IMG/VR virus record: IMGVR_UViG_3300010413_000863
Span: 1-35,285 of that record
DNA length: 35,285 bases
From: a virus
Direction: 5' to 3' (one strand)
Shown here: piece by piece, positions 1 to 35,285 of the stretch
Position numbering within the stretch: the stretch's first letter is position 1
How the letters are laid out: every line of letters starts with the position of its first letter
The notes under the pieces: generated by a model
What the model was told of the DNA's origin: nothing
Databases searched by the model: none
The model's input: only the letters and a program-made list of their open reading frames with translations
Program-made: the position numbers and the translations under genes

Positions 1-237
1 GCCCTCGACGTGCTTGAGCATGTCTCCAAGTGGAAGGACGTGATCGACAAGATGGATGGGGTGGATGTCTTGTTCATCGCGTTGCCAGATCGAGACGACC
101 CATACGCGGTCAACAAGAACCTTTCCTTCTACAGAGAGGTGAGGGCATACGTTGAATCGCATGACTTCGCGGTCATCCACAGCGAGCGTCGTCACGCTCG
201 CTACTTCACGATCTACAAGCGATGCCGACAACTCTGA
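1..237 (+). CDS. SAM-dependent methyltransferase, C-terminal part (truncated by window edge)
   Basis: The reading frame is open from the first base and ends at TGA 235-237, so the N-terminus lies outside the window. The first visible residues read ALDVLEHV, which resembles the post-motif-II 'DxLEHV' segment of class I methyltransferases (Methyltransf_11/23 type). A short helix, a hydrophobic strand (VDVLFIALP) and a segment containing YREVRAYVESHDF follow, consistent with the last strands of a Rossmann-fold methyltransferase. The SAM-binding glycine loop is not visible, so substrate and activity are unknown. The downstream glycosyltransferase starts 16 bases before this stop, suggesting a coupled glycan-modification unit. 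A FkbM-like or other Rossmann enzyme is an alternative. Confidence 0.5.
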   Translation, partial: ALDVLEHVSKWKDVIDKMDGVDVLFIALPDRDDPYAVNKNLSFYREVRAYVESHDFAVIHSERRHARYFTIYKRCRQL

Positions 238-969
238 CTATCGTCATGGCTGTCTACGGGCAGCCACAGATGCTTCGTTTCAACCTCGCCGCGATCCATG
301 GCTACTCCCAGGAGGTGCGCGATCAACTGAAGGTCATCGTGGTTGATGACTGTGGTGATCCTCCGGTGACTCCAGGGAGTGTTGCTGGCTTCTCGTTCGA
401 CTTGAGCGTCTACCGCATCACTGAGAACAAGCCATGGAATCAGCCCATGGCTCGCAACCTGGGGATGCACCACGCCGCTCCATCTTGGTGCCTGATGATC
501 GACCCAGACATGGTCTTCAGGCCGGAGATAGGTCATCGGGTTGATACCAAAGCTGGCTCGCCGATCAGTGCTTCGCTACGGGTTGAAGCACGTCAGCGAT
601 CCGGGTAGGTCGGTGGATCTGACTTCACCGAACACCTACATCATCCATCGAGAGGACTTCTTCGCCGTGGGTGGCTACGACGAGGACTTCTCGGGCCACA
701 AGGGGTGGAGTGACGTTCAGCTTCTCGACGTGCTCAGGAGCACGTTCAAGGTTTCACAACGCAAGGACATCTACGCTGACTTCTACAGCACGAAGAACAT
801 CCCCGATGCGGCGGTTCACACCCTTGACAGATCCACTTCGCACAACAAGAAGCTGAGGCTCAAGAAGGTGGATCAGTCGAGGAAGTCTGGAAGCTGGGCT
901 AGATGGGCGAAACACAAGAAGGGTAGTATCCTTCGGCTGCCATGGACTCAGGTCTATCCGACAACCTGA
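222..969 (+). pseudogene. GT2 family glycosyltransferase, frameshifted
   Basis: Two adjacent frames together make one GT-A glycosyltransferase. The first starts at ATG 222 (MPTTLTIVMAVYGQ) and carries the nucleotide-sugar fold, including VIVVDDC and the DPDMVF segment whose DPD is the expected DXD metal site. From about 532 the match continues in the next frame: IPKLARR, then the acceptor-side motif GGYDEDFSGHKGWSDVQLLDVL and a basic C-terminus ending at TGA 967-969. The first frame on its own runs out at 608. Removing one G of the GG at 531-532 would restore a continuous protein of about 249 residues with PEI joined to VIGLIPKL. This could be a true mutation, a sequencing indel or a +1 recoding site. 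The end overlaps the terminase gene by 28 bases. Confidence 0.75.
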
Positions 970-2675
970 GCGATCTCCCTCCTGAGGAGCTTCGCCGCTA
1001 CCGTCTCCAGCAGGAGGTGGAATACTACAAGACCCAGGAGGGGTTCTTGGACTTCGTCCGTGACTGCGGGGCTGCTCCTGATGCGCAGCTCAAGCCTCAC
1101 GGGTTCGGCGCTCACGAGATGCTGAACTGGACGAAGTATGAGGACAAGGAGAGCGAGCTGGGCTACGGCTACCTCTTCAAGATGCAGCTCTGGCCGCGTG
1201 GCTCGTTCAAGAGTGCGGTCTTCGATGTCGGGCTCGTCTGCTGGCTGATCGCTTGCGATCCGAACATCCGCATCTGTGTGTGCTCTGAGACGGGCAAGCA
1301 GGCGCGCAAGTTCGTCCAGCAGGCCATGAAGATCATCGACTCGCAGTGGTTCCGCGAGCGGTTCGGTGTTCATCACGGCAAGGACTGGAAGGAGGGGACG
1401 GGATCCTTCCTGAGCGCCTTGCGGACTCAGACTCACAAGAAGGAATCGACGCTCCAGGCAGCGGGAGCTGGCGAGGTCTGGACCGGATCACACTGGGACT
1501 TCGTCATCATGGATGACGTGGTCTCTCAGGAGAACACCAGGACTCCTGAGGCGATCGAGACCATGTGGTTCTGGTTCGGTGAGGTGTTGGCTCAGCTCGA
1601 TCCCGGATGCCGCCTGCTGATGATCGGCACGCTGCACCACTACGCTGACCTCTACTGCCGGATCATGAAGACACCGGAGATGCGCAAGCTCTTCGAGATG
1701 TCTGTCCACTCGTGGAAGAACGAGGACGGCACGCTCTTCTTCCCAGGCCGGATCACCACCAAGTTCATCGAGCAGCAGAAGGCTCTGCTTCCGCCGCGCC
1801 TGTTCGCGTGCTTCTACGAGAACAAGCCGACCACCGGGGAGGAGCAGCTCTTCAAGCCGGAATACTTCCGGGTCATCGAAGAGGAAGACATCCCTCAGCA
1901 CGTCTGGACCTACCTGCTCACCGACTTCGCGTTCATCGCCGAGGAGCGCAAGCGAGGCAAGGCGGACCGGACCGCCTTCTGGGTGGTCAGCCTGGACTGC
2001 AACAGGGTCGCCTACGTGCGCGACTTCTACGTTGGCAGATGGAAGCCCAGCGACTCGGTGAGGATCGCGTGTGATCTGTGGGACCGCTACCAGATCATCA
2101 ACATCAAGTCGATGCTGGTGGAGGACACCGCGTTCAAGGAGCTGCTCTCCTCGCTGTTCGAGGAGATCAGGCGCAACACCTTCATCCGTCCGAAGATCGC
2201 CCCTGTTCCTGGGCGCAGCCAGGAGATCAAGGACATCCGCATCGAGGCGATCGAGCCGACCTTCCGTAACGGCGACATCTACTTCAGCAGGTTCGTGAAG
2301 GAGAACTGGCGCAAGTGGAAGCCGATGATCGACGAGATGACTGAGTGGCCATTCAGTCAGCACGACGACATCCCCGATGCGATCAGCGATCTGCACAAGC
2401 GAGACAAGAACGGTGAGTATCTCTGCAAGGCTCCGCCTCCGGGCTGGAGGATGTCAGTGGCTCATCGGTCGCATCCGAACATGGTGAACGGACGCTTCAA
2501 CCCGGACCGTGGCTATCCGGCTCGCGAGTTCATCAAGCAGCAGGAGCACGATCTATGGCAAAGATCATCGGGTCGAGGGGCGGGGTTCCTCGGCAACGAA
2601 ACACCAACATCGTCAGGCAGCGACATCTTCCAGAAGCCGACGCAGCCGCCGACGCTGTGGGAAGAATCCTCCTAG
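942..2675 (+). CDS. terL: Terminase large subunit (packaging ATPase-nuclease)
   Basis: This 577-residue protein is the DNA-packaging motor that docks on the portal, pumps DNA and cuts concatemers. The ATPase domain has a deviant Walker A, WPRGSFKS (residues 84-91), and Walker B with catalytic acid, FVIMDD (187-192). Coupling motif GT lies near 229-230. The C-terminal RNase H-like nuclease shows acidic residues at D328 (LLTDFAF), E394/D395 (VEDTAF) and D475/D476/D479 (HDDIPDA). Length and order fit phage TerL. The ATG at 942 lies within the tail of the upstream glycosyltransferase, with a GAAGGG about 15 bases upstream. The last 40 codons overlap the next gene by 121 bases, and that tail is probably dispensable. 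No small terminase is recognised in the window. Confidence 0.95.
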   Translation: MDSGLSDNLSDLPPEELRRYRLQQEVEYYKTQEGFLDFVRDCGAAPDAQLKPHGFGAHEMLNWTKYEDKESELGYGYLFKMQLWPRGSFKSAVFDVGLVCWLIACDPNIRICVCSETGKQARKFVQQAMKIIDSQWFRERFGVHHGKDWKEGTGSFLSALRTQTHKKESTLQAAGAGEVWTGSHWDFVIMDDVVSQENTRTPEAIETMWFWFGEVLAQLDPGCRLLMIGTLHHYADLYCRIMKTPEMRKLFEMSVHSWKNEDGTLFFPGRITTKFIEQQKALLPPRLFACFYENKPTTGEEQLFKPEYFRVIEEEDIPQHVWTYLLTDFAFIAEERKRGKADRTAFWVVSLDCNRVAYVRDFYVGRWKPSDSVRIACDLWDRYQIINIKSMLVEDTAFKELLSSLFEEIRRNTFIRPKIAPVPGRSQEIKDIRIEAIEPTFRNGDIYFSRFVKENWRKWKPMIDEMTEWPFSQHDDIPDAISDLHKRDKNGEYLCKAPPPGWRMSVAHRSHPNMVNGRFNPDRGYPAREFIKQQEHDLWQRSSGRGAGFLGNETPTSSGSDIFQKPTQPPTLWEESS

Positions 2676-3028
2676 GCCATCACGGCGAGCAGGAGTGGAT
2701 CTTTCAGATCATGGATGCCGTCCGCGCTGCGGTGACGAACGGCGTCCAGCGGTTCACCTCTGCCCAGCTACCGTCGGTGAACGAGAGCCCGGAAGGTCAG
2801 TATCGCTTCCCTGCCAGGACTCGTGACGAGCTGTTGCAGACAACCAGGGAGGTTGCCAGCTCCGGGCAGGTTGACCCGAGGTCTCCGTTCGCTCGCTTGA
2901 AGGATCCAGCCAGAGAGATTGGTGGGGTTCAGTTCGAGGTGGATGAAGATGGCAACGTAGGACAGGCTGTGGAGCGACAGCCCGAGAGGAAGCCTGCTCC
3001 ATCGAGCGGCTCTGACTGGCTGCTATGA
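2555..3028 (+). CDS. Hypothetical protein downstream of terminase
   Basis: A 157-residue protein of no recognised family. It begins MAKIIGSRGG, is basic and polar at the N-terminus, has a helical centre (EQEWIFQIMDAVRAAVTNGV), and ends in an acidic, proline-rich disordered tail (ERQPERKPAPSS). The start is supported by AGGAG ten to eleven bases upstream of ATG 2555, although it lies 121 bases inside terL. It ends in an ATGA overlap with the next gene. Position between TerL and portal would fit a packaging accessory or small virion protein, but nothing in the sequence proves this. Its first residues and ribosome-binding region resemble those of the CgeB-like gene at 3790. Confidence 0.75.
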   Translation: MAKIIGSRGGVPRQRNTNIVRQRHLPEADAAADAVGRILLGHHGEQEWIFQIMDAVRAAVTNGVQRFTSAQLPSVNESPEGQYRFPARTRDELLQTTREVASSGQVDPRSPFARLKDPAREIGGVQFEVDEDGNVGQAVERQPERKPAPSSGSDWLL

Positions 3029-3246
3029 GCGATCCATCACATGACACCACGCTCGTCCCCTGCCGGGGGTGTGGCCGTCAGATCCTTGTTCCGGCGGGCA
3101 AGGTGAAGGGTCTGCTGCGCCACGGAAGGCAGTTCGTGACCTTCTGCTCCAGGCGTTGTCAGAGGCACTTCATCGCTCTCGAGGGAACCAGACAGCAGGA
3201 ACACAATGCTCGACATCGTCCTACCGATCCCGGTCTACAACCGTGA
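3025..3246 (+). CDS. Small zinc-knuckle protein
   Basis: A 73-residue protein with two cysteine pairs, CRGC near residues 13-16 and CSRRC near residues 41-45. They flank a basic linker (KVKGLLRHGRQF), the layout of a treble-clef or zinc-ribbon fold that binds one Zn. Such small phage proteins often bind nucleic acid or protein partners; the specific role is unknown. Translation is coupled by an ATGA overlap with the upstream gene. The final 13 codons overlap the following glycosyltransferase by 41 bases and look like unselected tail sequence (NARHRPTDPGLQP). Confidence 0.75.
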   Translation: MSDPSHDTTLVPCRGCGRQILVPAGKVKGLLRHGRQFVTFCSRRCQRHFIALEGTRQQEHNARHRPTDPGLQP

Positions 3247-3904
3247 GTTGGTCCCAGACTTCATCTACTCACTTGTCAGCCACACTGACGCGATGTTCAG
3301 GGTCATCGCCGTTGTGGACGGTGGGACCAAGATGGAGCTATCGCAGGTGCAGGCGGCGATCAGTGGGGTAGATCACGTCCTGCTTCACAACGAGATTCCT
3401 GAGGAGCTGAACTGCTGCCTTCAGGATGCTCAGCGTCAGATCCGTAACCAGTTCACCATCGTCACGCGACCTGAGGTCAGGCTTCTCGACAAGCTGTGGG
3501 TCGCGAAGTTCATGCGGATCTTCCAGGTCGATCCTCTCTGCGGGGTGGTCGACACGCTTCCCGACAGCAAGCAGACCACGATCGCTCCGATCAAGAGGAC
3601 CATCCACAAGCCAGCAGAGAACGGATGCCGGTTCGGGATCTTCACCAGCCGGTTCTTCGTGAAGTCGCCGCTTCCGTCTCGCGACGATGTGATCCGAAGT
3701 CTCTCCTCGGCCGCCATGAGAGGTGGTGGGACGGCATGGCATCATGGCGGCATCAGCTACGAGGTCGTAGAGCACAAGGAGCACCTTTCATGGCGCGAGT
3801 CATCGGGCGCGGAGGCCCCCTCAAAATCGCGATCGCGGACGACTCGGGGCTCATCTTCTCCGACGACTACCGGAGCGGATGGCCCAACGGGTTTCGCTCT
3901 CTAG
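3206..3904 (+). CDS. GT2-like glycosyltransferase
   Basis: A 232-residue protein whose N-terminus (MLDIVLPIPVYNRELVPDFIYSL) and following strand (RVIAVVDGGT) match the nucleotide-sugar binding half of GT-A family 2 enzymes. A segment FTIVTRPEVRLLDKLW occupies the place of the usual DXD region, but a clear DXD is not visible, so metal use or activity is uncertain. Residues to about 195 (ISYEVVEHKEHLSW) look like a folded domain. The final roughly 37 residues are Ser/Thr/Gly-rich and overlap the start of the next gene by 115 bases, so they probably are overlap-derived tail. The ATG at 3206 has AGGAA a few bases upstream. Likely works with the next two genes on a glycan. Confidence 0.75.
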   Translation: MLDIVLPIPVYNRELVPDFIYSLVSHTDAMFRVIAVVDGGTKMELSQVQAAISGVDHVLLHNEIPEELNCCLQDAQRQIRNQFTIVTRPEVRLLDKLWVAKFMRIFQVDPLCGVVDTLPDSKQTTIAPIKRTIHKPAENGCRFGIFTSRFFVKSPLPSRDDVIRSLSSAAMRGGGTAWHHGGISYEVVEHKEHLSWRESSGAEAPSKSRSRTTRGSSSPTTTGADGPTGFAL

Positions 3905-5133
3905 CCTCTGAGGTCAAGGTCTTCGACATCTCGATCCTTCGTCGGATCGGAAGGCAGATCAACTCACCCTATCGGTCCACCGCCATGCGTGGGACCGAGA
4001 AGGGGCTTGCCCAGCAGATAATCGCCTGGGGAGCGCATCTGGTCTTCGCTCATCACGGCAGGGCTGCCTCCAACTCTCAGTTCCTTGGTGCTCTGAAGAG
4101 GGCTGGGATCAAGACCGCTGTCTACCTCTGCGATGAGCCCTACGAGAGTGGGGAGACCACGAAGTATTCGCCTGGGTTCGATGTGGTCTTCAGCATGGAT
4201 CCATGCACGGTTGAAGCACATCGGAGATCCAGGCAGGACAGGACCAGTGTGTTCTACCTGCCTCCTGGGGTTGATCTGTCCCACTTCGTCTATCAGCCCT
4301 ACTACGTTGACGGTGAGCTGGTCAGGAAGACTCCAGCGTTCTTCCTTGGCAACGCTGGTCTGATCCCCAGGGTTGAGTGGCTGGAGCCGGTTGATCGACT
4401 GATCGAGGGTGCTGACATCAGGTTCTTCAAGACACCGAACAAGGGTCATCCGAAGTGGGTGAAGCTCGACCAGCATCCAGCCCTCTACTCTGGCTGTCTC
4501 GTTGGTCTCAACGTGCATCGTTCTCCAGTCATCACGAGAGACTGCTTCAAGACGCGCGTGCTTGGGCGTGGCAACGAGCCGATACCCAAGGGCCTGACCC
4601 TGTGCCCTCAGATGCCAGCGAAGCAGGGGACCGGGTTCTGGAACGACGGCAACCTGCCTGCTGCTCACGTCAACCCTCGGTTCATGGAGATGGCGGCGTG
4701 TGGAACGCTCGTCGTCTCGGACAACCACCGATCTGAGCTGGCTCGCCTGTTTCCGATGGCTCCTCAGGCGGAGAGCCCAGAGCACTTCTACGAGCTGGTC
4801 AACTACTACATCGAGCACCCTGAGGAAGCTGAGGAGATCGGACGCACATGCTCCTACCTGATTTCGAGGCGGCACAGCTATCAGCACCGCGCGGCAGAAG
4901 TTCTGATCCGAGCTGGCTTCAGGGAGTCGCTACCGGACAAGCAGCTTTCCTCCTTGGGGCCGCTGGAGGACTGGTTGACTCCTCAGGACTGCGGGCCGCT
5001 CGGAATCGAATCGTTCTTGGATCGAACTGGACGCTCCGAGCGTTGGTCCCCTCAGCTTGGCATGTCGTTGACCAAGGTGTCTGGAAGAGTGAGCGACAGT
5101 TCCTCTCTGGATGCCCCGACTCCATGGTTGTGA
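3790..5133 (+). CDS. CgeB-like glycosyltransferase (GT-B fold)
   Basis: The frame is open from further upstream, but ATG 3790 is preceded by AAGGAG with seven bases of spacing, giving a 447-residue protein. It begins with a Rossmann strand (PLKIAIADDSG), contains AVYLCDEPYES and FLPPGVDLSHF-like segments, and has the donor-site signature of GT-B enzymes near residues 295-315: NPRFMEMAACGTLVVSDN, followed by HFYELVNYYIEHPEEAEEIG. This pattern is that of CgeB/GT1-like transferases found in many phages and cell-wall clusters. Matching ends near residue 377 (RAAEVLIRAGF). The remaining 70 residues overlap the next gene by 286 bases and may be unselected tail or the result of an indel. Substrate unknown. 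Confidence 0.8.
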   Translation: MARVIGRGGPLKIAIADDSGLIFSDDYRSGWPNGFRSLASEVKVFDISILRRIGRQINSPYRSTAMRGTEKGLAQQIIAWGAHLVFAHHGRAASNSQFLGALKRAGIKTAVYLCDEPYESGETTKYSPGFDVVFSMDPCTVEAHRRSRQDRTSVFYLPPGVDLSHFVYQPYYVDGELVRKTPAFFLGNAGLIPRVEWLEPVDRLIEGADIRFFKTPNKGHPKWVKLDQHPALYSGCLVGLNVHRSPVITRDCFKTRVLGRGNEPIPKGLTLCPQMPAKQGTGFWNDGNLPAAHVNPRFMEMAACGTLVVSDNHRSELARLFPMAPQAESPEHFYELVNYYIEHPEEAEEIGRTCSYLISRRHSYQHRAAEVLIRAGFRESLPDKQLSSLGPLEDWLTPQDCGPLGIESFLDRTGRSERWSPQLGMSLTKVSGRVSDSSSLDAPTPWL

Positions 5134-5678
5134 TCGCCAGCCGACACATCTTCGGCGGTGGGCCTTACTCGGTTGCCGGGTCGTCGCAGCTCAAGTTCGT
5201 CGGCAGGAAGAAGTGGCCAGTCAGCGAAATCACGATCGGTCGACCCGGTCCAGGACGCAGAGACCGGGGCGGTGTCTACCGCCCTGGCTGGGTCGCACCG
5301 TTCATGCCCAAGAAGATCACCGAGCCTTATCACCCCGGCGGAAACTCTGTCTGCTACATGATCCAGACAGCTCATCTGATGGGGTGCGATCCGATCTATC
5401 TCCTTGGCTTCACGCTGCTACCGGGGTCTGGATACTTCTTCGGATCGAGCAATCCGGTGACTCGAGTCAGGTCGGTTTACGACACGGATCGCGCTCTGGA
5501 CTGGCTCCGCTGGTATCAGGAGAGGTATCCTTCCCGCGTCAAACTCTGGCCCGGCTGGCAGGGGCCGATCTACGAAGCCTTGGAGGTGCTCGACGATGAG
5601 CAAGCCAAAGCCCTCAGCGGGACTCAGTCACGACACCAACCAGACACGGAAGGTGTCGATGTTCAAGGAGTCGAGTGA
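4848..5678 (+). CDS. DUF115-like Rossmannoid protein (glycan-linked)
   Basis: A 276-residue frame. From residue 32 it reads FLLGAAGGLVDSS, then RIVLGSNW and AWHVVDQGVW, and near residue 180 GGNSVCYMIQTAHLMGCDPIYLLGF. This order (glycine loop, D/N-containing strands, then a helix and hydrophobic strand ending LLG) is that of DUF115/MptE-like and phage 'sialyltransferase-like' proteins seen beside glycosyltransferases. The only upstream start before the glycine loop is ATG 4848, with AGGAG twelve bases upstream, which places 286 bases inside the CgeB-like gene. A frameshift fusion of the two is the alternative. The last 27 codons overlap the following gene by 83 bases. Catalysis is not demonstrable from the sequence. 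Confidence 0.7.
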   Translation: MLLPDFEAAQLSAPRGRSSDPSWLQGVATGQAAFLLGAAGGLVDSSGLRAARNRIVLGSNWTLRALVPSAWHVVDQGVWKSERQFLSGCPDSMVVIASRHIFGGGPYSVAGSSQLKFVGRKKWPVSEITIGRPGPGRRDRGGVYRPGWVAPFMPKKITEPYHPGGNSVCYMIQTAHLMGCDPIYLLGFTLLPGSGYFFGSSNPVTRVRSVYDTDRALDWLRWYQERYPSRVKLWPGWQGPIYEALEVLDDEQAKALSGTQSRHQPDTEGVDVQGVE

Positions 5679-5838
5679 CTTCGATCGAGTCGTCATGGAT
5701 CAGTTCACCGGCATGGCGAGCAACCCAGCGGTGAGTGCGAAGCAGCAACGCTTCATGGCGATGTGTGCCAACAACCCGAGCAAGGCTCAGGGGAAGTGCC
5801 CTAGCAAGAAGGTGGCGAGGGAGTTCAGCCACAGATGA
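5596..5838 (+). CDS. Small DUF3008-like protein
   Basis: An 80-residue basic protein. Its C-terminal half, AKQQRFMAMCANNPSKAQG followed by CPSKKVAREFSHR, resembles the DUF3008-type small phage protein pattern (AQQ-F-M, Lys-rich linker, PSKKVA-EF). Function of that family is unknown. A textbook GGAGGTG lies seven bases upstream of ATG 5596, so the gene is probably translated strongly despite starting 83 bases inside the DUF115-like frame. It ends in an ATGA overlap with the portal gene, so it is likely made with the packaging and head proteins. Confidence 0.75.
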   Translation: MSKPKPSAGLSHDTNQTRKVSMFKESSDFDRVVMDQFTGMASNPAVSAKQQRFMAMCANNPSKAQGKCPSKKVAREFSHR

Positions 5839-8237
5839 CACAGGGCATGGGAGGGGCGAAGGCGGGCGGATCACCTCCGAACCCGCGCGGCGGACTCGCA
5901 GGGATGGCGAGCGGCCGAGGGATGGGGACCTTCACGAAGGAACCGAAGGCTGCTCCGCAGACTGGTCCCTATTCGCTGATCGAGGACCCCTTCAAGGAAG
6001 GGACTGACGCAGCGCAGAAGGCTCGTCTCTACGAAGAGAGCGTTGGCTTCGACAACCTAGCCGACAATCCGTTCGTTCGGGATCAAGCTAGGCAGGCGGT
6101 CACGGCGGGACTCAAGGACGTGTTCAACGTCATGGAGTTCTTGCGCAACAAGTGGCTGATCCTCTACCGCCTCTACCGTGGAGAGACGCTCGACAGGTTC
6201 GCTTACGGGCGCACGCGGCTGCACAGCCCGGAACCCTACAAGGCCGTCGAGACTTTCCACCCGAAGATCATGCGAGCCCTGTTCGCGAATGATCGTTGGT
6301 TCAAGCTCTACGGTCAGCATCAGGACAACGACGAGAACGCGAAGTGTCAGGAGATCCTGTGTCGGGATCAGCTCCGCGCTGCGCGGTTCATGCAGAAGGC
6401 TTCCAACCACATCAGGGACGGGCTGATCTACGGGACAGCCATTCAGAAAACCTACTGGTTGCAGAAGCATGGAGACATGCGCTACCGGACTGGCAAGCGT
6501 GTGCCTCGCAAGAACGGGATGGGGTCAGAGGTCAAGCTCACCGAGGTCAAGAAGCGTGAGCTGATCTTCGATGGCAACACGACAGAGAACGTCTCCATCT
6601 TCGACTTCCTGACATCCCCTAACGCGAGCGGGATGGATGATGCTGAGTGGGCGGCTGATCGCAGCTCATGGCCTGACTGGAAGGTCAAGCGGATGGGTGA
6701 GCTTGGTCACTGGATCAACCTTGCTCAGCTCCGCGAGCACCCCGGCACCAACGACACCAGCTTCGGAGACGAGTTCAAGGAGCGGAAGAGTTACGCCTAC
6801 GGGGTCTTCGATCCTCGCGAGGCTTCCTGGGCTCCGCACATCCCGCACTACGAGGTCATCGACTGGTGGGGACCGCTGGTCATCTCTGACAAGAACGGCA
6901 ACTATGAGACCAAGATGTGCAACGTCGTGATGGTCGAGCCGGAGTCTCTCCAGCTCGTCGTCCGCGTGACACAAAACCCGTTCTGGCATCAGCAGCTCCC
7001 CTATCAGGCGTGGCGTCCGATCACGCTGGAGGACGAGTTCTACGGCATCGGCGCTCTGGAGATGATCGCTCGCCTCTCGCTGGAGAAGGACATGAAGCGC
7101 AACCTGCTCATGGCCGCTAGCCAGCTCGAAGCGAACCCGATGCTCCTGGTCGCTGACGATGCGAACATCCCGGACGGGCAACTTCTGGCGCAGCCGGGTC
7201 TCGTGCTGCGCGTGCCTGATCCACAGAAGTCCGTCGTTCCTCTGGCGATGCCTCAGGTGAGCGACTCGGCTCTCAAGGCCGAGAACATCATCACCGGGGA
7301 CATCCGCGAGACGACCGGCGCGACTTCTCCCTCCATGGGCGTTGGCGATCCGTTCAACAGTGACAAGACCGCAACGCAGCACATGTCGGAGGTGGACGAG
7401 TCGAACATGCGTCTCGTCCCGATGATCTTCAACTACGAGGAAGGCATCATCAAACCGATGCTCGACCAGATGACCTGGAACAACCAGCAGTTCCAGAGCT
7501 ACGCGAAGGTCGTGCGCGAAGTCGGCCCGATGGGCATGAAGTTCCATGACCGCTACGAGATCCGCCCGGAGGATCTGATCGGTCGCTTCCTCGTGCAGCC
7601 ACTCGCCGGGCATCGTCTGACGACGAAGCAGACGCAGGTGCAGCAGCTCGTCAACATCCTCGACCGTGCCCCGATCATCAATCAGATGTATGGGCCGAAC
7701 GCGGTCAAGATGCCGCAGCTCTTGGCGATGATCCTCGAATACGGCTTCGACATCCGCAACGTGGACGAGTTCATCACCGTGCCGCAGGACTCAGCCGGAC
7801 TGCTCACCCCGTCGGAGGAAGAGGAACTCTGGTTCCACGGCAACGTGCCTCCGCGCAAGCCGGATGACAACGACATGCGGCACATCCTGAGCCACATGAC
7901 GGCCATGGGTAAGGAGCGGTTCTCCAAGCTGGAAGAGGTCAGTCCTGGAACAGCCGCTCGCGCTCGCGCGCACGTCGCCGAGCACTACCGGAAGGTCGAG
8001 CTTCTCCAGCTTCAGCAGGAGAAGACGATGATGGAGTTCGCTCAGATGGCGGCGCAGACCGGCATGAGCGGGGGCGGCAACGGATCGCCGGTCGCCGGGG
8101 CTGGTGGCCCTGGTCAGGAGCCTGGATCGCCCAAGGTTCGCAACAACGAGACGGAGCGGGGTGAGGGATCGCCGAGCGGCGGGAACGAGGCGAAGTCCTC
8201 GGCGGGTCGCCAAGCCCCGAACCGAGGTGCTGAATGA
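5835..8237 (+). CDS. Portal protein
   Basis: This 800-residue protein is the dodecameric ring at the packaging vertex through which DNA enters and leaves. Identification rests on position between TerL and scaffold/capsid, large portal size as in P22 and N4-type phages (725-763 residues), and typical sequence. That sequence comprises an N-terminal helical region with YKAVETFHPKIMRALFAN, a central stem-like region (NLLMAASQLEANPMLLVAD; TGDIRETTGATSPSMGVGD) and the helix ESNMRLVPMIFNYEEGIIKPML. The first 40 residues are Gly/Pro-rich. The last about 60 are Gly/Ser-rich and disordered (from SGGGNGSPVAG), after a helical barrel-like stretch (HYRKVELLQLQQEKTMMEFAQMAA). Starts and ends with ATGA overlaps. 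Confidence 0.9.
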   Translation: MTQGMGGAKAGGSPPNPRGGLAGMASGRGMGTFTKEPKAAPQTGPYSLIEDPFKEGTDAAQKARLYEESVGFDNLADNPFVRDQARQAVTAGLKDVFNVMEFLRNKWLILYRLYRGETLDRFAYGRTRLHSPEPYKAVETFHPKIMRALFANDRWFKLYGQHQDNDENAKCQEILCRDQLRAARFMQKASNHIRDGLIYGTAIQKTYWLQKHGDMRYRTGKRVPRKNGMGSEVKLTEVKKRELIFDGNTTENVSIFDFLTSPNASGMDDAEWAADRSSWPDWKVKRMGELGHWINLAQLREHPGTNDTSFGDEFKERKSYAYGVFDPREASWAPHIPHYEVIDWWGPLVISDKNGNYETKMCNVVMVEPESLQLVVRVTQNPFWHQQLPYQAWRPITLEDEFYGIGALEMIARLSLEKDMKRNLLMAASQLEANPMLLVADDANIPDGQLLAQPGLVLRVPDPQKSVVPLAMPQVSDSALKAENIITGDIRETTGATSPSMGVGDPFNSDKTATQHMSEVDESNMRLVPMIFNYEEGIIKPMLDQMTWNNQQFQSYAKVVREVGPMGMKFHDRYEIRPEDLIGRFLVQPLAGHRLTTKQTQVQQLVNILDRAPIINQMYGPNAVKMPQLLAMILEYGFDIRNVDEFITVPQDSAGLLTPSEEEELWFHGNVPPRKPDDNDMRHILSHMTAMGKERFSKLEEVSPGTAARARAHVAEHYRKVELLQLQQEKTMMEFAQMAAQTGMSGGGNGSPVAGAGGPGQEPGSPKVRNNETERGEGSPSGGNEAKSSAGRQAPNRGAE

Positions 8238-8623
8238 TCCGGGCCGAGGACATCTTCTGGGACGTGAAGGCGCAGGAACGCGAGGAAGAACGCGCCATCG
8301 CGGCCGAGATCGACGGACTCCAGCGAGTGATCGCGCTCGGCCGGAGGACGGCCGCTCTGAAGCAGTCCGTCGGCTTCCAGGACTTCCAGAAGGCGATCAA
8401 CGACCTGCTCGACTACTCGACCAAGAAGCTGATCCGCAACACGATGAGCAACGAGGAGATGCGCGAGCAGCGAGGCAAGGTGGAGGCCCTCCAGGACATC
8501 CTGGCGATCCTCGATCGAGCGGATGAGACCGTAGGACTGCTTGCCGCCAGGGAGGCGGAGTTGCAGAATCAGTTGGCGGCCGTGCGCAAGGCCCGGCCGG
8601 TGTCCCGATCGGAACAGAGGTGA
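8234..8623 (+). CDS. Coiled-coil protein downstream of portal
   Basis: A 129-residue, almost entirely helical protein, rich in Glu, Arg, Ala and Leu, with heptad-like spacing in residues 12-40 and 85-120 (LQDILAILDRADETVGLLAAREAELQNQL). No Cys, no membrane segment. Similar small coiled-coil proteins occur between portal and scaffold in other podoviruses, but no named family is recognised. ATG 8234 overlaps the portal stop (ATGA), indicating coupled translation; a role in head assembly is inference from position only. Confidence 0.75.
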   Translation: MIRAEDIFWDVKAQEREEERAIAAEIDGLQRVIALGRRTAALKQSVGFQDFQKAINDLLDYSTKKLIRNTMSNEEMREQRGKVEALQDILAILDRADETVGLLAAREAELQNQLAAVRKARPVSRSEQR

Positions 8624-8625
8624 AC

Positions 8626-8862
8626 ATGGCCAAGAACTGCGAAGGAGCCGGTGCCGCTCAGGCGAAGACCGGCAAGAACTGTCAGGCGCTCGACCGGCAC
8701 GCCGGTATGAACGCCACGGCTGGTGCGCTCGGCTCGAAGACGCGCTCGCGCTACCCGGCGTCGAGCACGAACAACAAGTGGATGTCCGCTCCGACTGGCT
8801 ACGGCCAGAACGAGAACATCCATGGCTACAGCCCTGGTGGCGGTGGCTGCGGAGCGAAGTGA
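8626..8862 (+). CDS. Small Gly/Asn-rich hypothetical protein
   Basis: A 78-residue protein starting MAKNCEGAGAAQAKTGKNC and ending GGGGCGAK. ATG 8626 is chosen because AGAGGTG lies just upstream; a GTG two codons earlier is also in frame. Composition is Gly, Ala, Asn, Ser and Lys-rich with three Cys and no predicted hydrophobic core beyond a few aromatic residues, so it may be disordered or a small minor head/decoration protein. No family is recognised. Confidence 0.6.
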   Translation: MAKNCEGAGAAQAKTGKNCQALDRHAGMNATAGALGSKTRSRYPASSTNNKWMSAPTGYGQNENIHGYSPGGGGCGAK

Positions 8863-8984
8863 CGGATCCCTGCTCGGGTAGAGCTGGCTGACGGACTACC
8901 GTCACCATTCTCACGTAGCGGGGGTCGTGGCCCGAGGCACTGAATCCGTAAGACGGGAGTCGTGCTCCGTCGAAGAGGAAGACG
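8863..8984 (+). promoter_or_regulatory. 122-base intergenic leader of the scaffold gene with two hairpins
   Basis: This is one of the longest non-coding gaps in the late module. It holds GACGG-ACTA-CCGTC (8891-8904), a 5-bp stem with a 4-base loop. A second hairpin at 8952-8971 pairs GACGGGAG with CTCCGTC around a short loop and one bulged G. The second sits directly before the AGAGGAAG ribosome-binding site of the scaffold gene. No clear -35/-10 pair and no U-run terminator are seen. It may be a processing site, an expression-tuning leader or a phage-specific promoter region upstream of the abundantly needed scaffold and capsid genes. Confidence 0.4.
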
Positions 8985-10010
8985 ATGGCTAATCAACGAG
9001 GAGAACAACCTCAGAGCCAATTCACAGCGCGTGCCGACAACGCGGCCCTGAAGCTGAGGCAGAGCCTCCAGCAGCAAGGGCGTCAGGTGCCAGATGCGGC
9101 ACCTGTTGAGGTTGGGCCTGACGGCAAGCCGCCAGCTCCCCCTCCACCCGAGGGTTCCTACATGCGACAGATGCTCGAACAGCAGCGCCAGGGTCAGCCG
9201 ACTCGTGTGCAGCAACTCGGGGATCAGCCCATGGCTGGAACTGTCGAGCAGGAGATCGACGGGAGCCAAGCGCCACCTCTTGCGCAGCAGGAGCAACCCA
9301 CGCAGGAACCGAGCGAAGCGCAACTCTCCGACAACGCGAACCGACGGATCAGAGAACTGATCGCCGAACTTCGAGAGAAGGATCAGGCGCTCCAGAAGGC
9401 GATGGAGCTTGGGCGAAGCCAGGGAGACACCCTTGGCCAGCTCAAGCAGAAGTTCGATCAGCTACAGCAACAGCACCAGAACCTCATCCAAGCGAACCTG
9501 GAGAACCTCGACCCCGAAACCCGGATGTTGGTGATGCAAGACTCACGGATTCAGGAAGCCCTGTCAGGTCTCGAACAGCGGATCCTGGGACAGCTCATGC
9601 CCCACATCCAGACGATCGAGCAGAAGAATCAGCAGGCGGAGATGATGCGCCTTGGCGACATCTATCCGGCTTTCGACATCCAGATCCACGGCCCACTCAT
9701 CGACATGTTCCGGGGCAAGAACCCGCACTGTTCGATCGAGCAAGCCTATCGGGCTATCGCAGAGCCAGGGGAGTTGGTTACTCGCGAGGCGGCGAGCGCA
9801 GCGGCAGTTCCACCAGTGGTCCCTCCAGGGAACATGGGAGCGCGTCCTCGCTATCAGCCCGAGCCTCAAGGCCAGCAGAGCAACCCGGAACAGGAACTCA
9901 TCGAAGAGGCGCAGATGCTCAAGAAGCTCCGCTCCTCATCGGATCCTTCCGATCAGAAAGCTGGCATGAATCTCGTGCATGAACACTTGAAGCGCCGCCT
10001 AGGACTCTGA
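8985..10010 (+). CDS. Head scaffolding protein
   Basis: A 341-residue protein directly upstream of the major capsid gene, the usual place of scaffold. The N-terminal 110 residues are Gln/Pro-rich and disordered. Residues about 118-170 form a long coiled coil (NRRIRELIAELREKDQALQKAMELG, then LKQKFDQLQQQHQNLIQ). The C-terminus is helical and basic (QKAGMNLVHEHLKRRLGL), as expected for the capsid-binding end of P22- and T7-type scaffolds. It would guide procapsid assembly and leave before or during packaging. ATG 8985 has AGAGGAAG upstream. No protease domain is seen in it. Confidence 0.85.
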   Translation: MANQRGEQPQSQFTARADNAALKLRQSLQQQGRQVPDAAPVEVGPDGKPPAPPPPEGSYMRQMLEQQRQGQPTRVQQLGDQPMAGTVEQEIDGSQAPPLAQQEQPTQEPSEAQLSDNANRRIRELIAELREKDQALQKAMELGRSQGDTLGQLKQKFDQLQQQHQNLIQANLENLDPETRMLVMQDSRIQEALSGLEQRILGQLMPHIQTIEQKNQQAEMMRLGDIYPAFDIQIHGPLIDMFRGKNPHCSIEQAYRAIAEPGELVTREAASAAAVPPVVPPGNMGARPRYQPEPQGQQSNPEQELIEEAQMLKKLRSSSDPSDQKAGMNLVHEHLKRRLGL

Positions 10011-10029
10011 AGGCCCTCTGGTGGGGCTG

Positions 10030-10050
10030 CCTCTAACCCCTAACTAGAGG
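10030..10050 (+). promoter_or_regulatory. Hairpin overlapping the capsid gene ribosome-binding site
   Basis: CCTCTA (10030-10035) pairs with TAGAGG (10045-10050) around a nine-base loop. The 3' arm contains AGAGG, the only Shine-Dalgarno-like sequence before the capsid ATG at 10062 (spacing 11). The stem could mask or position the ribosome site, or stabilise the capsid message. It lies in a 51-base gap after the scaffold stop, and no U-run follows, so it is not an obvious terminator. Confidence 0.45.
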
Positions 10051-10061
10051 TAGCTTGCCAG

Positions 10062-11090
10062 ATGCCTTTTGTGAACAGTATCGGAGTTCTCAACTCCTTC
10101 GATGTCGGCACGGGCAACCGTGAAGACCTGCTCGACATCATCACGAACATCTCCCCGATGGACACGCTCCTGCTGTCCTCGTTGGAGAAGGTTCCTGCGA
10201 ACAACATCAGCCACGAGTGGCTGGTCGACATCCTTGCCGACTTCGGCGATCCGGCGAACGGCAACGCAGACGTGCAGGCGACCCCGGAAGGTTCGGACGC
10301 GACGTTCGACCCCCTGGTGCCGCGCAAGCGCCTGTGCAACCTGACGCACATCATCCGTCGGACGTTCGACGTTTCGGACACGCAGCGGGACATCAACACC
10401 GCTGGCATCCGGGACGAATACGTCTACCAGCTCCGCAAGGCGACGATGGAGCTGGCTCGGTTCATCGAGTTCGCTCTCCTGCACTCGATTCGCCAGAGCC
10501 AGACCGCCCAGGGCAACACGGGCGGCGTGCTTCCGCGCAAGATGGACGGCTACTACGCCTTCGCGGCGTCGTCCGATCCGACTTGCGCGACCACGCTCGG
10601 CCTCAGCACTGAGGAGATGGGAACCGTGACGACGGTCGCTGGCAGCTCGCCGGACGACTGCATTACGGAGTGCATCCTGAACGACCACCTGGAAGCCATG
10701 TGGGAGAAGGGTGCGATGACGGACACGATCTGGGTCAACTCGCCCCAGAAGCGTTCGCTCAGCAACCTGACGCTGAACCCCAACAGCAACGTCCGCTACA
10801 ACATCCCGGTCAACGAGCGCACGGTCATCAACACCGTGGACTTCTACCAGAGCGACTTCGGGACGCAGCGGATCTACCTGCACCGCTACCAGCGGAACGA
10901 CCGCATCTCGACTGCGGAAGCCAGCAAGCTCCGCATCGCGGTGCTTCGTCCTGTCCTGGCCGTCGAGCTGGCGAAGGTCGGCTCCTCGACGAAGGGCATG
11001 GTCGAGTGGGAAGGAACCCTCGAAGTCCTCGCCCCGAACGCGATCGGTTACATCACCGATCTCTGCACGGGCGTTGCGGGTTGCCCGTGA
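10062..11090 (+). CDS. Major capsid protein, DUF5309 / SU10 type
   Basis: This 342-residue HK97-fold shell protein has the DUF5309 pattern. There is an early segment REDLLDIITNISPMDTLLLSSL, then HEWLVDIL and a Pro-rich linker. Next comes RLCNLTHIIRRTFDVSDTQ with DEYVYQLRKATMELARFIEFALL (the long spine helix), and a C-terminal strand region (EWEGTLEVLAPNAIGYITDL). DUF5309 capsids are known from SU10-like short-tailed phages with elongated heads and from relatives. The gene follows scaffold and precedes small zinc-ribbon genes. No N-terminal cleaved domain is evident. Codon use is strongly G/C-ending, as in a highly expressed gene. Confidence 0.9.
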   Translation: MPFVNSIGVLNSFDVGTGNREDLLDIITNISPMDTLLLSSLEKVPANNISHEWLVDILADFGDPANGNADVQATPEGSDATFDPLVPRKRLCNLTHIIRRTFDVSDTQRDINTAGIRDEYVYQLRKATMELARFIEFALLHSIRQSQTAQGNTGGVLPRKMDGYYAFAASSDPTCATTLGLSTEEMGTVTTVAGSSPDDCITECILNDHLEAMWEKGAMTDTIWVNSPQKRSLSNLTLNPNSNVRYNIPVNERTVINTVDFYQSDFGTQRIYLHRYQRNDRISTAEASKLRIAVLRPVLAVELAKVGSSTKGMVEWEGTLEVLAPNAIGYITDLCTGVAGCP

Positions 11091-11091
11091 A

Positions 11092-11223
11092 ATGACGGTC
11101 CGCGTCTGTCCTAGATGCGGGTCGGGTGCGCGAGTAGAGCGTTCCGGCATTCGCCGGACGCTCTACTGCCCGAACTGTCGGTTCAAGCAAGTGAAGAACG
11201 TCGTGCCCAAGGGGCACGGTTGA
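11092..11223 (+). CDS. Zinc-ribbon microprotein (43 residues)
   Basis: A very short gene one base after the capsid stop. Its product, MTVRVCPRCGSGARVERSG..., has CPRC (residues 6-9) and CPNC (26-29) separated by a basic hairpin-like segment, the rubredoxin-type zinc-ribbon layout, then a basic tail ending KGHG. ATG 11092 has no strong ribosome site and is probably translated by coupling from the capsid gene. Function is unknown; small zinc ribbons beside capsid genes could bind nucleic acid or act as minor head proteins. A strong RNA hairpin is embedded in the coding sequence. Confidence 0.7.
   Translation: MTVRVCPRCGSGARVERSGIRRTLYCPNCRFKQVKNVVPKGHG
11134..11166 (+). other. Strong hairpin inside the zinc-ribbon gene, just after the capsid gene
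   Basis: GTAGAGCGT-T-CCGG (11134-11147) pairs with CCGGACGCTCTAC (11154-11166) around the six-base loop CATTCG. This gives a 13-bp stem with a single bulged T. No U-run follows (next bases are TGCCCG), so it is not a standard intrinsic terminator. Lying 44 bases after the capsid stop, it could protect the 3' end of a processed capsid mRNA or reduce read-through. It is also constrained by the protein code. Confidence 0.6.
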
Positions 11224-11229
11224 GGCGGC

Positions 11230-11252
11230 CGACCGAGAGGTTGCGGTCGCAA
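11230..11252 (+). other. Short overlapping inverted repeats between zinc-ribbon genes
   Basis: CGACCG (11230-11235) can pair with CGGTCG (11244-11249), and the overlapping palindrome TTGCG-GT-CGCAA lies at 11241-11252. They fall in the 56-base gap before the FmdB-like gene. The two foldings are mutually exclusive. A protein-binding operator or a weak RNA switch is possible, but no U-run or promoter box is seen. Confidence 0.3.
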
Positions 11253-11279
11253 CGTCAGAGTGATCCAGGGTAGGCGCAG

Positions 11280-11687
11280 ATGATCTACCAGTTCGAGTGT
11301 GAGTCCTGTGGTGTCCTTCGACCCGTCGAATCGAAGCCGTTTCATCCTCCTGAGCGTGTGGTTTGCTCCTGTGGCAAGCCCATGCAGCGAGTCTACGGAT
11401 GCACGATCGACACGAGTGGATGCAAGGACCACGACGACATCCCGGAGGACAAACGTGTCGCGAGGTCAAAGGCTCCGAGAAACACGGCGCGCGAAGAAGC
11501 TCGCTTCCAGCGCCACATCGAAGAAAGACGATCGGCCTACGCCAGAGAAGGACAGTCAGGATCGTTCAAGCACACCCACTCGATCCCTGCTGACCTCTAT
11601 CACGGCAAGATTCGCCAGACTGGTGACAAGGATTACTGGAAGGATCCGAAGAACCTGAAGCGACACAACAGCACGAGGGTTTCCTGA
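11280..11687 (+). CDS. FmdB-like zinc-ribbon protein
   Basis: A 135-residue protein starting MIYQFECESCGVLRPVES and then CSCGKPMQRVYG. This is the CxxC...CxC N-terminal zinc ribbon typical of the FmdB/CxxC_CXXC_SSSS family, which is frequent in tailed phages close to capsid genes. After residue 50 the protein is basic, Lys/Arg-rich and mostly helical (AREEARFQRHIEERRSAYARE), with a polar tail. In bacteria FmdB-like proteins are called regulators on weak evidence; in phages the role is unknown. It is the third small zinc-binding protein of this late module. Confidence 0.8.
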   Translation: MIYQFECESCGVLRPVESKPFHPPERVVCSCGKPMQRVYGCTIDTSGCKDHDDIPEDKRVARSKAPRNTAREEARFQRHIEERRSAYAREGQSGSFKHTHSIPADLYHGKIRQTGDKDYWKDPKNLKRHNSTRVS

Positions 11688-11688
11688 G

Positions 11689-13362
11689 ATGGCAAGCCGC
11701 TTCATCGACAAGTTCGATCGCGCAGATGGGCCGATCGGTGACAACTACACCGTCGCTTGTGGCGGCGTCATCATCAGCGACGAAGCGGTCATCCCGATCG
11801 ACGCTGCGGAGATCCCGTCGGGTGTAAGCCCTCAGTATCCGTTCCCATCAGATGTCACAGCCAGGAAGACCCAGGTCTTCTACTCCGCTGAGGCGCTGGA
11901 TGGTCCTGACTACGTTGTGCGCGGCACGTTCGCTCACGACGGGGAGGATCCAAGTTCTCTCGACACATCGAACATCAACACCGCGCCGAGCTTCACCTTG
12001 CTCGCGCGCATGTCGAAGGATCCGCTCCTCTACGACCTGAACGTCGATGAGGACCCGAGCTGCTACGACCAAGGTTACGGAGCCCGCGTCACCTTCCCGT
12101 TGGATGGGTCGGCCCCGGTCTTGAAGCTCATCAAGTTCATGCCGCTCAAGCGGCTGCCTGGGCTCAGCAGGCCATCCTCGACAGAGGTGGATGGGATGGT
12201 CGTGCTGGCATCGAAGATCCTGGAGTGGGACGACCTGAATCTCGATCCAGGCTTCGACCCTGACTCCTACACCCAGGGCCAGATCCTCCCCTACAAGGGC
12301 TACTGGCAGGACATGAGGCTTCGCATCCAGCGGAGGGACTCACAGGTCGACCTCGATGTCTTCCTGAACGATCGCAACCTCAACACTCCGGTCCTGACCT
12401 TCCGCGATCGGGTCGATCCGCTATGGGGCGTGGTCGGTCTTCCAGGCTTCGAGTTCCTCTGTGGAACCCTGACGACACAACCCGCCGGAGTGAGCCCCTA
12501 CGGGCTGGCCGGTCTCTCTCAGCTTCGTTGCGGCATCTTCTCGACCGAGACGTTCCGTTCGGTCATGCAGCCGGTCCGGGTCACTCCTGGTGGAACCTGG
12601 ACCTATCGTGATGTCACGAACCGTGTCATCCTCCTGGTCGAGAAGGATGGTGACGCGAAATACAACGCGACCACCAACGCGACCACCAAGTTCAACACCT
12701 ACTTGCAGTTCGTCCTCGAAGCCGAGGCGGACATCATCCGCAAGGAAGGCTACTTCGACTGGCTGCGGCGCAGCCAGAGGATCTACCTCCGCAACGGAGT
12801 CTCTGAATACGAGCTTCCAGAGGACTGTGAGCTGGTCGATGTGATCCGCCCCGGCAACTGGAACAACGTCCCTCTCGAAGAGATGGAGCTGTGGCGGATG
12901 CACCAGCTCCTCGGCGGAAGCTCGACGACGAGTGGCCAGCCAAGGGTCTACACGCCAGCTCAGACGGGAGCAGATGGCCGGAGGACCATCTCGATCTACC
13001 CAGCTCCTGGAGACAACCAGATCGGGGTGAACAAGGAGGACGATCCATACCTGATCGTGGACTACTTCGCGCGGCAGCTCTTCCCGGACGAGCCGGATGT
13101 GCAGATCCCGTTCGTTCCGCAGGCACACATCGACGTGCTGGTCTACGGAGCTGCTGCCCATGCTCTGATCCTCGACACGGACGAGAACAACGCCGCTCGC
13201 ATGGGTGCGATCTACGCGATGAAGCTCATGGATCTGCGCCGAGCCAACAACCGGAAGGTGAGCGGCAAGCAGACAGTGATGCGCTCGATCGCTGACCAGA
13301 GCGTGCGTCAGGCAGTTCCTCTCCTTCGTGCAACCCAGCTAGACAACCTCCTGGCCTTCTGA
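11689..13362 (+). CDS. ConA-like lectin domain fused to head-tail adaptor
   Basis: A 557-residue protein with two parts. Residues 1 to about 300 start FIDKFDRADGPIGDNY, a signature seen at the start of LamG/ConA-like beta-sandwich domains, and contain alternating strands with LRIQRRDSQVDLDVFLND. From about residue 325 the sequence resembles podovirus head-tail adaptors (P22 gp4-like): EADIIRKEGYFDWLRR near the start, then PQAHIDVLVYGAAAHALILD and a helix with ARMGAIYAMKLMDLRRANNRKV. The adaptor ring joins portal to tail nozzle; the extra lectin-like domain would project from the neck and might bind glycan. Adaptors alone are usually 150-250 residues, so the fusion is unusual. A TGATG overlap couples it to the next gene. 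Confidence 0.75.
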   Translation: MASRFIDKFDRADGPIGDNYTVACGGVIISDEAVIPIDAAEIPSGVSPQYPFPSDVTARKTQVFYSAEALDGPDYVVRGTFAHDGEDPSSLDTSNINTAPSFTLLARMSKDPLLYDLNVDEDPSCYDQGYGARVTFPLDGSAPVLKLIKFMPLKRLPGLSRPSSTEVDGMVVLASKILEWDDLNLDPGFDPDSYTQGQILPYKGYWQDMRLRIQRRDSQVDLDVFLNDRNLNTPVLTFRDRVDPLWGVVGLPGFEFLCGTLTTQPAGVSPYGLAGLSQLRCGIFSTETFRSVMQPVRVTPGGTWTYRDVTNRVILLVEKDGDAKYNATTNATTKFNTYLQFVLEAEADIIRKEGYFDWLRRSQRIYLRNGVSEYELPEDCELVDVIRPGNWNNVPLEEMELWRMHQLLGGSSTTSGQPRVYTPAQTGADGRRTISIYPAPGDNQIGVNKEDDPYLIVDYFARQLFPDEPDVQIPFVPQAHIDVLVYGAAAHALILDTDENNAARMGAIYAMKLMDLRRANNRKVSGKQTVMRSIADQSVRQAVPLLRATQLDNLLAF

Positions 13363-14258
13363 TGACCACCTGGACCGAGTTCTCGCTCAGGCCACAGGGC
13401 CAGCCATGGCCCGGTCTGAACACCAGAGGTGGACGCCTGGATCCCGGCAACGGGTTCCTGGAGGATGGCAGCATCAACGCGGTCATCAACGAGGCGGACA
13501 TCCTGGAGAAGCGCAAGGGCTTCGTCAGGGGCCTCAACGAACGCTTCGATGGTCCTGTCTGCGGGATCTTCCGATACACGGACAACTGCGGTGTCGAGTA
13601 TCTGGTGATCGCCGACCAGAGCCAGATCAGCGTTCGCACACCGTTCTCGATCCCGTCCTATCTTGGCAGTGATTCGCTGCCGTTCGACGACTTCGAGGAG
13701 CTTGACACGACGAGGTGGTCGAACACTTCGGCCTACACCACCTTCATCGGGGCTCTTCGCTTGCTGACCGGGTTTGACACGGTGAGCAGCTCAGCCTTCA
13801 TGGGGTCTGGTCAGATCATGCAGTGGTTCAAGGAGTCGGTCTTGACGAGCTACTACGTCGAGATCAACTACCGGCTGACCGCTCAGGATGTGACCAACAT
13901 CGCGTCGGTCATCATCAAGCGTGTCGGGACCACCTATCTTGAGGCGGTGGTCGTTTCCACGTCGACCACCTACAGGGCCTACCTCTATCTGGTCCTGGGT
14001 GGTGTCAGAACCACGCTTGCCGAGACATCTCTCGGTGGCGCGTCACTGGCAGATGGATTCCTGAGGCTCAGTTACAACGCTGACACCTTCACGGCGACCG
14101 CCACTGTCATCCCGTCGGGTGGCTCACAGGTGTCCATCACTGGCACGCTGACGGAGGCTCAGGACGCCGCGCTGGGTCAGTTGAGTGCGATCGGCTTGCA
14201 GCGTGCGACTGCGGATGTCGAGCCGGAGATCGAGTCGGTATCTGGAGGGCAGCTCTGA
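13362..14258 (+). CDS. Tail nozzle N-terminal part with lectin-like domain
   Basis: 298 residues. Residues 17-95 read GLNTRGGRLDPGNGFLEDGS, then NAVINEADILEKRKGFVRGL and GIFRYTDNCGVEYLVIADQS. This is the characteristic start of P22 gp10 / propeller-type nozzle proteins, including the 'xxKRxGF' strand. Residues about 105-298 switch to a Thr/Ser/Ala-rich beta-sandwich region beginning PFDDFEELDTTRWSN, typical of LamG/DUF1349-like domains. The rest of a nozzle (propeller) lies in the next gene, which starts at the A of this stop codon (TGATG). I infer a nozzle divided into two coupled polypeptides. Confidence 0.65.
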   Translation: MTTWTEFSLRPQGQPWPGLNTRGGRLDPGNGFLEDGSINAVINEADILEKRKGFVRGLNERFDGPVCGIFRYTDNCGVEYLVIADQSQISVRTPFSIPSYLGSDSLPFDDFEELDTTRWSNTSAYTTFIGALRLLTGFDTVSSSAFMGSGQIMQWFKESVLTSYYVEINYRLTAQDVTNIASVIIKRVGTTYLEAVVVSTSTTYRAYLYLVLGGVRTTLAETSLGGASLADGFLRLSYNADTFTATATVIPSGGSQVSITGTLTEAQDAALGQLSAIGLQRATADVEPEIESVSGGQL

Positions 14259-17200
14259 TGACGGTCCTAGGGCTTCGTTACCCAAAGACGTTCGTTCACG
14301 GCGACTTCCCGCTCGACTTCAACGGGGATGATGTCTTCACGACGACCATCTTCAGCAACAGCTATCTGGCGATCGGTCAAGGGGCAAGCCCATGGATCGC
14401 TCCGTCTCGCTACTCGCAAGTCCGCAAGGTTGTGTTCTGGCTCTGTTGTCGTCAGGAGCAGACCGGAGCTGATCCGACGTTCAACATCCGCTTGCGGATG
14501 CTGCCTAATTCAAGCAGTGCAACTGCCAGAGTCATCGACACTGATGAGGTGGTCCCTGGGGCAACGAAGCTCTACACCGACCAGACGATCACGACGATCA
14601 CCAACCTGATCTACTCAAAGGTTGGCACCTCGGCTCTGCCGAGACGGGTCGGGACGCTTTCCAGCAGAGACAGCCAGATCATCCAGATCGAGTTCGACAG
14701 GTTCGATCCTTCGTCAGCGGAGTTCTTCAACGATTGGGACCTGATCGCTGCGAACGGCAACGAGAACGAATACCTGCGCTACCACCCGGTCATCGAGAGA
14801 GTGGATGGTGGGACGTGGGCCTCTGGGGCAGCAAACCCGAACAACCCGATGAAGGTGCTCGGGGTCGGCTTCTCGGTCGTGCAGGCACCCACAGGCGTCA
14901 ACCGAACCTGCACGATGGTTCGAGGCTACGCTGGCAACTACTTCAACGCTGGTATCACGACTGCCGCCGATGCGGTGAATCAGTCTCGCCAGAGACCGTT
15001 CCACTACGTCGCCGCAGATTGGGACAACATCACCGGGATCTACTTCTGGACCGACATGCCCTACACAGGGGCGGCTGGTAACGATGATGTTCAGGCCCAC
15101 GTCCAAGCAGCTACGGAAGGAAGCGGGACGATCACCTCGACAGAACGCTACGTCGAGAACTGCTACCCAGGGGCTTCCACGGTCAGCAAGTGGGTTCACC
15201 GATCACAGAACATCCTGAGTCTGATTCAGGATGGAGACTATCTGGGGCTTGCGTTCGGAAGACACGTAGCGGTGTCAACCAACCAGCCGACGGGATGGTT
15301 CGAGATCATCCAGGAGAACTTCAACAGGACCGTCAACTTCCACGAGTTCGGATGTGCTGAGGGCTACCTGATCGGCGACATCACGCCGACGACGACCTAC
15401 TCGCCCGACTCTGCTCTCTTCGATCCGACTTGGTATCAGTCGCTGCCGGATGACAACATCCTCTCCAAGCGACTCGTCAGCGCGATGAAGCAGGTCTCTG
15501 CTGGCAACGTGCCGTTTCAGACCATGGTCATCGACGCTGACCTGTTCACGGGCTGGAGCAGCAGCACGACGATCCAGGAGCTGACCCCGAAGCTCTCAGC
15601 CACCCCGACTTCCACCGTCGGCTACAAGCTGATGGATCGGGCCATCGACGATGCTGCTCCTGATCCGATCAACCTCGCAGGTCAGCGGCGTCTCGGCATC
15701 CGCTACGAGGGCACCTGGGTAGCTGGCGGCAACAACCAGGAGGGCGGCATGAGCTATGTCGTCGCCCTCTACGTTCCGAACCGGGAGTTCCTTGACCTCG
15801 GCCCGGTCTTCGAGCTGGGTGCCTTCAACCCGGAGGGATGCGCAGCGACGAGTGCTGGGCTTGGTGAGCCTCCGCTGCTCATCATCACCAACGGAAGCAC
15901 CATCCCTAAGAAGTTCAACCCGACCGCTGCTGGGACGAACGGAGAGATCGAAGACGCTGGCATCCCCACCCCCTACGAGGGGGAGGTGCCGTCATCCCAG
16001 GTGGATGACACGGCGATGTCTCCGATGGGTGGCCTCGATGCGGGAACCTACCGCTACCGCTACACCTTCCGAAACTGCTGCACGGGCAAGGAGAGCGACC
16101 CGAACCTGGATGACATCGTGGTGGACACCACTGGTGCCAGTCCATCGGCCAAGGTGACGCTGTCCTTCGCGAACGTGCGGATCCCTGCTGATGCGCAAAT
16201 CTGTGAGATTTGCCTCTACAGGACCGTGGAGGGTGGCGACTACCCGATCATGGCGAAGGTCGGATGCTTCAACCCGGATGAGACTTCGCTGATCGTGGAC
16301 GAGCTTGGTGATGACCAGCTCGACTTCACTAACGACGGACTGTCCTTGCTGAACGGTCCGATGCCGTGCGTGCCGGTGGTGGTTGACTTCCGCAACCGAC
16401 TGTTCGGGATGGGTGACATCCCCAACCTCACTCCCGCTGGCCTCGTGTCGGTCGTTCAGGGCGAAGACATCGTCTACGGCAACGGAGCTGTGGAGTGGGA
16501 TCGCTGCCTGGAAGGCAAGTTCATCCAGGTCGGCGGTGACTGCCGGAGCTACGAGATCCTCAGGGTTCTCCCGCCTGAGGCTGGCTTGTCTCCGCCGATC
16601 GCGAGGCTGAAGCTCGTGGAGCCTTACGAGGGCACCACGGATGCGGCCCTGAGCTACACGATCTGTGGCAGGCCCAACCGTCTCTACTTCAGCGAGCCGC
16701 TGGAGCCTGAGTGCTGGCCTGCCGCTAACTTCCTGGATGTCGAGCCGGGTGACGGTGATCGGCTGATGGGCGCAGTCAGCAACTTCGATCGGTTGGTGAT
16801 CTGCAAGCGTCGGAAGACCTACGTGCTCACCTTCAGGGAGAACCCTGGTTTGGAGATCATCGTGCCGAGCCGCATCAGTTCGGACATCGGCTGCATCGCT
16901 CCGCGCAGCTTCGCGCAGGTGGAGTCAGGATCGGTGTGGCTCAGCGATCGAGGTCTCGCTCTCTACGACGGACGGACTGTCCAGCACGTCGAAGAGTCGT
17001 CGAACATGAACGACCTCTTCACCGACCCGGACAACCCCAACTACATCCGTCGGGACAGAAACGGTCGAGTCATCGAAGCGGTCGGCGTCTTCTACCCACG
17101 CAAGGAGCAGTATCTCCTGCTCCTGCCGACCATCCAGACCGATCGGGGTTGCAACCTGATGTTGGTCTGGGACGTGAAGCTCAAGAACGTCACGCTGCTT

Positions 17201-18019
17201 AGCTTCTGCCAGGAGTTCCTGTCGATGGAAGTCGGCAAGGACGATGAAGGTAACGAGCGTGTCTACCTGGGCGACACCAACGGGTTCGTTTGGATCTTCG
17301 ACATCGGAGACACAGATGGAGTTGGATACCCGAACGCAACCGGCACCGTCAGGGGCACGGTTGCATCTGCTGGAACCGCTATCACCGGAGCCGACTACCT
17401 CACGGTGGAAGGCGGTGGGTTCATCACTGGTGGCCTTCCTGGGCTGGCTGGCCTTTCCGGTCTGGCTGGTCTGTCTGGCGCTCTTGGTGGCACTGATATG
17501 GGTCTGGCAGGAGTTTGTGTCTACACGCGGCCCGCTGGAGCGGCGCTCGATGACCCTTGGACAGTCCGCACCATCTACGCGGCCACCGACGACACCCTCT
17601 ACGTGACGCCTCCGTGGGACGCGGAGAAGCCTGCGGTGGGTGATGACTTCATGATCGGAGCCATCGAGTTTGACTGCCTCTTCAAGCCGCAGAACTACGG
17701 TTCTGACGACATGACCAAGCGGGACTGGAGGCAGGTGGTTGTTCACGAGATCGAGAGCTTCGCCTCGAAGCTCCGCGTGCAGCTTCTCCCGGACTTCCAG
17801 CTCAGCGACCCTGAGGAGCTTACAGTCATCGACTCGGTGACTCAGGAGACTGGCCAAGGCCGGGTCTTCCGCATGGACTACAGCAAGGGTCGACAGGTGA
17901 AACCTCTCGGTCGCTACGTCCACAGCTTCATGGCGGTTCGGTTCAAGAACTTCGCTCCCGAGGAACCCATCCGCATCATCAACCACATCCTGATGACAAC
18001 CCCGAGGACATCGAAGTAA
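14258..18019 (+). CDS. Tail nozzle / beta-propeller protein with large inserted domains
   Basis: 1253 residues. Residues 1 to about 530 are an all-beta, Thr-rich region without a firm family; it includes ConA-like stretches (FPLDFNGDDVFTTTIFSNSY). Residues about 535-1250 match propeller-type tail nozzle sequence. They include LLIITNGSTIPKKFNP, TYRYRYTFRN with GKESDPN, the core RNRLFGMGDIPNL, VSNFDRLVICKRRKTYVL, and YYPRKEQYLLLLP-like and GDTNGFVWIFDIGDTD strands. This would be the distal short-tail hub that plugs DNA and touches the cell surface. At residues 1058-1078 sits a Gly-Leu-rich loop (GLAGLSGLAGLSG). The start follows the previous stop by TGATG; the stop overlaps the next ATG as TAATG. 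Confidence 0.8.
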   Translation: MTVLGLRYPKTFVHGDFPLDFNGDDVFTTTIFSNSYLAIGQGASPWIAPSRYSQVRKVVFWLCCRQEQTGADPTFNIRLRMLPNSSSATARVIDTDEVVPGATKLYTDQTITTITNLIYSKVGTSALPRRVGTLSSRDSQIIQIEFDRFDPSSAEFFNDWDLIAANGNENEYLRYHPVIERVDGGTWASGAANPNNPMKVLGVGFSVVQAPTGVNRTCTMVRGYAGNYFNAGITTAADAVNQSRQRPFHYVAADWDNITGIYFWTDMPYTGAAGNDDVQAHVQAATEGSGTITSTERYVENCYPGASTVSKWVHRSQNILSLIQDGDYLGLAFGRHVAVSTNQPTGWFEIIQENFNRTVNFHEFGCAEGYLIGDITPTTTYSPDSALFDPTWYQSLPDDNILSKRLVSAMKQVSAGNVPFQTMVIDADLFTGWSSSTTIQELTPKLSATPTSTVGYKLMDRAIDDAAPDPINLAGQRRLGIRYEGTWVAGGNNQEGGMSYVVALYVPNREFLDLGPVFELGAFNPEGCAATSAGLGEPPLLIITNGSTIPKKFNPTAAGTNGEIEDAGIPTPYEGEVPSSQVDDTAMSPMGGLDAGTYRYRYTFRNCCTGKESDPNLDDIVVDTTGASPSAKVTLSFANVRIPADAQICEICLYRTVEGGDYPIMAKVGCFNPDETSLIVDELGDDQLDFTNDGLSLLNGPMPCVPVVVDFRNRLFGMGDIPNLTPAGLVSVVQGEDIVYGNGAVEWDRCLEGKFIQVGGDCRSYEILRVLPPEAGLSPPIARLKLVEPYEGTTDAALSYTICGRPNRLYFSEPLEPECWPAANFLDVEPGDGDRLMGAVSNFDRLVICKRRKTYVLTFRENPGLEIIVPSRISSDIGCIAPRSFAQVESGSVWLSDRGLALYDGRTVQHVEESSNMNDLFTDPDNPNYIRRDRNGRVIEAVGVFYPRKEQYLLLLPTIQTDRGCNLMLVWDVKLKNVTLLSFCQEFLSMEVGKDDEGNERVYLGDTNGFVWIFDIGDTDGVGYPNATGTVRGTVASAGTAITGADYLTVEGGGFITGGLPGLAGLSGLAGLSGALGGTDMGLAGVCVYTRPAGAALDDPWTVRTIYAATDDTLYVTPPWDAEKPAVGDDFMIGAIEFDCLFKPQNYGSDDMTKRDWRQVVVHEIESFASKLRVQLLPDFQLSDPEELTVIDSVTQETGQGRVFRMDYSKGRQVKPLGRYVHSFMAVRFKNFAPEEPIRIINHILMTTPRTSK

Positions 18020-18834
18020 TGGCTGGCGGAGGCAAGGTAAGAATCGCGGACCGAGACAACACGGGCGAGATGGCTCGGGTGGTCAACGGTCGTCTTCTGG
18101 TTTCCGGGTCTGGCGGTGGCGCGGCTACTGACGTGAACATCGACCAAGTCGGAGGCAACCCGGTAGGGACTACGGTTCCGGTCAGCGACGGCGGCGGTTC
18201 TCTGACGGTAGACGGAGCTGTCACCATCCAAGAGCCACTCTCCGTTGATGACAACGGTGGATCGCTGACCGTGGACGGAACTGTCGATGTCGGCAACTTC
18301 CCCGCCGTTCAGCCGGTGAACGACAACGGTGGTTCGCTGACGGTCGATGACGGCGGTGTTCCGATATCCGTAGATGACAACGGTGGTTCTCTGACAGTCG
18401 ACGGATCGGTTGCCGTCAGCAACTTCCCTGCGGTCCAACCAGTCAGCGACAACGGTGGATCGCTGACTGTGGATGGTGCAGTGACGGTCAGCGGGACGGT
18501 GAGCGTCTCCAACGGGTTCACCCCGAGCCAACTCAATCAGTCTGTCGCTGGCGAACCGATCGCTGTGACAACTGTGGCTCCAGTGAACGTCCACAACCCA
18601 GGCGGGGCAGAACTCATCACGATCTTCGCATCCAACCTGACCACGGTGGATGCAACGATCATCGTGAACTTCGGAGGCGCTGTCGCCCCTGCTAACGACC
18701 TCTACTTCTTCGTCCCATCGGAGGAGACGGTCCCGCTTGTCGTGCAGGCGTATCTCGACAACGGCTCCATCGACATCAGAAGGGCGGCAGGAGCCGGTCA
18801 AATCAACATCTTCGGCAGGGTGGACGTGCTGTGA
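18019..18834 (+). CDS. Beta-repeat tail fibre/appendage protein
   Basis: 271 residues. A short N-terminal anchor (VRIADRDNTGEMARVVNGRLLVSG) precedes five copies of a [V]xDxGGSLTVDG repeat (residues 55-165). Two repeats are followed by NFPAVQPV. Such repeats form trimeric beta-stalks in phage fibres. Residues about 195-271 form a separate beta domain (ELITIFASNL ... INIFGRVDVL) that recurs in the next gene. It probably forms a trimeric host-contact or neck appendage. No enzymatic motif or chaperone domain is seen. GTGA overlap with the next gene. Confidence 0.7.
   Translation: MAGGGKVRIADRDNTGEMARVVNGRLLVSGSGGGAATDVNIDQVGGNPVGTTVPVSDGGGSLTVDGAVTIQEPLSVDDNGGSLTVDGTVDVGNFPAVQPVNDNGGSLTVDDGGVPISVDDNGGSLTVDGSVAVSNFPAVQPVSDNGGSLTVDGAVTVSGTVSVSNGFTPSQLNQSVAGEPIAVTTVAPVNVHNPGGAELITIFASNLTTVDATIIVNFGGAVAPANDLYFFVPSEETVPLVVQAYLDNGSIDIRRAAGAGQINIFGRVDVL
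18181..18480 (+). repeat. Five tandem coding repeats (xDxGGSLTVDG)
   Basis: Copies begin at about 18181, 18244, 18316, 18370 and 18442, so spacing is 63, 72, 54 and 72 bases, that is 21, 24, 18 and 24 residues, all multiples of three residues. Nucleotide identity between copies is high in the GGTGGATCGCTGAC-type core but drifts at third positions, showing selection on protein sequence. The even three-residue steps fit a triple-stranded beta-helix. Confidence 0.8.
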
Positions 18835-19190
18835 CCGTCCTGATCGAAGACCTGAATCAGACGGCTGGTGGCAGACCGATTCTTGCTCCGCTAGCGCCGC
18901 TCACCAACGGACTTCACAAGCTGGGGCTAGACAAGGATCAGGTCCTCATCACTCTCTACGCATCGAACATCGGGGCTGCCTCTGCCTACGTGAACGTCTT
19001 GCTGACGGATACTTCGATCCCCTCTTCAGTGACGATCTTGACTCAGGAGATCCCAACTGGAGAGACCATCCAGATCATGTGTGACGCAGCCTTCTACGAC
19101 ATCACCGACAAGAACCTGATCGAAGTCCAGGCAACCGCAGCGAACTCGATCATGGTCTACGGAAGACTCCTCAGGTTCCCAGCTCCATGA
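18831..19190 (+). CDS. Beta-domain protein paralogous to the preceding fibre tip
   Basis: 119 residues starting at GTG 18831. Residues 35-117 align by eye to the C-terminal domain of the upstream fibre. VLITLYASNI matches LITIFASNL, PTGETIQIMCDAAFY matches PSEETVPLVVQAYL, and NSIMVYGRLL matches INIFGRVDV. It thus looks like a stand-alone copy of the tip or baseplate-binding domain without the repeat stalk, likely from tandem duplication. Role as tail-fibre partner or capsid appendage is inferred. No signal peptide or Cys pair. Ends in ATGA overlap with the next gene. Confidence 0.65.
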   Translation: MTVLIEDLNQTAGGRPILAPLAPLTNGLHKLGLDKDQVLITLYASNIGAASAYVNVLLTDTSIPSSVTILTQEIPTGETIQIMCDAAFYDITDKNLIEVQATAANSIMVYGRLLRFPAP

Positions 19191-19672
19191 CCATCAACCT
19201 AGGACCGATCGGCCTCGGTGCCGGACAACAGCAGTGGGCGGATCGACCTTCGGTTCTCTCCTACCACGAGATCGAATCGTCGATCAACTTCCTCGGTGCT
19301 GGCATCCCGCTCACCGACATCACGATGCAGACGGGCCTGATAAATCAGGGCACTTTCCCCATGCTCGTGACGCGAGCCATGCGGTTCACCCGCTGGCAGA
19401 TCATGTTCTACTTCACCTCTGGTGTAGCTACGAACCTGACCATCCAGATCGGCAAGATCGCGGCCAACGTCTGCAACAACACCCCGGTTGTCTACACCAC
19501 TGTCGGCACCGTGACTGGAGCCACATCATCTCCAGGAATCACCTGCGCTGGAGGCAAGGCGACGACACCAGTCTCGTTCTCAGTGGGCGAGAAATACATC
19601 CTGAGGATCGTGACCTCGGTCGCGACCACGGACCACTTCGGCCGATACATCGCGGGGTTCGACCTGAGATGA
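19187..19672 (+). CDS. Putative virion beta-sandwich protein
   Basis: 161 residues, mostly beta-strand-rich (TRAMRFTRWQIMFYFTSG; TNLTIQIGKIAAN; EKYILRIVTSVATTD), Thr/Ser/Ile-rich, without signal or membrane segments. The composition and place among fibre genes suggest a tail appendage or receptor-binding protein. Segment MTINLGPIGLGAGQQQW is a flexible N-terminus. No specific family is recognised. It is coupled at both ends by ATGA overlaps. Confidence 0.6.
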   Translation: MTINLGPIGLGAGQQQWADRPSVLSYHEIESSINFLGAGIPLTDITMQTGLINQGTFPMLVTRAMRFTRWQIMFYFTSGVATNLTIQIGKIAANVCNNTPVVYTTVGTVTGATSSPGITCAGGKATTPVSFSVGEKYILRIVTSVATTDHFGRYIAGFDLR

Positions 19673-19893
19673 GCCAAGCATCAGACACAGCGATGAGCTT
19701 CCTTCTGGAAGTATCCCGACGCGAAGGCGTCCCGGCGGTCGTGAAGGACTACATCACTTCCCAGCTTCAGAGCACGAGCACCAAGCAGGCTCAGGTCAGG
19801 GACGCGATCCTCACCGCGATCGACAACACCGCAACCCTGGTCGCCCGTAAGGCTGCGATCGACTTCCTCATCGGAGTAGCCAAGGATGGCTGA
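19669..19893 (+). CDS. Small helical protein
   Basis: 74 residues starting at ATG 19669, which overlaps the preceding TGA. It is all-helical and amphipathic (MSFLLEVSRREGVPAVVKDY, AILTAIDNTATLVARKAAIDFLIGVA). A longer frame from 19234 is open but duplicates the preceding gene in the wrong frame, so it is not used. No family recognised; it may be a small structural or chaperone protein for the neighbouring fibre genes. Confidence 0.65.
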   Translation: MSQASDTAMSFLLEVSRREGVPAVVKDYITSQLQSTSTKQAQVRDAILTAIDNTATLVARKAAIDFLIGVAKDG

Positions 19894-20095
19894 GACCTGC
19901 AACGTCGAGCCGTTCCGGTATCAGGCTACTCCACAGTCGGGAGCGGAGACTGGTGCCTCATCCAACCAGATCAACGAACAGGCGTTGGAGGGATACCTCT
20001 CTCGCTTGATCGAGGCGGTCTGCGCTGACCTGACAGCAATCCAAGCAAGGCTCGATGATTTGGAGGCGCGCGTTACTACGCTCGAAACGCCATGA
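19886..20095 (+). CDS. Small coiled-coil protein
   Basis: 69 residues. The N-terminal third is polar, and the C-terminal half is a clear coiled coil (LIEAVCADLTAIQARLDDLEARVTTLE) with heptad Leu/Ile/Val. Small trimeric coiled coils of this sort occur in tail appendages and as fibre connectors. It overlaps its neighbours by eight and four bases. Function not recognised. Confidence 0.65.
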   Translation: MAETCNVEPFRYQATPQSGAETGASSNQINEQALEGYLSRLIEAVCADLTAIQARLDDLEARVTTLETP

Positions 20096-20928
20096 CACTA
20101 GGAGACACTGCGGGACAGTGGCAGAACCAGCAACAGCAACAGCAGCAGCCTGGGCAGACTGGCACTGGCGGCCTCCCTGGCATCGCTGGGGCGCAGTCAG
20201 GGCAGGGCCTTCCTCCGACGGGGATGCAGCAGCAGCTCCAGTCGCTCAACTCTCTCTACGATCAGGTCAAGAACATCCAGGGCGGCCTGGGGTTCGACGT
20301 TCGGCAGCAGCAGTTCCAGCAGGCGGGCAACGCTGAGCTGACTCCGCAGACCGGAGGGATGGGCAGCACGTCGCTCGATGCGCTCGCTCGCAACCTCGCG
20401 CAGAACTACGGAATGCCGATCGGTCGCGGCCGGATCGTGGATGAGAACGGCAACCTGCTGATGACCCCTCAGCAGATCGCTGACGCTTCCGGTGGTCAGG
20501 TCACTCTTGGTGAGGCTGCGACACAGCTCCAGATGATCTCTCAGGCCATCGCGAACAAGCGCAACGAGCAGCAGCAGCAGAAGGGCATCGCGGCCTTGCA
20601 GACTGGACTGGGGCAGGTGCAGTCGCGTGGTCGTGGCTCACTCGCTGCCTTGCAGATGGGGCTCTACGAGGGTCTGGCCGACATGTATTCCAACCAGGAA
20701 TACGAGGCGGCCGACTACAGCTACTTCGTGCAGAAGGAGCAGCTCGACATCCAGCAGGAGCTGATGCGGAAGCAGGAAGAGATGCAGAAGAAGCAGTCTC
20801 GCATGGGCTTCTTCGGTGGTCTGCTAACAGCAGGTCTCGGTTTCGCGACTGGCAACGTCGGCATGGGTGTCGGCGGACTTGGCCAGACGTTCGGATCGGC
20901 AGCAGGAACAGGATGGTTTGACTTCTGA
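20092..20928 (+). CDS. Putative internal virion/ejection protein A
   Basis: 278 residues. The N-terminus is Gln/Gly-rich and disordered (residues 10-60). A helical middle (GEAATQLQMISQAIANKRNEQQQ) follows, then a charged helix (FVQKEQLDIQQELMRKQEEM). The C-terminal 45 residues are Gly-rich and hydrophobic (FFGGLLTAGLGFATGNVGMG). This combination of helix plus a short membrane-active glycine tail recalls podovirus ejection proteins (T7 gp14, P22 gp7-type). The assignment rests on position before two larger internal-type proteins and on composition, not on a firm homology. Confidence 0.5.
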   Translation: MTLGDTAGQWQNQQQQQQQPGQTGTGGLPGIAGAQSGQGLPPTGMQQQLQSLNSLYDQVKNIQGGLGFDVRQQQFQQAGNAELTPQTGGMGSTSLDALARNLAQNYGMPIGRGRIVDENGNLLMTPQQIADASGGQVTLGEAATQLQMISQAIANKRNEQQQQKGIAALQTGLGQVQSRGRGSLAALQMGLYEGLADMYSNQEYEAADYSYFVQKEQLDIQQELMRKQEEMQKKQSRMGFFGGLLTAGLGFATGNVGMGVGGLGQTFGSAAGTGWFDF

Positions 20929-22382
20929 TGGCACGCACAAGCAAGACACGAATCGGTGCGGAGCAGGGTGAACGCGCTCGCGCGATGCGTGAGGCTGCCG
21001 CCACTGGATCTGCTGCCGTCCAACGCGCTCACGAGAGCAAGATCGCCAGTGAGCAAGCCGGTCAGGAGCAGATCACTCGGACCGGGATGCAGGCTGGCCA
21101 GCTCTATGAGGAAGGCGCTCGTCGCCAGGAACAGGCCAAGCAGGCAGAGGCTGACCGCGAGGTGCGCAGCCGGATCGCTGAGGGCGAGTTCAACCTCGCT
21201 GAGCGTGAGAGCCGCATCCGCGCAGCCGACGCCGGGATCGAAGGCGTGGAGAAGCTCCAGAACCCGCTGGAGCAGCGCAAGCAGAAGCTCCAGGCTGAGA
21301 TGGATCAGGGCAACCCGCCAGCCGCCCCAGGTGGCGCAGGTCCTGGCCCTCTTCCGTCGGAAGACGCCCAGCGCCTCCAGCAGCAGACCGGCAAGGATCT
21401 CGAATACACCGGGCGTGGTGGCTACCAGTCCACCCAAGGTCCGGGCGGCATCCGTAGGTCTGGTGAGCGCACGCAGCGTGAGGCGCGCGAGGCTCGCCTC
21501 TTGGAGCAGAAGATCGAGCTGAACGATCTGAAGCTCGCTGAAGGCGGGATGAAGTATCAGGAGGCCCAGGCGAAGGGCAACGATCAGGAGCGTCTCGCTG
21601 CCCTGAAGAGCATGAGCGATTCGATCGACGAGTCGCAGGAACTCATCAACAAGCTGATGAGTGGCGAGATCACGCCGGAAGCCATCGCGGAGACCTACTC
21701 TGACAACCCCTCATTCGAGGGCGGTCAGGTGGACAAGAAGCGCGCGGCGCAGTTCCTCCGCACACGTCTGGGGCAGCAGCAGGTCTCCTTCATGGCGGCC
21801 AGCGGGCAACTCCCTCCAGGCTACGATCCTGACAACCCGGTTATCAAGAAGTTCAACGAGAACTACCAGAACGTCGCAGCATCGTTTCGTTCGCTCGGAC
21901 AGCTCGCGTCCACTGGTCTCGGAGCGCAGGGCTCAGCATTCCAGCAAGCCTCACAGGAATACGGTCAGGGTGAGCAGGGCTCGGCGATCCAGCAGTCCTG
22001 GCAAGGCATCCGCACGATCCAGGAGCGCAACGAGTTCCTTCGCCAGACGACAGCTCAGATCATGCTCGAAGCGGAACGCTATCGGGCACAACAGCAGTTC
22101 TTGATGAAGGCTGGTGGCTTCCAAGAGCAGCTCTCCCAGCGAGACCAGAAGATCGCGCAACAGCAGCAGTTCATCCAGCAGTTACAGGAGCAGGTGCAGC
22201 TCCTTGGTGGAGGTGGTGAACAGCGTCCCGAGACTGAGATGCGCCAGGGCATGAACGAGCAAGGTGAGCCAGTAACAGAGCCGGTTCGCGTCAAGAAGTT
22301 CGGCCCACAAGACGAACAGCGTGTGAAGGAGATGCAGGGTGGAAACCAACCCGAACACCAGTTCCGCAACCCAAGGCGCTGA
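20928..22382 (+). CDS. Putative internal virion/ejection protein B
   Basis: 484 residues, very rich in Gln, Glu, Arg and Ala, nearly all helical and coiled-coil (residues 1-190 and 375-445), with no membrane segment or Cys cluster. Composition and place between candidate protein A and the giant protein match the middle ejection protein of podoviruses (T7 gp15-like), which would form a periplasmic tube. No enzymatic motif is seen. TGATG start overlap with the upstream gene; the last 44 bases overlap the giant gene, whose ribosome site lies within this coding sequence. Confidence 0.5.
   Translation: MARTSKTRIGAEQGERARAMREAAATGSAAVQRAHESKIASEQAGQEQITRTGMQAGQLYEEGARRQEQAKQAEADREVRSRIAEGEFNLAERESRIRAADAGIEGVEKLQNPLEQRKQKLQAEMDQGNPPAAPGGAGPGPLPSEDAQRLQQQTGKDLEYTGRGGYQSTQGPGGIRRSGERTQREAREARLLEQKIELNDLKLAEGGMKYQEAQAKGNDQERLAALKSMSDSIDESQELINKLMSGEITPEAIAETYSDNPSFEGGQVDKKRAAQFLRTRLGQQQVSFMAASGQLPPGYDPDNPVIKKFNENYQNVAASFRSLGQLASTGLGAQGSAFQQASQEYGQGEQGSAIQQSWQGIRTIQERNEFLRQTTAQIMLEAERYRAQQQFLMKAGGFQEQLSQRDQKIAQQQQFIQQLQEQVQLLGGGGEQRPETEMRQGMNEQGEPVTEPVRVKKFGPQDEQRVKEMQGGNQPEHQFRNPRR
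22326..22341 (+). promoter_or_regulatory. Ribosome-binding site fixing a GTG start
   Basis: AAGGAG at 22326-22331 lies seven bases before GTG 22339-22341. No ATG with a comparable site exists nearby, so the giant protein most likely starts with this GTG, 44 bases inside the upstream gene. Confidence 0.8.
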
Positions 22383-25300
22383 CCTGTTCTCTGATGCCTC
22401 CGCTGGGCTTGAGCTGCGCAACCAGATCGAGACGACCCAGGACCCGGAGAAGAAGAACGAGCTGAAGCATCAGGAGTGGATGCGCTACCTGGGGTCCACC
22501 GTCAAGGCGACGGTGAATGGCCACGACCCGGTGCGGACGGTCTATCCAGGCTCGCGCTACGCCACTCCAGAGACAGCGCGCAGCTTCATGGTTCCGCAGC
22601 TCGCTCAGCGCCAGGGCGAGCTGAAGATGATGAAGGACCGGCCGGAGGTGAAGGCTTCGGTCGATCTCTACAACTCCTACATGGAGAAGTTCAGGGAGCT
22701 GAACAAGGTGCCGCTGCAAAGCCTCGGCCCCTACGCGACCGATGAAGAGGTCATGCTCGCTCAGCTCCAGATGCACAAGCAGGAGATCCCTGAGGAGGAC
22801 AGGCAGAAGATCCTGTTCGGGCTCGGCGAGGCGATGCGTCTCGGCAAGCAGATCGACCCGAGCTACGACATCAACAACGACGAGGATCTCAAGCACATCG
22901 CAGCATCGGTCGGCGTCGAGGCTGGCCCCGGCTACTTCTCCGAGGGGGATGTGCAGCCAGAAGAGACGATGGGGGCCGTCGGACGTGTCGCCTACGCGGG
23001 CGTGCGCGCGGCCGAGCAGGGCTTCGCCTCACTCGGGAACGCAGCGATCGAGCTGGGCCTGACAGCGATGGAGGGGATGAGCAGCGATCCCTACTACACC
23101 GATCTGCTCAACGCCTACCGAGCTGAGACGCAGGGCAAGCCCTACGTCGATCAGAACGGGCAGCTCGTCAACACGGCACCTCGACCGCAGACGATGGCCA
23201 ACGCCTTTTGGACGCTCCAGAACGTCCGAGGCAAGATGACCGCCGACGAGATCCGCAAGATGGCGGTGCGGTTCGGCGATGAAGAAGCGATCCTCCATGC
23301 TCAGAAGAGCGGAACGATCGAGGAGTTCAGCACTGCTGTCTCCGCAGGTCTCGGATCGCTTGTTTCGTTCATCGGCACAGGCGGTGGAGCCCTGATGAAC
23401 GCTGGCATGAAGGGCGTTGCCCTCATGTCGGTCGCCAAGGAGGGCTCGCGCATGGCGCTGATCGCCAACGCTCTGCGCGGCTACAAGGGAGCTGGCTTCG
23501 TTCGCAGCTCACTCGGTATGGGCATCGGCACAGCGATGCACGAGTCTGCGCTTTACGGCAGAGTCGATGGCTACGGCAAGGCGTTCGTGAACGGTCTCAT
23601 CATGGGGCCGGTGTTCGCTGCCGGTGGCGTGATGGGCAAGAGTGCGGAGCGGATGCTTGCCACGCGGAAGTCGATGCCAGCGTTCGTGAAGAACGGCATC
23701 AGCGGCTTTGCCGAGGGACTCGGCATGGCTCCTGGCTCGGTCTTCCAACTCGAATCCTCCCTGTGGAAGTTCATGCGCGATCCGAACCCGGATCACGCGA
23801 ACGAATACATGAAGGAAGTCCTGGCCACCGCCATGACGTTCGCGATCTTCAAGATGCGAACGGGCACGACTCCCGGCATGGAAGCCGGTGAGAAGATGGT
23901 CAGTGCCGAGCGCGAGACTGCCTTCCGTCAGATGCTGAAGGAGGAAGCTCAGCCGACAGCACAACAGCGTCAAGCGGAGCGTGCGCGTGATGCGCGGATG
24001 CTCGAAGAGGTCGCGCGGCTACGCAGCGAGGGCAAGGAGAAGGAGGCTCTCCAGGTCGAGATGGAGCGCCTGGGTCTGCGCCAAGCGAAGCGGCCGAGCC
24101 AGGAGACGATCGCGCGTCTGAACAAGGCCAAGGAGACCCTGCTGCGCAAGAAGCGCGGGGCAGAGCCCGAGCTGACCGAGGAACAGAAGCTCGAAGAGGC
24201 CAAGCGGCGCGTCGTGGACTTCGACAAGCTCACCCTCGAAGAGCGGCGCACCCTGGAGATCGAGCGGCGCAAGGGCAAGGAGCTGACGCCGGAGCAGCTC
24301 GAAGCCAGAGTCCAGGAGCTGCCGGATCCCCTGGAGCGGACCGACTTCCGCGATCTGCCGGACCACATTCAGAAGCGACTCATCGACGCCCCGGACGCGG
24401 CGGCTCGCAAGAAGCTCTGGTTCGAGTGGCGGGCCGGTGAAGGCGAGCGCCGGACAGGCGAGCGCCGCCAGGGCCGCGTGGAGATCGCAGGGGCCGCGCT
24501 CAGCCCACGGGGAGTCACCACCCTCCGTCGGGCGCTGAAGAGCGTGCCGGGCGCTGAGCGGCTCGCAGAGAGCCTCACGACAGCCCCCAGGATGTTCAGC
24601 CGGGAGGAGCAGACGTTCTTCCGGGAGGTGATCGACAAGCGCATCCGCGAGCTGAAGACCGTGGAGCTGCGCTCCCAGCTCGGCGAGGGGGCTGGCCGGA
24701 GCGAGGTGCTGAAGCGGACCGCCCGCGAGATTGCCGTGCTCCAGGAGGCCAAGCGGCGGATCGTCCGCAAGCCAGCGATCGTCGAGCGCGTGAAGAAGGC
24801 CGACGCCGTCACGCTGGGAGCGATGGCGAAGATCGCCCTCTCCAACCTGCTTGGGGAGAAGGCTGTGGAAGGACTCGCCAAGCCCCACTGGAAGGAGGCC
24901 CGCCAGGACGCCATCACCCAGGTCGAGGCGGAGATACGGCGTCTCAAGAACGTCGAGCTGCGGGGCACCCTGGCGGCCACCGACAAACCCGGTCGGGCGC
25001 AAAAGGCCAGGAAGGAAATCCGGGCTCTCCAGGAGGCCCTGAAGCGCCTCAGGTTCGCCGAGGAGGCAGAGGTAGCCAAGGAGGCCGGAATCCACGAAGA
25101 GCCAGGGCTGCCCGGCGTGGGGGCCGCAGCGGGCACCAAGAAGCTCGGCCTGGAGAGTCTGATCGCCCAGGCGCACCGGCTGGAGCAGGCCGGGGAGCGG
25201 GTGAGCCTCGGGCAACTGACCGAGGCCGGTCGCCGGATCCGGGCGCGCGGCGAGCTGGAGGCGCAGTTGGAGGCCATGGGCCGGACCCCGGCACAGGCCG

Positions 25301-28300
25301 GACAGCTCGGGCCAGCGGAGACCGTCATGGGGCGGCTCCAGGAACTCGCTCAGCGGCGGGAGGTGAAGGCCAGAGGCAAGCGGGCCGAGATCGGCATGGC
25401 GATCGGTGAGGGCCGCTTCCACGTCATCAAGGGCAAGTCGGCTTCAGTCCCCGTCAAGGAGCTGAGGGAGATCGCCGACGCCATGGGGATCCCCTTCGAT
25501 CAGGTCTCGATGGTTCACACCCATCCGAGCCCCAGCACGGTCAGTCCACGGGACGTGATCGAGACCGTCAAGAAGAGCGTGAAGGGCGTGAAGGATGCCG
25601 CGCCCGACTACATGGTCACGTCGGATGCCATCTACGAGATGCGCTACGTCGGCGAGAAGACCAAGGAAGCAGCAGAGCAGGCAGAAGCGATCCACGATCG
25701 CCTCATGCAGAGCTACGAGACCAACACGCAGCGGCTTTCCGAGATCGTTGCGAAAGAGATGGCTCTCGATCATCAGGAAGTCGTGGACGCCTACTGGAAG
25801 CGTGCTCGTCGTGAGACGATGACGCCCAAGGAAAAGCAGATCGTTCGCCGCGTGGATCAGGAGTTCGAGCAACTGCTCGAAGACCTTGCCGGGACCATCG
25901 GTGTCGAGATCAAGAAGGTCAGAGCCGAGGAGGTCGAAGCCAAGCTCTTCCCGGAGCGTGCGATGGAGGCCGAAGCTCGTCGCGAGCGCAAGGAAAGCGA
26001 CATCGCAACCGAGGCCGAAGCAGAGGCCGAGGTCGAGCCGGTTGGAGAGGTTCCTTCGGAAGCTCCGCTGCGCGCAGAGCCCGGCACTCACGAAGAGATG
26101 ATCCAGATGGCAACCCAAGCCGATCGGGTCATCAAGTCGTTCGAGTCACAAGGATGGAAGACTGACATTCCAGAGCCACGAGAAGGCCAGCCGAAGTCTC
26201 TTCGTCTTCGGCCGGAGTGGCAGGCTGAACCGACTCAAGAGAACGTGCCGATGACTCGTCGGCGCGACATCATCCAGGTGCTCGAAGGACTGCCAGACGA
26301 CCCGGTCCAGATTCGGATTCGAGAGGGTGTCGGTATCAAGGGTGAGCGAATCCCAGAAGGCGTGCTCGGCTGGTATATGGGCCTGCATCATCAGATCAGG
26401 CTCCGCTACCCCCGTCGGATTATCGAGGCCACGCACGAGTCCGCTCACGCCATGGATGAGGTGCTCCAGCGGAGGGGCCTGTGGCGGCCTGGAAAGACTA
26501 CGGATGTCCCAGACTGGCTCTTCCATGACTTGATGAAGGCTGCGGAGACCTACCCGAACCTCAGGAAAGCATACGAGCTGGCGAAGGACATCGAGAACGA
26601 GCTGCCCAACATGCAACCGGGCCAGCGTCAGCTTGCCGAGATGATGTTGGAGCAGTTGAAGAACCACGTCCTCGCGGAAGGCTGGGCGGAGTTCTGGGCT
26701 CGCTGGCGGCTGGAGGACCCGATCCTTGAGAACGAGGTGCCGCGACTGCACGACTTCATGCTGAACGATCTGATGCAGAGGCCGGGGATGGAGGGCTTCA
26801 TGCGTCAGAACATGCGCGCCAGAGACGTGCTCACCAAGTATCGGGAGCAGGGTGCGCGCGGTCGAGTTCGCTCGTTCCGCGTGATGTCTGGCGACAAACC
26901 GACGGAGATCGAGAAGGCAGTCAGGCCGACTCTCTGGCAGCAAACCAAGTGGGCGTTCGAGGAAGCCTTCCTGGACGATCTCGCTCCAGCCAAGCGCACG
27001 CAGCAGCGGTGGCTGAAGGCAACCGGCATCGACAAGCTCAGCATCACGATGGATCCGGTGAGGATGCTCGAAGCGATGCGCATGACCGCCTACCAGCAGG
27101 CGGACACGATGGTCAAGCTGAGGACCATCGACATGTTCGGCAAGGAGACAGGTCCGGGCCTGGAGCAGACTCTCCTGAAGGTCGGTCGTGAGGACAGCCC
27201 GGAGATGGCCGAGTTCCTCGACTACCTCACTGCTCGGCGCGTGATCGCCACGCACGAGTTCTACATGGGCAAGGGCCAGAAGGTCCCCGAGATGGGGATT
27301 GCCTTGCAGGACGCGCTCGCCGTCGTCCGCGAGACGATGGACAGTCCGAACGCGAGCAAGTTCCAGGAGGTAGCGGAGCAGGTGCGCGAGTGGTCGCTGC
27401 GCATCCTGGACTACGGTGTCCAGGCTGGCTCGATCAGGCAGAAGGACGTGGACAACATCCAGGCTGCCTACGATGTCTACATCCCCTTCAAGCGTTCGAT
27501 CGAGCAGGCCACCGGAGAGAAGGTCGAGCGTTCACTGCCCGGCCGAGGTGTTGCCGAGCGAGCCAGAGCACTCCGTCGGCTCAAGGGCACAGACTACGAG
27601 ATCGAAGATCCGATCCAGGCACTGCGCGAGCAAGCCTACGACGTGATCCGCAAGGCGCAGCAGCACATGGTCATGCAGTCGATCTACCTGATGGACCGCG
27701 TGATGAACCCACGGCTCGCCAAGGAGGGCAAGCCTGGGCTCGGCGGCTTGGCTGTCGAAGTGCCGCGTGACGCGGAGCCGAAGCAGATCCTCCTGAGTCG
27801 CATCATCAAGTCGATGAAGAAGAAGGCTGGCCCGGAGCAGCGGCAGGAAGCCGAGCGGGTGGCAGCACAGATGATCGACCTGTTCGGCGGCGACGCCGAC
27901 ACAGCCCTGACGTTCTTCTTCCCGATGGGCTTCCCTCGCGGCCATCGGCCGCGAGTTGCCTTCCGACCGAACGCCCCAGAGTCCTTCCTTCAGGAGATGG
28001 GCCTGACACCGCAGGAGATCAGGAAGATCAACGCTGAGCGCGGCGAGCTGATGTGGTTCGAGCTGGACCCTGTGCTCTACAACGCCCTGACCACGATCGA
28101 CGCGCCGCGTCCATTCCTGGAGCACGCCCCCGAGTTCTTGCGCAAGGCGATCCTGGTTCCGTCTACCGGCGTGCGTCTGGGTGCTACCGTGCTCAGCCCA
28201 GCGTTCGTGCTGCGTAACCTGACTCGCGACCCGATGACGGCCGCGATGTTCAAGCAGGGCAAGAAGAGCTACGGGCTCGTCAACGCATGGGCTGACTCTG

Positions 28301-29622
28301 CGCGTGCTGCCATGGAGCAGATCAAGGCAGCGAAGGGGAAGCCGACCGAATACACACAGTTCCAAGCCCTCGGCCTGGAGGGTGCCTCGATCTACGGAAC
28401 CGAGTTCCAGAGGCAGCCCCTTACCGCAGTTCCCGGCCTGCGGATGTTTGCGCGGCAGGTGAAGGCCATCGCGCGCTTCTTGTCGAAGCCTGAGTCCTGG
28501 AACCGATACATCGAGTTCAAGGATGTGAAGGAGGCTCTGGAGAAGGAAGGCGCTCCTCGCATCGAGGCTCAGCTCGAAGCGATGCTCGCTTCCAAGGAGA
28601 TCACCAACAACTACACGCGCGCAGGGAACCTTGCTCGTGCGCTGAACCAGCTCGTTCCCTACTTCGCTCCGAACCTCGCAGGTAAGCGGAAGCTCTGGAG
28701 GTCGCTGCTTGGGATGGAAGGCAAGCAGGCTCAGGCGAACGCCTGGATCCGTGGAGCGCGTGATCTAGGTGCCATCACTGGACTCGTCTACCTCATCAAC
28801 ATGATGCAGGACGACGAATGGCGGAACGATCTGCCTGACTGGCAGCGGCAGCTCTACTGGAACGTCAAGCTGCCGGGCACTGACAAGATCCTGAAGATCC
28901 CCAAGCCGTTCGAGGCCGGACAGATTTTCGGCACCTCGATGGAGGTGACACTCGATGCGATCCGCATGGAGCATGGTGACGAGTTCGCCAAGGATGCACT
29001 GATCGCGTTCGGGGCCGACCAGATGGACTCGGTCACGAACGCCTGGAAGTTCGCCGTGCTGATGCCCTTCCTGGAGGTGATGACCAACTACTCCTTCTTC
29101 CGCAAGCGGGAGCTGGAGCCGTCCTGGATGCAGGAGACCCGGTTGTCCCAGGATCGTTACACTCGCTACACGACCGGCATCGCCAAGGGCCTCGGTCAGC
29201 TCACGGGCAAGTTCGGGCTCTCGCCCATCGAGATCGAGCAGCTAGCTGGAGGCTACTCCGGCGGCATGTTGCTCTCGATCATGCGGGCGATCGACGACGT
29301 GGCCGAGGCCGCGTCGAATCTGGCTGATGGGAAGCTCCAGGTGCCGGACATCTCGCTCGGCATCGCGCGCTCCTTCACGGGCACCCCTCACGGCCAAGGG
29401 GCCTACGCGGACGCGATCTACCAGTGGTCGGAGTATCTCTCCCAGGCCGCCGGGTCCGAGAAGATCACCCCCTTGCAACGTGCCCTGCGTCCCCGCGTAG
29501 AGCGCGTGAAGGAAGCGATCTCCACCATCCGTCGGACAGTCGAGGACCCGGTCCAGGCTGACCGTATGATCTACGAGCTTGCTCGCCCCCTCATCGACCA
29601 ACTCGGGAGCCTGAAGCCATGA
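22339..29622 (+). CDS. Giant polyvalent ejection protein with JAB and HExxH metalloprotease motifs
   Basis: 2427 residues, the largest gene of the window. Residues about 330-505 are Gly/Ala-rich and hydrophobic (AVSAGLGSLVSFIGTGGG), likely membrane-active. Residues 540-1000 are long Arg/Glu helices. A JAB/MPN-type site follows: E1017 and HTHPSPSTVSPRD with H1060, H1062, S1069 and D1072. A zincin motif HESAH (H1366, E1367, H1370) has candidate third ligands E1447/E1451 (AEGWAEFW). The C-terminal third contains LRNLTRD (near 1959) and NNYTRAGNLARALN with VPYFAPN (2090-2108), the pattern of LPD38-type domains of polyvalent phage proteins. Such proteins are injected with DNA; proteolysis of host or virion targets is inferred. 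It ends in an ATGA overlap. Confidence 0.75.
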   Translation: METNPNTSSATQGADLFSDASAGLELRNQIETTQDPEKKNELKHQEWMRYLGSTVKATVNGHDPVRTVYPGSRYATPETARSFMVPQLAQRQGELKMMKDRPEVKASVDLYNSYMEKFRELNKVPLQSLGPYATDEEVMLAQLQMHKQEIPEEDRQKILFGLGEAMRLGKQIDPSYDINNDEDLKHIAASVGVEAGPGYFSEGDVQPEETMGAVGRVAYAGVRAAEQGFASLGNAAIELGLTAMEGMSSDPYYTDLLNAYRAETQGKPYVDQNGQLVNTAPRPQTMANAFWTLQNVRGKMTADEIRKMAVRFGDEEAILHAQKSGTIEEFSTAVSAGLGSLVSFIGTGGGALMNAGMKGVALMSVAKEGSRMALIANALRGYKGAGFVRSSLGMGIGTAMHESALYGRVDGYGKAFVNGLIMGPVFAAGGVMGKSAERMLATRKSMPAFVKNGISGFAEGLGMAPGSVFQLESSLWKFMRDPNPDHANEYMKEVLATAMTFAIFKMRTGTTPGMEAGEKMVSAERETAFRQMLKEEAQPTAQQRQAERARDARMLEEVARLRSEGKEKEALQVEMERLGLRQAKRPSQETIARLNKAKETLLRKKRGAEPELTEEQKLEEAKRRVVDFDKLTLEERRTLEIERRKGKELTPEQLEARVQELPDPLERTDFRDLPDHIQKRLIDAPDAAARKKLWFEWRAGEGERRTGERRQGRVEIAGAALSPRGVTTLRRALKSVPGAERLAESLTTAPRMFSREEQTFFREVIDKRIRELKTVELRSQLGEGAGRSEVLKRTAREIAVLQEAKRRIVRKPAIVERVKKADAVTLGAMAKIALSNLLGEKAVEGLAKPHWKEARQDAITQVEAEIRRLKNVELRGTLAATDKPGRAQKARKEIRALQEALKRLRFAEEAEVAKEAGIHEEPGLPGVGAAAGTKKLGLESLIAQAHRLEQAGERVSLGQLTEAGRRIRARGELEAQLEAMGRTPAQAGQLGPAETVMGRLQELAQRREVKARGKRAEIGMAIGEGRFHVIKGKSASVPVKELREIADAMGIPFDQVSMVHTHPSPSTVSPRDVIETVKKSVKGVKDAAPDYMVTSDAIYEMRYVGEKTKEAAEQAEAIHDRLMQSYETNTQRLSEIVAKEMALDHQEVVDAYWKRARRETMTPKEKQIVRRVDQEFEQLLEDLAGTIGVEIKKVRAEEVEAKLFPERAMEAEARRERKESDIATEAEAEAEVEPVGEVPSEAPLRAEPGTHEEMIQMATQADRVIKSFESQGWKTDIPEPREGQPKSLRLRPEWQAEPTQENVPMTRRRDIIQVLEGLPDDPVQIRIREGVGIKGERIPEGVLGWYMGLHHQIRLRYPRRIIEATHESAHAMDEVLQRRGLWRPGKTTDVPDWLFHDLMKAAETYPNLRKAYELAKDIENELPNMQPGQRQLAEMMLEQLKNHVLAEGWAEFWARWRLEDPILENEVPRLHDFMLNDLMQRPGMEGFMRQNMRARDVLTKYREQGARGRVRSFRVMSGDKPTEIEKAVRPTLWQQTKWAFEEAFLDDLAPAKRTQQRWLKATGIDKLSITMDPVRMLEAMRMTAYQQADTMVKLRTIDMFGKETGPGLEQTLLKVGREDSPEMAEFLDYLTARRVIATHEFYMGKGQKVPEMGIALQDALAVVRETMDSPNASKFQEVAEQVREWSLRILDYGVQAGSIRQKDVDNIQAAYDVYIPFKRSIEQATGEKVERSLPGRGVAERARALRRLKGTDYEIEDPIQALREQAYDVIRKAQQHMVMQSIYLMDRVMNPRLAKEGKPGLGGLAVEVPRDAEPKQILLSRIIKSMKKKAGPEQRQEAERVAAQMIDLFGGDADTALTFFFPMGFPRGHRPRVAFRPNAPESFLQEMGLTPQEIRKINAERGELMWFELDPVLYNALTTIDAPRPFLEHAPEFLRKAILVPSTGVRLGATVLSPAFVLRNLTRDPMTAAMFKQGKKSYGLVNAWADSARAAMEQIKAAKGKPTEYTQFQALGLEGASIYGTEFQRQPLTAVPGLRMFARQVKAIARFLSKPESWNRYIEFKDVKEALEKEGAPRIEAQLEAMLASKEITNNYTRAGNLARALNQLVPYFAPNLAGKRKLWRSLLGMEGKQAQANAWIRGARDLGAITGLVYLINMMQDDEWRNDLPDWQRQLYWNVKLPGTDKILKIPKPFEAGQIFGTSMEVTLDAIRMEHGDEFAKDALIAFGADQMDSVTNAWKFAVLMPFLEVMTNYSFFRKRELEPSWMQETRLSQDRYTRYTTGIAKGLGQLTGKFGLSPIEIEQLAGGYSGGMLLSIMRAIDDVAEAASNLADGKLQVPDISLGIARSFTGTPHGQGAYADAIYQWSEYLSQAAGSEKITPLQRALRPRVERVKEAISTIRRTVEDPVQADRMIYELARPLIDQLGSLKP

Positions 29623-29837
29623 GAGTTATCGGAATCATCCTCCTGCTCTTCGCGTCTTGCGAGGGTCCATCTCAGTCCTACGTCATCGCAGACCGGGCGA
29701 CCTACACAGCGATCGCCCCGGAATACGTCCGCTACGTGAGGGCCGATCCAAACCTCACCGACGAGCAGAAGCAGCGTCGTGAGGACACGGTGGACACCTG
29801 GAATCGTCGCATCACTGCGGCTGAGGAGAACCGATGA
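29619..29837 (+). CDS. Small lipoprotein, lysis region
   Basis: 72 residues. MRVIGIILLLFASC is a short signal peptide with a lipobox-like FASC, predicting acylation at Cys14. The mature part is polar and helical (ATYTAIAPEYVRYVRADPNL, then EQKQRREDTVDTWNRRI). Similar small lipoproteins lie at the lysis end of many podovirus late operons, but this one lacks the Pro-rich stretch of Rz1-type outer spanins. A lipid-anchored role in lysis or superinfection blocking is possible. A lipoprotein suggests, but does not prove, a host with an outer membrane. ATGA overlaps on both sides. Confidence 0.65.
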   Translation: MRVIGIILLLFASCEGPSQSYVIADRATYTAIAPEYVRYVRADPNLTDEQKQRREDTVDTWNRRITAAEENR

Positions 29838-30094
29838 CCTTCGAGCCTCTGCTCCAAAACGTGCTCAACCGACTCAGCACGAACGATCCAGAGACCCGCG
29901 ACCTAGCCGCTCGCATCACCACCGATGCCGCGTTGCTCACTGCACGCGCGGCAGCGGGTGAGGATGTGGAAGCTGAGATCCAACACCTGAAGGCACAGGC
30001 GTTGAACCTCTCAGCGGAAGTAGCGCAGGTCATCTCTGACGAGCTTCGACTGCTCGTCTTCGGAACGATCCGCGCCATCTTCGCGAGGGCTTGA
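29834..30094 (+). CDS. Small helical protein, lysis region
   Basis: 86 residues, alanine-rich and mostly helical (TRDLAARITTDAALLTARAA, VEAEIQHLKAQALNLSAEVAQ). The C-terminal segment ELRLLVFGTIRAIFARA is amphipathic and weakly hydrophobic and might associate with membranes. No signal peptide, no Cys. Coupled by ATGA and TGATG overlaps to a lipoprotein and a membrane protein, so a lysis-associated function is plausible but not shown. Confidence 0.6.
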   Translation: MTFEPLLQNVLNRLSTNDPETRDLAARITTDAALLTARAAAGEDVEAEIQHLKAQALNLSAEVAQVISDELRLLVFGTIRAIFARA

Positions 30095-30405
30095 TGGAGC
30101 CAGCCATCCAGCTTGTCACACAGCTCGGCTCGTTCGGACTGCTGTGCTACATCATCTTCTGGACGACTCGATCCGGCGGTCCCAGGCTGTTCGAGGTGAT
30201 GACCAACATCCGTGCCTCGATCGACCACAACACACATCGGCTAGAGTCCCTGGAGGCGACTCAGTTAGCCCAGACCCAGGTTACGATCCGCCTGATCGAG
30301 AAGTCCGAGAACGGGCTTTCCAAGGTCGATGCCGATGTCCTCCGACGCGAACTCCAGGAAGCACGCGAGAAGGTCCAGAGTCTGCGATCTAGCCAGGAAG
30401 ATTGA
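30094..30405 (+). CDS. Single-span membrane protein with coiled coil (holin or inner-spanin-like)
   Basis: 103 residues from ATG 30094 (TGATG with the preceding stop; a TTG one codon upstream is also in frame). Residues 8-26 form one transmembrane segment (VTQLGSFGLLCYIIFWTT), followed by a basic patch and a long soluble coiled coil (NIRASIDHNTHRLESLEATQ, ENGLSKVDADVLRRELQEAREKV). One membrane span plus coiled coil fits an inner spanin (Rz-like) or a small BhlA-type holin. The lipoprotein two genes upstream could be its outer partner. No endolysin is recognised nearby. Confidence 0.6.
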   Translation: MEPAIQLVTQLGSFGLLCYIIFWTTRSGGPRLFEVMTNIRASIDHNTHRLESLEATQLAQTQVTIRLIEKSENGLSKVDADVLRRELQEAREKVQSLRSSQED

Positions 30406-30841
30406 CGAGCTGATTCGCGATGAACCACTGGACGAAGCAATCTGCGCTCTCAGAACTCTGGTGGCACTCCTTGAGCGACGAATGTCTGGGGCCGTCCGGC
30501 CTCTCGATCTGTTCGTTCTACCCAACGATGTCCCAAGTTGGACCGAGCTATACTCTGATCTTGTCGCCCGAGCCGTCATCGAAACAGGCTCCATCGCTGC
30601 CGCGGCGAAGTTGGTTGGTGTCGGCCGGGCGACTCTTTACCGCCAGATCGCGGAAGGACTGCTAGATGGTTCGACTCACGATCGCGATAGCCTGCGCACT
30701 GCTCTGTCTCGCGCAGGTGTCGCCACAGGGGTTGGCAGAAAAGCTCAACGAAGCGGCTCGCGACCAATCATCCCCACGATCCGTGGCACCAAAGGTGCTC
30801 GCCCGTCTCGCAACGGTCGAAGCAGCCAAGGCGAATCCTGA
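30329..30841 (+). CDS. Fis-type helix-turn-helix protein
   Basis: 170-residue frame. Residues about 22-52 form a helix (KIDELIRDEPLDEAICALRT). Residues 82-110 read ARAVIETGSIAAAAKLVGVG followed by RATLYRQIAEG, a Fis/HTH_8-type helix-turn-helix in which GSIAAAAKLVGV is helix-turn and RATLYRQI the recognition helix. The ATG at 30329 (AAGG five bases upstream) overlaps the preceding gene by 77 bases; ATG 30335 is a second candidate. The last about 57 residues overlap the next gene by 176 bases and look like unselected basic tail. Likely a small DNA-binding regulator at the end of the late operon. Confidence 0.6.
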   Translation: MPMSSDANSRKHARRSRVCDLARKIDELIRDEPLDEAICALRTLVALLERRMSGAVRPLDLFVLPNDVPSWTELYSDLVARAVIETGSIAAAAKLVGVGRATLYRQIAEGLLDGSTHDRDSLRTALSRAGVATGVGRKAQRSGSRPIIPTIRGTKGARPSRNGRSSQGES

Positions 30842-31304
30842 GCCGGTCATCGGCCGTATGAGAGTCATCGAGGCTGGCTGCGGTCCAGATGTGCGTCCTT
30901 ACATCTGGTCTGGGGTTCCAAGACTCGGGGGTGTCCTTGCCGTCAGCTACAACCTCTTCCCGTTGCCGAGGGAAGATGGGATCTACGACGTAAGGGCCGC
31001 CTGGATCGTGGTCAGCCTCATTCCTCCCAGGGGTCCAGACGAGCCGTTCGCCATGATCGGCGAGTGCCCTCTCTACGTCCCCGTCCCACACCCTCTGGTG
31101 CTCGTCTGGCTGCTCCAGGGACAGGAGGCTTACCACGATCCCTTACTCAGTCGCGAGCGCAACGACAGGTCAGCCAAGCTCCGCACGCAAGTCCCGACGG
31201 ACACCGTCCTGATGGGGATGCGGAGCTGGACTCAGATCATCACGCTCGGCTGGGATGATCGCTTCCGAGCGAGTTCTCTCTACGAGGTCACGTTCGGAGT
31301 GTAG
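30666..31304 (+). CDS. Secreted hypothetical protein
   Basis: 212 residues from ATG 30666, with GGAAGGA eight bases upstream. MVRLTIAIACALLCLAQVSPQGLAE is a clear Sec signal peptide, probably cleaved after QGLA or nearby. The mature region is mixed alpha/beta with one motif-like stretch GCGPDVRPYIW and a hydrophobic pair of strands (DVRAAWIVVSLIPP; PHPLVLVWLLQG). No lysozyme, amidase or peptidase motif is recognised. As the last gene of the late operon it may act in the periplasm or in lysis, but this is position-based. Its end overlaps the convergent minus-strand gene by 17 bases. Confidence 0.65.
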   Translation: MVRLTIAIACALLCLAQVSPQGLAEKLNEAARDQSSPRSVAPKVLARLATVEAAKANPEPVIGRMRVIEAGCGPDVRPYIWSGVPRLGGVLAVSYNLFPLPREDGIYDVRAAWIVVSLIPPRGPDEPFAMIGECPLYVPVPHPLVLVWLLQGQEAYHDPLLSRERNDRSAKLRTQVPTDTVLMGMRSWTQIITLGWDDRFRASSLYEVTFGV

Positions 31305-31533
31305 GTCGCCGCTTGAGCCAGCGGATGCCTGCCGCCTCCAACTCGGCCTTCGTCCAGAGATGATTGCCCCTCACTCCGTCGGCGAGGTAGTAGAGGCGGT
31401 AGAGCTTCTCCCCTCTGGCGTTCCGATCGCGCTGCAAGACGATGCGGAAGTAGACCCCACTCTGCGACCGGCCGAACTTCCCTGGGGGTGGAGTTTCCCT
31501 GGGCGACCGCCTAGAATTCGTGCGCGTAGTCAT
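31288..31533 (-). CDS. Small basic protein, end of early operon
   Basis: 81 residues on the minus strand from ATG at 31531-31533. A polar, Arg/Ser/Pro-rich N-terminus precedes a compact domain (VYFRIVLQRDRNARGEKLYRLYYLADG, TKAELEAAGIRWLKRR). The second part looks like a small beta-alpha fold with basic surface, possibly nucleic-acid binding. The frame is open further upstream but the extra part crosses a terminator hairpin and is unlikely to be coding. The ribosome site is weak (GGTGA). It overlaps the convergent late operon end by 17 bases. No family recognised. Confidence 0.5.
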   Translation of the reverse strand: MTTRTNSRRSPRETPPPGKFGRSQSGVYFRIVLQRDRNARGEKLYRLYYLADGVRGNHLWTKAELEAAGIRWLKRRPTLRT

Positions 31534-31582
31534 GGTGTCACCAAGGCGAGGTGACGCTGCCTGAGAAGCAAGGCGTGAGACA

Positions 31583-31624
31583 GAAGAGCCGTGCGGGCAC
31601 CAACCCGCGCGGCTCTTCCATTTT
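31583..31624 (+). terminator. Intrinsic terminator for plus-strand late transcripts
   Basis: GAAGAGCCGTGCGGG (31583-31597) pairs over 15 bp with CCCGCGCGGCTCTTC (31604-31618) around the loop CACCAA, followed by CA and TTTT (31621-31624). The one imperfect pair is G-U in plus-strand RNA but would be A-C in minus-strand RNA, and no T-run exists in the other direction. It therefore works on the plus strand. It lies 279 bases past the last late gene, inside the minus-strand operon. Confidence 0.85.
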
Positions 31625-31634
31625 ACTCGACGTG

Positions 31635-32075
31635 TCAAGCGCAGTAGATCGGGAGCCACTGATCGAGCAGCTCCAGATGTGCTCTGCTTCCCGAGAGTGA
31701 CCGAAGATATTTTTCTTCGATTTTTCCCCAGGGGATAGAGCGTCTGTCGCGGCTGAGTTCGAGCACCATGTCGAACGTCAACGTCGCGCAGAAGTCACCG
31801 CGAGCCCAACAGACGAGGGCTAGACCACCAGCTCGGTTGCACGAGTCGAGTGCGTTGAACTGGTGCGTGAGGATGCCCGGCGAGCTGTGAATCGGCAGCG
31901 AGAGACGCGACACCATCTTCGCTTCGATCATCACCACGCGGCCGGTGACGGTGAACCCCATGAAGTCGCACGGGGTCTGCTGCATCTCCTCAGGGAACTT
32001 CCAGAAGCGCGCAACCTGCCAGTCAGCGAGTTCTCTCCCCGCCTTGCGCAGCACGAGTTCTAGCTTGTTCGACAA
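31635..32075 (-). CDS. RecU-like PD-(D/E)XK Holliday junction resolvase
   Basis: 146 residues. Conserved nuclease layout: CDFMG (D37), VVMIEAK (E51 and K53), then SRLSLPI and HQFNALDSCNRAGGLALVCW (Q72 in the helix after the core). This matches the RecU/penicillin-binding-protein-related factor A pattern of branched-DNA resolvases; typical RecU is about 200 residues, so this is a compact phage form. It would cut junctions or branches in replicating concatemers before packaging. The start is TTG at 32073-32075 with AGAGG ten bases upstream, inside the preceding gene; an in-frame GTG six codons further in is the alternative. Confidence 0.75.
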   Translation of the reverse strand: MSNKLELVLRKAGRELADWQVARFWKFPEEMQQTPCDFMGFTVTGRVVMIEAKMVSRLSLPIHSSPGILTHQFNALDSCNRAGGLALVCWARGDFCATLTFDMVLELSRDRRSIPWGKIEEKYLRSLSGSRAHLELLDQWLPIYCA

Positions 32076-32301
32076 GCTCCCGAAACCTCTTCAACCAAGC
32101 TCTGAATATGCGATCTATCTCCTGCGAAGTCAGTGGTCTCTTGGCGAGGTAGGGGACGAGCTTACCGTCGATCTGATCGAATTCCTCCCAGAACTGACGG
32201 TCAGCTCCGCCGTCCGGGAACGCCTGCTCGTAGACCTTGCAGGCTTCCTCAGAACACCGGCTCAGCTTCCCCGATATCTTCTCGTCGGTCAGGGTAGTCA
32301 T
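32023..32301 (-). CDS. Hypothetical protein between helicase and resolvase genes
   Basis: 92 residues on the minus strand, starting at ATG 32299-32301 with GAGGTGA about seven bases upstream. It is acidic to neutral, largely helical (CSEEACKVYEQAF, IDRIFRAWLKRFRELVEQAR), with two Cys (CSEEAC) and no known domain. It overlaps the upstream primase-helicase by 53 bases and the downstream resolvase also by 53 bases. Its place in a replication operon suggests an accessory role, for example a nuclease or helicase partner, but this is only context. Confidence 0.65.
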   Translation of the reverse strand: MTTLTDEKISGKLSRCSEEACKVYEQAFPDGGADRQFWEEFDQIDGKLVPYLAKRPLTSQEIDRIFRAWLKRFRELVEQARTRAAQGGERTR

Positions 32302-35285
32302 ACTCAGTCACCTCTTCTGGATCGTCGAGCAGAGATGGGATGCTTGGCTCCCCTCTGCCTCCTTCTCTGACCCACTTCTCGAGCACCGACCAGCGATGCT
32401 GCACGGCATACTCGCCGCGCTCCCGGTAGAGCTGCTCGGTTCGGTTCAGGATCTCGACAGCCTCTCCGCTGAGCTTCAACGTGCGCTGCCCCCTGCCCGG
32501 CTCTACGCCCTTGCTGAGCGTCACCACGTTGAGTGCTCGAGCCTTGGCTAGCCAACTGTCGGTGGCTTGGATGTCCGGGAACAAGGTCTGGATCTCGCCC
32601 TTCGTGAAGCTGCCGAGAAGCGAGTTGGCTCGACGGATGGTCTCGATGATCGGGTCTCCAGCCGAGCCGATGCCACGGAAGATCAGGTGCTCGGCAGCGT
32701 AGGGCTGACGGACCTCGTTCTCGATGCGCCTCCGTCGGCTCCAGGTGTCGTATTCGATCGACTTGTAGGTGTAGCGGAGCCACTCCGCCGCGAACTCTAC
32801 GTGTGGCCTGCGGACGATCACCTTCTGGGGGTGTTCTGGATCGTAGGAGTTGAGCAGGTTGGCTACCGCGATCGCTTGCCGAAGGATGCTGAGCGGCTTC
32901 TCTGCCCGCACGAACATCGGGATCTCCTTCTGCCAGTAGACCTCTGCCATGTCATCGCAGATGTCTCGCGCGAGCTGCGCGGCGTCCGGCTCGATCACCA
33001 CGTCACGCTCGGTCTGCAACCACGCCCTCTGCACGAGGCAGTGCAGCGTGTTGGAGCCGAGCAGGGAGGGCTCGTCGCTCTGCTTCCAGTTCTTCGCCTC
33101 GGCCCTGAGGCAGTAGTCGAACCGGCGGATGGACTCCTCTCGATCGTTGCAGAACCGGGCGATGTGCTGGCAGGCTGCACCGAACGTGTCCCTCTGGCCT
33201 CCGTAGTAGTTCAGGATCCACACCGTCCTGACACAGCAGGCGAAGTCACGGTCTCCGCCGCCAGCCTTGGCCGACTGCACCACTCCGTCGGATCTGGCGG
33301 ACTGCACACCCTCCATCACGTCACGCGGCATCAGGTGGGCCTCGTCCACCGCCATCATCCCGCCGTGCTCCTTGGGGTAGATGCCGATTTTGCTGACGTA
33401 GCCGCTGACCCGGTGGTCACGAACCGAGCCCACCAGGAAGCCAGCCCTGGAGGTCATCGAGCCTGAGGCGTTGTAGCTGCCACCCACCACCTCGGCGATC
33501 GCCTTGAAGATCGGGCTCTTGCCTGCGCCTGTGTCGCCGACGATCGCGCAGTCGATCCAGCCGCGCACCAGCTCGCCGGTCACGGGGTCACGGAACCAGA
33601 GCGTCGAGCAGGCGCACATCAGAGCAGCGATGTGCAGGTCATCCTGGTCATAGATGCCGGTGATGTTCGCACCCACGTCCCGAGCGATCTTGGTGATGGA
33701 CGAGCGCACCTCATCGAGCGTGCGCTGCGGCTGGGCTGCGGCAACCAGCTCGTCCATCGCTTGTGTCAGATCCAGCTTCACCCGGCTGACGGTCTCGATC
33801 TTGGTGGCGAAGATCGCCACGGTGCCCTGGTGCTCGATCACTCGCCCCGTGATGCGCGCGTTGCCTGAGACTGGCGGTGATTGCTCGGACACCACCAGGA
33901 TCCCCATGTGGGCTCGGATGCGGTCATCGTCCGGCACGACCCTCGTGTAGCTCTTGCGTGGCGGTCCGGCGAACCACCTCTTCATCTTCGAGTGGATCTT
34001 GTGCTTCAGCTCCCAGGTCTGGCACCGCGACGGCTTGCCGAGGATCCGCTCCTTGATGAACGTCTCGGCATCCCTGCCTCGTGTGAGCGAGTAGGCTTCC
34101 CGCTCCAGCATCTTCCACTTCACGAGGTAGCCGTTGTGGTCATACTTGACTGGAGCATCGCAGTTGCGGCAGTAGATCGCTGAGCCCTGCGCGCACTCCA
34201 GCTCGCTGAGTAAGGGCACGATGACGTTCTCGTCAGTGATCGCATCGACCGTGCATTCGACGATGATGTTGTGGTTGAGGTAGGAGCCCACCTCCTCGAA
34301 GTCGCACTCGATCGGGGCCTCCTGTCCTGGCCGGATCGTCTCGATGTCCCAGGACAGGAAGTCCTTGGGGTCTCGACCACCTCCCTCGATCCAGTCCCGT
34401 AGGTCAGCTCCCCACTTCACGTCGCCCTTGATCGGCACCGCCATGACGCGCATGTCGATCTCTTCCCCGGTCATCTCCGCTATCTCATCGTGCAGCTCCG
34501 ATGCCTGCTCGAAGAACCGGAGCTGGCGCAGCTCGAACTCCTGGCGTCGGTTCGAGTCGTCGAAAGTCCACTCACGAGGATCCGGGTGCTGGACGAAGTC
34601 GTTGTCGAGCAGCAGCCTGATTGGGTGCCGCATCACCTCTGGAGGGATCGACCGCAGGTGCGGCTTCTGGCCTGCTCCTCCGTTGGAAGCGTAGACGAAG
34701 ATCGGGTGCTCGGCCTCTTGCCAGCGGAGGACACAGCGGGCAGCGGCGGCGTCCCATTCACCCTCCACGATCCACACAGGAGCGTCTGGGTGCTGCTTGA
34801 GGCGGTCCAGGTCCACCAGGGGCCACAGACCAGTGACCGAGCCAGCGTCCTCCTTGCGGGCTGTCTGGTTGCCAGCCCAGCGCCACTCCCCCTTCGACTT
34901 CTGTGCGTGCCAATCGTAGTAGCGGTAGTAGTTCCTCAGGCTGCCATCCGCGTAGCGTTGGAAGGCCACGAGCATCTCATCCAGGTAGCCAAGCTCCAAC
35001 GTGCTCGCATCCTCTGGAGAGATTCCCCGCTCAGCCAGGAACCCACGGAAGAACTTGGCGCGCGGCTCATCGCTCTCACGTAGCGCCTGCGCAGCTTCAG
35101 CCACGAGCTTCGGAGTGACGAGGGCGGAGCGTTTCTTCCTGGCCTCCTGTCGTCGCGGCACCTTCTTCAGCTCGGTGCTCACCCCGTAGAGACCGGCGAC
35201 CAGCTCCAAGGCTTGCAGCTCGCTGATACCCTTGAGCTTGGCTACCCACTGGAACACGTCGAGTCCGTCCTGCTTGCCCGGAGAG
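32249..35285 (-). CDS. DnaG-type primase fused to MCM-like AAA+ helicase (5' end outside window)
   Basis: The frame is open to the window edge, so the N-terminus is missing; numbering is from an internal GTG at 35257. The visible start, GKQDGLDVFQWVAKLKGIS, fits the end of a CHC2 zinc-binding domain. TOPRIM motifs: EGEWDA (165-170), LLLDND (215-220). Then a C363/C366 zinc knuckle and an OB-like segment (460-490), followed by ATPase motifs: GDTGAGKS (574-581), MMAVDEAH (634-641), SDGVVQSAKAGGG (656-668), sensor 1 N683, and RRFD (711-714). The SAKAG and RRFD segments are MCM-type. A lid (785-825) and winged-helix-like C-terminus follow. Likely makes primers and unwinds DNA at the phage fork. 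Confidence 0.8.
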   Translation of the reverse strand, partial: SPGKQDGLDVFQWVAKLKGISELQALELVAGLYGVSTELKKVPRRQEARKKRSALVTPKLVAEAAQALRESDEPRAKFFRGFLAERGISPEDASTLELGYLDEMLVAFQRYADGSLRNYYRYYDWHAQKSKGEWRWAGNQTARKEDAGSVTGLWPLVDLDRLKQHPDAPVWIVEGEWDAAAARCVLRWQEAEHPIFVYASNGGAGQKPHLRSIPPEVMRHPIRLLLDNDFVQHPDPREWTFDDSNRRQEFELRQLRFFEQASELHDEIAEMTGEEIDMRVMAVPIKGDVKWGADLRDWIEGGGRDPKDFLSWDIETIRPGQEAPIECDFEEVGSYLNHNIIVECTVDAITDENVIVPLLSELECAQGSAIYCRNCDAPVKYDHNGYLVKWKMLEREAYSLTRGRDAETFIKERILGKPSRCQTWELKHKIHSKMKRWFAGPPRKSYTRVVPDDDRIRAHMGILVVSEQSPPVSGNARITGRVIEHQGTVAIFATKIETVSRVKLDLTQAMDELVAAAQPQRTLDEVRSSITKIARDVGANITGIYDQDDLHIAALMCACSTLWFRDPVTGELVRGWIDCAIVGDTGAGKSPIFKAIAEVVGGSYNASGSMTSRAGFLVGSVRDHRVSGYVSKIGIYPKEHGGMMAVDEAHLMPRDVMEGVQSARSDGVVQSAKAGGGDRDFACCVRTVWILNYYGGQRDTFGAACQHIARFCNDREESIRRFDYCLRAEAKNWKQSDEPSLLGSNTLHCLVQRAWLQTERDVVIEPDAAQLARDICDDMAEVYWQKEIPMFVRAEKPLSILRQAIAVANLLNSYDPEHPQKVIVRRPHVEFAAEWLRYTYKSIEYDTWSRRRRIENEVRQPYAAEHLIFRGIGSAGDPIIETIRRANSLLGSFTKGEIQTLFPDIQATDSWLAKARALNVVTLSKGVEPGRGQRTLKLSGEAVEILNRTEQLYRERGEYAVQHRWSVLEKWVREGGRGEPSIPSLLDDPEEVTEYDYPDRREDIGEAEPVF

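Follow-up and report, generated by a model that had tools for sequence, protein, structure and literature searches.

A giant protein encoded at the end of the morphogenesis block of a short-tailed phage is probably an ejection protein with swappable cargo. Its chain, devoid of cysteine, joins a conserved zincin metallopeptidase domain to a C-terminal domain that it shares with a protein found in purified virions, and it carries an insertion with a motif like that of JAB/JAMM peptidases, which is a candidate second enzymatic domain.

The gene and its neighbours

The window, that is, the whole stretch of DNA that was analysed, is a virus record of 35,285 bases, classed as linear. Its source is a short-tailed phage, seen in environmental DNA. 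On the + strand, genes for a terminase (phrog_38), a portal (phrog_1216 / phrog_332) and a major head protein (phrog_1328) are followed by the gene for a virion protein of 1253 aa (phrog_511 / phrog_3287) and by several small ORFs. The giant ORF (22339..29622, +, 2427 aa) comes next, as the last gene of this terminase-portal-capsid-tail block. The giant ORF overlaps the preceding one by 44 nt and begins with GTG, with AAGGAG 7 nt 5′ of it. This start is supported by the relatives of the protein, since their alignments to it begin at residues 3-4.

Three ORFs located before the giant gene on the same strand lack cysteine altogether. They comprise 271 aa (18019..18834, +; chance of no cysteine 0.04), 278 aa (20092..20928, +; 0.03) and 484 aa (20928..22382, +; 0.003). 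Informative family matches are absent for all three, and the longest has neither a family match nor a phage match. By analogy, they could be co-ejected channel proteins, the two shorter ones being the weaker candidates, and take the part of gp51 and gp52 of phage N4, which assemble into a complex at the outer membrane and a tunnel through the periplasm (PMC12633501). Near the end of the record, a 1002-aa ORF on the opposite strand (32249-35257, -) matches a primase (phrog_47) and a helicase (phrog_10371).

Domain layout and relatives

The original prediction had described one gene for a polyvalent protein of 2427 residues, with JAB-type and zincin motifs, a hydrophobic Gly-rich region, long helices and an LPD38-like C-terminus. 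Most of this picture holds. The single ORF is recovered with both motifs present, and an HMM search places LPD38 (PF18857) at residues 2159-2325 (28813..29313, +) with an E-value of 1.7e-29 and 103.7 bits, above the curated cut-off of 27, which bears out a polyvalent protein of the phage type. Highly charged, probably helical stretches (38-45% E+K+R+Q) do occupy residues 501-900 and 1101-1300. The Gly-rich region is real (13-17% Gly at 301-500), but its hydrophobicity is only mild, with one 19-residue window above 1.4. Within the chain, zincin and LPD38 are thus established, while a second enzymatic domain, the JAB-like one, is a candidate.

Relatives were found by scanning IMG/VR with the zincin region, which gave two, then with the resulting three-sequence alignment, which gave 19 loci; two further entries, L002 and L003, are contigs of L005 and L012, and another, L042, matches the C-terminal part only and stands outside the zincin and cysteine counts given below. 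An exact-peptide search of IMG/VR for close relatives of the whole protein returned none, and a genome scan for host or prophage kin gave 65 stretches, none of them confirmed.

Compared with these relatives, the protein is a succession of conserved and variable parts. The N-terminal domain (residues 1-520; 22339..23898, +), Gly-rich at 301-500, is conserved in the family: counted in bins of 50 residues, its coverage reaches 14 of the 19 relatives, at 401-450, and it is 45-50% identical in L004 and L005. A charged, probably helical linker follows (521-936; 23899..25146, +), little conserved, where coverage drops to a single relative in 19 and where residues 611-936 are 38% identical to L005. 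Next comes an insertion of 288 residues (937-1224; 25147..26010, +) that is absent from L005, which holds 18 residues there; none of the 19 relatives aligns to residues 951-1200. Similarity to L005 then resumes, at 45% identity over 1225-2427. Beyond the zincin domain lies the C-terminal domain (1531-2427; 26929..29619, +), whose homologue is the C-terminal part of the JC1 protein gp69; about 16-17 of the 19 relatives cover most of 1451-2300. No T7-type RNA polymerase domain turned up when the whole protein was scanned with Pfam and PHROG.

Cysteine avoidance and ejection

Amino acid composition gives the strongest new argument for injection. The giant protein has no cysteine in 2427 residues, whereas 97 occur among the 7,964 residues of 20 other window ORFs; at that rate about 30 would be expected, and the chance of finding none is 1e-13. 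Its family comes close to this. The 19 relatives total 36 cysteines in 43,428 residues, 15 of them in the outlier L006, against 1,340 in 79,203 for the other ORFs of the same loci, both backgrounds being made of mechanical, uncurated ORFs. Proteins of other phages behave likewise: there is no cysteine in N4 gp50 (3,500 residues), gp51 and gp52, in T7 gp15 and gp16 (T7 gp14 has one), in JC1 gp69 (4,515), gp64, gp67 and gp68, in HTVC034P gp44, gp45 and gp46, nor in the giant protein of CF418P1 (2,684), phiARM81mr p69 (3,190) and the Palmer20 protein (1,678); the trait is not specific, for the N4 capsid protein, N4 gp57 and a HTVC034P fibre lack cysteine too.

Absence of cysteine has been reported for N4-like virion RNA polymerases, whose passage through the tail or across the periplasm was suggested to require it (PMC3715699, PMC3915230). 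In the literature that we found, cysteine loss is discussed for these polymerases only, and a review of the field (PMC8954989) does not mention cysteine. Near-total avoidance extends from the N4-like polymerases to the present family of giant proteins, to five homologues from cultured phages and to T7 gp15 and gp16. It could help to recognize ejected proteins from their sequence, and may explain which enzyme classes are possible as cargo.

A second line of evidence comes from the C-terminal domain. Its profile matches JC1 gp69 (E 2e-28) and, with E-values of 9e-72 to 1e-123, four other proteins of cultured phages, the best being HTVC034P gp44 (1e-123). JC1 gp69, with LPD38 at 4195-4401, was detected in CsCl-purified virions by mass spectrometry, with 51 unique peptides (PMC9144972). 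The zincin profile matches none of these five proteins, hence packaging does not in general require the zincin. The proposal that the window protein is delivered into the host is supported indirectly, by this homology to a virion protein, by the position of the gene and by the lack of cysteine, and the protein is most likely injected together with the phage DNA.

A conserved zincin domain

The HESAH site singled out by the original prediction, with its downstream Glu candidates, belongs to a zincin metallopeptidase domain, delineated by alignment, an AlphaFold2 model and fold neighbours at residues about 1285-1510 (26191..26868, +). HESAH itself (1366-1370; 26434..26448, +) provides the predicted zinc ligands H1366 and H1370 and the base E1367; the Glu candidates are now narrowed to EGWAE (1447-1451; 26677..26691, +), with E1447 as the predicted third ligand and E1451 as a second invariant Glu. 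R1354, H1366, E1367, H1370, E1447 and E1451 are invariant in all 19 aligned sequences (the window and 18 relatives), a set that is biased because it was fetched with zincin-motif patterns. L022 is excluded from this alignment, as its HExxH is that of another domain and its match to the window is C-terminal only. The circularity can be gauged: among the 14 relatives holding only one scanned pattern, 13 carry the other motif, the exception being the same L022, where no ExxxE is present by the pattern used. An isolated HExxH is not rare, arising in 762 of 20,000 shuffles of the giant protein.

Prediction of residues 1280-1520 by AlphaFold2, with the alignment as input, yields a confident zincin core (pLDDT 87.7, pTM 0.87): a helix, three strands, the HExxH helix (1361-1378) and the Glu helix (1427-1457). 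This is the core described for the zincins of polyvalent proteins (Iyer et al., 2017; PMC5512222). The model was also compared with solved structures. Foldseek finds no match in the PDB below E 1e-3. VIA gives 88 chains with Z of at least 2, the lethal-factor chains at about 7 and IrrE/PprI at 5.1-5.3, together with MATCAP, collagenase G and IRAP, values below 8 being middling for this tool and some lethal-factor rows aligning another, non-catalytic region. When the alignment profile is compared with PDB sequences, nine Pro-Pro endopeptidase/Zmp1 entries lead (E 0.12-0.17), with their HExxH and Glu helix in register. Pfam ATLF matches two of the 19 members (best E 1.9e-4), the window protein not being one of them, and the best zincin matches among predicted viral structures, at TM about 0.5, include polyvalent proteins.

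Taking sequence conservation and model together, we conclude that the zincin is real, and of a kind already known from polyvalent proteins. In its predicted structure it lies nearest, among solved folds, to the M34/ATLF zincins (the catalytic domain of lethal factor, Zmp1), its HExxH and the Glu helix that follows lining up with theirs, a proximity that falls short of proven membership. These zincins differ in showing no significant sequence match to the window protein itself, whose zincin stands in a phage context. None of the Pfam, PHROG or NCBIfam models identifies the zincin of the window protein. Just N-terminal of the zincin, at residues about 1280-1305, most relatives share a conserved G-x-P-x-S-L-R-x-x-P, a possible hinge or processing site.

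A JAMM-like motif in an insertion

The second metallopeptidase of the original prediction calls for more caution. Its HTHP...S..D motif is there, HTHPSPSTVSPRD, spanning H1060 to D1072 (25516..25554, +), and H1062 and S1069 are separated by six residues, in agreement with the original prediction. The shortened spacing is real but not diagnostic: in the phage-K JAB domains that were read it varies from 7 to 9 residues, which makes six short. Around the motif, a candidate JAB/JAMM region extends over residues about 1006-1110 (25354..25668, +), defined by this motif and by the predicted order of strands and helices. The set E...HxH...S..D comprises H1060, H1062, S1069 and D1072, with E1017 as a candidate Glu. 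As in JAB/JAMM peptidases (Cap3 of CBASS, the phage lambda-K type, RadC), one finds HxHP...S..D with a candidate Glu upstream of it, and a predicted strand that leads into HxH; the differences are the spacing of six, a JAMM fold that is a candidate, and the fact that homology is undetected.

Indeed, a broad search brought no relative of the region. In the window record, the JAB families PF14464 (Prok-JAB), PF14220 (DUF4329) and PF15659 (Toxin-JAB1) have no match at E up to 10, and Pfam, PHROGs, NCBIfam and the PDB gave no trusted match to the region. Membership of RadC was rejected, as whole Pfam-A scans of the protein (E up to 1) and of the region (E up to 10) gave no match. Matches in PADLOC (best E 0.034), NCBIfam (0.21) and Pfam DUF2642 (0.029) were judged to be chance, and so were ubiquitin chains of the PDB (E 0.36). 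Searches for relatives returned 21 phage records (best E 1; two were opened, that of Rowlf included, and the motif is in neither protein), two plasmid records (best E 3), nine IMG/VR stretches and 87 genome stretches, none of these stretches confirmed; among 5,684 ORFs of at least 40 codons in L002-L022 there was none (best E 0.14). An in-frame scan for the exact motif gave 12 matches, none with a plausible JAB context on translation. A lambda-K scan recovered near-identical copies only. In lambda itself (L043, NC_001416, 1128-1876), the JAB part of gene K is split over two frames, the annotated K beginning after the start of that part; in IMG/VR copies such as L063 it reads through.

What, then, is this insertion? 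On present evidence the balance tips slightly towards a JAMM fold. The secondary structure predicted for the region – a strand with E1017, a strand, a helix, a strand ending at H1060, a helix starting after S1069 – matches the order of the JAMM core. If the region is indeed such an enzyme, the protein could be a counter-defence factor with two active metallopeptidases of different clans, JAMM and zincin, both acting on host proteins. We regard this as doubtful. It agrees with the predicted order, with the well-supported zincin and with a motif that is improbable by chance (about 4e-5 expected per protein of such composition; one in 20,000 shuffles). Against it stands the single-sequence AlphaFold2 model of the region, which is poor (pLDDT 55.7, pTM 0.28), draws the expected last strands as helix and has no JAMM among the PDB matches listed by Foldseek, a list that is meaningless for such a model. 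To this must be added the silence of the three JAB families and the profile of 11 phage-K JAB domains, which ranks motif-bearing windows near the top of 193 but over about 19 columns and at 2.5% probability, HMMER giving -3.0 bits. Finally, the region is missing in all 19 relatives.

These very gaps would fit another view, in which the motif is degenerate or arose by chance, the stretch around it is a mostly helical linker of low conservation, and the protein has a single peptidase: no homologue was detected in the collections searched, no relative has the region and its fold is not predicted. This reading seems to us unlikely as well, in view of the rarity of the motif. It is further countered by the shape of the insertion, a clean block, as witnessed by the 18 residues of L005, and by its composition, since residues 1001-1100 are less charged (27% E+K+R+Q) than the flanking linkers and show a plausible alternation of strands and helices. 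We come back to the favoured reading of the insertion as a module that may well have a JAMM fold. The claim of two peptidases from different clans in one chain is thus to be amended to one supported peptidase fold, the zincin, conserved and well modelled, and one motif, HTHP, for which neither families nor sequences nor folds gave a significant match. Considered in isolation, the JAB motif is less to be expected by chance than HExxH; it is conservation that decides the other way, for the zincin.

Place among known systems

The window protein has the features of polyvalent proteins as surveyed by Iyer et al. (2017; PMC5512222), being giant and multidomain, with LPD38, a zincin with HExxH and Glu helix, and variable enzymatic modules; it departs from them by a zincin that the Pfam library does not recognize and by the JAB-like insertion. 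The combination of zincin and LPD38 is already known from that survey. There, JAB domains of polyvalent proteins are of the RadC type and reported from conjugative elements only, LPD38 from phages only (PMC5512222), so that the two together in one protein, once confirmed, would be a novelty. In the literature we found no paper describing a JAB other than RadC in a phage polyvalent protein. If real, the insertion would be, to our knowledge, the first JAB known in a phage protein with LPD38, and a counter-defence enzyme amenable to testing.

N4 gp50, the virion RNA polymerase, offers a parallel in layout. It consists of an N-terminal domain that is likely to span the membrane, the polymerase, and a C-terminal domain in two parts, C1, which has the HExxH, and C2, which is large and helical (PMC12633501, a 2025 preprint). 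The window protein has the same order – N-domain, cargo, HExxH zincin, large helical C-domain – and the same absence of cysteine, and N4 gp50 is known to be ejected. The window protein, by contrast, lacks the RNA polymerase, and LPD38 was not seen in N4. Sequence homology between the two is not significant (E 0.28 for the C-terminal domain; hhalign probability below 3% for the zincin), and for this reason we say that the protein would work like N4 gp50 without calling it one.

With the giant DarB-like protein of JC1/Bcep22 (JC1 gp69, 4515 aa) the kinship is one of sequence: the LPD38 C-domain is homologous, both genes are the last of the morphogenesis block, neither protein has cysteine, and each gene is preceded by a cysteine-free one of comparable length (510 aa in JC1, 484 aa in the window). 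JC1 gp69 differs by its methylase/helicase-like and transglycosylase domains and by HExxH motifs of its own that do not match the window zincin profile.

A proposed mechanism

We propose that the giant protein is packed with the DNA, would pass the tail unfolded and would refold inside the host; threading of an unfolded chain through the tail would account for its lack of cysteine. The zincin (H1366, E1367, H1370, E1447) would most likely cleave its own chain, or hold and then release the cargo, an attack on host proteins being less likely. Self-cleavage or cargo release is the usual proposal for zincins of polyvalent proteins, P1 DdrB being processed and the N4 polymerase not (PMC5512222). 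The JAB-like insertion (937-1224) would most likely be cargo that was acquired recently, probably a hydrolase with a JAMM fold.

Zinc binding and proteolysis are what sequence and model lead us to infer for the zincin. The domain might instead be inactive, purely structural or inhibitory, its HExxH being kept for zinc-dependent folding. There are precedents: the N4 polymerase is packed unprocessed despite its HExxH domain (PMC5512222), and its C-terminal domain autoinhibits the polymerase (PMC12633501). The base E1367 makes this rather improbable, for it is dispensable for zinc binding and is nevertheless invariant in the 19 aligned sequences, which argues for catalysis. Still less probable is a purely structural internal virion protein, a channel like T7 gp16 with no effector role, which would suit the position of the gene, the lack of cysteine and the proximity of HTVC034P gp44, a C-terminal homologue, to a gene annotated as internal virion protein B-like, but hardly the conserved catalytic site or the enzymatic modules that vary at the same place in relatives.

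Our boldest conjecture, built on analogy and very improbable as it stands, is that the insertion is a JAMM isopeptidase, injected ahead of all expression of phage genes, that would strip ubiquitin-like defence conjugates, for example from the CD-NTase of type II CBASS, while the zincin would free it from the carrier chain. It is motivated by Cap3, a bacterial JAB that removes CD-NTase conjugates in CBASS (PMC10097602). Were it true, we would have an injected deconjugase of a bacterial virus. A chain without cysteine excludes cysteine proteases and Cys-ligated zinc, leaving metal sites built from His, Asp and Glu; with this constraint, the meeting of two metallopeptidases in a single chain would be less surprising and, under the conjecture, a carrier that admits only metal-dependent proteases would explain them.

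The ejection protein with swappable cargo, which we prefer, agrees with what lies upstream of the zincin in related phages. A scan of 20 such regions (L004-L022, that of L022 included, and L042) found matches to strawberry-notch-type helicases in two, the scan not naming the members, and, in one region each, GGDEF, ddrB-ParB, LPD1 and a weak GNAT match. An ejection chassis made of N-domain, zincin and C-domain thus appears to carry differing cargo across related phages, and an inventory of this cargo, drawn from sequence, could tell what phages deliver first. One member, L018 (4343-13060), encodes a cysteine-free LPD38 protein of 2906 aa with a GGDEF (diguanylate cyclase) domain at 460-594, possibly an injected second-messenger enzyme. 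The longest proteins of the set are those of L015 and L019 (4291 aa).

Follow-up and report, generated by a model that had tools for sequence, protein, structure and literature searches.

A phage protein family joining a DnaG-type primase to an MCM-family helicase

Bacterial replication relies on the primase DnaG and a 5'-3' RecA-type helicase ring, whereas archaea and eukaryotes use an unrelated primase together with a 3'-5' MCM ring. A gene at the end of an uncultivated virus record raises the question of whether parts of these two systems can be joined in a single polypeptide and, if so, whether such a protein serves the virus as its replicative primase-helicase. The window, i.e. the whole stretch of DNA analyzed here, is the entire IMG/VR virus record, which is linear, has 35,285 bases and probably represents a fragment, and the gene in question is an open reading frame without internal stop codons, whose 5' end is open at the record's edge (Table 1). 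The first-pass annotation had read it as a TOPRIM primase fused to an MCM-like helicase, and this reading is now backed by comparative genomics as well as by profile searches and a predicted structure. The virus itself is a phage with portal and capsid proteins of the SU10 type.

Table 1. Features of the fusion gene and its downstream neighbor in the window (residues are numbered in the truncated ORF).
Feature	Position	Strand	Basis
Whole ORF, DnaG-type primase - MCM helicase fusion, 1011 aa	32249..35284	-	stop codon 32249-32251
Residues 9-52, just past the missing CHC2 finger	35129..35260	-	start of TIGR01391 dnaG match; alignment with complete fingers of relatives
Residues 53-320, DnaG-type catalytic core (RNA polymerase domain), TOPRIM fold	34325..35128	-	profile and fold matches
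Residues 174-178 EGEWD, TOPRIM catalytic glutamate motif	34751..34765	-	E176 in 61/61
Residues 227-229 DND, TOPRIM DxD metal-binding motif	34598..34606	-	D227 in 61/61, D229 in 59/61
Residues 322-500, MCM-type N-terminal OB domain with four-Cys zinc site C364, C372, C375, C421	33785..34321	-	fold alignment, conserved columns
Residues 502-855, MCM AAA+ motor and lid	32720..33781	-	Pfam, PDB phmmer, fold, profile alignment
Walker A GDTGAGKS, residues 583-590	33515..33538	-	motif, conserved columns
Walker B VDE, residues 646-648 (within VDEAH 646-650), E648 invariant	33341..33349	-	motif, conserved columns
MCM pre-sensor-1 beta-hairpin strip, residues 666-675 (SAKAG, K673)	33260..33289	-	conserved columns, model, Sso MCM alignment
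Sensor 1 asparagine N692, invariant	33209..33211	-	conserved columns, Sso MCM alignment
Arginine finger R721, invariant (MCM SRFD equivalent; RRFD 720-723)	33122..33124	-	conserved columns, Sso MCM alignment
Residues 861-938, C-terminal winged-helix-like region	32471..32704	-	model secondary structure; one MCM chain aligned to residue 925
Downstream neighbor, RecU-like (Holliday-junction-resolvase-type) nuclease	31635..32075	-	weak RecU match (E=0.002); kept in close relatives

As the gene is known here from one uncultivated contig, which ends inside it, an assembly artefact or a stop codon lost between two genes could be suspected, but the probability of this is negligible: the ORF is continuous, collinear full-length homologues occur in separately sequenced isolated phages, more than 100 other metagenome contigs carry both halves as one ORF, and the gene order is kept in close relatives, so that an assembly error, named in the first-pass annotation as a possible refutation, can be dismissed.

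All motifs quoted in that annotation (GDTGAGKS, VDEAH, the post-Walker segment SDGVVQSAKAGGG, found at residues 665-677, the sensor asparagine, RRFD and the TOPRIM motifs) are present at the expected spacing, and the ORF divides into a TOPRIM primase (approximately residues 52-320) and an MCM body (approximately 322-925) consisting of an OB/zinc N-terminal domain, an AAA+ motor and a winged helix. The annotation had further supposed that the ATPase half is not of the DnaB/T7 gp4 type normally joined to TOPRIM primases, and indeed its best profile and fold matches are to MCM; the other possible refutation named there, a best match to DnaB or SF3, thus failed as well. In the Pfam search of the window protein, MCM (PF00493) was the sole family above its cut-off (37.4 bits vs. 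23.3, E=1.9e-9, residues 544-675), and the DnaB_C RecA-type motor gave no match; NCBIfam returned MCM over residues 543-675, and PHROGs an unnamed family at residues 503-842 (5e-30) plus a DNA helicase family. In a single-sequence phmmer search of the PDB, MCMs of archaea and eukaryotes came first (E=1.9e-6), nearly all matches being MCM and none SF3 or DnaB. The family profile matched archaeal MCM at E ~1e-13, and its alignment with Sso MCM keeps the helix-2 insert, hairpin, sensor 1, arginine finger and sensor 2 in register.

Structure prediction and comparison with archaeal MCM, proposed in the first-pass annotation as a check, gave the same result. The AlphaFold model of the window protein, built from an alignment of 61 family members (mean pLDDT 80.7), found its best match in Sso MCM on DNA (Z=30.8 over 452 residues, model residues 323-852 against chain residues 103-607), and its matches to archaeal and eukaryotic MCMs had Z of ~27-31. 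As follows from the aligned ranges, the match covers the N-terminal OB/zinc domain (OB fold and zinc ribbon) and the motor of MCM, and excludes the helical A-domain: MCM residues before ~103 have no counterpart in the model, where the primase occupies their place. The strand-helix-strand helix-2 insert is seen in the model at residues 603-632 and the pre-sensor-1 hairpin at 668-682; the lid and a winged-helix-like region, both anticipated from the sequence, follow the motor core. With the Walker A motif, the Walker B glutamate, the sensor 1 asparagine, the arginine finger and the sensor 2 arginine, the full set of MCM motor residues is present. By profile and by fold, the ATPase half belongs to the MCM family.

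We therefore regard it as very improbable that this half represents another AAA+ ATPase (SF3/D5, DUF927, DUF3987, VirE or Mg-chelatase-like) which merely resembles MCM. Primases are fused to several such ATPases in phages (PMC5862659), for two members of the window's subfamily Pfam gives nothing beyond weak matches to Mg_chelatase or AAA_22, and DUF3987 and VirE proteins appear, at weaker E-values, among the matches in a viral fold library. Against this stand the single Pfam family above the cut-off, the composition of the PDB matches and the extent of the fold match, which spans both the N-terminal domain and the motor of MCM.

As to the primase half, NCBIfam dnaG (TIGR01391) matched residues 9-106 (E=2.7e-5) and the PHROGs DNA primase family phrog_47 residues 9-229 (2.7e-7). 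The family profile of the N-terminal part matched DnaG of Aquifex (1e-34) and E. coli (4.8e-15) as well as T7 gp4 (~1e-9), and the whole-family profile matched both DnaG and MCM chains, with T7 gp4 matched in the primase half only. Since the whole-model search was a poor test of the N-terminal part, its 320 residues were folded and searched alone (pLDDT 85.5); the E. coli DnaG core was matched at Z=16.0 over 212 residues, primases and Twinkle all scored at least 11, and the first TOPRIM proteins that are not primases scored 6.8. No AEP family was matched in the window protein by Pfam, profile or fold searches, its N-terminus being DnaG-type. As to the C-terminal helicase-binding domain of bacterial DnaG, the match to DnaG stops near residue 320 and the one to MCM starts there. 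The presumed end of a CHC2 zinc finger at the very edge of the record could not be upheld: no zinc ligand is visible there, and the record starts just past the finger. Because close relatives carry complete CHC2 fingers ahead of the position at which the window is cut, the finger of this gene should lie beyond the record's edge.

The DnaG-MCM fusion is a recurrent phage family and is not unique to the window. A search of viral contigs with the window protein as a single query returned no relatives, while tblastn on phage records yielded 59 with the MCM part, and an alignment of the known phage members, used as a query against IMG/VR, retrieved 190 relatives. Profile classification of the fetched loci gave approximately 147 distinct TOPRIM-MCM ORFs and approximately 40 AEP-MCM ORFs, or 67 and 7 clusters, respectively, at 60% identity, these counts hinging on the seeds and describing a seeded sample rather than a census. 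A first scan of genome contigs found no family members; a second one, with the subfamily alignment, found three contigs in bacterial bins. Among the phage records, Pfam recognized CHC2, TOPRIM and MCM in Paenibacillus SV21, Bacillus BSTP12, Siphoviridae ctIqW946 and Weizmannia Youna2, and TOPRIM and MCM in Microbacterium Sparcetus and Arthrobacter Wollypog, one domain being at or slightly under its cut-off in some of these members. The proteins of Sparcetus, Wollypog, BSTP12, SV21 and Youna2 share ~18-21% identity with the window protein over the full length. They were deposited as 'DNA primase', 'DNA primase/helicase' or 'DNA primase small subunit', none of them being annotated as TOPRIM-MCM; the last label, given to the Youna2 protein, implies an AEP and is wrong, as this protein is CHC2-TOPRIM-MCM.

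Nine residues (E176, D227, D294, C364, K589, E648, R664, N692 and R721), distributed over both halves, are invariant in the 61 aligned TOPRIM-MCM proteins. Each of the zinc cysteines C364, C372 and C375 is kept in at least 60 members and C421 in 53, while the sensor 2 residue R802 is found in 56, with lysine in the other five. The window copy sits on a long branch (2.63 changes per column) and, at several positions that are otherwise nearly invariant, differs from the family consensus (e.g., R547Q, H559C, R684C); two of its close relatives, searched singly, stay below the cut-off of Pfam MCM. Closest to it are seven contig loci (L109-L115; 26-28% identity, nearly full length) and L244, a contig in a bacterial bin (29% identity). 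The window and its close relatives share a gene order in which the RecU-like nuclease gene adjoins the fusion gene, and a gene for a giant 2427-aa protein and structural genes are convergent to it; upstream, the close relatives carry an SNF2-type helicase gene along with genes of the DUF932 and Pam3 gp34-like types. Across the family, the neighbors of the fusion gene include SSB-like, SNF2, RecU-like or PolA genes, and in annotated phages SSB-like and polymerase genes flank it.

The first-pass annotation had noted that MCM proteins of bacterial mobile elements are sometimes fused to AEP primases, and such fusions have indeed been described in bacterial mobile elements, Bacillus phages and plasmids (McGeoch and Bell 2005; Samuels et al. 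2009; both cited in PMC5862659). In our set, vB_BboS-125 carries the AEP domain. In the tree of the MCM module, which has a small outgroup and several long branches, TOPRIM- and AEP-fused phage MCMs are grouped together, apart from four MCMs of archaeal mobile elements (support 100/99), and the window groups with L008, L112, L113 and L114 (98/91). The AEP-fused sequences are split in the free tree, and the AU test rejects neither a single AEP clade (p=0.48) nor a single TOPRIM clade (p=0.12), hence repeated independent primase swaps are not supported. The tree implies at least one exchange of the primase on a shared MCM chassis. A candidate for a swap in place, between a supposed AEP-MCM of Youna2 and the TOPRIM-MCM of BSTP12 in the same queuosine-gene neighborhood, was discarded, given the actual domain composition of the Youna2 protein.

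Regarding the function, we consider it highly probable that this protein is a replicative primase-helicase of the phage itself, in which DnaG would be placed at the leading face of an MCM ring moving 3'-5'. None of the 37 fusion-carrying records matched DnaB_C, vs. 14 of 14 control genomes, the records being possibly incomplete, and this absence is no more than suggestive. CHC2 was matched in 25 of the 37, in every case in ORFs of ~930-1180 residues, which is the size of the fusion. Family A DNA polymerase was found in 12 of these possibly incomplete records and not in the other 25. An alternative would be a replication initiator or repair helicase carrying a TOPRIM domain that no longer primes, the phage being replicated by DnaG and DnaB of the host. 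The missing DnaB could mean that host DnaB is in use, and the many records without a family A polymerase could point to host replication proteins. This alternative is nonetheless unlikely, since the TOPRIM catalytic set is invariant in very divergent members and CHC2 is kept, which would be unexpected for a dead primase, and the finding of an AEP primase in its place on the shared MCM chassis argues that priming is selected for.

The replicative primase-helicase could operate as follows; its ring formation, polarity, side of priming and role in replication are what we infer. The complete polypeptide would comprise, from N to C terminus, CHC2, the DnaG-type TOPRIM core, the MCM OB/zinc N-tier, the AAA+ motor and the winged helix, the primase replacing the helical A-domain of MCM with a junction near residue 321. 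Six subunits would form an MCM ring moving 3'-5' on the leading-strand template with the N-tier in front. The DnaG domains would thus be located at the leading face of the ring, beside the fork junction, and would lay primers on the excluded lagging strand, to be extended by a family A or host polymerase. The leading-face geometry, which is the central prediction of this mechanism, would be the opposite of that of DnaB and T7 gp4, where the primase trails on the threaded strand; in DnaB systems it is bound to the N-tier, there the trailing one, and primes the strand already passed through the ring. The prediction is drawn by analogy: Sso MCM translocates N-tier first (PMC6831031) and, if the phage MCM behaves likewise, a primase sitting on the N-tier should be at the front, with the excluded strand available to it. 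Cch and Cch2 of SCCmec are examples of active 3'-5' helicases, MCM-like or AAA+, that serve bacterial mobile elements (PMC7581432).

The first-pass annotation had also foreseen a new replicative architecture. What stands is that the open literature searched yielded descriptions of AEP-MCM and none of DnaG-MCM, which may be tabulated by Kazlauskas et al. (2016) or Samuels et al. (2009); the fusion itself is recurrent, has been deposited under generic names and has a known AEP-MCM sister. Member sequences are already public under such names. We give about even chances to the broadest reading, according to which TOPRIM-MCM would be a widespread undescribed type of replisome, with a leading-face DnaG, priming of the excluded strand and a primase (DnaG or AEP) exchangeable on one MCM chassis. 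The family crosses the bacterial and the archaeal/eukaryotic replication systems in one polypeptide, and makes the question of whether DnaG, placed at the front of an MCM ring, can prime the excluded strand testable with one protein; as the cultivated members infect Microbacterium, Arthrobacter, Bacillus and Paenibacillus, this can be done directly. It also presents primase and replicative helicase as interchangeable modules in phages, which bears on the origin of life's two unrelated replication systems, and many deposited genes need better names.

Among known systems, T7 gp4 and Twinkle likewise carry a CHC2-TOPRIM primase N-terminal to a ring helicase, and their TOPRIM parts match the window family, but their motor is of the RecA type and belongs to the 5'-3' DnaB family. 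Archaeal and eukaryotic MCMs (Sso MCM, MCM2-7) share with the family the fold of the OB/zinc N-tier and the AAA+ domain, with motor motifs in register; unlike it, they have no fused primase and keep their own helical A-domain, and their zinc spacing differs from the C-x7-C-x2-C-x45-C of the window protein. In archaea, a DnaG-type primase also works with an MCM helicase, but in trans, as separate proteins; according to PMC4227792, which describes Bauer et al. (2013), their binding is weak and reportedly inhibits the helicase, so that coupling of primase and helicase is not a given. The sister architecture is that of the AEP-MCM proteins, which are phage or mobile-element replication genes with the same MCM chassis (OB/zinc, AAA+ and winged helix) and an N-terminal primase; the difference is that their primase is an AEP, with the fold of the primase small subunit, while that of the window family is the unrelated CHC2-TOPRIM DnaG.

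The portal and the major capsid protein of the window are both of SU10 type, which makes its virus probably podovirus-like. The 2427-aa protein with the LPD38 domain is of the giant "polyvalent" sort borne by phages; its homologues hold the same convergent position in the contig loci L109-L113 and L115, which are among those closest to the window's fusion protein.

Virion and LPD38 genes of the window and related genes in the fetched loci (L-numbers; positions are those within each sequence)
Feature	Sequence	Position	Strand	Remark
SU10-type portal	window	5835-8237	+	E 1.2e-27
SU10-type major capsid protein	window	10062-11090	+	E 8.9e-65
LPD38-domain protein, 2427 aa	window	22339-29622	+	LPD38 match, E=1.7e-29
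TOPRIM-MCM	L246	4318-7365		223-kb contig, bin Planctomycetota
TOPRIM-MCM	L245	4486-7533		contig bin Acidobacteriota
Primase, Weizmannia phage Youna2 (OM293949)	L167	2471-5488		deposited as "DNA primase small subunit" (AEP)
MCM, 739 aa	L045	5632-7848
MCM, 613 aa	L040	5440-7278
AEP-MCM	L204	5596-8379
AEP-MCM	L087	4231-7368
AEP-MCM	L039	4174-7200
TOPRIM primase + different AAA+ ATPase	L159	9566-11695
TOPRIM primase + different AAA+ ATPase	L161	7565-9874
TOPRIM primase + different AAA+ ATPase	L162	4059-6365

The two contigs binned as bacterial, in both of which a large ORF resembling, as judged by eye, a RecD2-type helicase lies upstream of the TOPRIM-MCM gene, may be proviruses; in this case the bins would hint at hosts. 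As to cultured phages, the Youna2 protein has the domains CHC2-TOPRIM-MCM, and its label is therefore wrong. The gene of Bacillus phage BSTP5 (MW354669), deposited under the same name, is probably mislabelled as well, judging from the close match of its product to the TOPRIM-MCM of Bacillus phage BSTP12.

The phage MCMs of L045 and L040, in neither of which a primase domain is recognisable, fall into the same group as the fusion MCMs and could be stand-alone MCMs or gene fragments. In the unconstrained tree, the MCM modules of the three listed AEP-MCMs (the sister architecture, with an AEP primase) are separate from those of Bacillus type; a single AEP clade was not rejected. Finally, the TOPRIM primases of L159, L161 and L162 share the core EGEWD, the catalytic glutamate motif, with TOPRIM-MCM. 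These fusions, of ~710-770 aa, with the ATPase Walker A IVGPxGxxKT and apparently devoid of the MCM OB/zinc region, are a further primase-ATPase pairing, distinct from TOPRIM-MCM.
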